A DNA stretch of 33,040 nt from Thermoproteota archaeon (GCA_021324265.1 JAJPJK010000008.1:1-33040); one strand, 5' to 3'. Shown: positions 1 to 33,040, numbered from the stretch's first letter. Made by a program: numbers and translations. Notes: generated by a model from the letters alone, not told the origin.

Positions 1-530
1 TTACCTGCGCTTAGATCTGAAAGGAAGTCCCTTATTTCGTTAATTTTTTTGGTGCTATCTGCTGCCTCTCGCTGCATCATTTCTATTCTCTGTCTATTAG
101 AATCTTGAGAAAAGAATCTGAGAATTATTTGATTTAAGATGCTTTCCATGTCATTTTGCGAAGAATCCTGCATTTCTTTTTGAAGTTCTTGTTTCAATTC
201 ACTTAGCAACCCTTTCGTGAAGTAGTATGTATAAGCCATGCTAAGCGTATCATCGAGAGTAGTTAACGACTTGACTTTAGAATACTCTTCTTTTTTTATG
301 TACTTCTTCTGATACTCAAGAACCTTGTTGAGAATAAAATCTTCATTACTGTCTGCAAGTATTGGATACAACGAATAATGAAGAAAATAGTTGTCTGTAC
401 ATATAATACTGAGATAATGAGATGAACGCAACATAGATCTAAGCTCGCTATCTAGCAAATCTTCGATTTGAGCTTGCTTTATCGGATATATCGCATCCGT
501 AGATTTTACGTTCTTGAGATTATTCTTCAT
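1..530 (-). CDS. Partial protein paired with MoxR ATPase, probable VWA-type partner (N-terminal part)
   Basis: An open frame runs from an ATG at 530-528 to the window edge without a stop, giving 176 N-terminal residues. It begins MKNNLKNVKSTDAIYPIK and is largely helical and charged, ending in a likely coiled-coil segment (QRIEMMQREAADSTKKINEI). The ATG overlaps the stop of the preceding MoxR-type gene by one base (TGATG), so the two should be translationally coupled. MoxR/RavA ATPases are very commonly followed by a gene for a VWA-domain protein (ViaA/CoxE type) with a helical N-terminus and a C-terminal VWA domain. That is the likeliest identity, but the VWA domain and its MIDAS motif would lie outside the window, so the call rests on context only. 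Confidence 0.55.
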   Translation of the reverse strand, partial: MKNNLKNVKSTDAIYPIKQAQIEDLLDSELRSMLRSSHYLSIICTDNYFLHYSLYPILADSNEDFILNKVLEYQKKYIKKEEYSKVKSLTTLDDTLSMAYTYYFTKGLLSELKQELQKEMQDSSQNDMESILNQIILRFFSQDSNRQRIEMMQREAADSTKKINEIRDFLSDLSAG

Positions 531-1270
531 CACAGTTCTTCATCACCGCCGAATATGTCAGCCTTCTTTTTCCTTATCAATTCCTTAGCCTCATGCATGA
601 CATTAAGAAGATCCCTTAGATACGGTGCAAGCCTAGGATTTTTGGGCATCGATGATACTTCGAAATACGTTCTCTTGTAAAGTGCGCTAAGAATTCGAAG
701 GTTTTCTATACTGTAATTTCCTGTCCTCTTCATTTCTTCAAGCCTATTCTGAAGCTCAGCCCTCAAAGTTAGGATCTTGTTTATGTGTGAATAATAGCTG
801 CTGAGCTGAAGCTTCTGTATTATCTGCTCCACCCTGCGCACATCTCCTTCTTCGTGCACACATGTCAAACGCAAAGAGTCAGCAAGCGTATCTAGCGTAG
901 GCTCAAGCTCATTGTAGATTATTGATAGTGCTGCGATGACCTTCAAGATCTTCACCTTTCTCCTATCTGAAATCACGATGTTGTTCATCTTGAGCTCCAT
1001 TATTGCTTCGAGATACTTGTTCATTAGCTTCTGATTATTGTTTATGGATTCAAGCCTACTCATAACTTCCTTTTGAAAGTTCATAAGATCTTGTTTGTCA
1101 AGAACAGGTGTAATCTCTCTATTTATTTCAAATTTAATACCAGTTTGGAGGAGATCAGGTATTGCATCATCGCTTATATAGCGAGTAAAGCATCTTATTA
1201 CCATCCTATCATATATCGCTTGATCTTCGCTATCCGTGCTTATCTCGTTGGAAGCACAATAGAAAGCCAT
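530..1270 (-). CDS. MoxR/RavA-family AAA+ ATPase, C-terminal fragment (same frameshifted gene)
   Basis: This is the second half of the MoxR-type ATPase. The annotated ATG at 1270 is only an internal Met: the frame is open and family-like back to about base 1315 (NKRFYTGSEYRPIKL precedes MAFYCASNE). It carries sensor 1 (CASNE) and the IYDRMVIRCF segment that matches the LYDRF(L)LR arginine-finger region of RavA. A long helical C-terminus follows (lid and coiled coil, LDKQDLMNFQKEVMSRLESI onward) and it ends in an acidic tail, GGDEEL. The intact downstream reading frame, with no further stops or shifts, argues that the lesion is recent or an artefact. Its stop overlaps the start of the next gene by one base, the usual MoxR-partner arrangement. 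Confidence 0.8.
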   Translation of the reverse strand: MAFYCASNEISTDSEDQAIYDRMVIRCFTRYISDDAIPDLLQTGIKFEINREITPVLDKQDLMNFQKEVMSRLESINNNQKLMNKYLEAIMELKMNNIVISDRRKVKILKVIAALSIIYNELEPTLDTLADSLRLTCVHEEGDVRRVEQIIQKLQLSSYYSHINKILTLRAELQNRLEEMKRTGNYSIENLRILSALYKRTYFEVSSMPKNPRLAPYLRDLLNVMHEAKELIRKKKADIFGGDEEL

Positions 1271-1692
1271 GAGTTTAATTGGCCTGTATTCTGAACCTGT
1301 GTAAAAACGCTTATTAATATGATATCCAAAAGAATGTTTCTTATCGCTGAACTCGCCTTAAATATTTCATCTAGGAATACAATATCGCTATCTGGAAGTT
1401 TGTTTTTTATAATCCTCTCATAAACACCTTCTCTAAGCTTGCTTATATCTAGCGGGCCTATGATCTCATCTGGTTCTGTAAAACGGGTTAGAAGATAATA
1501 AAAGTAGGAAGCTGAGATCGATTTAGCAAGCGTTTCAATCATCATAGTCTTAGCCGTTCCAGGCGGGCCTACAAATATGCATGGTTCTCCAGATAAAAGT
1601 GTAGCAAGCGCTGCAGTGACCTCTTGTTCTTTTTGAACAAATAGATTTAGAAGCCTATCCCTCAATTCAGTGAGTCTATTATAAGCTTGCAT
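1240..1692 (-). CDS. MoxR/RavA-family AAA+ ATPase, N-terminal fragment (frameshifted gene)
   Basis: This is the first half of a MoxR-type AAA+ ATPase, a chaperone-like ATPase that usually remodels or activates a partner complex with a VWA protein. Walker A is GPPGTAKT at residues 42-49 and Walker B is IVFLDE at 104-109, followed by FKASSAIRNILLDIIL as in RavA. At residue 126 (base 1315) family similarity stops and 24 unrelated residues lead to a stop at 1240. The expected continuation (NKRFYTGSEYRPIKLMAFYCASNE) is present in the -1 frame from base 1315, so one A appears to be missing from the coding strand in TTAATAAG. The repaired protein would be 387 residues. It is either a sequencing or assembly indel or a real inactivating mutation. 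CAATAAAAG about 25 nt upstream of the ATG is a plausible TATA box. Confidence 0.85.
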   Translation of the reverse strand: MQAYNRLTELRDRLLNLFVQKEQEVTAALATLLSGEPCIFVGPPGTAKTMMIETLAKSISASYFYYLLTRFTEPDEIIGPLDISKLREGVYERIIKNKLPDSDIVFLDEIFKASSAIRNILLDIILISVFTQVQNTGQLNSWLSIVLPTR

Positions 1693-1818
1693 CTGCGTAA
1701 ATAACCTCTTTTATTGAGCTATTTTCTATCGTTTTCTTAAGCTGATATGTGAGCCTCAACTCTATTCTTCTTTATTCAGAATCTCAAATAAAAGCTTAAC
1801 TAATGAAATATTCTCAAA
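1693..1818. promoter_or_regulatory. Divergent promoter region between MoxR gene and trm56
   Basis: This 126-nt intergenic stretch holds start signals for both flanking genes. On the plus strand AAATAAAAG at about 1786-1794 is 25-30 nt upstream of the trm56 start, consistent with a leaderless transcript. On the minus strand CAATAAAAG at about 1711-1721 has the same spacing to the MoxR start at 1692. Neither start has a convincing Shine-Dalgarno sequence. These are positional inferences from TATA-like sequence only. Confidence 0.4.
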
Positions 1819-2343
1819 ATGATGCCCGAAATATATGTTCTCAGGCTTGGCCATAGGAGAAATAGAGATAAAAGGGTAACTACGCACTGTGCTCTTGTTG
1901 CAAGAGCATTTCTTGCTAAAAAGATGTACTATTCTGGAGAAAAAGACGAAAATTTAGAGATAAAGATAAAAGGAGTCAATGAGCGCTTTGGAGGAGATTT
2001 CTCAATTGAATATGTTAATGGGTGGAGGGAAATAATCGAAAATTTTCAGGGTAAAAAAGTTCACTTAACGATGTACGGCATACCTATTTTGGAAGAGATT
2101 GAAAAGATCAAAAGTTTTGATAAAATACTCGTAATAGTAGGTTCAACAAAAGTACCGAAAGAGATCTATTTCTTAAGCGACTTCAACATAGCAATAACAA
2201 ACCAGCCGCACTCAGAAATAGCAGCGCTTGCTGTTTTCTTGGATAAAGTTTTCGATGGGAAGGAATTAAATGCAGAATTTTCCAACGCAAAAATAAAAAT
2301 ATTGCCGAGTAAGGCTGGGAAAAGAGTAGTTAAGCTAGTTTAG
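1819..2343 (+). CDS. trm56: tRNA (cytidine(56)-2'-O)-methyltransferase, aTrm56
   Basis: This 174-residue protein belongs to the archaeal Trm56 group of SPOUT methyltransferases, which 2'-O-methylate C56 in the T-loop of tRNA using S-adenosylmethionine. The N-terminus VLRLGHRRNRDKRVTTH (about residues 8-24) is the family signature. The C-terminal region with LVIVGSTKVPKEIYFLSDFN, then NQPHSEIAALAVFLDK, fits the SAM-binding trefoil knot. Length is normal for the family. The start has two adjacent ATG codons; either may serve, and the TATA-like sequence about 27 nt upstream suggests a leaderless message. It converges on cas6 and the two 3' ends overlap by 9 nt. The family is essentially archaeal and supports the domain assignment. 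Confidence 0.9.
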   Translation: MMPEIYVLRLGHRRNRDKRVTTHCALVARAFLAKKMYYSGEKDENLEIKIKGVNERFGGDFSIEYVNGWREIIENFQGKKVHLTMYGIPILEEIEKIKSFDKILVIVGSTKVPKEIYFLSDFNIAITNQPHSEIAALAVFLDKVFDGKELNAEFSNAKIKILPSKAGKRVVKLV

Positions 2344-3231
2344 CAATCTTATACTACCAAATCCTGCAGTCCTGTTAGGGCCTACATTTGTTAATTCAGC
2401 ATAGCTCAGTAGTGCATTTGCAATCCTAGATTTATCCTCAGTATTGTTTCTTACATAGTAATTGACTTTGCCGATAAATCCAATGAAAAACTTATTAGAA
2501 GTTTTGTGCTCGTAATAGCGAAGTGTTTTTATTCCGTTTTCAAAACCCGAAATTACTACACTTTCAACATCTAACCAAGAATTGAATTCATCTGAGTTAA
2601 AGGATAGCACTTCGAATCTTTTTATGAGACGAACTATATTGTAGAAAGCTAGCTTTATGTCCGGTAAAGGATAGATTATACCCCTGCGATTATTGATCAT
2701 CGCTAAGAGCTCAGCCGTTTCCTTATCTTTAGTTTGTATCCTAGCTTTTAAACGCTTGTAAACATGACAATGTTTGCAACAAGTAGTCAAAGGAAGTCTG
2801 AAACTCGTAGGCGTTAAGAAATCAATCGCAAATTTTTCTTTCAAAGGCTTTGAATTTGAAAGGATATCAGAGAAGCTTTTTTTCTGTACATTCACCTCAC
2901 GAACATTCATTAACTTGCCGGCAATGCGAAAGGAAGAATTTACCATAAGCGGCTCCTTAAGTAGGTCAAAAAGATTTTCATCGAGAATTGTAAAAGAGAA
3001 TTTCACTTGTTGCCTTGCTTTAATATGATTACGCAATAATTCTCCTGTATCGACTTTTTGGAAAATCTTGATAGAATATGGCGCTATACTTTGAGACTCA
3101 TGAATTCGCAGTGCTAGTTTTTCATCATATTTTTTAAGTGTATTAAAGAAGAGACCTCTAAGATAATAACCCGGAAAGCTCTCGAACTTAATATCTTCTA
3201 TGGGCTCTACTAAATACTCCAAAACAAACAT
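2335..3231 (-). CDS. cas6: CRISPR-associated endoribonuclease Cas6, stand-alone
   Basis: This 298-residue protein fits Cas6, which cleaves CRISPR repeat RNA to release crRNAs. The N-terminal pattern FPGYYLRGLFFNTLKK followed by LALRIHESQ (residues 19-47) matches the first ferredoxin-like fold of Pyrococcus-type Cas6, and the C-terminus NVGPNRTAGFGSIRLL carries the glycine-rich loop that defines the superfamily. Compared with my recollection of P. furiosus Cas6, the catalytic His46 corresponds to H44 here, but Tyr31 corresponds to F29 and I see no Lys at the Lys52 position. A CCKHCH cluster near residue 150 is unusual and could bind metal or simply be loop sequence. No other cas gene or repeat array is in the window, so it would have to act in trans. 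The ATG at 3231 lies about 24 nt from a TATA-like sequence, suggesting a leaderless mRNA. Confidence 0.8.
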   Translation of the reverse strand: MFVLEYLVEPIEDIKFESFPGYYLRGLFFNTLKKYDEKLALRIHESQSIAPYSIKIFQKVDTGELLRNHIKARQQVKFSFTILDENLFDLLKEPLMVNSSFRIAGKLMNVREVNVQKKSFSDILSNSKPLKEKFAIDFLTPTSFRLPLTTCCKHCHVYKRLKARIQTKDKETAELLAMINNRRGIIYPLPDIKLAFYNIVRLIKRFEVLSFNSDEFNSWLDVESVVISGFENGIKTLRYYEHKTSNKFFIGFIGKVNYYVRNNTEDKSRIANALLSYAELTNVGPNRTAGFGSIRLLN

Positions 3232-3245
3232 AGCATTATTTCCCG

Positions 3246-3268
3246 CAAAGATTTATATTTTGTCTTTG
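3246..3268. promoter_or_regulatory. Inverted repeat spanning the shared cas6/mntH TATA region
   Basis: CAAAGA at 3246-3251 and TCTTTG at 3263-3268 are perfect inverted 6-mers separated by 11 nt, TTTATATTTTG. The spacer can serve as TATA box in both directions: about 24 nt from the cas6 start on the minus strand and about 45 nt from the proposed mntH start on the plus strand. A repressor bound here would block both promoters. A metal-responsive MntR-type regulator is encoded 4 kb away, which makes it a candidate ligand, but this is inference from position. Confidence 0.45.
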
Positions 3269-3298
3269 GAGAATTATATTTGGCTAAAAAAGTTAGAT

Positions 3299-4495
3299 AT
3301 GTCTAAAAAAGAGAGTGCCTGGAAAAAATTCATAATGCTAGGACCTGCTACGATAGTTAGCGTAGCGTATATTGACCCAGGGAATTTCGGTAGCAATATC
3401 GAAGCGGGCGCAAGCTTTGGCTTATCATTGCTCTGGGTTGTATGGCTTTCAAGCTTTATGGCCATGCTCTTCCAATATCTAGCAGGTAAGTTAGGGATAG
3501 CTACAAAGAAGTCTCTTCTCGAACTTGCTGATCAAAGGTTGAAAGGTATTGCTAGGATTGCATATTTCATACCTAATATAATGCTCGTCTTCGCCACTGA
3601 TATGGCTGAATTTCTAGGAATAGTACTTGGCCTAAGCTTCCTCTTTGGTATTCCAATAGAGCTTTCTATACCCATTGGGATCATAGATGTTTTCGTACTC
3701 ATGTTTGCATCCGATAGAAAAGAGATATTTGAGCTCGTTATAGGTAGCCTTGTAGCGATAGTGGGTTTAAGCTATTTACTCGAGTTATATATCGTAAAGG
3801 CAAACGTTGCCGAAGTACTATACAAAAGCTTCATACCTAGCTTGAGCGGATACAACGATGCACTTGTCGCAATAAGTATAATAGGAGCGACAATCATGCC
3901 ACATGCAATTATTCTTCATTCATACTTAACGAAAGAGGATAATGGTATGAGTATTCATAGACACAGAGTTGAGACAATTACTAACTTGACCATTGCAGCG
4001 TTGATTAATGTAGCAATACAAGTGTTGGCCTACTATTCTTACTACGGTAAAGTAGAAAACGTAGACATGAATATCGCATACTACACGCTCATACCGCTTT
4101 ATGGAGTAAGTGCAGCGCTAATTTTCGCAATTGCTTTGCTCGCATCTGGGATATCTTCTTCGATGGTAAGTGTTATGGCTGGCCAAAAAATTTTCGAAAC
4201 AGCTTTTAGGAGAAAGTTCAAAGCCTGGCATACTAGAGCTGTAGTCAGGCTAATAAACATTGTACCTCTAGCCTTTGCACTTTCGCTTGGAATAAGGGCC
4301 ATCGATATACTGATATACAGCCAAGCCGCGCTCTCGATAATTTTGCCCGTTATTCTCTTCACCCTCGTTTACATGACCAACAATAAAAGGATCATGCAGG
4401 GGTTTAAGAATAGCATGTCTGTGTCTTTGGTTTCTTACACCGCTACTTTGATTATAACTGCGTTCAATTTACTATTCATAGCACTAAGTTTTTAA
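3299..4495 (+). CDS. mntH: NRAMP-family Mn2+/Fe2+ transporter
   Basis: This protein is a proton-coupled importer of divalent manganese or iron in the cytoplasmic membrane. It shows the two NRAMP hallmarks: DPGNFGSNIEAG in TM1 (residues about 26-37), whose Asp and Asn bind metal, and the TM6 motif MPHAIILHSYL near residue 200. Hydropathy suggests about 11 membrane helices over 398 residues, normal for the family. The frame is open back to 3200, but I chose ATG 3299 (MSKKESAWKKF). The longer form would run through the TATA region and into the start of cas6, and the residues before MSKK do not look like NRAMP. A DtxR/MntR-type regulator nearby at 7366 fits metal-dependent control. Confidence 0.93.
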   Translation: MSKKESAWKKFIMLGPATIVSVAYIDPGNFGSNIEAGASFGLSLLWVVWLSSFMAMLFQYLAGKLGIATKKSLLELADQRLKGIARIAYFIPNIMLVFATDMAEFLGIVLGLSFLFGIPIELSIPIGIIDVFVLMFASDRKEIFELVIGSLVAIVGLSYLLELYIVKANVAEVLYKSFIPSLSGYNDALVAISIIGATIMPHAIILHSYLTKEDNGMSIHRHRVETITNLTIAALINVAIQVLAYYSYYGKVENVDMNIAYYTLIPLYGVSAALIFAIALLASGISSSMVSVMAGQKIFETAFRRKFKAWHTRAVVRLINIVPLAFALSLGIRAIDILIYSQAALSIILPVILFTLVYMTNNKRIMQGFKNSMSVSLVSYTATLIITAFNLLFIALSF

Positions 4496-4519
4496 ATCCC
4501 CATTTTATTGTAGTTCGAT

Positions 4520-4733
4520 ATGAAAAATTCTGTTTTATTCATTATTTTTAGTAATTCTGCTAACTATTGCACCAAATTTGGCAAAAGCCCAGCCAAGCCC
4601 ACCAGTTTCGATATCCCCAAATCCCACCGTTCATGTGGCAGGTTATATGAATAGCACAGAACAAAGATATCAGGCGTTAAAGGTTACTGTATCTTTTAAA
4701 GGTACAAATCCTAGCAATATTCTATGGCCTTAA
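4520..4733 (+). pseudogene. Frameshifted, truncated remnant of a secreted protein gene
   Basis: From ATG 4520 the frame reads MKNSVLFIIF and then loses sense. Skipping one T in the TTTTT tract near 4545-4550 joins it to LVILLTIAPNLAKAQPSPP, completing a clear signal peptide with a cleavage site after AKA. The mature start PVSISPNPTVHVAG continues as a beta-rich sequence to a TAA at 4731-4733. That gives only about 70 residues, far shorter than typical exported domain proteins. The TTTTTAAATCC sequence about 27 nt before the ATG is a plausible TATA box. Frameshift plus abrupt end indicate a decaying gene whose C-terminal part was lost, possibly by deletion that also fused the flank to the next permease. 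The original function is not recognisable. Confidence 0.6.
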
Positions 4734-5542
4734 AATACAAAACAAAAATGAACAAGGAAGTTAACTACATCGGTATACCTAACAAATCTACACTTTTAAA
4801 AAAGCACATAAAGGAGACTTTGAGATTGTTTCTTCACGATATCAGATACAATCTCAGGAGTAAGCTGATCATAGGCTTGGCAATTGTATTTTTTCTATCA
4901 AACGTTTTAGTCGCTAGACAGTTCGCAAGTTACGGAACACTTACAGAAGAGGATTTGGAACCTTTCTATTCTTTTTTTCCTTCTATTGGAATTTCTTTTT
5001 TATCGCTATTTGTGGCCTTCAATATCTACGCAAGACCCAAGATAAAAGGTGAACTAGACTTCATTCTGTCTTTACCTGTTTCAAGAGTTTCACTAGGACT
5101 ATCTCGATACCTATCTGGATTAACTATGTTCATATCTACAGTTGTTTTAACGAAGTTAGCTATCGCTTTAGCTTTCTCATATATTGTTCCATCAATCCCG
5201 TTTTCACGCTGGTTAAACGCAATATACTTCCTTGAACTATTCCTTTATGCTGTATATTATAGCATAGGAATGATTCTCAGCTCTCTGATAAGATCTGAAG
5301 CAATACTCACAATTTCGCTTGTACTAGCTTATATCTATTTTATTTTTATTTACCCTGCAATATTGCTTGGCTTATTCCACGTAAGTGACACGGATATTTG
5401 GCCAGCTTATTTTTCCCCTTTTGGTATATACACTTTTTATTACGCGGGCGAAGACCAAAATATAACCTACTATTCTTACATAGCAGGTTGGATCATCATA
5501 CCAGTAATAATTTTTGCACTGGTTACAAGGATAAGAGATTAA
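4724..5542 (+). CDS. ABC-2 type transporter permease (NosY-like), ATPase absent
   Basis: This is a 272-residue integral membrane protein with about six hydrophobic helices, resembling the ABC-2/NosY permease group. The first helix (about 48-65) is followed by a segment rich in FYSFFPSIGISFLSLFVAFN. The cytoplasmic signature YARPKIKGELDFILSLPVSR, near residues 103-122, recurs almost identically in the next gene (YARPRIDGIFEFIYSLPVTK), so the two permeases are paralogous partners. The start at 4724 overlaps the pseudogene tail; ATG 4748 (MNKEVNY) is an equally possible start, since the conserved part begins near LLKKHIKETL. No ABC ATPase gene is adjacent, so the pair must borrow one or be non-functional. 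Substrate unknown. Confidence 0.7.
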   Translation: MALKYKTKMNKEVNYIGIPNKSTLLKKHIKETLRLFLHDIRYNLRSKLIIGLAIVFFLSNVLVARQFASYGTLTEEDLEPFYSFFPSIGISFLSLFVAFNIYARPKIKGELDFILSLPVSRVSLGLSRYLSGLTMFISTVVLTKLAIALAFSYIVPSIPFSRWLNAIYFLELFLYAVYYSIGMILSSLIRSEAILTISLVLAYIYFIFIYPAILLGLFHVSDTDIWPAYFSPFGIYTFYYAGEDQNITYYSYIAGWIIIPVIIFALVTRIRD

Positions 5543-5592
5543 TGCTAATTGAAGTCCAGCCTGTAGAAAGCCAATCAATACATGACAATTAA
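5542..5592 (+). pseudogene. 16-codon relic ORF, possible start of a lost ABC ATPase gene
   Basis: An ATG at 5542-5544 overlaps the permease stop (TAATG) and opens a short frame reading MLIEVQPVESQSIHDN before a TAA. The position and the MLIEVQ start are what one expects for an ABC ATPase gene coupled to its permease (such proteins often begin MLIEVxNLTK). Similarity beyond six residues is absent, so this may be chance. If real, a deletion removed nearly all of the ATPase gene. Confidence 0.25.
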
Positions 5593-5671
5593 TTTTTCTT
5601 TCGATATTCTAATGATACACAAAATGATGAGAACTCATTGGACTTGGTGCATAGATACCACAATTTATGGC

Positions 5672-5706
5672 TATAAATCATTACCAAATAATTTAATAAT
5701 GAGGAG
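5672..5706 (+). promoter_or_regulatory. Promoter and SD before the second permease gene
   Basis: CTATAAATCA at 5671-5680 is a good TATA box with a predicted start of transcription near 5702. GAGGAG at 5701-5706 lies only 2 nt before the ATG at 5709, too close for efficient Shine-Dalgarno use. A near-leaderless transcript is therefore likelier. This suggests the second permease is transcribed independently of the first. Confidence 0.4.
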
Positions 5707-5708
5707 AT

Positions 5709-7151
5709 ATGAAGAAGAAATCTTCGACAAATACATTTGTATATGAATTAAAAAAAATATTAAAGAGTAAATCAATGGTAGCTATGACCATCTTATTAAC
5801 CCTATTCATATCCTTGCCATATCTTTATGAAATAATAATTGTAAGTCATGGCCACCCATATATACCGCCAAATTACAGATATGACTATGCCATATACAGA
5901 AAAGGTCCTTACTTTGAAATTTTATTTTTTACATATGACTCTTATGGAAATCCTAAGAGCAACGTTAAAATAGATTTTAAAGTAATACAAATTAATCCAA
6001 GTTCTGAAATTATAATGTTTGAAGATGAGAAGATATCAAATTCCAGTGGATATGTAATATTCGACGTGCCTTTGAAGCAAATGAATGGAAGCATATGGAT
6101 AAATAATCATTTCACGACAGTGTTCTCACTCACGCCTTCTATAATTAATGATACATCTTACGTATACATAGATAGGCAAATAGATTTGGTTTATGTACCA
6201 AACAACTCAATAATGGAAAATTTGATGGTGTTCTTCATAGGCCCAAACGGGACTAGACCCAATAATTATGGTGTTTACGCAACTTTTAGCAGCGATATTA
6301 ATGAACCCCTATCAGAAAATTTAATATTTTTAGGAATTTTAGATAATTATCATCAGTTATTCGCATTACCAAAAAAAGTTTTTATCTCTGATATTAAAAT
6401 TTATATAAATAACAAAGATTTTATAACTGTTAGTTGTAATTGTTTTACGGATTTAATAAATAATCGCGATTTTACTTTAAAACAATTAGTTTATGATTAT
6501 GTTTTCAACCAAGTGAGCTTTTTGATTCCTATTTTCGTTATAGTAGAAGCTCTGAACTTCTATGCAAGACCAAGGATAGATGGAATCTTTGAATTCATAT
6601 ATTCATTACCCGTTACCAAGTTGAGGATCGGTCTTTCTAGATTTTTCGCTATGACACTTTCAATTTATTTAGGTACCTCAATAGCAATTGCGTTCACGAG
6701 TATTTTGCTTTATGCTTTTTCAATCTTGACAATAGATTTCGATTTTTGGTACATAAGCAGTATTGGACTCATCGTTATGATAATATCATTCTTGGGAATA
6801 TGCATGGTATTAGCATCATTGACCTCATCCACGGGCAGCTTTCTAATGGCTACTATATCTTTTTGGTTTATATTTGGAGAGTTCTGGACATATATCATTA
6901 ATTTAATAGCCATGATTCTAAGAATTACTGATTCAACTACACTCTTTTCAATCCTCACGATTTTCAATCCTCTAGGATTTCCAGATATATTCGGCCCATA
7001 TATGAACAACTTTGAATTCACAACCAGCTTCGGTATGTATTATGCCTTTCCTTCAGACTACGGAGTTAATGCTCTTCTACTAACCATAGGCGGATTGATG
7101 CTTACTATAGTTCCTTTTCTACTGTTCGTATATCTTTTAAAAAGGGAATAA
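5709..7151 (+). CDS. ABC-2 type permease with a large extracytoplasmic beta domain
   Basis: This 480-residue membrane protein has one N-terminal helix (about 23-40), then about 220 residues outside the membrane, then roughly six helices from residue 270 to the end. The outer part contains a segment (EILFFTYDSYGNPKSNV to SSGYVIFDVP, about 72-120) with the pattern of a carboxypeptidase-regulatory or Big-like beta sandwich: a variable residue run, G-N-P, and a closing G-Y-V-x-F. The cytoplasmic loop NFYARPRIDGIFEFIYSLPV matches the preceding permease, so it belongs to the same NosY-like ABC-2 group. It ends with LLKRE, a short positive tail. There is no ATPase gene beside it. It could export or process something at the cell surface, but the substrate is unknown. 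Confidence 0.7.
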   Translation: MKKKSSTNTFVYELKKILKSKSMVAMTILLTLFISLPYLYEIIIVSHGHPYIPPNYRYDYAIYRKGPYFEILFFTYDSYGNPKSNVKIDFKVIQINPSSEIIMFEDEKISNSSGYVIFDVPLKQMNGSIWINNHFTTVFSLTPSIINDTSYVYIDRQIDLVYVPNNSIMENLMVFFIGPNGTRPNNYGVYATFSSDINEPLSENLIFLGILDNYHQLFALPKKVFISDIKIYINNKDFITVSCNCFTDLINNRDFTLKQLVYDYVFNQVSFLIPIFVIVEALNFYARPRIDGIFEFIYSLPVTKLRIGLSRFFAMTLSIYLGTSIAIAFTSILLYAFSILTIDFDFWYISSIGLIVMIISFLGICMVLASLTSSTGSFLMATISFWFIFGEFWTYIINLIAMILRITDSTTLFSILTIFNPLGFPDIFGPYMNNFEFTTSFGMYYAFPSDYGVNALLLTIGGLMLTIVPFLLFVYLLKRE

Positions 7152-7365
7152 TCTAGAAAATAATTTGCAAAGGAAAACCCATGCCCTGTTTTAACGAATA
7201 GACACTTGCAAACATATCCGACTCACGAAATTAGATACCTCAGCAGAACCCCCTTTAGGACGAGAGGAGGTCAGATAGCAGTCGAAGGCTATTGTCTACC
7301 AAATAGCAAAAGCCAGCAATAATGGAATCATATTTTTAAGGCTTACGGTTCTAACTATTCTTGAA
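7152..7365. other. 214-nt intergenic region, possible relic of an IS200/IS605-type element end
   Basis: No ORF here is convincing. On the minus strand the stretch 7242-7273 reads GACCTCCTCTCGTCCTAAAG followed by GGGGTTCTGCTG. This resembles the short CCTAAAGG-centred hairpin found at the right ends of many archaeal IS200/IS605 and tnpB-only elements, but here the stem is no longer complementary. A second weak hairpin, GATAGC with GCTATT, lies at about 7273-7292. ATATTTTTAAG at 7330-7340 is the likely TATA box for the downstream regulator. The mobile-element reading is from memory of such ends and is tentative. Confidence 0.25.
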
Positions 7366-7842
7366 TTGAGTAAAATAGAGATTCTTGAAAGGATTCACAA
7401 AATAAAGAGTAAGAAGATTGCAAGCTCAAAAGAAGAAGATTATCTCGAAGTGATTTACGAGCTTGTAAATTCCAAAGGATTCGCAAAGCCGAGAGATATC
7501 TCGAGGATACTAAATGTAAGGGCACCGAGCGTGACCAAAATGCTTCAACGCCTCGCTGAAAAGAATTTAATAAACTACGAAAGATACGGAGGCGTTTCTT
7601 TAACAGATGAAGGTAAGCGCGTAGCAAAGGATATTATAGGAAAGCACAAAAAGATCATCGATTTCCTAATGTTTTTGGGCATAGATGAGAAGGTTGCAAA
7701 CCTTGAAGCTGAAGGCATCGAGCACGTGATAAGCGAGGAAACATTGAACAGGATTCATGAACTCTATAAATTTATTAATGACGACCAAGAGCTAAGAAAA
7801 AGATTTTCTGTACATCTTAAGAACTATTTGGAAAGACGATAA
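7366..7842 (+). CDS. mntR: DtxR/MntR-family manganese-responsive transcriptional regulator
   Basis: This 158-residue regulator has an N-terminal winged helix (about 23-82; DISRILNVRAPSVTKMLQRL is the HTH) and a helical metal-binding and dimerisation domain, but no SH3-like third domain, as in MntR. Aligned from memory to Bacillus MntR, all six metal ligands D8, E11, H77, E99, E102 and H103 correspond to D25, E28, H94, E116, E119 and H120. The Asp at the first position favours manganese over the iron-type DtxR, which has Met there. When metal is bound it should repress importers such as the NRAMP gene upstream. The start is a TTG at 7366, with a TATA-like ATATTTTTAAG about 30 nt upstream. Its 3' end overlaps the convergent phosphatase gene by 19 nt. 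Confidence 0.88.
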   Translation: MSKIEILERIHKIKSKKIASSKEEDYLEVIYELVNSKGFAKPRDISRILNVRAPSVTKMLQRLAEKNLINYERYGGVSLTDEGKRVAKDIIGKHKKIIDFLMFLGIDEKVANLEAEGIEHVISEETLNRIHELYKFINDDQELRKRFSVHLKNYLERR

Positions 7843-8642
7843 ACTACATATTTTACTAGCGGCGCAGATAATCCCAGCAATAGGTATTGAATATACAAAC
7901 TCAAAGTATTTAAGGCCAATAAAGGCAAGGCCACAATTAGCCAAACAATGAATGCAATCGCCGTAATTTTGAGATTTTTTTGGTTGTCTTTGATCAACGG
8001 GTAGAAAATCCCAAAGCCCAATGCGAAGAATGAAGTCCTAGCGAAGTCTGTATCTGAATAAATGAAATAGCCTATCAAAGATAAAGTGAAGGTTATGAGA
8101 AGAATGGACTCATACAACAAAACAGAATTCCTCATTTTTGAACTCACCGAAAATAAGGCCATTGCCACCAATAGCCCAATTATTGAACCGGCTATTACGT
8201 CCATAGGGTAATGCACATTGAGTGCCAGCCTTGAGTAACAAATGAAGACTGTATAAATAGTTCCCAGCAAGATTAGATATCTGGATCTATACTTGAAATT
8301 TAAAACTGTCCAGAAAGCTCCTGAGCTTTGAGCATGATTGCTGGGAAATGAAGGCCCTGTTTCAAGTATCTTTGGATTTGGAGGCCTTGGTATGTTGAAA
8401 TACCACTTTATGAAGAAATTAATCATACCATTGAACAATATAGTAGCTAAGACGAGAATACCTATAGTGGGATAAAAAAAGAAGGCAACGACTGCTAAAA
8501 AAATATAAAATCTCTCATCGCCTATGTTCGTAGCAAGGGCCCAGAATTTTGTGTTCGAATCAGCGCTTAGAAAAAAGCTCGCTATGAACGAGATAAGTAG
8601 AACCAATGCTAGTCCAATTGAAACTAATTCAGCCCTTTTCAT
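7824..8642 (-). CDS. PAP2-family membrane phosphatase
   Basis: This 272-residue polytopic protein has the three type 2 phosphatidic acid phosphatase motifs: KWYFNIPRP at 79-87 (K-x6-RP), PSFPSNH at 97-103 (catalytic-loop His103) and SRLALNVHYPMD at 137-148 (SR-x5-H-x3-D, nucleophile His144). The second motif has SNH where PSGH is classical, as in some polyprenyl-diphosphate phosphatases. In archaea such enzymes probably dephosphorylate polyprenyl diphosphate or archaeal phospholipid head groups at the outer face of the membrane; which one cannot be said. A C-terminal extension with three or four further helices lengthens the usual core. Its ATG overlaps the stop of the upstream dehydrogenase by 4 nt, so the two are co-translated. 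Confidence 0.87.
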   Translation of the reverse strand: MKRAELVSIGLALVLLISFIASFFLSADSNTKFWALATNIGDERFYIFLAVVAFFFYPTIGILVLATILFNGMINFFIKWYFNIPRPPNPKILETGPSFPSNHAQSSGAFWTVLNFKYRSRYLILLGTIYTVFICYSRLALNVHYPMDVIAGSIIGLLVAMALFSVSSKMRNSVLLYESILLITFTLSLIGYFIYSDTDFARTSFFALGFGIFYPLIKDNQKNLKITAIAFIVWLIVALPLLALNTLSLYIQYLLLGLSAPLVKYVVYRLSK

Positions 8643-9661
8643 GAGACTTTCAAAAGAACCCTTCCCAAGGAAGATTTATTCTTCATCATATCATGAACTT
8701 CATTAACTCGATCCAAATCATAAATAGAATGTATCACTGCCTTTATCTTACCCTTTCTAGTTAGTTCGATGGCTTCAAGTATATTTCGCTTCGTTGAGCT
8801 AAGATTTCCAAGGATAGATACCTCTCTTAAGATTATCAAACCTAGATTCAATGATACAGGCTTAACATTTACATTTCCTATGACAATTATTCTTCCTCCC
8901 CATCTAACACTGCGAACGCTTTGCTCAAATGTAGGCTCCCCTACAGTATCGATGACCAAATCTGCACCTTCACCATTAGTTAAGGCCTTGACTTTATCAG
9001 CAACATTACCACTGGCAACGATGACTTCATCTGCACCATATTCCTTTATTTTTTTAGCCTTCCAATCAGAGCTTGTAAGGGCAATGACTTTTGCGCCAAA
9101 AGCCTTTGAAATCTGAACTGCATGTATTCCCACACCGCCTCCTGCTCCAGTTACAAAAACGTTCTCTTCTTTTTTAAGATCGGCCCTATCCTTTATAGCA
9201 TGTACTAGCATTCCTGTTACGCAAGCAGAGATCACAGCATCTTCTATTGGAACATCCTTTGGAATCTTCACAAGACTATTCTCATGGGCTTTAACAAAAC
9301 CTGCATAAGAACCTTGAACATCCTCACCATAAGTTCGCTTATTTCTACAGATGTTTTCCATCCCAGCTTTGCAGTACTTGCATTGGCCACAGGGAATGTA
9401 TATTAAAGAGGCTACGTAATCACCTTCCTTGAAATCCTTAACAGAACTACCAGTCTTAACGATCGTGCCCGCTATCTCATGGCCAGGAATCAAGGGCAAC
9501 TTTATTCTAGGAAAGAATCCCTCGGCAGTAAGGATATCCCTGTAGCATACACCTGTCAATTCTTGTTTTATCAAAACCTCATTTGGCCCGAGCTCTGGAA
9601 TATCAGGGATTTCCTTCACAACTAAAGGTTTTTTAAGTTCTTCAATAAAAGCAGCTTTCAT
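8639..9661 (-). CDS. Zinc-type medium-chain dehydrogenase/reductase (alcohol dehydrogenase or acryloyl-CoA reductase-like)
   Basis: This 340-residue MDR enzyme has an N-terminal GroES-like domain with the catalytic-site residues C39 (VCYRD) and H61-E62 (PGHE). The structural zinc cysteines are C91, C94, C97 and C105. The Rossmann nucleotide motif is GAGGGVG at 172-178. The CYRDIL motif and the sequence around VIDTVGEPTFEQSVRSVRWGGRI resemble, from memory, the acryloyl-CoA reductases of Sulfolobales and related quinone or crotonyl-CoA reductases as much as classical alcohol dehydrogenases. The substrate is therefore open. TTTAAA centred 25 nt upstream of the ATG makes a leaderless transcript likely, separate from the heme operon. 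The stop overlaps the start of the PAP2 phosphatase gene (ATGA). Confidence 0.85.
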   Translation of the reverse strand: MKAAFIEELKKPLVVKEIPDIPELGPNEVLIKQELTGVCYRDILTAEGFFPRIKLPLIPGHEIAGTIVKTGSSVKDFKEGDYVASLIYIPCGQCKYCKAGMENICRNKRTYGEDVQGSYAGFVKAHENSLVKIPKDVPIEDAVISACVTGMLVHAIKDRADLKKEENVFVTGAGGGVGIHAVQISKAFGAKVIALTSSDWKAKKIKEYGADEVIVASGNVADKVKALTNGEGADLVIDTVGEPTFEQSVRSVRWGGRIIVIGNVNVKPVSLNLGLIILREVSILGNLSSTKRNILEAIELTRKGKIKAVIHSIYDLDRVNEVHDMMKNKSSLGRVLLKVS

Positions 9662-9679
9662 CGAATAGATATGAATCGA

Positions 9680-9692
9680 TCCTTTAAATCCT
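9680..9692 (-). promoter_or_regulatory. TATA box of the dehydrogenase-phosphatase unit
   Basis: On the minus strand GGATTTAAAGG lies in the 33-nt gap after hemH, with TTTAAA at 9683-9688 about 25 nt before the dehydrogenase ATG at 9661. This spacing is typical of archaeal leaderless transcripts. Confidence 0.4.
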
Positions 9693-9694
9693 TA

Positions 9695-10597
9695 TCATTT
9701 TAATAGTTTCTCCTTAATTATAGAATACAAGCATTCAATCAACAAGGGGTCATCATTGGGAAGTTTGCATCTCACAAGTTGTGCAGATTTCCTATTTGCC
9801 CACTCACGACACTCTATATCGATATCATAGAGTATTTCTAAATTATCTGCGACAAAGCCTATTGGTGCTATCAAAAACTTCCTTTCACCCTTCTCATGTA
9901 AAGAATCCAAATGCTCGATAATGTCTGGCCCCATCCACTTTTCCTTCGTATGCCCAGCACTTTGAAATGCTTGACTCCACTTCTCAATCTTAGCTTCCTT
10001 AGCTATAAGCATACAGGATTCCAATATTTGCTCTTTGTATGGATCACCCTCATAGATTAACCTTTCAGGAAGACTGTGTGCAGAAAATATAACCCATGCA
10101 TCTTTACCAACTCCATATAATGTTTCAAGAATATTTTTGCTCCAAAGCCTAATAAATAAAGGATGATTACCCCATGATGAAACGAATTCAACTTTCATTC
10201 CTTCTAGCTGAGAAATTATCTTGTTTACTCTATCGAAATATCCTCCTACACTCATCTTAGAATAATGAGGGGCTAGAACAATACATAATAAATTTCTTAT
10301 GCCATCCTTATATGCTTCCATAATTACATCCTCTATGAAGGGCTTTGAATGACGCATTGCGAGATATACTTTGTAATCTAAATCTTCCGAGGCTAATTTT
10401 GACTCTAACTTAGCTCTCTGAGCTTCAGATATGATTTTTAGGGGCGAACCTCCTCCTATAGCTAGATATCTCCTTTTAAGATCATTAAGTTCTTCATCGC
10501 TTGGCCTCTTTCCGCCCCTGATATGCGTATAATAAGCTTCAATCTCGTCAATGGAAGTAGGAGATCCATAGGCCATTAAAAGAACAGCCTTGCTCAT
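9695..10597 (-). CDS. hemH: Ferrochelatase, coproporphyrin type likely
   Basis: The protein inserts ferrous iron into a porphyrin late in heme synthesis. It has 300 residues with no membrane anchor, and its sequence closely follows Bacillus HemH/CpfC: LLMAYGSP at 6-13, YYTHIRGGKRPSDEEL at 22-37, SAHSLPE at 172-178 with the catalytic His174, and GFVADNLEILYD at 247-258 with Glu254. Tyr10 in MAYG corresponds to Bacillus Tyr13, which marks coproporphyrin ferrochelatases; protoporphyrin enzymes have other residues there. This suggests the heme b route through iron-coproporphyrin, although the coproporphyrinogen oxidase (HemY/CgoX) and decarboxylase (ChdC) are not in the window. It is the last gene of the operon, and its ATG overlaps the hemE stop by 4 nt, with GGAGAG a few bases upstream. 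Confidence 0.93.
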   Translation of the reverse strand: MSKAVLLMAYGSPTSIDEIEAYYTHIRGGKRPSDEELNDLKRRYLAIGGGSPLKIISEAQRAKLESKLASEDLDYKVYLAMRHSKPFIEDVIMEAYKDGIRNLLCIVLAPHYSKMSVGGYFDRVNKIISQLEGMKVEFVSSWGNHPLFIRLWSKNILETLYGVGKDAWVIFSAHSLPERLIYEGDPYKEQILESCMLIAKEAKIEKWSQAFQSAGHTKEKWMGPDIIEHLDSLHEKGERKFLIAPIGFVADNLEILYDIDIECREWANRKSAQLVRCKLPNDDPLLIECLYSIIKEKLLK

Positions 10598-11625
10598 CTT
10601 TCTCTCCTAGTTTTCTCGTGAACATATGAAACAAGCATACGAAGATTCTCTGGAGGCGTTTCAGGAAGAATACCATGGCCTAAATTAAAAATATGCCCTT
10701 TATATTTCGAAGCTAACCTAAGTATTTCTTCAGCTTTATATAACATTTCATCACCACCTACTACTACAAAAGAAGGATCGAGATTACCTTGCACAGCAGT
10801 CCTTTCATTTAATCTCTCCCACACATGATTAATTGGTACTCTCCAATCCACGCTTATTACATGAGGGCCTGTCTCTGCAATAGAAGTTAATAAATGATAG
10901 GAATTTTCACAATAGTGAATTTTAGGTACGTTGCTAGGTAGGGATTCAAAAATCTTTTTGGTATATTTTTGGACATATTTCCTATATTCATTCTCAGACA
11001 AAACACCAGCCCAACTATCGAAAAGTTGGATTGCCTTTACGCCATGCTTTATCTGTGCTTCTAAATATCTAATTATAACATTTGTCAATTTTTCCATGAG
11101 TAGATTCCATCCAGTACTTTCTGAAAGCATGAATACTTTTGTTTTATTCAAGCTTCTACTTGCCTTGCTTTCTATCAAATAAGAAGCCAATGTAAAGGGA
11201 GCTCCTGAAAATCCTATGAGAGGTATCTCATCGTTAAGTTTAGAGAGCGTTTTATCTATACCTTCAAAGATGAAATATAGATCTTCTTCTGGATTGAAAG
11301 TTCTTAAATCATCTACACTTTCTAAGCTAGTTATGGGGTTTTGAACAACCGGCCCCCAATTTTCCTCAATCTTATATTTTACCCCCATAGGTCCTGCAAT
11401 GAAGATTATATCAGTATAAATGATCGCTGCATCGACACCTAAAAAGAAAGCAGATTTGCTTACGATTTCTGATACTGCTTCAGTATCCTTCGATAGCTCT
11501 TCTACAGTTCTATTACCTTTTATCTTCCTATAAAGTGGTAAGTATCTTCCAGCTTGTCTCATAAACCATATCGGCGTGTATTCAGTCTCTTTTTTAAAGC
11601 ACGCATCAAGAAATGTTGTATTCAT
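10594..11625 (-). CDS. hemE: Uroporphyrinogen III decarboxylase
   Basis: The enzyme removes four acetate carboxyls from uroporphyrinogen III to give coproporphyrinogen III. It has 343 residues, normal length. The signature PIWFMRQAGRYLPLYR is at 18-33, and the substrate-binding Asp lies in YTDII (D72) in place of the more usual FSDI. FSGAPFTLASYLIES, QLFDSWAGVL, VDWRVPI, QGNLDP and FNLGHGILPETP follow in the family order. In most archaea heme is made from siroheme by the Ahb route without this enzyme, so hemE together with hemH points to the other branch. Its ATG overlaps the hemL stop by 4 nt (ATGA) and its stop overlaps the hemH start. Confidence 0.95.
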   Translation of the reverse strand: MNTTFLDACFKKETEYTPIWFMRQAGRYLPLYRKIKGNRTVEELSKDTEAVSEIVSKSAFFLGVDAAIIYTDIIFIAGPMGVKYKIEENWGPVVQNPITSLESVDDLRTFNPEEDLYFIFEGIDKTLSKLNDEIPLIGFSGAPFTLASYLIESKASRSLNKTKVFMLSESTGWNLLMEKLTNVIIRYLEAQIKHGVKAIQLFDSWAGVLSENEYRKYVQKYTKKIFESLPSNVPKIHYCENSYHLLTSIAETGPHVISVDWRVPINHVWERLNERTAVQGNLDPSFVVVGGDEMLYKAEEILRLASKYKGHIFNLGHGILPETPPENLRMLVSYVHEKTRRER

Positions 11626-12914
11626 TTTAAAGACTTGAACGTCTCTTGCAAGGCTAAAGACGTATCTTGAATATCCTCTACTCTATGAGAAGTGGATAGG
11701 AACATCGCTTCATAGGGAGATGGAGGCAAGTATATACCGCTTCTAAGCATCATGCTATGGAAAACTGCAAACAAATCTCTATTCGTAGATAATACATCCT
11801 GAAAATCCTTAACCTCTCTATTTGTAAAAAAGATTGAAAACATGGATCCAACCCTATTAACCTTAACGTCGACAGAGTATTCATTGGCAATCTTGTATAT
11901 TTCTTTTTCTAAAAATGAAGATATACGTTCAAGATATTCATATGATTTTTGATCCAAAAACGAAATCGTTGCAAGGCCTGCAGCACAAGCAACAGGATTT
12001 CCAGATAATGTGCCTGCTTGATATACAGGCCCTTCAGGGGATATCATCTTCATTATTTCTCTCTTCCCTCCATAAGCTCCTATAGGAAAACCTCCTCCGA
12101 TTATTTTCCCTAGACAAGTCAAATCAGCTTCAACATTGTATAACTCTTGGGCACCGCCTCTAGCTACCCTAAATCCTGTTATAACTTCATCAAATATGAG
12201 CAAGGAACCATATTTATCACAAAGTTCTCGCATTGTGAATATGAATTCTTTCTCAGGAATAACTACGCCCATATTTCCAGCTATGGGTTCAACGATTATA
12301 GCTGCAATCTCCTTGCCATAGGTTGAAAAAACTTTATAGAGCTGCTCAATATCATTATAGTTACAAAGAATCGTTTTGGAAGCAATTTCTTCATCTACGC
12401 CCTCGGATAAAGGTACCCCAAATGTAGCCATACCTGAACCTGCTCTGACAAGCAGTTGATCTACATGGCCATGATAACATCCCTCAAACTTCAATATGTA
12501 CTTCCTTTTGGTGTACGCTTTTGCGAGCCTTATAGCTGACATCGTAGCTTCAGTTCCTGAATTTACAAGTCTGATCTTTTCTATTGAAGGAAATGCTTTT
12601 GTTATTTCTTCACAAAGCAATAATTCTGGTTCAGTGGGCGCACCAAAGGTTGTACCTTGTTCTATTATATCTATTGTTTTTTCTAAAACTTTATCATTAG
12701 CATGGCCATGGATCAATGCTCCATAAGACATTACGTAGTCGATATATTGATTGCCGTCGACGTCGATTATTTTGCTTCCTTTTCCCTTTGCTATGAAGAT
12801 AGGTCTACCTCCTACGTATTTGAAAGATCTCACAGGACTATTTACTCCTCCTACCATGACTTTAGAAGCCCTTTCGTATAGCAAGTCAGATTTAAACCTT
12901 TTCAAAGAGCTCAT
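11622..12914 (-). CDS. hemL: Glutamate-1-semialdehyde 2,1-aminomutase
   Basis: This PLP enzyme converts glutamate-1-semialdehyde into 5-aminolevulinate, completing the C5 route begun by HemA. At 430 residues it has the usual length. Family motifs are VGGVNSPVRSF at 21-31, NSGTEATMSAIRLA at 118-131 (cofactor phosphate binding), FDEVITGFR at 241-249 and LGKIIGGGFPIGAYGG from 268, where Lys270 forms the Schiff base with PLP. The presence of GNPVACAAGLAT near residue 335 separates it from acetylornithine-type aminotransferases. It overlaps hemB upstream and hemE downstream by 4 nt each. Confidence 0.96.
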   Translation of the reverse strand: MSSLKRFKSDLLYERASKVMVGGVNSPVRSFKYVGGRPIFIAKGKGSKIIDVDGNQYIDYVMSYGALIHGHANDKVLEKTIDIIEQGTTFGAPTEPELLLCEEITKAFPSIEKIRLVNSGTEATMSAIRLAKAYTKRKYILKFEGCYHGHVDQLLVRAGSGMATFGVPLSEGVDEEIASKTILCNYNDIEQLYKVFSTYGKEIAAIIVEPIAGNMGVVIPEKEFIFTMRELCDKYGSLLIFDEVITGFRVARGGAQELYNVEADLTCLGKIIGGGFPIGAYGGKREIMKMISPEGPVYQAGTLSGNPVACAAGLATISFLDQKSYEYLERISSFLEKEIYKIANEYSVDVKVNRVGSMFSIFFTNREVKDFQDVLSTNRDLFAVFHSMMLRSGIYLPPSPYEAMFLSTSHRVEDIQDTSLALQETFKSLK

Positions 12915-13891
12915 CCTTTAAGCCACTTTGCTATTTGAAGTGCATAATAAGTTATGATGATTGAAGCGCCTGCTCTTTTGATGGAAGTAGTTATCTCGAG
13001 AACTGCATCCTTCTCATTTAGATAACCGCTCATAGATGCAAATTTGATCATAGAATATTCGCCGCTAACGCTATATGCAGCTATTGGAACGTTATACAAT
13101 GAGCTCGCCTGTGATATTATATCTAAATTAGGTAGTGCAGGCTTGACCATCACGATATCTGCACCTTCTTTTATATCCATCTCTATCTCCCTAAGTGCCT
13201 CTTTTGAATTCCTAATATCCATTTGATACTCTTTCCTATTACCGAACTTAGGAGAAGAAAAAGCAGCTTCCCTAAAGGGGGAATATAGAGATGATGCATA
13301 CTTTGCTGAATAACTCATTATTATTGTATCACGAAAACCTTCTGAATCCAATGCATTTCTTATTGACAATACTTGATGATCCATCATAGCACTAGGAGCT
13401 ACGATATCTGCGCCCGACTCAGCATATGTTAGAGCTGCTCTGGACAGAAGAGGTAATGTCTTATCATTGGAGATTATTCCATTTTCTACAATCCCGCAAT
13501 GACCATGAGTTGTATATTCGCATAAGCATACATCTGCTGCGACCACCAGCTCAGGAAAGCTTTCCTTCAATCGTCTTATAGTTCTGGGAATTATACCGCT
13601 TTTAGAATATGCTTCGCTACCGATTTCATCTTTAATTTTAGGAATTCCAAATATCAAAACTGCAATTATACCATTTTCAACAAGTTCTTGGATATAGTCA
13701 TCTAGCATATCCAGAGAATAACGCTTTATACCGGGCATTGAGTCTATATCTTCGATGATTTTCTCCCCATCGACGACGAAAATAGGCTGAATTAAAGATG
13801 AGACATTAAGAGAAGTCTCAGAAACTAAATCCCTGATTTTTTGTGATTTCCTTAATCTTCTCAATCTTATCCTTTCTATTTCCTCAATCAT
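12911..13891 (-). CDS. hemB: Delta-aminolevulinate dehydratase (porphobilinogen synthase)
   Basis: The enzyme condenses two aminolevulinates into porphobilinogen. It has 326 residues and shows RRLRKSQKIRDLVSET at 11-26 (RLRR-x-R start motif), the zinc site DVCLCEYTTHGHCG with C122, C124 and C132, and the two Schiff-base lysines K197 (SAKYASSLYSPFREAAF) and K250 (MVKPALPNLDII). The three cysteines indicate a zinc-dependent rather than purely magnesium-dependent enzyme. Its ATG lies inside the last codons of hemD (8-nt overlap) and its stop overlaps hemL. Confidence 0.96.
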   Translation of the reverse strand: MIEEIERIRLRRLRKSQKIRDLVSETSLNVSSLIQPIFVVDGEKIIEDIDSMPGIKRYSLDMLDDYIQELVENGIIAVLIFGIPKIKDEIGSEAYSKSGIIPRTIRRLKESFPELVVAADVCLCEYTTHGHCGIVENGIISNDKTLPLLSRAALTYAESGADIVAPSAMMDHQVLSIRNALDSEGFRDTIIMSYSAKYASSLYSPFREAAFSSPKFGNRKEYQMDIRNSKEALREIEMDIKEGADIVMVKPALPNLDIISQASSLYNVPIAAYSVSGEYSMIKFASMSGYLNEKDAVLEITTSIKRAGASIIITYYALQIAKWLKG

Positions 13892-14606
13892 ATCTTAATC
13901 TTCTAATCAACTCCTTCACAACACCTTCGAACGTCTGCTCTTCGGATATTATGATTTTTTTAAAGCCCTTTTTTTGAGCAAAATCAGCAGTAACAGGCCC
14001 TATGCAAAAAACAGGAATTTCCTTCATCTCTTCTATATTCTTCACTCTGTTAATAAAACCTCTAACCTCAGAGGCACTGCCAAATATTATAGCATCTAAC
14101 TCACTTGTAATTCTTACTTTCTCCTGGATAAAAGATACGTTATAGATTGATACAGTGTCTACTTCAAAGCCTCTATCTTTTAATATATTATAAAGTTCCT
14201 CATTTGCAAGATTCGATCTTAATAGCAACACTCGCTTACCCTCTTTGGGGAGCTCGCTAGCAAGACCTTCTGTTGTATTTTTCGAGGGTATAAAAGATTT
14301 TTCGATACCTATCTCCTTCAATGCCTCAGCAGTCTTATTACCAACTGCTGCAAATCTGGCTTTGAGATTTGCTAAGGGAATTCGGAGTTCCTTGACTCTT
14401 CGGTAAAAATATCTTACTGCTGTAGCGGAAGTAAAAACGAGCCAATCGTATTCTTCGATTTTTTCCAGAAATCTATCAACTTTGGACCAATCGGGTTCTG
14501 AGTAAGTTATTGTATCTATTACTATGGGCATGACATTTTTTTTAAGCAACATGTTTGCCAATTCAATGTTGCCTTCATGAGATCTTGTGATCGCTACTTT
14601 AAGCAT
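13884..14606 (-). CDS. hemD: Uroporphyrinogen III synthase
   Basis: It closes hydroxymethylbilane into uroporphyrinogen III with inversion of ring D. The 240-residue sequence is divergent, as is normal for this family, but the two alternating domains can be read. WLVFTSATAVRYFYRRV (about 55-71) and DAIIFGSASEVRGFINRV are the paired sites where the family has TS-x-x-(A/G)V-x-x-(F/W). AAVGNKTAEALKEIGI and VFCIGPVTADFAQKKGF are the corresponding phosphate-loop-like segments. Position between hemC and hemB, with 8-nt overlaps on both sides, makes the call firm. Confidence 0.92.
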   Translation of the reverse strand: MLKVAITRSHEGNIELANMLLKKNVMPIVIDTITYSEPDWSKVDRFLEKIEEYDWLVFTSATAVRYFYRRVKELRIPLANLKARFAAVGNKTAEALKEIGIEKSFIPSKNTTEGLASELPKEGKRVLLLRSNLANEELYNILKDRGFEVDTVSIYNVSFIQEKVRITSELDAIIFGSASEVRGFINRVKNIEEMKEIPVFCIGPVTADFAQKKGFKKIIISEEQTFEGVVKELIRRLRYD

Positions 14607-15495
14607 TTTTCAATTCTTTTCGTATTTCATCCGCGATCATTGCACCAAATTTCATCGGCTCTTCAGCTCTTCCGAAGTAAGTTCTCTTAACCATTCTGCT
14701 TCCATCGCTACTCGCTAAAAAAGCTATAGCACGTATCTCTTCTTTTTTTACTTCTGCATAAATCCCCGTTGGTACATCACAGCCGCCTCCTATTTTGTCC
14801 ATAAAGGACCTTTCACAAAGCGCAGCTCTAAAAATATCATTATCGTTTATCTCGCCGAAAAGCTCAGAAAGATCTTTTCTTCTCTTCAAGATTTCAACCG
14901 CTATGATCCCTTGCCCTGGCGCAGGAACGATATCTTCTATCTTAAAAAATTGTGAAATTTTTTCATGCATACCCAATCTTATCAAACCTGCCGCTGCGAG
15001 AATTACGCCATCAAGATTGAGTTTTTCGAACTTCGAAATCCTTGTATCGACGTTACCGTGTATATCCATAATTTCTATATCTTTCCTCAAATACCTAAGC
15101 TGAACCTTCCTCCTCAAGCTACTAGTACCTAGTCTAGAACCTAAAGGAAGATCTTCTAGCTTTTTACCATCCTTAGATACCAAAACGTCTCTTGGATCTT
15201 CTCTGGAAGGTGTAGCTATGATAGTTAATCTATCATCTAAATTGCTGGGCAAATCTTTTAGGCTATGTATTGCTACATCTACTTTCCCATCTATCAACAA
15301 TGTTTCTATATCATAAGTGAAAGCGGATTTTAGATTTAATGACAAATTTTGATGTCCTAAATCACCTTTTGTAGAAACCTTGACAATCTCAACCTCTAAT
15401 TCTGGAAATTTCTTCTTTAGCATATCTACTACAATCTCTGTTTGCTTTAATGCTAGCTTACTAGGTCTTGTAGCTACCAAAATTCTATTCTTCAT
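14599..15495 (-). CDS. hemC: Hydroxymethylbilane synthase (porphobilinogen deaminase)
   Basis: It polymerises four porphobilinogens into hydroxymethylbilane on a dipyrromethane cofactor. The 298 residues include SLKDLP (78-83) with catalytic Asp81, GTSSLRRKVQL (123-133) with the paired arginines, and GGGCDVPTG (237-245) with cofactor-binding Cys239. Unusually, the motif normally written RGNxxTR is HGNVDTR here: His146 stands where E. coli has Arg149 and human HMBS Arg167, a residue that contacts the growing pyrrole chain. The codon is CAC, one transition from CGC. The rest of the protein looks intact, so this is either a real variant or a base error. It overlaps hemA by 11 nt and hemD by 8 nt. 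Confidence 0.95.
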   Translation of the reverse strand: MKNRILVATRPSKLALKQTEIVVDMLKKKFPELEVEIVKVSTKGDLGHQNLSLNLKSAFTYDIETLLIDGKVDVAIHSLKDLPSNLDDRLTIIATPSREDPRDVLVSKDGKKLEDLPLGSRLGTSSLRRKVQLRYLRKDIEIMDIHGNVDTRISKFEKLNLDGVILAAAGLIRLGMHEKISQFFKIEDIVPAPGQGIIAVEILKRRKDLSELFGEINDNDIFRAALCERSFMDKIGGGCDVPTGIYAEVKKEEIRAIAFLASSDGSRMVKRTYFGRAEEPMKFGAMIADEIRKELKNA

Positions 15496-16714
15496 ACAAT
15501 TCTAAGTTCTCCTTAAAAATATCATAAAGAATTTCAATGTTAGCTGGATCTTCTTTTGCAAATTTATTAATAGGAGATAACAACTTGTTCACAATACTTT
15601 TGCTCATAGCTTCCAAGATATCCTCAATGTTTTCACTCTTGAGCTCTTTCAAAGCTCTTCCAAGCTCATACTTTCTAATCTCTTCAGCCCATATGTAAAT
15701 TGAAGGAATAATCTTATTCAGTTTCGCAGTATAAAGATTATTATAAAACCTTTTGGCCTCTGAATCGATCTGCTCAATAATATATTTAAAGCCAGATAAA
15801 TCATGATCCGAAAATCTTGCTAATTCATCTAAATCAATCAATTTTACTCTCCCCATCGAACGGATTTCTGGATCAATGTTCCTAGGAAAGCCTAGGTCTA
15901 TGATAATCTTATCGCTATCCTGAAGCATATTCTTAGTTATAATATAACCTTCATTATTCGTAGAGGAGATGATAAGATCACATACATTCGCCACTGTTGG
16001 CAGCAAGTCTGGGCTAACTCTTTGCAGCTTTGAGAAAACTTTCGGTAAATTGTCCCTCCTTGTATAGATGAATAATGTTTCAACATTTTTTAGATCGAAA
16101 TGCTTAAGGAATAATTGTATCATCTTTCCTGACCCGATTAACAAAACTTTCTTAGGTTTATATCCTAATTTATGTAGATATTCTACGGAGGCTAAGGCAA
16201 GCGAAACTCCGTTCGGCAAATTGACACTTTTCCTGATCCTTTTAGCCGCATTATAACAAAAATCAAAAAGTTGAGAGAGAATAGCCCTAGAATTGTTAAT
16301 TACTCGCTCCTGAATATTAATTCTTCTCAACTGTTCTTGAATTTGCTCTTCGAAGAGTGCTGCGGAATCAAGACCGCATGATACTAGCAATAGATGCTTG
16401 ATAACTTCGAAATCTTGATAACGATAAATACCATTGATAGGAAGATGATTCAAATCTAAAAAGGAAATGAAATCATGAAATGATCTATCAGGATTATCTG
16501 TGACCAAGACGAGTTCGCATCTATTGCATGTTGAAATGAAAGTCGATTCCTTTGAATGAAAGATTGAGTTCAGTTGTTTTCTAATCTCCGCTCTGTTTAA
16601 AAGCATTGCCAACTTTTCCCTATACTCTATAGAAGAGGTTTTAAAAGAGCAACCTATCAATAGAAGGAAATATTTCTTATTTGGAAGTTCCAATACAGGA
16701 GAGAGACGCTGCAT
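15485..16714 (-). CDS. hemA: Glutamyl-tRNA reductase
   Basis: This NADPH-dependent enzyme reduces glutamyl-tRNA(Glu) to glutamate-1-semialdehyde, the first committed step of tetrapyrrole synthesis. In the 409 residues are LIGCSFKTSSIEYREKL (19-35, family GxNHKTAPvexREkl), STCNRCE (61-67) with active-site Cys63, and a Rossmann segment KVLLIGSGKMIQLFLKHF near 190. A helical dimerisation domain forms the C-terminus. An N-terminal extension, MQRLSPVLELPNK, precedes the core. It is the first gene of the operon and has its own promoter with a TATA-like box and a palindrome. Being first and rate-setting, it is the natural point of control. Confidence 0.95.
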   Translation of the reverse strand: MQRLSPVLELPNKKYFLLLIGCSFKTSSIEYREKLAMLLNRAEIRKQLNSIFHSKESTFISTCNRCELVLVTDNPDRSFHDFISFLDLNHLPINGIYRYQDFEVIKHLLLVSCGLDSAALFEEQIQEQLRRINIQERVINNSRAILSQLFDFCYNAAKRIRKSVNLPNGVSLALASVEYLHKLGYKPKKVLLIGSGKMIQLFLKHFDLKNVETLFIYTRRDNLPKVFSKLQRVSPDLLPTVANVCDLIISSTNNEGYIITKNMLQDSDKIIIDLGFPRNIDPEIRSMGRVKLIDLDELARFSDHDLSGFKYIIEQIDSEAKRFYNNLYTAKLNKIIPSIYIWAEEIRKYELGRALKELKSENIEDILEAMSKSIVNKLLSPINKFAKEDPANIEILYDIFKENLELYEE

Positions 16715-16742
16715 TTCTCTTTATCATTTTTAGCCTTGAATA

Positions 16743-16770
16743 CATATTAATGTGATTATGAACTTTCATA
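16743..16770 (-). promoter_or_regulatory. hemA operon promoter with adjacent palindrome
   Basis: On the minus strand CATTAATATG (16752-16743) is a TATA-like sequence centred about 34 nt before the hemA ATG. Immediately upstream of it TATGAAAGTTCATA (16770-16757) is a perfect palindrome of two 6-nt arms around 2 nt. A further imperfect inverted pair, ATTTG and CAAAT, lies at 16772-16790. The palindrome is placed where a regulator could block or recruit transcription factor B. No matching regulator is identified. Confidence 0.45.
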
Positions 16771-16809
16771 TATTTGAATATTATACAAATCAATACAAAA
16801 TTATTTCAT

Positions 16810-18390
16810 TCAGTTATTTTTATAAATAAATTGACCTCCTATATGAGTCTCGAGCACTTTTATCTTTTTCAGATCGTGTTCTTCTACCTCAAAAGGATCC
16901 CTGTCCAAAATTATGAAGTCTGCAAACTTGCCTACTTCCAAGCTACCTAAATTATCTTCTTCTCTCATTATGTAAGCAGATCCCAAAGTATATGCATACA
17001 AGGCTTCTTCAAGCGAAAGAGATTCTTCTTTTGTATCTTCATAATATTCTATATTCTCAAATCTTCCACGAGTAACACTTGCGTATATTGTTTCCCAAGG
17101 ATTAAGAGGTTCAACAGGACTATCAGTTGATAAGCTCACCTTTACACCTTTGTTAAGCATTGATTTAAAGGCATAAAGCCACTTTATACGCTTTGCACCA
17201 AGCCTTTTCTTAGCCCACCAGTCAGTTATGATAAAGTGAGGCTGCACTGCTATTGGTATATTTAGCTTAGTAAGCTTTTCAATTTGGTCAACTCTAAGAA
17301 CTGAACCATGCTCAAGTCTATGTCTAAGCGAATCTCGATTTTTAACTTTGCTATATGCATCGATTACCAAATCTGCGCAAGCATCGCCTATTGCATGTAC
17401 CGCCATTTGAAGCCCTGCAGAATCAGCTTCTTCAACGATTTCATAGAACGTTTTTTCATCTAGATTCAGCTGACCTCTATTATTTTCATCATCGCTATAA
17501 GGTTCAGATAGATAAGCTGATCGAACACCTAATGCTCCGTCAAGAATGATTTTAAAACCCATCACTTTTAACATCACGTCACCAAAGCCGCTTCTTATTC
17601 CCATGTTTTTAAAAAGCCTCAGAGGCTCCTTATTTCCGTCCAATCTAACATATGCCCTAATTCTGATCTTCAGTTTCTTTTCTGAATTTAACTTTATAAG
17701 AATGCCAAGTGTTCTCATGCTAAGTCCGGCTATCCCTACTGTTGTTACACCTAAAGAAGCAGAATAATTCATCGCATCTATTAAGAATTTCTCAATTTCC
17801 TCGTCGCTTAATGATTTTCTATAAGCTTCTATTACCTTACTCATCGCTCTCTCTTTTATAAGACCAGTAAAGACACCTTTAGAATCCCTAATCACATCTT
17901 CATCTATTTCTTCTGTAAGCTTGGCAATCTCCATTGCTTTAGTATTCAAGACAGCTGCATGGCCGCAAACTCTTGAGAGAAAAACTGGCCTATCATTAAC
18001 AACTTCATCCAAATCTTTGCTAGTTGGATATCTTTTTTCGCTGAACAGTTCTTGATCCCAACCTCTACCGTATATCCAATAGCTCTTAGCTCTTTTGGCA
18101 TAATCTTTGAGTTTAAGCTTTAATTCTTCAATACTACCTACATTCCTTAAATCAAGTTGATTTAGAGTCTCGCCGATCCAATCTAAGTGGACATGGGAAT
18201 CTATAAATGATGGAAAGATTACACCTTGAACTTTTACTTTATCTCCTCCTAACTCTTCACAAATCTTCTCGGCTCTATACGCGCTGCCTGCATACATAAC
18301 CTTATCTCCATGAACTAAAAGAGCCTCTACTTTGAGAATCGGCATAAAGCGTGTATATATTTTCCCAATGAAGCACCTAACGCTACTCAT
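16810..18390 (-). CDS. Amidohydrolase family protein, YtcJ/NfdA-like
   Basis: This 526-residue metal-dependent hydrolase belongs to the amidohydrolase-3 group. After an N-terminal beta domain, the first metal motif DSHVHLD is at 64-70 (His66, His68). VHAIGDACADLVIDAY, RHRLEHGSVL and STDSPVEPLNPWETI follow in the family order. A C-terminal GSLEVGKFADFIILDRDP returns to the beta domain. Members hydrolyse N-substituted formamides or other amide-like compounds, but most substrates are unknown and none can be inferred here. It sits 23 nt behind purK and 95 nt before hemA on the same strand. Purine or heme context gives no clear hint of its role. Confidence 0.88.
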   Translation of the reverse strand: MSSVRCFIGKIYTRFMPILKVEALLVHGDKVMYAGSAYRAEKICEELGGDKVKVQGVIFPSFIDSHVHLDWIGETLNQLDLRNVGSIEELKLKLKDYAKRAKSYWIYGRGWDQELFSEKRYPTSKDLDEVVNDRPVFLSRVCGHAAVLNTKAMEIAKLTEEIDEDVIRDSKGVFTGLIKERAMSKVIEAYRKSLSDEEIEKFLIDAMNYSASLGVTTVGIAGLSMRTLGILIKLNSEKKLKIRIRAYVRLDGNKEPLRLFKNMGIRSGFGDVMLKVMGFKIILDGALGVRSAYLSEPYSDDENNRGQLNLDEKTFYEIVEEADSAGLQMAVHAIGDACADLVIDAYSKVKNRDSLRHRLEHGSVLRVDQIEKLTKLNIPIAVQPHFIITDWWAKKRLGAKRIKWLYAFKSMLNKGVKVSLSTDSPVEPLNPWETIYASVTRGRFENIEYYEDTKEESLSLEEALYAYTLGSAYIMREEDNLGSLEVGKFADFIILDRDPFEVEEHDLKKIKVLETHIGGQFIYKNN

Positions 18391-18413
18391 AAATCCAAAG
18401 TTTCAAATTTTTA

Positions 18414-19511
18414 TTAAAGCATTAAACCATTACTATAAACGATCCTCCAAAGCTCGTTAATTTTCTGCTTTACTTCTTCAAGACTTTTGCCAACGACATT
18501 TATATGACCCATTTTCCTTCTCTTCCTCACTTCATCTTTACCATACCAATACAGCTTACCATACTTTAGGACTTCTAAGCTTACATCTCCCTCACCAAGT
18601 ATATTAAGCATGCCGCCATGGCAAAACAGCTCTGTCGATCCTAACTCAAGACCTGTGATGGCTCTGATATGATTTTCGAATTGAGATACGAATGCTGCAT
18701 CCAAAGTGTAATGTCCAGTGTTGTGTACTCTAGGAGCAAACTCGTTTATGAATATATCTTCACCTTTAACCATAAATTCGACACCCATCGCTCCAACATA
18801 ATCGAGACTATCAGCTAGCCTTTTTGCAATTTCTATTATTCTATCATTTTCTATAGGGCCATAGTTATGCACAAGGATGCCCTTTAAATTGAGATTATAT
18901 GTTGGCGGATAAGCGATAGTCTTCTTACCATCTCTAACAACTATAGTAGATGCTTCGTAATCGAAATTCACAAATTCCTCTACTACGAACTTTTCTTTTA
19001 CTTCTGTTAAAAATAAAAATTCGTATACTTTACCATTAACGAAGTACTGATTTTTTCCATCATAACCCCCATATGACTGCTTGATCACTGCTCTGCTATT
19101 GAATTCTTCCTCTGCTATCCTTAAGGCTTCTGTACCGTTTTCTGCGATTTTGAATCTAGCCGTAGGAAAACCATGCTTAGCATAATAGAGCTTTTCTTCA
19201 TGCCTTGCACGCTTGAGCTTTATGTTTTCTATATTCGGAATTAATTTGTCCTTCTCGCTAGCATATTCAAGGGCTTTTCCGTATACATATTCAAATTCAT
19301 ATGTTACTATGTCACATGAATCAACGAATTGCTTGTATTCGTCAGGTCTAAAATACTTATCAGCAATCTTACATGCAGGTGCATTGGGATTTTCTTCGAG
19401 TACATAAAACTGGAATGGGAATTTCCTTCCCTCCAATATCATCATCCATCCCAATTGGCCTCCGCCCAAAATACCTATTTTAAGTTTCGAGTCTTGAAGA
19501 GAGGACCTCAT
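18414..19511 (-). CDS. purK: N5-carboxyaminoimidazole ribonucleotide synthase
   Basis: This ATP-grasp enzyme carboxylates aminoimidazole ribonucleotide with bicarbonate and ATP in purine synthesis. The 365 residues begin with a nucleotide-binding fold, [14 protein letters not shown] (11-24). They carry the ATP-grasp lid [16 protein letters not shown] and the C-terminal block [17 protein letters not shown], both close to bacterial PurK. The start ATG at 19511 lies inside the last codons of purE (32-nt overlap), and the ten residues before the conserved core are plausible, so I keep it. With PurE next to it the organism uses the two-step PurK/PurE route rather than a class II PurE. Confidence 0.95.
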
Positions 19512-19956
19512 CTCTAATCTTAATCTTAAACTCCTCCAATTTTTTGTTTAACTCATGATCTTTAATGGCAAGGATTCTAAGCGCAAGCAAGGCAGCATTT
19601 TTGGCATTACCAATGGCTACAGTTGCAACAGGAACACCATAGGGCATCTGAACTATTGAAAGCAATGAATCAAGCCCATTAAGATTCTTGGATGGAATTG
19701 GGACTCCTATAACTGGAAGGGTTGTCAAAGATGCCACCATGCCTGGCAGATGCGCAGCTCCTCCAGCTCCTGCTATTATAACTTCGATACCTCTATCTCT
19801 AGCGCTTTTGGCATATTCATACATATATTCAGGCGTTCTATGAGCGGAAACTACACGAGCTTCAACTTCAACGTTGAATGACTTAATAAGCTCATAAGCC
19901 TCCTTCATATATTCCCAGTCATTTTTACTCCCCATGATGATTGCAACTTTAGGCAT
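19480..19956 (-). CDS. purE: N5-carboxyaminoimidazole ribonucleotide mutase, class I PurE
   Basis: It moves the carboxylate of N5-CAIR to carbon 4, giving CAIR. The 158 residues contain [10 protein letters not shown] (8-17), SAHRTPE (37-43) with catalytic His39, [12 protein letters not shown], which binds the nucleotide, and [13 protein letters not shown]. Class I is indicated both by the sequence and by the overlapping purK gene. The ATG at 19956 begins 53 nt from the divergent MFS gene. Confidence 0.96.
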
Positions 19957-20009
19957 AATAATACTATTATAACAAAAGATTTAAGCCAGAACCTTAATGG
20001 GTCATAATA
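19957..20009. promoter_or_regulatory. Divergent promoter between purE and the MFS gene
   Basis: In this 53-nt gap GATTTAAGCC at about 19978-19987 can act as TATA box for the plus-strand transporter (about 27 nt to its ATG). In reverse, CTTAAATC serves purE (about 26 nt). Both messages would be leaderless, and the two promoters would share DNA, so they may compete or be co-regulated. Confidence 0.35.
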
Positions 20010-21305
20010 ATGAGAATAGAGGAAATTCTCGATACTGAAAAAATAACGCCTAATCAGAGTAAGATATTATGGATTGCAAGATTATCTTGGAGCTTTGTGG
20101 CGATGGAAATAATAATCATATCCTTTACCCTGCAATTATTTGCAAACATCTTTAGTCTTGACAAGATCCAGCTAGCATTCCTAGCCTCAGCAGTCCTTAT
20201 TGGAGATACAATAGGTGCAATCATCTTTGGAAGATTCGCTGACGTACTTGGAAGAAGATTGTTGTTTCAGATTTCCCTCTTATGGTATAGCATCTTCACA
20301 GCTTTGACCGCATTATCATTTAACTTCGAAAGTCTAGTTACCTTTAGAATTCTTGCTGGTATAGGACTTGGAGGTATGCTCGTCGTTGACCCTGCACTAC
20401 TAAGCGAGTTCCTACCAAGGAGAAAAAGAGGGAACCTTATGGTCAGCTTAGATCTTTCATGGCCCTTTGGAAGTTTATTAGCTTTATTGATGGCATATAT
20501 CTTTTTAGTAATCCTAAATGACAACTGGCGAGCACTGTTCTTGGCAATAGCATTCCCTGCATTTACCATAGCACTATTCAGATTTTATGTCCCAGAATCT
20601 CCTTTCTACTTAGCTAAAAGTGGAAAATTGGATGAGGCAGCTAAGACGCTTTTTAAAGTGACGAATAAAGAAGTCGATGCAAAAGCGATTGAATTTGCCA
20701 TAGAAGAGGAAGGCAGTTACTACGAATTATTCAGAAATTATGGATTACGGGTATTAGTAATGCTCATTGCATGGTGTGCTTTGAACTATACATATTATGG
20801 ACTGTTCTTATGGCTTCCTGATGTATTAAACGTAGTGAACCTATTTGGAAACATATGGTTATTCCTAGCACTTGCATTCATATTCCAAATACCAGGATAT
20901 TTGACAGCTATGTATCTCGTAGAGAGAATTGGAAGAAAAGGCACGTTGTATGTATTTTTATTCATGAGCGGAATTACAGGGATAAGCATGGGGATATTTA
21001 CAAATAGTGCTTTATTATTCGGAATTTCTCTTTTAGCAGTAAGTTTCTTTAACCTCGGAGCTTGGGGTGCAGTCTATCCTTTCACCAGCGAACTATTCCC
21101 TACAAAGCTTAGAGGCAAAGCATTTGGTCTTGCAGAAGGAATAGGCAAGGTTGTCTCAGTATTAGGACCCATAGTATTTGGGTTTATATACGCGATTACA
21201 AATGGCGTTACGATGCCTCTTGTAGTAACTTCTGCTATCGCAGCTATCGCAGCAATACTTATATACTTTCTAGCACCTGAAACTAGGAAGCTTATATTTG
21301 ATTGA
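20010..21305 (+). CDS. MFS transporter, metabolite:proton symporter group
   Basis: This 431-residue carrier has 12 predicted helices in two halves. The loop 2-3 signature is GRFADVLGRRLL (about 72-83), with a degenerate second copy, ERIGRKGTL, in the second half. RILAGIGLGGML after helix 4, PESPFYLAKSGKLDEAAKTL in the central loop and FTSELFPTKLRGKAFGLAEG near helix 11 are typical of the sugar/SV2-like branch that moves sugars, aromatic acids or other organic acids with protons. The substrate cannot be read from sequence. It is followed by a membrane-linked HTH regulator on the same strand, with about 40 nt between them. Confidence 0.85.
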   Translation: MRIEEILDTEKITPNQSKILWIARLSWSFVAMEIIIISFTLQLFANIFSLDKIQLAFLASAVLIGDTIGAIIFGRFADVLGRRLLFQISLLWYSIFTALTALSFNFESLVTFRILAGIGLGGMLVVDPALLSEFLPRRKRGNLMVSLDLSWPFGSLLALLMAYIFLVILNDNWRALFLAIAFPAFTIALFRFYVPESPFYLAKSGKLDEAAKTLFKVTNKEVDAKAIEFAIEEEGSYYELFRNYGLRVLVMLIAWCALNYTYYGLFLWLPDVLNVVNLFGNIWLFLALAFIFQIPGYLTAMYLVERIGRKGTLYVFLFMSGITGISMGIFTNSALLFGISLLAVSFFNLGAWGAVYPFTSELFPTKLRGKAFGLAEGIGKVVSVLGPIVFGFIYAITNGVTMPLVVTSAIAAIAAILIYFLAPETRKLIFD

Positions 21306-21310
21306 ATTTT

Positions 21311-21345
21311 TTTAAAGATTTTAAAAACTTTAACTGTTTAAAGAT
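21311..21345 (+). promoter_or_regulatory. Direct repeat TTTAAAGAT pair at the HTH-membrane gene promoter
   Basis: TTTAAAGAT occurs at 21311-21319 and again at 21337-21345, 26 nt apart, the second directly abutting the GTG start. TTTTAAAAAC between them or the first copy itself can be the TATA box. The arrangement would suit autoregulation by the winged-helix protein encoded here, but the sequence is AT-rich and could repeat by chance. Confidence 0.3.
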
Positions 21346-22143
21346 GTGAACAAAAAGAAGAACAGTAATCTTGTATTCGAGGCAATATCCCATCCTATTA
21401 GAATTAAGATAGTTGAATTGTTAGCAGAGAAAGGAGAAATGGGCTTTTCAGAATTAAAGGAAGAATTAGGGATAAGCACAGGCAGTATTTACCACCATTT
21501 ATCCATGCTCTCTGATTTCATAGTTCAAAATGAAAAAAGGAAATACGTATTAAACCAAGACGGTAAAAGACTTTATAGACTAATCAAAGAAAATAAATTT
21601 CAAGTTAGCAATGAAAACAAAAGTAAACTTACAAAAATTAAAAATATGTTTACTGGGGCTTTATTTCCTGTTTTTCTATCAAGCCATTCAAGAATTACGT
21701 TCTTCATGGGCTCACTCATCGCAATATTAAACGTACTAGGATTATATAACAATGAATTGAATTATAAACTTCTTTTCCTTATCGATGTAAGAATAACTAC
21801 TCTAACAGATGTTTTATTAAATTTTATTATTAACTGGATTATAATATATATTATTTTAGAAATTACTTCATTAATATTTTTGAAAACAAAAGGAAATGAA
21901 TTATCTTTATTCTTCATGATTCCCATTTCTTTATTTCCTTTATTATTCTTCATTTATTTATGGGGTTTTATCAGTTCATTCAACCAAAATTTTACGAGAT
22001 TTGTATTTGTGCTTTTCCAAGCATGGAGCTTTTTACAAATTATAAGGGCAATGCAAATTATGAAAAACCTAAGCCTACAACAAGCACTCATTTCTGCTTT
22101 GGTTTTATATTTCGCATCTGTAGTCGCATTCTTAGCTTTCTAA
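21346..22143 (+). CDS. Winged-helix (ArsR-like) regulator fused to a membrane domain
   Basis: The 265-residue protein starts with a winged helix: SHPIRIKIVELLAEKGEMGF, then SELKEELGISTGSIYHHLSM, about residues 12-50. This is the ArsR-like pattern, with the wing in KRKYVLNQDGKRLYRL. From about residue 105 it changes to four or five hydrophobic helices (for example LLNFIINWIIIYIILEITSLIF). DNA-binding domains tied to the membrane are known in archaea and are thought to sense envelope or solute signals directly, but no ligand is evident. The start is GTG 21346; an overlapping ATG two bases earlier is out of frame. The next gene on the same strand, 48 nt away, encodes a secreted protein and may be its target or partner. 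Confidence 0.75.
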   Translation: MNKKKNSNLVFEAISHPIRIKIVELLAEKGEMGFSELKEELGISTGSIYHHLSMLSDFIVQNEKRKYVLNQDGKRLYRLIKENKFQVSNENKSKLTKIKNMFTGALFPVFLSSHSRITFFMGSLIAILNVLGLYNNELNYKLLFLIDVRITTLTDVLLNFIINWIIIYIILEITSLIFLKTKGNELSLFFMIPISLFPLLFFIYLWGFISSFNQNFTRFVFVLFQAWSFLQIIRAMQIMKNLSLQQALISALVLYFASVVAFLAF

Positions 22144-22191
22144 ATCACTAGAAATGGAAACCCTTAAATTCGTACTTAAATTATCTATCGT

Positions 22192-23244
22192 ATGAAGGTT
22201 TTTTCCTTCATATTTATCTTAATTTTAATTATGCTAAATTTTAGTGTTAGCAAAGCTGAAAACCCCTCCGATATCGCCATAAATTACTTAATTCAAAGAT
22301 TTGGAAGTGCCAATTATGAAATAACTAAGACCTATACGTTAGGAAATGTGGAATTACTGGGCATCTCAGACAACAAGAATTACTACGTTTTTAAGATAAA
22401 CCTCTCAAACAATAGAATCCTAGATTTCGAAGCAAAAGCTTTAGACTTGAATTTCAAAGCTGAACATGAGGGCGCTAATCTATATGTTGAATGTCTAGGA
22501 ACAAAAAACGAAGGTTTTGGTATAGATTTTAATGAATCTTCTGCATTTACTCTTGATTATTATTACCAAGGCCATAAAGAGGATAATTCTTTAACATTTT
22601 CGGTACAAGACTTGGTGCTTCTTGAGTTTGTGGATTCCAATGCCAACGGTATCCCTGATAACGGTGAAAAAATGTATGTAATTAACTTGAATACGTTGAA
22701 CCATACGAGAAGTGATGAAATTATACGTTCCCCCATGGGATTAGTTACGGAATTGGATGTAACGTATAAATTTGGCTTAGAGGGGAAGGCCTCATTAGAG
22801 ATCGTCTTCACAATTTATCCATCCTCAACAACGATTGCAAATTTAACCAGTGACCAAAAAATGAAGGGTTATGAAATAGATATATCGGCATACCTTTCAA
22901 ATTACAATAGATACATCAAGAATTCATCCTTATTGCTTGCACTTAAGGTTCAAAGACCGGTTGTCAGTAATCAGCCCCATGAGCTAATCTTTTATAATGA
23001 CGGTTACGTATCGCTTAGCTTAAGCAGCCCATATAAGATGTCTACCATGAATAGTTCGATTTATCTAACCTTTAATAATTACGGGTTTACCAACTTCAAG
23101 ATAAATTATAATCAACTCAAGCAATTCGTTAGTACACTCGCTAACCAAATTACAATTTTGATTTCAGCGATTTTGCTCATAACATTATCACTCTTCCTAA
23201 TATTGAGATATAAAAAAATAAAAAGAAAAATACTCAGTGACTAG
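22192..23244 (+). CDS. Secreted, membrane-anchored protein of unknown function
   Basis: I do not recognise this 350-residue protein. It has a signal peptide (hydrophobic 4-18, likely cleavage after SKA at about 22), an extracytoplasmic part of about 290 residues, and a C-terminal helix (ITILISAILLITLSLFLIL) followed by a positive tail KKIKRKILSD. It should therefore sit on the outer face of the cell membrane. Near residue 148 DSNANGIPDNGE has the spacing of calcium-binding loops of the thrombospondin type 3 or dockerin kind. There are several N-x-S/T sites, as expected for a glycosylated archaeal surface protein. CTTAAATT about 26 nt upstream of the ATG suggests a leaderless mRNA. It converges on acnA with an 11-nt overlap. 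Confidence 0.65.
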   Translation: MKVFSFIFILILIMLNFSVSKAENPSDIAINYLIQRFGSANYEITKTYTLGNVELLGISDNKNYYVFKINLSNNRILDFEAKALDLNFKAEHEGANLYVECLGTKNEGFGIDFNESSAFTLDYYYQGHKEDNSLTFSVQDLVLLEFVDSNANGIPDNGEKMYVINLNTLNHTRSDEIIRSPMGLVTELDVTYKFGLEGKASLEIVFTIYPSSTTIANLTSDQKMKGYEIDISAYLSNYNRYIKNSSLLLALKVQRPVVSNQPHELIFYNDGYVSLSLSSPYKMSTMNSSIYLTFNNYGFTNFKINYNQLKQFVSTLANQITILISAILLITLSLFLILRYKKIKRKILSD

Positions 23245-25780
23245 CTGACTTTATTTTATTGAAAACATAAGGTAATATTCCTCCTTGTTTAAGATAATTC
23301 AATTCTATTTTCGTATCCACCCTTGCCAATGCCTTGAATCTTATCTCTTTGGAACCATCAATAGCTCTTACCTCTATTATCTGCTTCGGTTCCAAATCCC
23401 TAAGGCCTTCAATATAAAAGATTTCTTTGCCTGTTAATCCCAATTCTTTCCATGATTTATCAATTTGCAATGGCAATACTCCCATAGCTACGAGATTGGA
23501 TCTATGTATTCTTTCAAAGCTCTCAGCAATTACAGCCCTAACGCCAAGAAGCGCAGTAACTTTAGCTGCCCAATCTCTAGAGCTTCCTGCTCCATACTGC
23601 TTGCCTGCCAAAATTATTAATGGAATGCCTTCGCTCTTGTATTTCATTGCAGCATCGTAAACGCTCATTAATTGATTTGTTGGTATGTGCAACGTATACC
23701 CCCCTTGAATATCGACTAAAAAGTTCCTCAATTTAGGATTACTAAATCCGCCTCTGAGCATTACTTCATGGTTACCTCTTCTAGCACCGAATGTGCTCAA
23801 ATCTTTCTCGCCCAAAGAAAGCAAATATTTACCTGCAACGCTATCTCTGGAAATAGGGCCTGCAGGAGATATATGATCAGTTGTAATTCTATCGCCCAAT
23901 AACAACAAAACTCTTGCACCTAATATATCATCTAAGGTTTGTGTTACATCAAGCCAAGGTGGTTCTTTGATATACGTTGACTCTGGCCAGTCATATATTC
24001 TTGAACTTGTGACCTTGAGCGAATCCCAGTTCTCATCTCCTTCGAATATATCTGCGTAAAGCTTCCTATATAATTCAGGATTCATTGCATAACTCATGCA
24101 TTCATTTATTTCCTTTGATGACGGCCATACATCTTTTAAATAAACAGGGTTCCCATTAGGATCGTAACCTAAAGGTTCATTGAAGAGGTCTATATCTATC
24201 CTTCCAGCTAAAGCATATGCTACAACGAGCATAGGAGAAGCTAAGAAAGTTGCCTTTAAAAGCGGGTTTATTCTTCCTTCAAAGTTCCTGTTACCGCTTA
24301 TAACACCTACTGCGAATACATCGTTATTTATTATTTCATCGGCAACCCATTTTGGAAGCGAACCGCTGTTACCTATGCATGTTGTACAGCCGTAACCAAC
24401 TATATGGAACCTGAGTGCTTCAAGATAGCTCATTAAACCTGCATTCTTCAAATATTCCGTTACTACCCTTGAGCCTGGTGCTAAGCTCGTCTTTACGTAT
24501 TCTTTAACGCTGAGCCCACGTTCGACAGCTTTTTTAGCTAAGAGACCTGCACCAATCATTACAGTTGGATTAGAAGTATTTGTGCAGCTAGTTATAGACG
24601 CTATGACAACACTGCCATGTGGTATTTTAGGGCTGTTTTTAATTTTGTATTCCTTCATTAGCATCTCAAGGAAATCCTTAGCCTTTGCTAGAGGGATCCT
24701 GTCCTCAGGATTCTTGGGTCCTGCAATGCTAGGCTCTACATCCCCTAGGTCAACAACAATTACTTTGTCATATCTTGGCTCTTGTCCTTCATAAAACATT
24801 CCTTGATATCTACAGTAATTTTCAACGAATTTCACATGACTTTCATCTCTTCCTGTACCCCTGAGATAATCCAATGTTAATTTATCCACAGGGAAGAAAC
24901 CAATTGTAGCACCATATTCTGGAGCCATATTACCTATTGTTGCCCTATCTTGGGCAGATAGGGATTCAAGACTTGGACCGAAGAATTCAACAAACTTGTT
25001 AACCACATCTTGCTTCCTGAGTAGTTCTGTAATATGCAATACCAGATCAGTTGGTGTAACCCCTTCTCTAAGCTCTCCTAAAAGTTTAACGCCAACAACT
25101 TCAGGAACTGGCATGTAATATGGCTGGCCAAGCATAACAGCCTCAGCCTCGATACCTCCAACACCCCATCCTAGAACACCAATACCATTAATCATCGTTG
25201 TATGAGAATCAGTTCCAAGTAGCGTATCAGGAAAGGCTACGCCGTTTCTATTTTCTACAACCTTAGCTAAGTATTCTAGATTTACCTGATGAATAATTCC
25301 TTTGCCCGGCGGGACTATCCTAAAGTTTTCAAAAGCTTTTTGCGCCCATTTCAGAAAAGCGTATCTTTCCCTGTTTCTCTCAAATTCCGTTTTTAGATTC
25401 AAGCTGAAAGCATAAATAGTACCAAAATACTCTACTTGAATTGAATGATCTATCACTAGGTCAACAGGTATCTTAGGATTTATCAGTTCTGGATTTTCTT
25501 TTAACTTGCTACGCATTGCTGCCAAATCTACGATCAAAGGTATGCCTGTGTAATCTTGGAGAATAACCCTTGTAGGAAGATATGGGATTTCTTCTCCGAT
25601 CTTCCTGTTCAAGATTTTTTCGATATCAGCCTCAGTCACCATTTCACCATCCAAATTTCTGAGCACATTCTCTAGAAGGACTTTCAAAGAAAACGGAAGT
25701 TTCTCTGCTTCACTACCAAATTCCTTAATATCGTATACATAACCGAAATCTAATTTCTTTTTATATGTATTGGAATCCAT
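23234..25780 (-). CDS. acnA: Aconitate hydratase A
   Basis: Aconitase interconverts citrate and isocitrate in the citric acid cycle through a [4Fe-4S] cluster. The 848 residues cover the whole enzyme. The three cluster cysteines are in SITSCTNTSNP (about residue 395) and GYGCTTCIGNSG (about 460), and the active-site loop QYGAGSSRDWAAK is near residue 730. TTDHISPAGPI and GNHEVMLRGGFSN in the mobile C-terminal domain confirm the AcnA/IRP branch. It is somewhat shorter than bacterial AcnA (about 890). The ATG follows the stop of an upstream membrane-protein gene by one base (TAG-A-ATG), so it is probably co-translated with it, an unusual neighbour for a cycle enzyme. Confidence 0.96.
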   Translation of the reverse strand: MDSNTYKKKLDFGYVYDIKEFGSEAEKLPFSLKVLLENVLRNLDGEMVTEADIEKILNRKIGEEIPYLPTRVILQDYTGIPLIVDLAAMRSKLKENPELINPKIPVDLVIDHSIQVEYFGTIYAFSLNLKTEFERNRERYAFLKWAQKAFENFRIVPPGKGIIHQVNLEYLAKVVENRNGVAFPDTLLGTDSHTTMINGIGVLGWGVGGIEAEAVMLGQPYYMPVPEVVGVKLLGELREGVTPTDLVLHITELLRKQDVVNKFVEFFGPSLESLSAQDRATIGNMAPEYGATIGFFPVDKLTLDYLRGTGRDESHVKFVENYCRYQGMFYEGQEPRYDKVIVVDLGDVEPSIAGPKNPEDRIPLAKAKDFLEMLMKEYKIKNSPKIPHGSVVIASITSCTNTSNPTVMIGAGLLAKKAVERGLSVKEYVKTSLAPGSRVVTEYLKNAGLMSYLEALRFHIVGYGCTTCIGNSGSLPKWVADEIINNDVFAVGVISGNRNFEGRINPLLKATFLASPMLVVAYALAGRIDIDLFNEPLGYDPNGNPVYLKDVWPSSKEINECMSYAMNPELYRKLYADIFEGDENWDSLKVTSSRIYDWPESTYIKEPPWLDVTQTLDDILGARVLLLLGDRITTDHISPAGPISRDSVAGKYLLSLGEKDLSTFGARRGNHEVMLRGGFSNPKLRNFLVDIQGGYTLHIPTNQLMSVYDAAMKYKSEGIPLIILAGKQYGAGSSRDWAAKVTALLGVRAVIAESFERIHRSNLVAMGVLPLQIDKSWKELGLTGKEIFYIEGLRDLEPKQIIEVRAIDGSKEIRFKALARVDTKIELNYLKQGGILPYVFNKIKSASH

Positions 25781-25781
25781 T

Positions 25782-26336
25782 CTAACGATTCTGTGTTTTT
25801 ATCCTCAATCCCTCTATATCAAACTTGCTATTGCTAACTACCCTGTATAGCTGCACAAAACCAATGAGCTTAAGTCCATCCGCAACCAAAGATATTAAGC
25901 CTAAGTTTATGATGAACAAAGGAAGAGCTAAGACATAAATTGCGCCCAAAGTATAAGTAAAGGCACCTAATTTCCTATCAAACATCATGTAATAACTGAA
26001 AGGTGCAATGCCGCCAATTGGTTCCGATAAATAGCCTATTACAATCAAATACGCACCTTCGAAACGATTTAATGAAAGTAAAATCAACCCAGCGAATACT
26101 ATAGCAAGACCTGAAGGGATGGCTAAGTTGAATATTCTCTTATGAGGCATGGGTAACTTCCTATATTCGATGTAGGCCCAGATAGCCAAGATAAACAAGA
26201 TATACATTAAAGATAGCGGTATTAAATTGGTTACTGAAGATATTCCATTGAAAACTAAGTAAAGGAGGACGAAAAAGATTAACAGCGCTGCAAAAGTGCT
26301 TATCAGCGTCCCTCTGAATAGATTTTGATATGCCAT
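25782..26336 (-). CDS. Small polytopic membrane protein of unknown function
   Basis: This 184-residue protein has about five or six hydrophobic helices (roughly 8-30, 38-56, 70-88, 92-105, 127-150) with short loops. The C-terminus is soluble and charged, ending DIEGLRIKTQNR. I recognise no family signature; its layout recalls small archaeal membrane proteins such as DUF973, but that is a guess. It lies between an ABC-2 permease gene (25-nt gap) and acnA (one base). A TATA-like sequence in the gap gives it a likely start of its own, so it may head a two-gene unit with acnA. Confidence 0.6.
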   Translation of the reverse strand: MAYQNLFRGTLISTFAALLIFFVLLYLVFNGISSVTNLIPLSLMYILFILAIWAYIEYRKLPMPHKRIFNLAIPSGLAIVFAGLILLSLNRFEGAYLIVIGYLSEPIGGIAPFSYYMMFDRKLGAFTYTLGAIYVLALPLFIINLGLISLVADGLKLIGFVQLYRVVSNSKFDIEGLRIKTQNR

Positions 26337-26355
26337 GTGGTAATCTAGATTTGTC

Positions 26356-26368
26356 CAAATATTAAAAT
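26356..26368 (-). promoter_or_regulatory. Possible internal promoter upstream of the membrane-protein/acnA pair
   Basis: On the minus strand ATTTTAATATTTG is centred about 26 nt before the ATG at 26336, the right spacing for a leaderless archaeal transcript. It overlaps the last codons of the permease gene. This would let acnA be expressed apart from the upstream exporter. Confidence 0.35.
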
Positions 26369-27168
26369 AGCGAAAACTTCCCTTTCTTCAATGCGTTTCT
26401 AAGAATAATTTTTTGGACTCTATATGAGATAATCCCCATAATAAGGACAGCTAAGATATCAAGAAGTAAGAAAAGGACTCTGTCGATAGGATAATATCCC
26501 GTAGCAGCAGCTATTATTGGCCCTATTACATAATAAAAAGGAGAATATACTATTACGCTTGCGAAACCTTTACTGAATAGCTGTATAGGTATTGCTCCAC
26601 TGAAGAAAGGTATTATGAATTGAAGCGCCTGATTCGCCACCCAAGGTGATCTAACATTTATTATTAAAAAGCTATATGTACCCGCGAAGAAGAGAAAGAA
26701 GAGAATAGCTAAGAACAAATAAATCACGAAGAACAATGGGTCTGCAATAAAGATGTTTGCGCTGAACAATAGCGTATTGAGAAGTAATACAAGTGAACCT
26801 ATTACTGCTGTGTCTATTAAACTTATAGCGACTCTTCCAACTAAGTGAGATACTATACTTGAATTCGTCATTATAACATTCTCAAGTATTCCTTGTTGGA
26901 TTGATAAGACAAGTGATGATGCGATACCTAGAAAGTTGGAGACGAAAACGAAAAGAAAAATTCCCCAAGTAAGAGATGTAATCACCGAAGAGTTATTAAC
27001 GTAGTTCACAGCATATAGCAAAATGCCATAAAGCAAGAGAAGGACCCAAAATGGTGTTGCTAGTATATCGCTGATGAGCCATACCTTGTATCTTACATAT
27101 ATTGTTACACCTCTTTCAAACTCTGCGAATACCTTCCTGATACCTTTAATAAAAAAATTACCAGCCAT
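26362..27168 (-). CDS. ABC-2 type transporter permease (second of pair)
   Basis: This is a permease of about 268 residues with six predicted helices and an N-terminal amphipathic segment (GIRKVFAEFERGVTIYVRYK), the layout of the ABC-2 membrane family of drug, lipid or polysaccharide exporters. I place the start at ATG 27168 (MAGNFFIKG) rather than 27195. It lies within the last codons of the upstream permease (11-nt overlap) and is preceded by AAAGGA at a reasonable distance, while the longer form adds only a charged stretch (RILKRKEH). It should form the membrane channel with the adjacent permease, powered by the ATPase gene upstream. The substrate is unknown. Confidence 0.78.
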   Translation of the reverse strand: MAGNFFIKGIRKVFAEFERGVTIYVRYKVWLISDILATPFWVLLLLYGILLYAVNYVNNSSVITSLTWGIFLFVFVSNFLGIASSLVLSIQQGILENVIMTNSSIVSHLVGRVAISLIDTAVIGSLVLLLNTLLFSANIFIADPLFFVIYLFLAILFFLFFAGTYSFLIINVRSPWVANQALQFIIPFFSGAIPIQLFSKGFASVIVYSPFYYVIGPIIAAATGYYPIDRVLFLLLDILAVLIMGIISYRVQKIILRNALKKGKFSLF

Positions 27169-27937
27169 ATGTTCCTTTCTTTTTAATATACGCACGCTCG
27201 AAATATTTGTAAATCAGATAGCCTGCGATCAAATAGAAGAACATGAAAGGAAAAGGCATGGTAAATATTTGGTTGATGAAACCTTGGACAGTTGACCTTG
27301 CATACTCAACAGCGTAATAATATGGCAATGCACGACCAATTATTTGCAGTACATAGGGCAACAAAGTAACTGGGTATAGGAAACCTGAAACCACAGCTAT
27401 GAAACTTGCAATTAGATTCGCAATAGGTTCAGGCTCTCTAACAATTATACTAACAGCTAGAAAAATTAAACTGAAGCCTATGGCTGGGATTAGAGCAACG
27501 TACAACACTAAAAGAGAAACAATGAAATTCAAGATACCGGCAAAGCCAAAGGCTATTATCGTTGCAACGACACCCACAATGATATAGTTTATAAGACCAA
27601 ATAGACTGCTCGATATCATATTCGAAAAAATCATAGTGAAAGGGCTTATGGGAGAACTCAAAAGGTATTCTAGTCTTCCTGTTAGCAATCCTTCCCTCAC
27701 AAAGGATGCTGCAGAAAAAGTCATCATGAGAGCAACGATATACATCGCTAAACCTATAAGTTGGTAGAAAAGCAATCTAGGATCAGCAGGCCTTCCTCCC
27801 ATACCAGAGCCTAAGGCATATGCAACGAAGGCAAATAAGAAAGGAAAGGAAGAAATTCCAATGAACCAGCTGACCTCTCTCAGTAAGCTTCTAAGCTCAG
27901 CCTCAACTATACCCATAACTTGGTTTATCACTCTCAT
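27158..27937 (-). CDS. ABC-2 type transporter permease (first of pair)
   Basis: The 259-residue protein has six membrane helices. The ABC-2 coupling region is VREGLLTGRLEYLLSSPISP (about 82-101), which precedes the second helix pair. VSIIVREPEPIANLIASFIAV and the PVTLLPYVLQIIGRALPYYYAVEYAR segment are typical of DrrB-like exporters. The ATG overlaps the ATPase stop by 4 nt and its own stop overlaps the second permease, so ATPase and both permeases are made together. A heterodimeric channel is likely. Confidence 0.82.
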   Translation of the reverse strand: MRVINQVMGIVEAELRSLLREVSWFIGISSFPFLFAFVAYALGSGMGGRPADPRLLFYQLIGLAMYIVALMMTFSAASFVREGLLTGRLEYLLSSPISPFTMIFSNMISSSLFGLINYIIVGVVATIIAFGFAGILNFIVSLLVLYVALIPAIGFSLIFLAVSIIVREPEPIANLIASFIAVVSGFLYPVTLLPYVLQIIGRALPYYYAVEYARSTVQGFINQIFTMPFPFMFFYLIAGYLIYKYFERAYIKKKGTYGW

Positions 27938-28884
27938 TTTTCCTCAACAACTTTAGCGAAAGCTTCCTCCAAACTAGGTTCGATGATTTTGATATTCCCT
28001 ATTTCATAGCCCTTTGTCCTTATTTCATCTACTATCCTTAGCAGATCCTCAGTGGGCTTTTCTGAGATAACCTTTATGACTGGAAAGCCTCTTTCACCTA
28101 TCTTGAAATCTAAATCAAGTTTAGGATTATCATTTAAGACTTCTACCTCGATCATATGCTTTAGCTTAAGCTTATTTTTCACCTCCCATGGAGATCCTGA
28201 AATCACTATTTTTCCTTTATTTATGATCGCAACCCTGTTGCTTAAATTCTCTACTTCCCACATATTGTGGCTGGTTAGTAATACAGTCTTACCCTTCTCT
28301 GCTAACTCTTTTATTAGATTCCTTATCTTCCTTGCTGAAATCGGATCCAGCCCTATCGTTGGCTCATCAAACAAAAGAATAGGCGCATCATTGATAAGGC
28401 ATTTCGCTATGCTCAATTTTGCCATCATACCTAGGCTGTATTCATCAACAGTTCTATAAGCATCCTTGCCCAAGCTAACTGAATCAACAAGCTCCTTTGC
28501 ACGCCTAAGCGCTTCTTGCTTAGACATCCCATAAAGCCTTCCATAATAGACAAGATTTTCTATGCCAGTTAGTCGAGAATAAAAGCCCTTATTGGCATAA
28601 AGTACGATACCTAAATTTTCTCTTACCTTCTTTGGTTCTTTTATGACGCTGTAACCATTAACATAAGCCTCACCTTTATCTGGAATTAAAAGCGTTGCGA
28701 TTATTTTTATTGTGGTAGTCTTGCCTGCACCGTTAGGGCCAACCAAGCTGAATATTTCTCCTTTCTCAACCTCAAAACTCACACCATCAAGCGCCTTAAC
28801 TGTTCTATATGAGCTATTGAACAATCCCTTTCTTTCTCTAGTCTTGTACTCTTTATAAATCTCATTTACTTGTAACATCCTCAT
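27934..28884 (-). CDS. ABC transporter ATP-binding protein (exporter type)
   Basis: This is the ATPase of the exporter formed with the next two genes. Counted from ATG 28884, Walker A GPNGAGKTT is at about 49-57, Walker B ILLFDEP at about 170-176, and the switch His in TSHNMWE near 200. The signature is SLGMMAKL where LSGGQ is usual, a departure also seen in some archaeal ABC-2 ATPases. A C-terminal extension of about 90 residues with two alpha/beta repeats is typical for DrrA-like subunits. The frame is open to a GTG at 28893, but ATG 28884 follows the upstream stop by a single T, so I prefer it. Downstream overlap with the permease is 4 nt. Confidence 0.9.
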   Translation of the reverse strand: MRMLQVNEIYKEYKTRERKGLFNSSYRTVKALDGVSFEVEKGEIFSLVGPNGAGKTTTIKIIATLLIPDKGEAYVNGYSVIKEPKKVRENLGIVLYANKGFYSRLTGIENLVYYGRLYGMSKQEALRRAKELVDSVSLGKDAYRTVDEYSLGMMAKLSIAKCLINDAPILLFDEPTIGLDPISARKIRNLIKELAEKGKTVLLTSHNMWEVENLSNRVAIINKGKIVISGSPWEVKNKLKLKHMIEVEVLNDNPKLDLDFKIGERGFPVIKVISEKPTEDLLRIVDEIRTKGYEIGNIKIIEPSLEEAFAKVVEEK

Positions 28885-28885
28885 A

Positions 28886-30145
28886 TTACGCACCGTATTT
28901 TTCTATTACATCTTTTAAGATAGATATAATTATAACTGGATCAAAATATATTATGCTTTCATTCTCGTTGATTTGTTCAATGATCTTTTTTTCCAACGTT
29001 TTTAATAATTCACTAGCTAACTCTGAACTCGATATCGAATACGATTTACCGCCATGGCTAAAGATGACTTTATTCTCTTTGACGGCAAGCTTAAATTCAG
29101 GTGCGCTTATACGCATTTCTCTTGGGAATACTTCAAATTCGTAGCCAAGATATCTTATCTTTATTCCTTTTCTTGAAAAATTAAAATGATCATCGCCCAA
29201 AATAATGCTTAATTCCTCTTTTCCTATTCTAACTGTGGATTTTGGATCATTGGAATAAATGAAGAGCAATGCACGAGGATCCTTTGCACTTGAGGATACC
29301 CTAATAAAAGGCCAAATCTCAACTTCCTCTACCCCAAAACCACTCTCAACACTAATAGGACCAACATTTACTCTTTCACCGAATTCGTCGCTCTCAACAG
29401 TTATAAAAGGAAGGTGAACATATTCATTGCTTCGCTTAAATCTTGGCACCATAGTTAATAAAGATTGAGCTTTGTTCAATAGCTCATTCGAAACTTTCAC
29501 TTGACTTCCTCTAATACGAAGTAAGGGTGAGTGTAGCATCATAGGACCACGTAGCTTAAGCTTTAAGCTTCCAAGTTCATTATTAATATCTATATTTAAA
29601 TTTCCGAAAAATAGAAAACCTATTTTTTTACCTCCTCTTTTTACAATGACAACGTCACCTCCCTCGCCTACGCATGAAGAAAAGTCATTAGGCTTGATTG
29701 TGAATGAAGTTATATGCAAAGCGCTTCTTTCGATTTTTAATTTCAGGTCATGATAACGCAGACCATATAAAGTAAAAGAGGCCAGCTTTAATATTATGCC
29801 TGCGATCAAAAGTTGCCAAGTATAATCTGTGAAGGGTTTCGATAGCCCTAGAAAGCTAAAAATTAGAATTACCAAGAAGCTGAAGAGAGCTATATTCCCT
29901 AACTTGCTAAAGATTTCTGTTATCAATGATGCTATTCCATCAACCTTCCACTTTACATACTGTGATAATGAGAAGAAAAGAATTGAAACCAATATTATTT
30001 CATTGCCATAGCTTTCAAGATTGAATAGACCTCTTAAAAGCCATATAACTAGTACAACGAAGGAAAGCCCGCTAAAAAATGAGCTAAGAACTCGTGATAT
30101 CCTGAAATAAATGCTCGGTTGAGAAATTAGTTCTACACTATTCAT
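28886..30145 (-). CDS. Membrane protein with large cytoplasmic or surface beta-rich domain, unknown
   Basis: I do not recognise this protein of about 419 residues. The first 145 residues form four hydrophobic helices (about 24-40, 48-62, 82-104, 112-132). About 230 residues of alternating hydrophobic beta pattern follow (for example VVIVKRGGKKIGFLFFGNLN and KIRYLGYEFEVFPREMRIS), then a charged helical tail (SELASELLKTLEKKIIEQIN). The regular short strands recall bactofilin or toastrack-like adhesin domains, but that is only an impression. ATG 30145 is favoured over GTG 30154 because GGAGGTG lies 6 nt upstream, an excellent Shine-Dalgarno sequence. It overlaps the regulator gene by 8 nt and precedes the ABC ATPase by one base, so it is probably an accessory or sensor part of the exporter. 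Confidence 0.65.
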   Translation of the reverse strand: MNSVELISQPSIYFRISRVLSSFFSGLSFVVLVIWLLRGLFNLESYGNEIILVSILFFSLSQYVKWKVDGIASLITEIFSKLGNIALFSFLVILIFSFLGLSKPFTDYTWQLLIAGIILKLASFTLYGLRYHDLKLKIERSALHITSFTIKPNDFSSCVGEGGDVVIVKRGGKKIGFLFFGNLNIDINNELGSLKLKLRGPMMLHSPLLRIRGSQVKVSNELLNKAQSLLTMVPRFKRSNEYVHLPFITVESDEFGERVNVGPISVESGFGVEEVEIWPFIRVSSSAKDPRALLFIYSNDPKSTVRIGKEELSIILGDDHFNFSRKGIKIRYLGYEFEVFPREMRISAPEFKLAVKENKVIFSHGGKSYSISSSELASELLKTLEKKIIEQINENESIIYFDPVIIISILKDVIEKYGA

Positions 30146-30683
30146 AGACCTCACCTCCCAGCGTCTCGTTTATAAGCGCAAGCAGACGGAGTAACATCTT
30201 ACCTCTGTTGGAAATTTTGTAGCGCATCTCAGTTTCATCATGAGTTATCAAGCCTGCACTGAGCAATTGTCTTAAATTATAAGACATTGAAGAGGATTCT
30301 AGATTCAAACTCTCCTTCAACTCGCTGAAACTCATGGGATTTTTGTACAAAATTTTGAGCAACTTTATTCTATCCTCATTTGCCAACGACTTCATTATTG
30401 AACTTGCCTTATTTTCGGGCATTTTAAGGATGAGTTCATCGATCTGCGCTTCCCCACGTTCTCTAAGCCCTCTTTTTATGCTTTCCTTCAATACATTGGC
30501 TATATCCCTTAATACAATACTCGAAGGTTCCATTTCTTCAAGTTCTTCCTTCGATAAATCGATTCTTAATGAAACTGATCTGAGCTGTTTCTCTACTTCG
30601 CGCATAGTCTTTTCTATGATAGGTGCAATCATTTGACGAACAGTTTCTTCTATTTCCTTTTTCAATTCTTCTTTATCAGACAT
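30138..30683 (-). CDS. ArsR-like winged-helix regulator with N-terminal coiled coil
   Basis: The 181-residue protein has a charged helical N-terminus (about 4-40, EELKKEIEETVRQM and on) suited to oligomerisation. A winged helix occupies about 112-175: MKSLANEDRIKLLKILYKNP, FSELKESLNLESSSMSYNLRQL as the HTH, and THDETEMRYKISNRGKMLL as the wing. No clustered Cys or His suggest metal sensing. It is the first gene of the unit that contains the beta-rich membrane protein and the ABC exporter, and paired AGTACAAA copies flank its TATA box, so it probably represses or activates its own operon. The trigger is unknown. Confidence 0.8.
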   Translation of the reverse strand: MSDKEELKKEIEETVRQMIAPIIEKTMREVEKQLRSVSLRIDLSKEELEEMEPSSIVLRDIANVLKESIKRGLRERGEAQIDELILKMPENKASSIMKSLANEDRIKLLKILYKNPMSFSELKESLNLESSSMSYNLRQLLSAGLITHDETEMRYKISNRGKMLLRLLALINETLGGEVYE

Positions 30684-30730
30684 TTGTACTAAGCTATTAG
30701 ATACAAAGGCTTATATAAATTTTTTGTACT
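30683..30730 (-). promoter_or_regulatory. Regulator-exporter operon promoter with two AGTACAAA sites
   Basis: On the minus strand AGTACAAA occurs at 30730-30723 and 30690-30683, exactly 40 bp (about four helical turns) apart and on the same face of the helix. ATTTATATAA (30720-30711) between them is a strong TATA box with predicted transcription start near 30688. One site therefore lies just upstream of the TATA/BRE region and the other covers the start of transcription and the ATG. A related copy, GATACAAA, is on the opposite strand at 30700-30707. Confidence 0.6.
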
Positions 30731-30758
30731 TTACAGAAGGAATGAAGTATAAAAAATT

Positions 30759-31283
30759 TTACTTAAAGAAAGGCTCTCCGAACTTTTCAGAGAATACAAG
30801 TAATCTCAAGGGTCTTCTTGCTTTTTTGCCTATGATCTTTCTAGGAGGATAACCGAAAATCACAGCAGCACTGGGATAAAGATGTTCAGGTATGTTGAAA
30901 TCCCTTCTTAACTTTTCAATATCGAAACGAGTAAAGAGGCCAGAGGCAATGCCGTGACTCCAAGCAACAAGCTGCATGTTTTGCACCACTCTTCCAGCAT
31001 CAAGTAAATGAAAATCATAACTAGGATCTGTTAGGACTAAGATTGCAAGAGTACCATTAATTGCCCATTTTCCTGTAATACTATCTTCAGCAAGTTTTTC
31101 GATATTCTTTCTATCCTGTATGACTACAAAGCGCCAATGCTGAAGATTTTTGCCTGAACCAGTATATCTCGCAGCTTCGAGGATTTCCGTGATTACTTGC
31201 ACAGGGATAGGCTTTGAATCAAACTCTCTAATATCTAGCTTACTTTTTACATAAAATAGCAGACTTTTCGCTGCCACTTCCAT
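30759..31283 (-). CDS. Nitroreductase-family flavoprotein
   Basis: This 174-residue protein fits the small FMN-dependent nitroreductase family. KLDIREFDSKPIP with its basic FMN-contact arginine (R19) is at the start, AARYTGSGKNLQHWRFVVIQD (about 37-57) is the usual A-x-x-APS-x-x-N-x-QPW region, and LDAGRVVQNMQLVAWSHGIASG (about 95-116) forms the second helix. C-terminal VIFGYPPRKI is also typical. Ser and Gly replace the common Pro-Ser before Asn, a mild change. Such enzymes reduce nitro compounds, quinones or flavins with NAD(P)H; the physiological substrate is unknown. It lies 26 nt behind an ABC exporter gene on the same strand and may be co-transcribed. Confidence 0.85.
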   Translation of the reverse strand: MEVAAKSLLFYVKSKLDIREFDSKPIPVQVITEILEAARYTGSGKNLQHWRFVVIQDRKNIEKLAEDSITGKWAINGTLAILVLTDPSYDFHLLDAGRVVQNMQLVAWSHGIASGLFTRFDIEKLRRDFNIPEHLYPSAAVIFGYPPRKIIGKKARRPLRLLVFSEKFGEPFFK

Positions 31284-31309
31284 AATTTAAAAAAACCATA
31301 CTGATTTAA

Positions 31310-32575
31310 CTACTCTTCGCCCCATTTAGTTAGATATAATGATAATGCTAGAAAAACAACGCTCAAAACTCCAAGAATAATCAATGCTACAGGTGTTAAT
31401 GCAAGTACACCTTGAATCATACTTTCTCTCAAACCTACACTTAGATAGTACAATGGTAATATTGCAGCTACGGCCTGTAAGTATGAGGGCATGACTTCCA
31501 CGGGGAAGAAGACTCCACTTAAGAACATCATCGGAAAAGCGATTACTGAACCAACTGTTGCTGCAGTATCTGGCTGCTTGAAAACTGTACCAAGAACGGT
31601 TCCTATTGTGGTGAAACAGAAAGTACCGAGTATGATTCCTATCAGCGTAAGCAAGATATGAAGAGGATCTAATATTACGGTAGTTTTAAAGACGAAATAA
31701 CCTGTTATTAACAATATCACAGAGGATATGGCGATAAGGATTAGCTGGCTTAAAAATACACCGAAAATCCATTCATATTTCCTAAGAGGCGTAGCTACCA
31801 CTCTTTTGAAAATACCCCTTCTTCTCAGATCGGAGATTACACCTGTCAAACCAAAAAGGGCGTTAGACATAATAGTGAAAGCTATATAGGATGGTACATA
31901 GTAATCACTTGCTGATATCGGCCTTATCCCTATTTCAACCTCATTCACAGGTATGCTAAGATTATTTCCAGTAGAATAAGAACCAAATTTGGAAATGAAG
32001 TTATTCATAAACCCCATGAATTGTTCATAGGAAGGGTCAGCCTTACTTATATAAATTTCCAAAGAGACATTATTCAGCTTTATTTTTTGAAGAGCCGTCT
32101 TCATGTAGCTTAATAGCAAAGAAATCTCTTGTTTTTGAGTATCATTTAAATAAGTTGAATTTAGCAAAATACTTAGCTGCGCTATTCCCTCTTCAAGCTT
32201 CGCTTTTTCTGAATAATTTAATAAGTATGACTGAAAACCTCTGGGTATAACTATAACTCTTCGTTGCTCAAATATGCCGCCCTGTGATCTCGCAAAAGAA
32301 AGAGCATCGACGTTGCTGGGTATTGTTTTCACGCTGAAGATGCCAGTGTCATTAAGGCTTTTTATAAAGGCAGAAGATAGCTGTGTAGCATTTCCTTGCT
32401 GATCTAAGTCCTTGTTTTGGACGTATACTGTGAAGCTTATATTCTGAGTGTTACCGAAGATAGAACCAAATACAGCAAGCAAAAGAACCGGAAAGATTAT
32501 GGAGAAGAATAGGCCAGATCTACTTCTAAGCCATGTTTTGAAAAATGCATTGGCTACATAAACTGAGTTCTTCAT
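31310..32575 (-). CDS. ABC-2 type transporter permease with extracytoplasmic domain
   Basis: This 421-residue exporter subunit has an N-terminal helix (about 20-38) and an outer domain of about 180 residues with many polar and coiled segments. Five helices follow from about residue 232. The ABC-2 coupling segment LRRRGIFKRVVATPLRKYEW is near 252-271. FPMMFLSGVFFPVEVMPSYLQ and AAILPLYYLSVGLRES precede the last helix. The topology matches the ABC2_membrane_3 group (YhgE/DrrB-like). The ATG overlaps the ATPase stop by 4 nt, so the pair is one exporter, separate from the unit at 26362-28884. Likely roles are export of lipids, drugs or peptides; the substrate is not predictable. Confidence 0.85.
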   Translation of the reverse strand: MKNSVYVANAFFKTWLRSRSGLFFSIIFPVLLLAVFGSIFGNTQNISFTVYVQNKDLDQQGNATQLSSAFIKSLNDTGIFSVKTIPSNVDALSFARSQGGIFEQRRVIVIPRGFQSYLLNYSEKAKLEEGIAQLSILLNSTYLNDTQKQEISLLLSYMKTALQKIKLNNVSLEIYISKADPSYEQFMGFMNNFISKFGSYSTGNNLSIPVNEVEIGIRPISASDYYVPSYIAFTIMSNALFGLTGVISDLRRRGIFKRVVATPLRKYEWIFGVFLSQLILIAISSVILLITGYFVFKTTVILDPLHILLTLIGIILGTFCFTTIGTVLGTVFKQPDTAATVGSVIAFPMMFLSGVFFPVEVMPSYLQAVAAILPLYYLSVGLRESMIQGVLALTPVALIILGVLSVVFLALSLYLTKWGEE

Positions 32576-33040
32576 GCAAGCTCACCTGCTTCAGTTATCT
32601 TCGAACCAATGAGCTTAAGAAATACATCTTCCAAGCTAGGAGATTTTAATTCAATATCCTCAAATCCATTAACCTCGAGTTCATAAGCAATCTTCCTTGC
32701 TTTAAGCCTATTCTCAGTCTTTATGAGATAATAATCTTTATCTTCAATGAACTCTACCTCATCTTCTATGATTTTGGGTATTTTTGGATCCTTCCTTACC
32801 TTAACTACATACTTTATTCCATACTTATTAACCATTGATTTAGGATCATCAATGGCCATGATTTTGCCCCTTAATATGATCGCAACTCTGTCGCATAACC
32901 TTTCGGCTTCTTCGATATAATGCGTAGTTAGAAATACTGTCTTCCCAGCATCCCGAAGCCTAGTAATTACAGACCAGACAGTCCTCCTTATTTCTGGATC
33001 AAGACCAACAGTAGGTTCATCCAAAAAAACCAGTTCTGGG
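32572..33040 (-). CDS. ABC transporter ATP-binding protein, partial (C-terminal part)
   Basis: The frame is open to the window edge. The visible 155 residues start at Walker B (PELVFLDEPTVGLDP), followed by the switch His in TTHYIEEAERLCDRVAII and the DrrA-type C-terminal domain (KYVVKVRKDP to SPSLEDVFLKLIGS). Walker A and the signature lie outside. An internal TTG at 33024 is not the true start. It is the ATPase partner of the permease whose gene overlaps by 4 nt downstream. Confidence 0.93.
   Translation of the reverse strand, partial: PELVFLDEPTVGLDPEIRRTVWSVITRLRDAGKTVFLTTHYIEEAERLCDRVAIILRGKIMAIDDPKSMVNKYGIKYVVKVRKDPKIPKIIEDEVEFIEDKDYYLIKTENRLKARKIAYELEVNGFEDIELKSPSLEDVFLKLIGSKITEAGELA

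Follow-up and report, generated by a model that had tools for sequence, protein, structure and literature searches.

Envelope-stress operons encoding Toastrack or LiaI-LiaF-TM proteins are known in bacteria and include arrangements that combine a Toastrack gene with genes for a GntR-HTH regulator, an ABC ATPase and a permease (PMC11237479). These are the nearest described systems to the locus analyzed here, which is alike in working logic, with ancestry not demonstrable. The locus is part of a 33,040-nucleotide stretch of DNA from a Thermoproteota archaeon (GCA_021324265.1, JAJPJK010000008.1:1-33040), hereafter the window, and consists of genes for an ArsR-like regulator, a membrane protein with a beta-rich domain (hereafter BRP), and an ABC-2 exporter with one ATPase and two permeases. 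To our knowledge, few membrane-to-gene signaling systems have been described in archaea of this group. The regulator and BRP are a genuine, conserved, uncatalogued archaeal two-gene module, and a search of open-licence papers found no description of this pair.

A preliminary description of the window, made from the sequence, had proposed that these five genes form a tightly coupled unit, and the gene layout confirms this: all five are located on the minus strand within positions 26362-30683 (Table 1), and each overlaps its successor, by 8 nt in the case of the regulator stop and the BRP start, with further overlaps at the BRP/ATPase, ATPase/permease 1 (ATGA) and permease 1/permease 2 junctions. 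A chance arrangement is ruled out because the architecture is kept in relatives whose BRP sequences are only 16-26% identical. The strong Shine-Dalgarno sequence noticed before BRP is also real (GGGAGGTGAGGTCTATG) and falls within the final Gly-Gly-Glu codons of the regulator; given this position and the recurrence of a GGAGGNGA-like sequence at the same place in almost all relatives, translation of the regulator and BRP is probably coupled. BRP most likely starts at ATG 30145, which yields a protein of 419 aa, and not at the upstream GTG at 30154. Permease 2 is followed on the same strand, after 25 bp, by a gene for a 184-aa membrane protein with no family match (25782-26336), which may be part of the operon. 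A nitroreductase gene (30759-31283) and a second ABC-2 exporter (31310-33040), also on this strand, are found just upstream of the regulator.

Table 1. Features of the regulator-BRP locus, with the basis for each assignment
Feature	Coordinates	Strand	Size	Basis
ArsR-like regulator	30138..30683	-	181 aa	Pfam HTH_20/HTH_5; relatives
BRP, four TM helices, predicted cytosolic beta-rich domain, two terminal helices	28886..30145	-		Hydropathy, AF2 models, relatives
ABC ATPase, DrrA-like, ABC-2 exporter class	27934..28893	-		ABC_tran 3.9e-27
ABC-2 permease 1	27158..27937	-		ABC2_membrane 4.4e-10
ABC-2 permease 2, likely start ATG 27168	26362..27195	-		Homolog in G004 and equivalent gene in G001
BRP Shine-Dalgarno, GGGAGGTGAGG	30147..30160	-		Inside the last codons of the regulator; sequence, arrangement common to relatives
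TATA-box-like element upstream of the regulator, TTTATATAAG	30710..30719	-		Inferred from archaeal promoter consensus
Operator-like palindrome, AAGTAAA-N6-TATACTT	30745..30764	-		71 bp upstream of the regulator start; perfect motif match

The regulator shares with ArsR/SmtB regulators the winged-helix DNA-binding domain (wHTH; Pfam HTH_20, 7.9e-10; HTH_5, 2.4e-7). This domain is preceded by an N-terminal coiled coil, a short conserved strand segment (SLRIDL) and a helical linker, and followed by a C-terminal helix; the coiled coil and the strand segment set the protein apart from the ArsR/SmtB metalloregulators. A second difference is that the Cys/His metal-binding site of the metalloregulators is missing because the translation contains 0 Cys and 1 His, on which grounds metal sensing was rejected; the score against the NCBIfam metalloregulator model (42.5) is below the cut-off of 55. 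A role in defense, which could be read from PADLOC matches of the regulator to Csa3 and CARF models, was dismissed, given that these matches covered mainly the HTH; they were taken as generic winged-helix similarity.

BRP had been described as having four membrane helices and a beta-rich domain that could not be assigned, and this characterization was upheld on both counts. Hydropathy identifies four hydrophobic segments (residues 22-40, 53-71, 85-103 and 114-132), and the AF2 model of a homolog, L069, places helices at residues 14-38, 46-66, 74-103 and 109-137. The flanks of the four segments are more basic at the N-terminus and after TM4, which suggests a topology in which both ends of BRP, including the beta domain, would be cytosolic. 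BRP is an undescribed protein family: no match was found in Pfam, NCBIfam, PHROG, PADLOC or the PDB sequences, and a comparison of 16 members with Pfam at E<=1 detected no DUF4097, LiaF or other convincing match. A tblastn search against plasmids yielded no match, neither BRP nor the soluble partner discussed below gave a meaningful match among PDB sequences, and no catalytic motif is evident in BRP. The overall confidence of the structural models is low (mean pLDDT 50.7 for the window BRP and 63.5 for the L069 homolog), and a Foldseek search of the PDB with both models produced no match at E<=0.001. In the L069 model (pTM 0.37), the last ten strands (301-378), of about six residues each and with an 8-residue spacing, reach a pLDDT of about 75-89, and two helices come after them.

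Relatives of BRP, 16-26% identical, were identified in about 20 Thermoproteota genomes; in genome contigs, a single-sequence pattern search found none, and an alignment-based search did find relatives. They occur in G004, with the same gene order as the window, in two f29 genomes, in about 15 genomes of family f61, most of them carrying records named soil Bathyarchaeota, and in family f62, along with a Thaumarchaeota-named record. The neighborhood survey proposed in the preliminary description gave a divided answer, with the adjacency of the regulator kept and the exporter absent from most loci. The neighborhood was read in 16 genomes, in each of which the regulator gene is located immediately before BRP and overlaps it, and at all loci with sequence the regulator immediately upstream of BRP is a full-length relative, 29-42% identical. 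Among 398 sampled genomes of the phylum, eight encode a close regulator (E < 1e-58; next best 2e-16); the same eight, and no others, have a BRP match below 1e-10, and each regulator adjoins BRP. The conserved unit is the regulator together with BRP, and not the neighboring exporter.

An ATPase and a permease are encoded behind BRP in only 4 of the 16 loci, namely, the window, G004, G102 and G081. In the f61 and f62 loci, of the Bathyarchaeota and Thaumarchaeota type, the next gene encodes a zinc-type quinone-oxidoreductase-like enzyme, and there is no exporter; in f61, this gene is often followed by an NAD-dependent epimerase gene, in conserved order (L045:5719-7796, L065:9265-11306). Furthermore, G001, a genome of the window's own family, encodes an orthologous exporter (ATPase 64% identical, two permeases) with neither the regulator nor BRP alongside, and in the ATPase tree it clades with the window and G004 with support of 100/99. 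The window ATPase and permease 1 belong to the same class as the DrrAB-type ABC-2 exporters, and, with an ABC ATPase and an ABC2_membrane permease above the Pfam cut-offs, the transporter is a member of the ABC-2 exporter superfamily. It differs from the DrrAB type in having two permeases and stays below the curated thresholds of the subfamilies, TIGR01188 and TIGR01247 (drrA, 277.8 of 312.45 bits; drrB, 30.1 of 223 bits). Permease 2 has no Pfam match; its homolog is the second permease in G004 (2.9e-9).

These data bear on the proposal that BRP senses or delivers the cargo of the exporter. If BRP were a working part of the exporter, sensing or passing on cargo, the five genes would constitute one transport system, as the tight overlap of all five in the window and the regulator-BRP-ATPase-permease order, also seen in G004, G102 and G081, would suggest. 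A single exporter clade including the f29 exporters is likewise not rejected by the tree (p-AU 0.498), although the f29 ATPases form a long separate branch. We nevertheless consider this explanation unlikely because most BRP loci carry no exporter, the exporter of G001 does without the pair, and the f29 exporters have a single recognizable permease each. Independent recruitment of the f29 exporters was considered as well, and, with the p-AU value just given, no claim is made. The part of the proposal that stands is sensing, coupled to the regulator, which is the most economical reading of BRP; the exporter is best regarded as one of several outputs, secondary to the pair.

Searching with the regulator profile also brings up regulators that are more distant and match from the N-terminus on. 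The N-terminal parts of the two groups of regulators are homologous (profile P 3.3e-6; score 38.9 versus at most 19.1 among 100 column permutations). In 11 of 11 intact loci, the distant regulator is immediately followed by a gene for a soluble protein of ~190-220 aa, which starts without an evident signal peptide. The same arrangement, a regulator with a coiled coil and a wHTH directly before a beta-domain partner, usually overlapping it, characterizes all 16 BRP loci and all 11 intact loci with the soluble partner. A marginal match aside, the soluble protein was found in 14 of the 398 genomes, none of them among the BRP genomes; in several f14 genomes that encode it, the same neighboring genes recur. 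The soluble proteins of ~200 aa (L102-L112) belong to no database family and are always encoded behind a coiled-coil/ArsR-type regulator. In a profile comparison, they match the beginning of the BRP beta domain in register (P 3.7e-4; score 34.7 versus a null maximum of 22.3; P 0.47 for the reversed control), so that the two are likely but not certainly homologous, as judged from a single profile-profile match that spans about 71-96 columns and is built from shallow alignments. Given this alignment and the tie of the soluble partner to related regulators, BRP is probably a regulator-bound partner in membrane-anchored form.

The soluble counterparts also bear on the idea that BRP is not a sensor but only a target of the adjoining regulator, acting as a scaffold or as an effector that protects the membrane. 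The beta-solenoid-like tail seen in the model could conceivably polymerize, as bactofilins do, and the lack of an evident catalytic motif would fit such a role. Short strands that recur in its C-terminal half are a feature that BRP indeed shares with bactofilins (PF04519); however, BRP has no Pfam match that would assign it to this family, and the comparison with bactofilin suggested in the preliminary description detected no profile-profile relation (P 0.07). Because, in addition, the soluble counterparts also go with this regulator family and no other neighbor of theirs is conserved, we regard a scaffold or effector role as improbable.

In most relatives, a palindrome, AAGTAWA-N6-TWTACTT, identified in aligned upstream regions of the f61 loci, precedes the regulator gene, usually as a pair of copies spaced by 32 bp. 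With up to 2 mismatches allowed, there are 27 matches in 5.6 kb near regulators versus 8 in 259 kb elsewhere, the 27 matches not being independent events because several of the loci are close relatives. The window, which was not used in deriving the motif, contains one perfect copy, against a chance expectation of 0.10 in the whole window at <=1 mismatch; this copy overlaps the stop codon of the nitroreductase gene. The single copy in the window could be a promoter element because the motif partly resembles the archaeal BRE/TATA, but the presence of a second copy in relatives favors the motif itself as an operator. The palindrome was not found, at <=2 mismatches, before the regulators of G004, f29 (G102 and G081) and G578. 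Other blocks are conserved among the f29 upstream regions (L042:11640-11780, L043:10570-10710), namely, GTACAAAAATRTTAGACATTAG and, in G102, TTTGGAC-N14-GTCCAAA around the TATA; these may represent a diverged operator.

The reading that we favor, with a probability of roughly 55%, is that the regulator and BRP constitute a two-gene signaling module, in which the beta domain of BRP binds and gates the regulator and the exporter is one of several outputs. The computed components of this reading are that the genes are ordered and overlap as described, the pair and the palindrome are conserved, the exporter is separable, and the regulator is homologous to the group with soluble partners. We infer the physical binding, the direction of control (repression or activation), the signal, the cargo and the cytosolic topology. 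The winged-helix regulator and its dedicated partner BRP would be produced by coupled translation, with BRP inserted in the membrane and both its ends in the cytosol. The beta domain would bind the N-terminal coiled-coil/strand region of the regulator, and this contact would gate its binding to DNA according to a signal that is lipophilic or associated with the membrane. The regulator would act on the palindromic site before its own gene, and the module would thereby control itself and the genes carried behind it: the three-gene ABC-2 exporter in the window genome and the quinone-oxidoreductase-like enzyme elsewhere. The exporter, the upstream nitroreductase and the quinone-oxidoreductase-like neighbors faintly hint, from context, at detoxification of lipophilic or redox-active compounds. 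We see about an even chance that the module represents a broader archaeal signaling family, in which a winged-helix regulator would always be paired with a beta-domain partner, either soluble or membrane-anchored, providing a kinase-free, one-step route from the membrane or cytosol to DNA, with exporters and oxidoreductases as interchangeable outputs. The pair looks like a small, uncatalogued archaeal device for coupling gene control to a signal from the membrane or a metabolite and, if this is true, a likely role would be assigned to two protein families that are outside all databases searched. A compact regulator/partner pair found across Thermoproteota, with a candidate operator and with soluble as well as membrane-anchored partners, can be tested with purified proteins.

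Compared with known systems, the closest correspondence is to the Toastrack/LiaF operons: BRP shares with these proteins an N-terminal 4TM region and, in the predicted topology, a C-terminal cytosolic beta-rich domain, and its gene is adjacent to those for an HTH regulator and an ABC exporter (PMC11237479). BRP might accordingly belong to the LiaF/Toastrack type (4TM plus beta-helix) as a divergent archaeal member, with the operon representing an archaeal branch of the bacterial Toastrack regulator-ABC exporter operons; the ten C-terminal strands of the L069 model, with their 8-residue repeat (pLDDT 75-89), would be compatible with a two-faced solenoid. The layout, 4TM followed by a beta domain, is LiaF-like in architecture only, however, and we hold such a relationship to be doubtful. 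The Toastrack family models (DUF4097/DUF2154/DUF2807) matched none of the 16 members at E<=1, the Toastrack comparison that the preliminary description had also suggested detected no profile-profile relation (hhalign, P 0.58, with five archaeal DUF4097 proteins only), and the fold search of the PDB gave no match at E<=0.001. No histidine kinase or response regulator, the LiaF-like association, was recognized among the neighbors in the window region or in the inspected relatives. There are further differences beyond the shared layout: BRP has no detectable sequence relation to DUF4097 and is found here only in Thermoproteota, the regulator is ArsR-like, and, in a further difference from Toastrack, BRP has a family of soluble counterparts.
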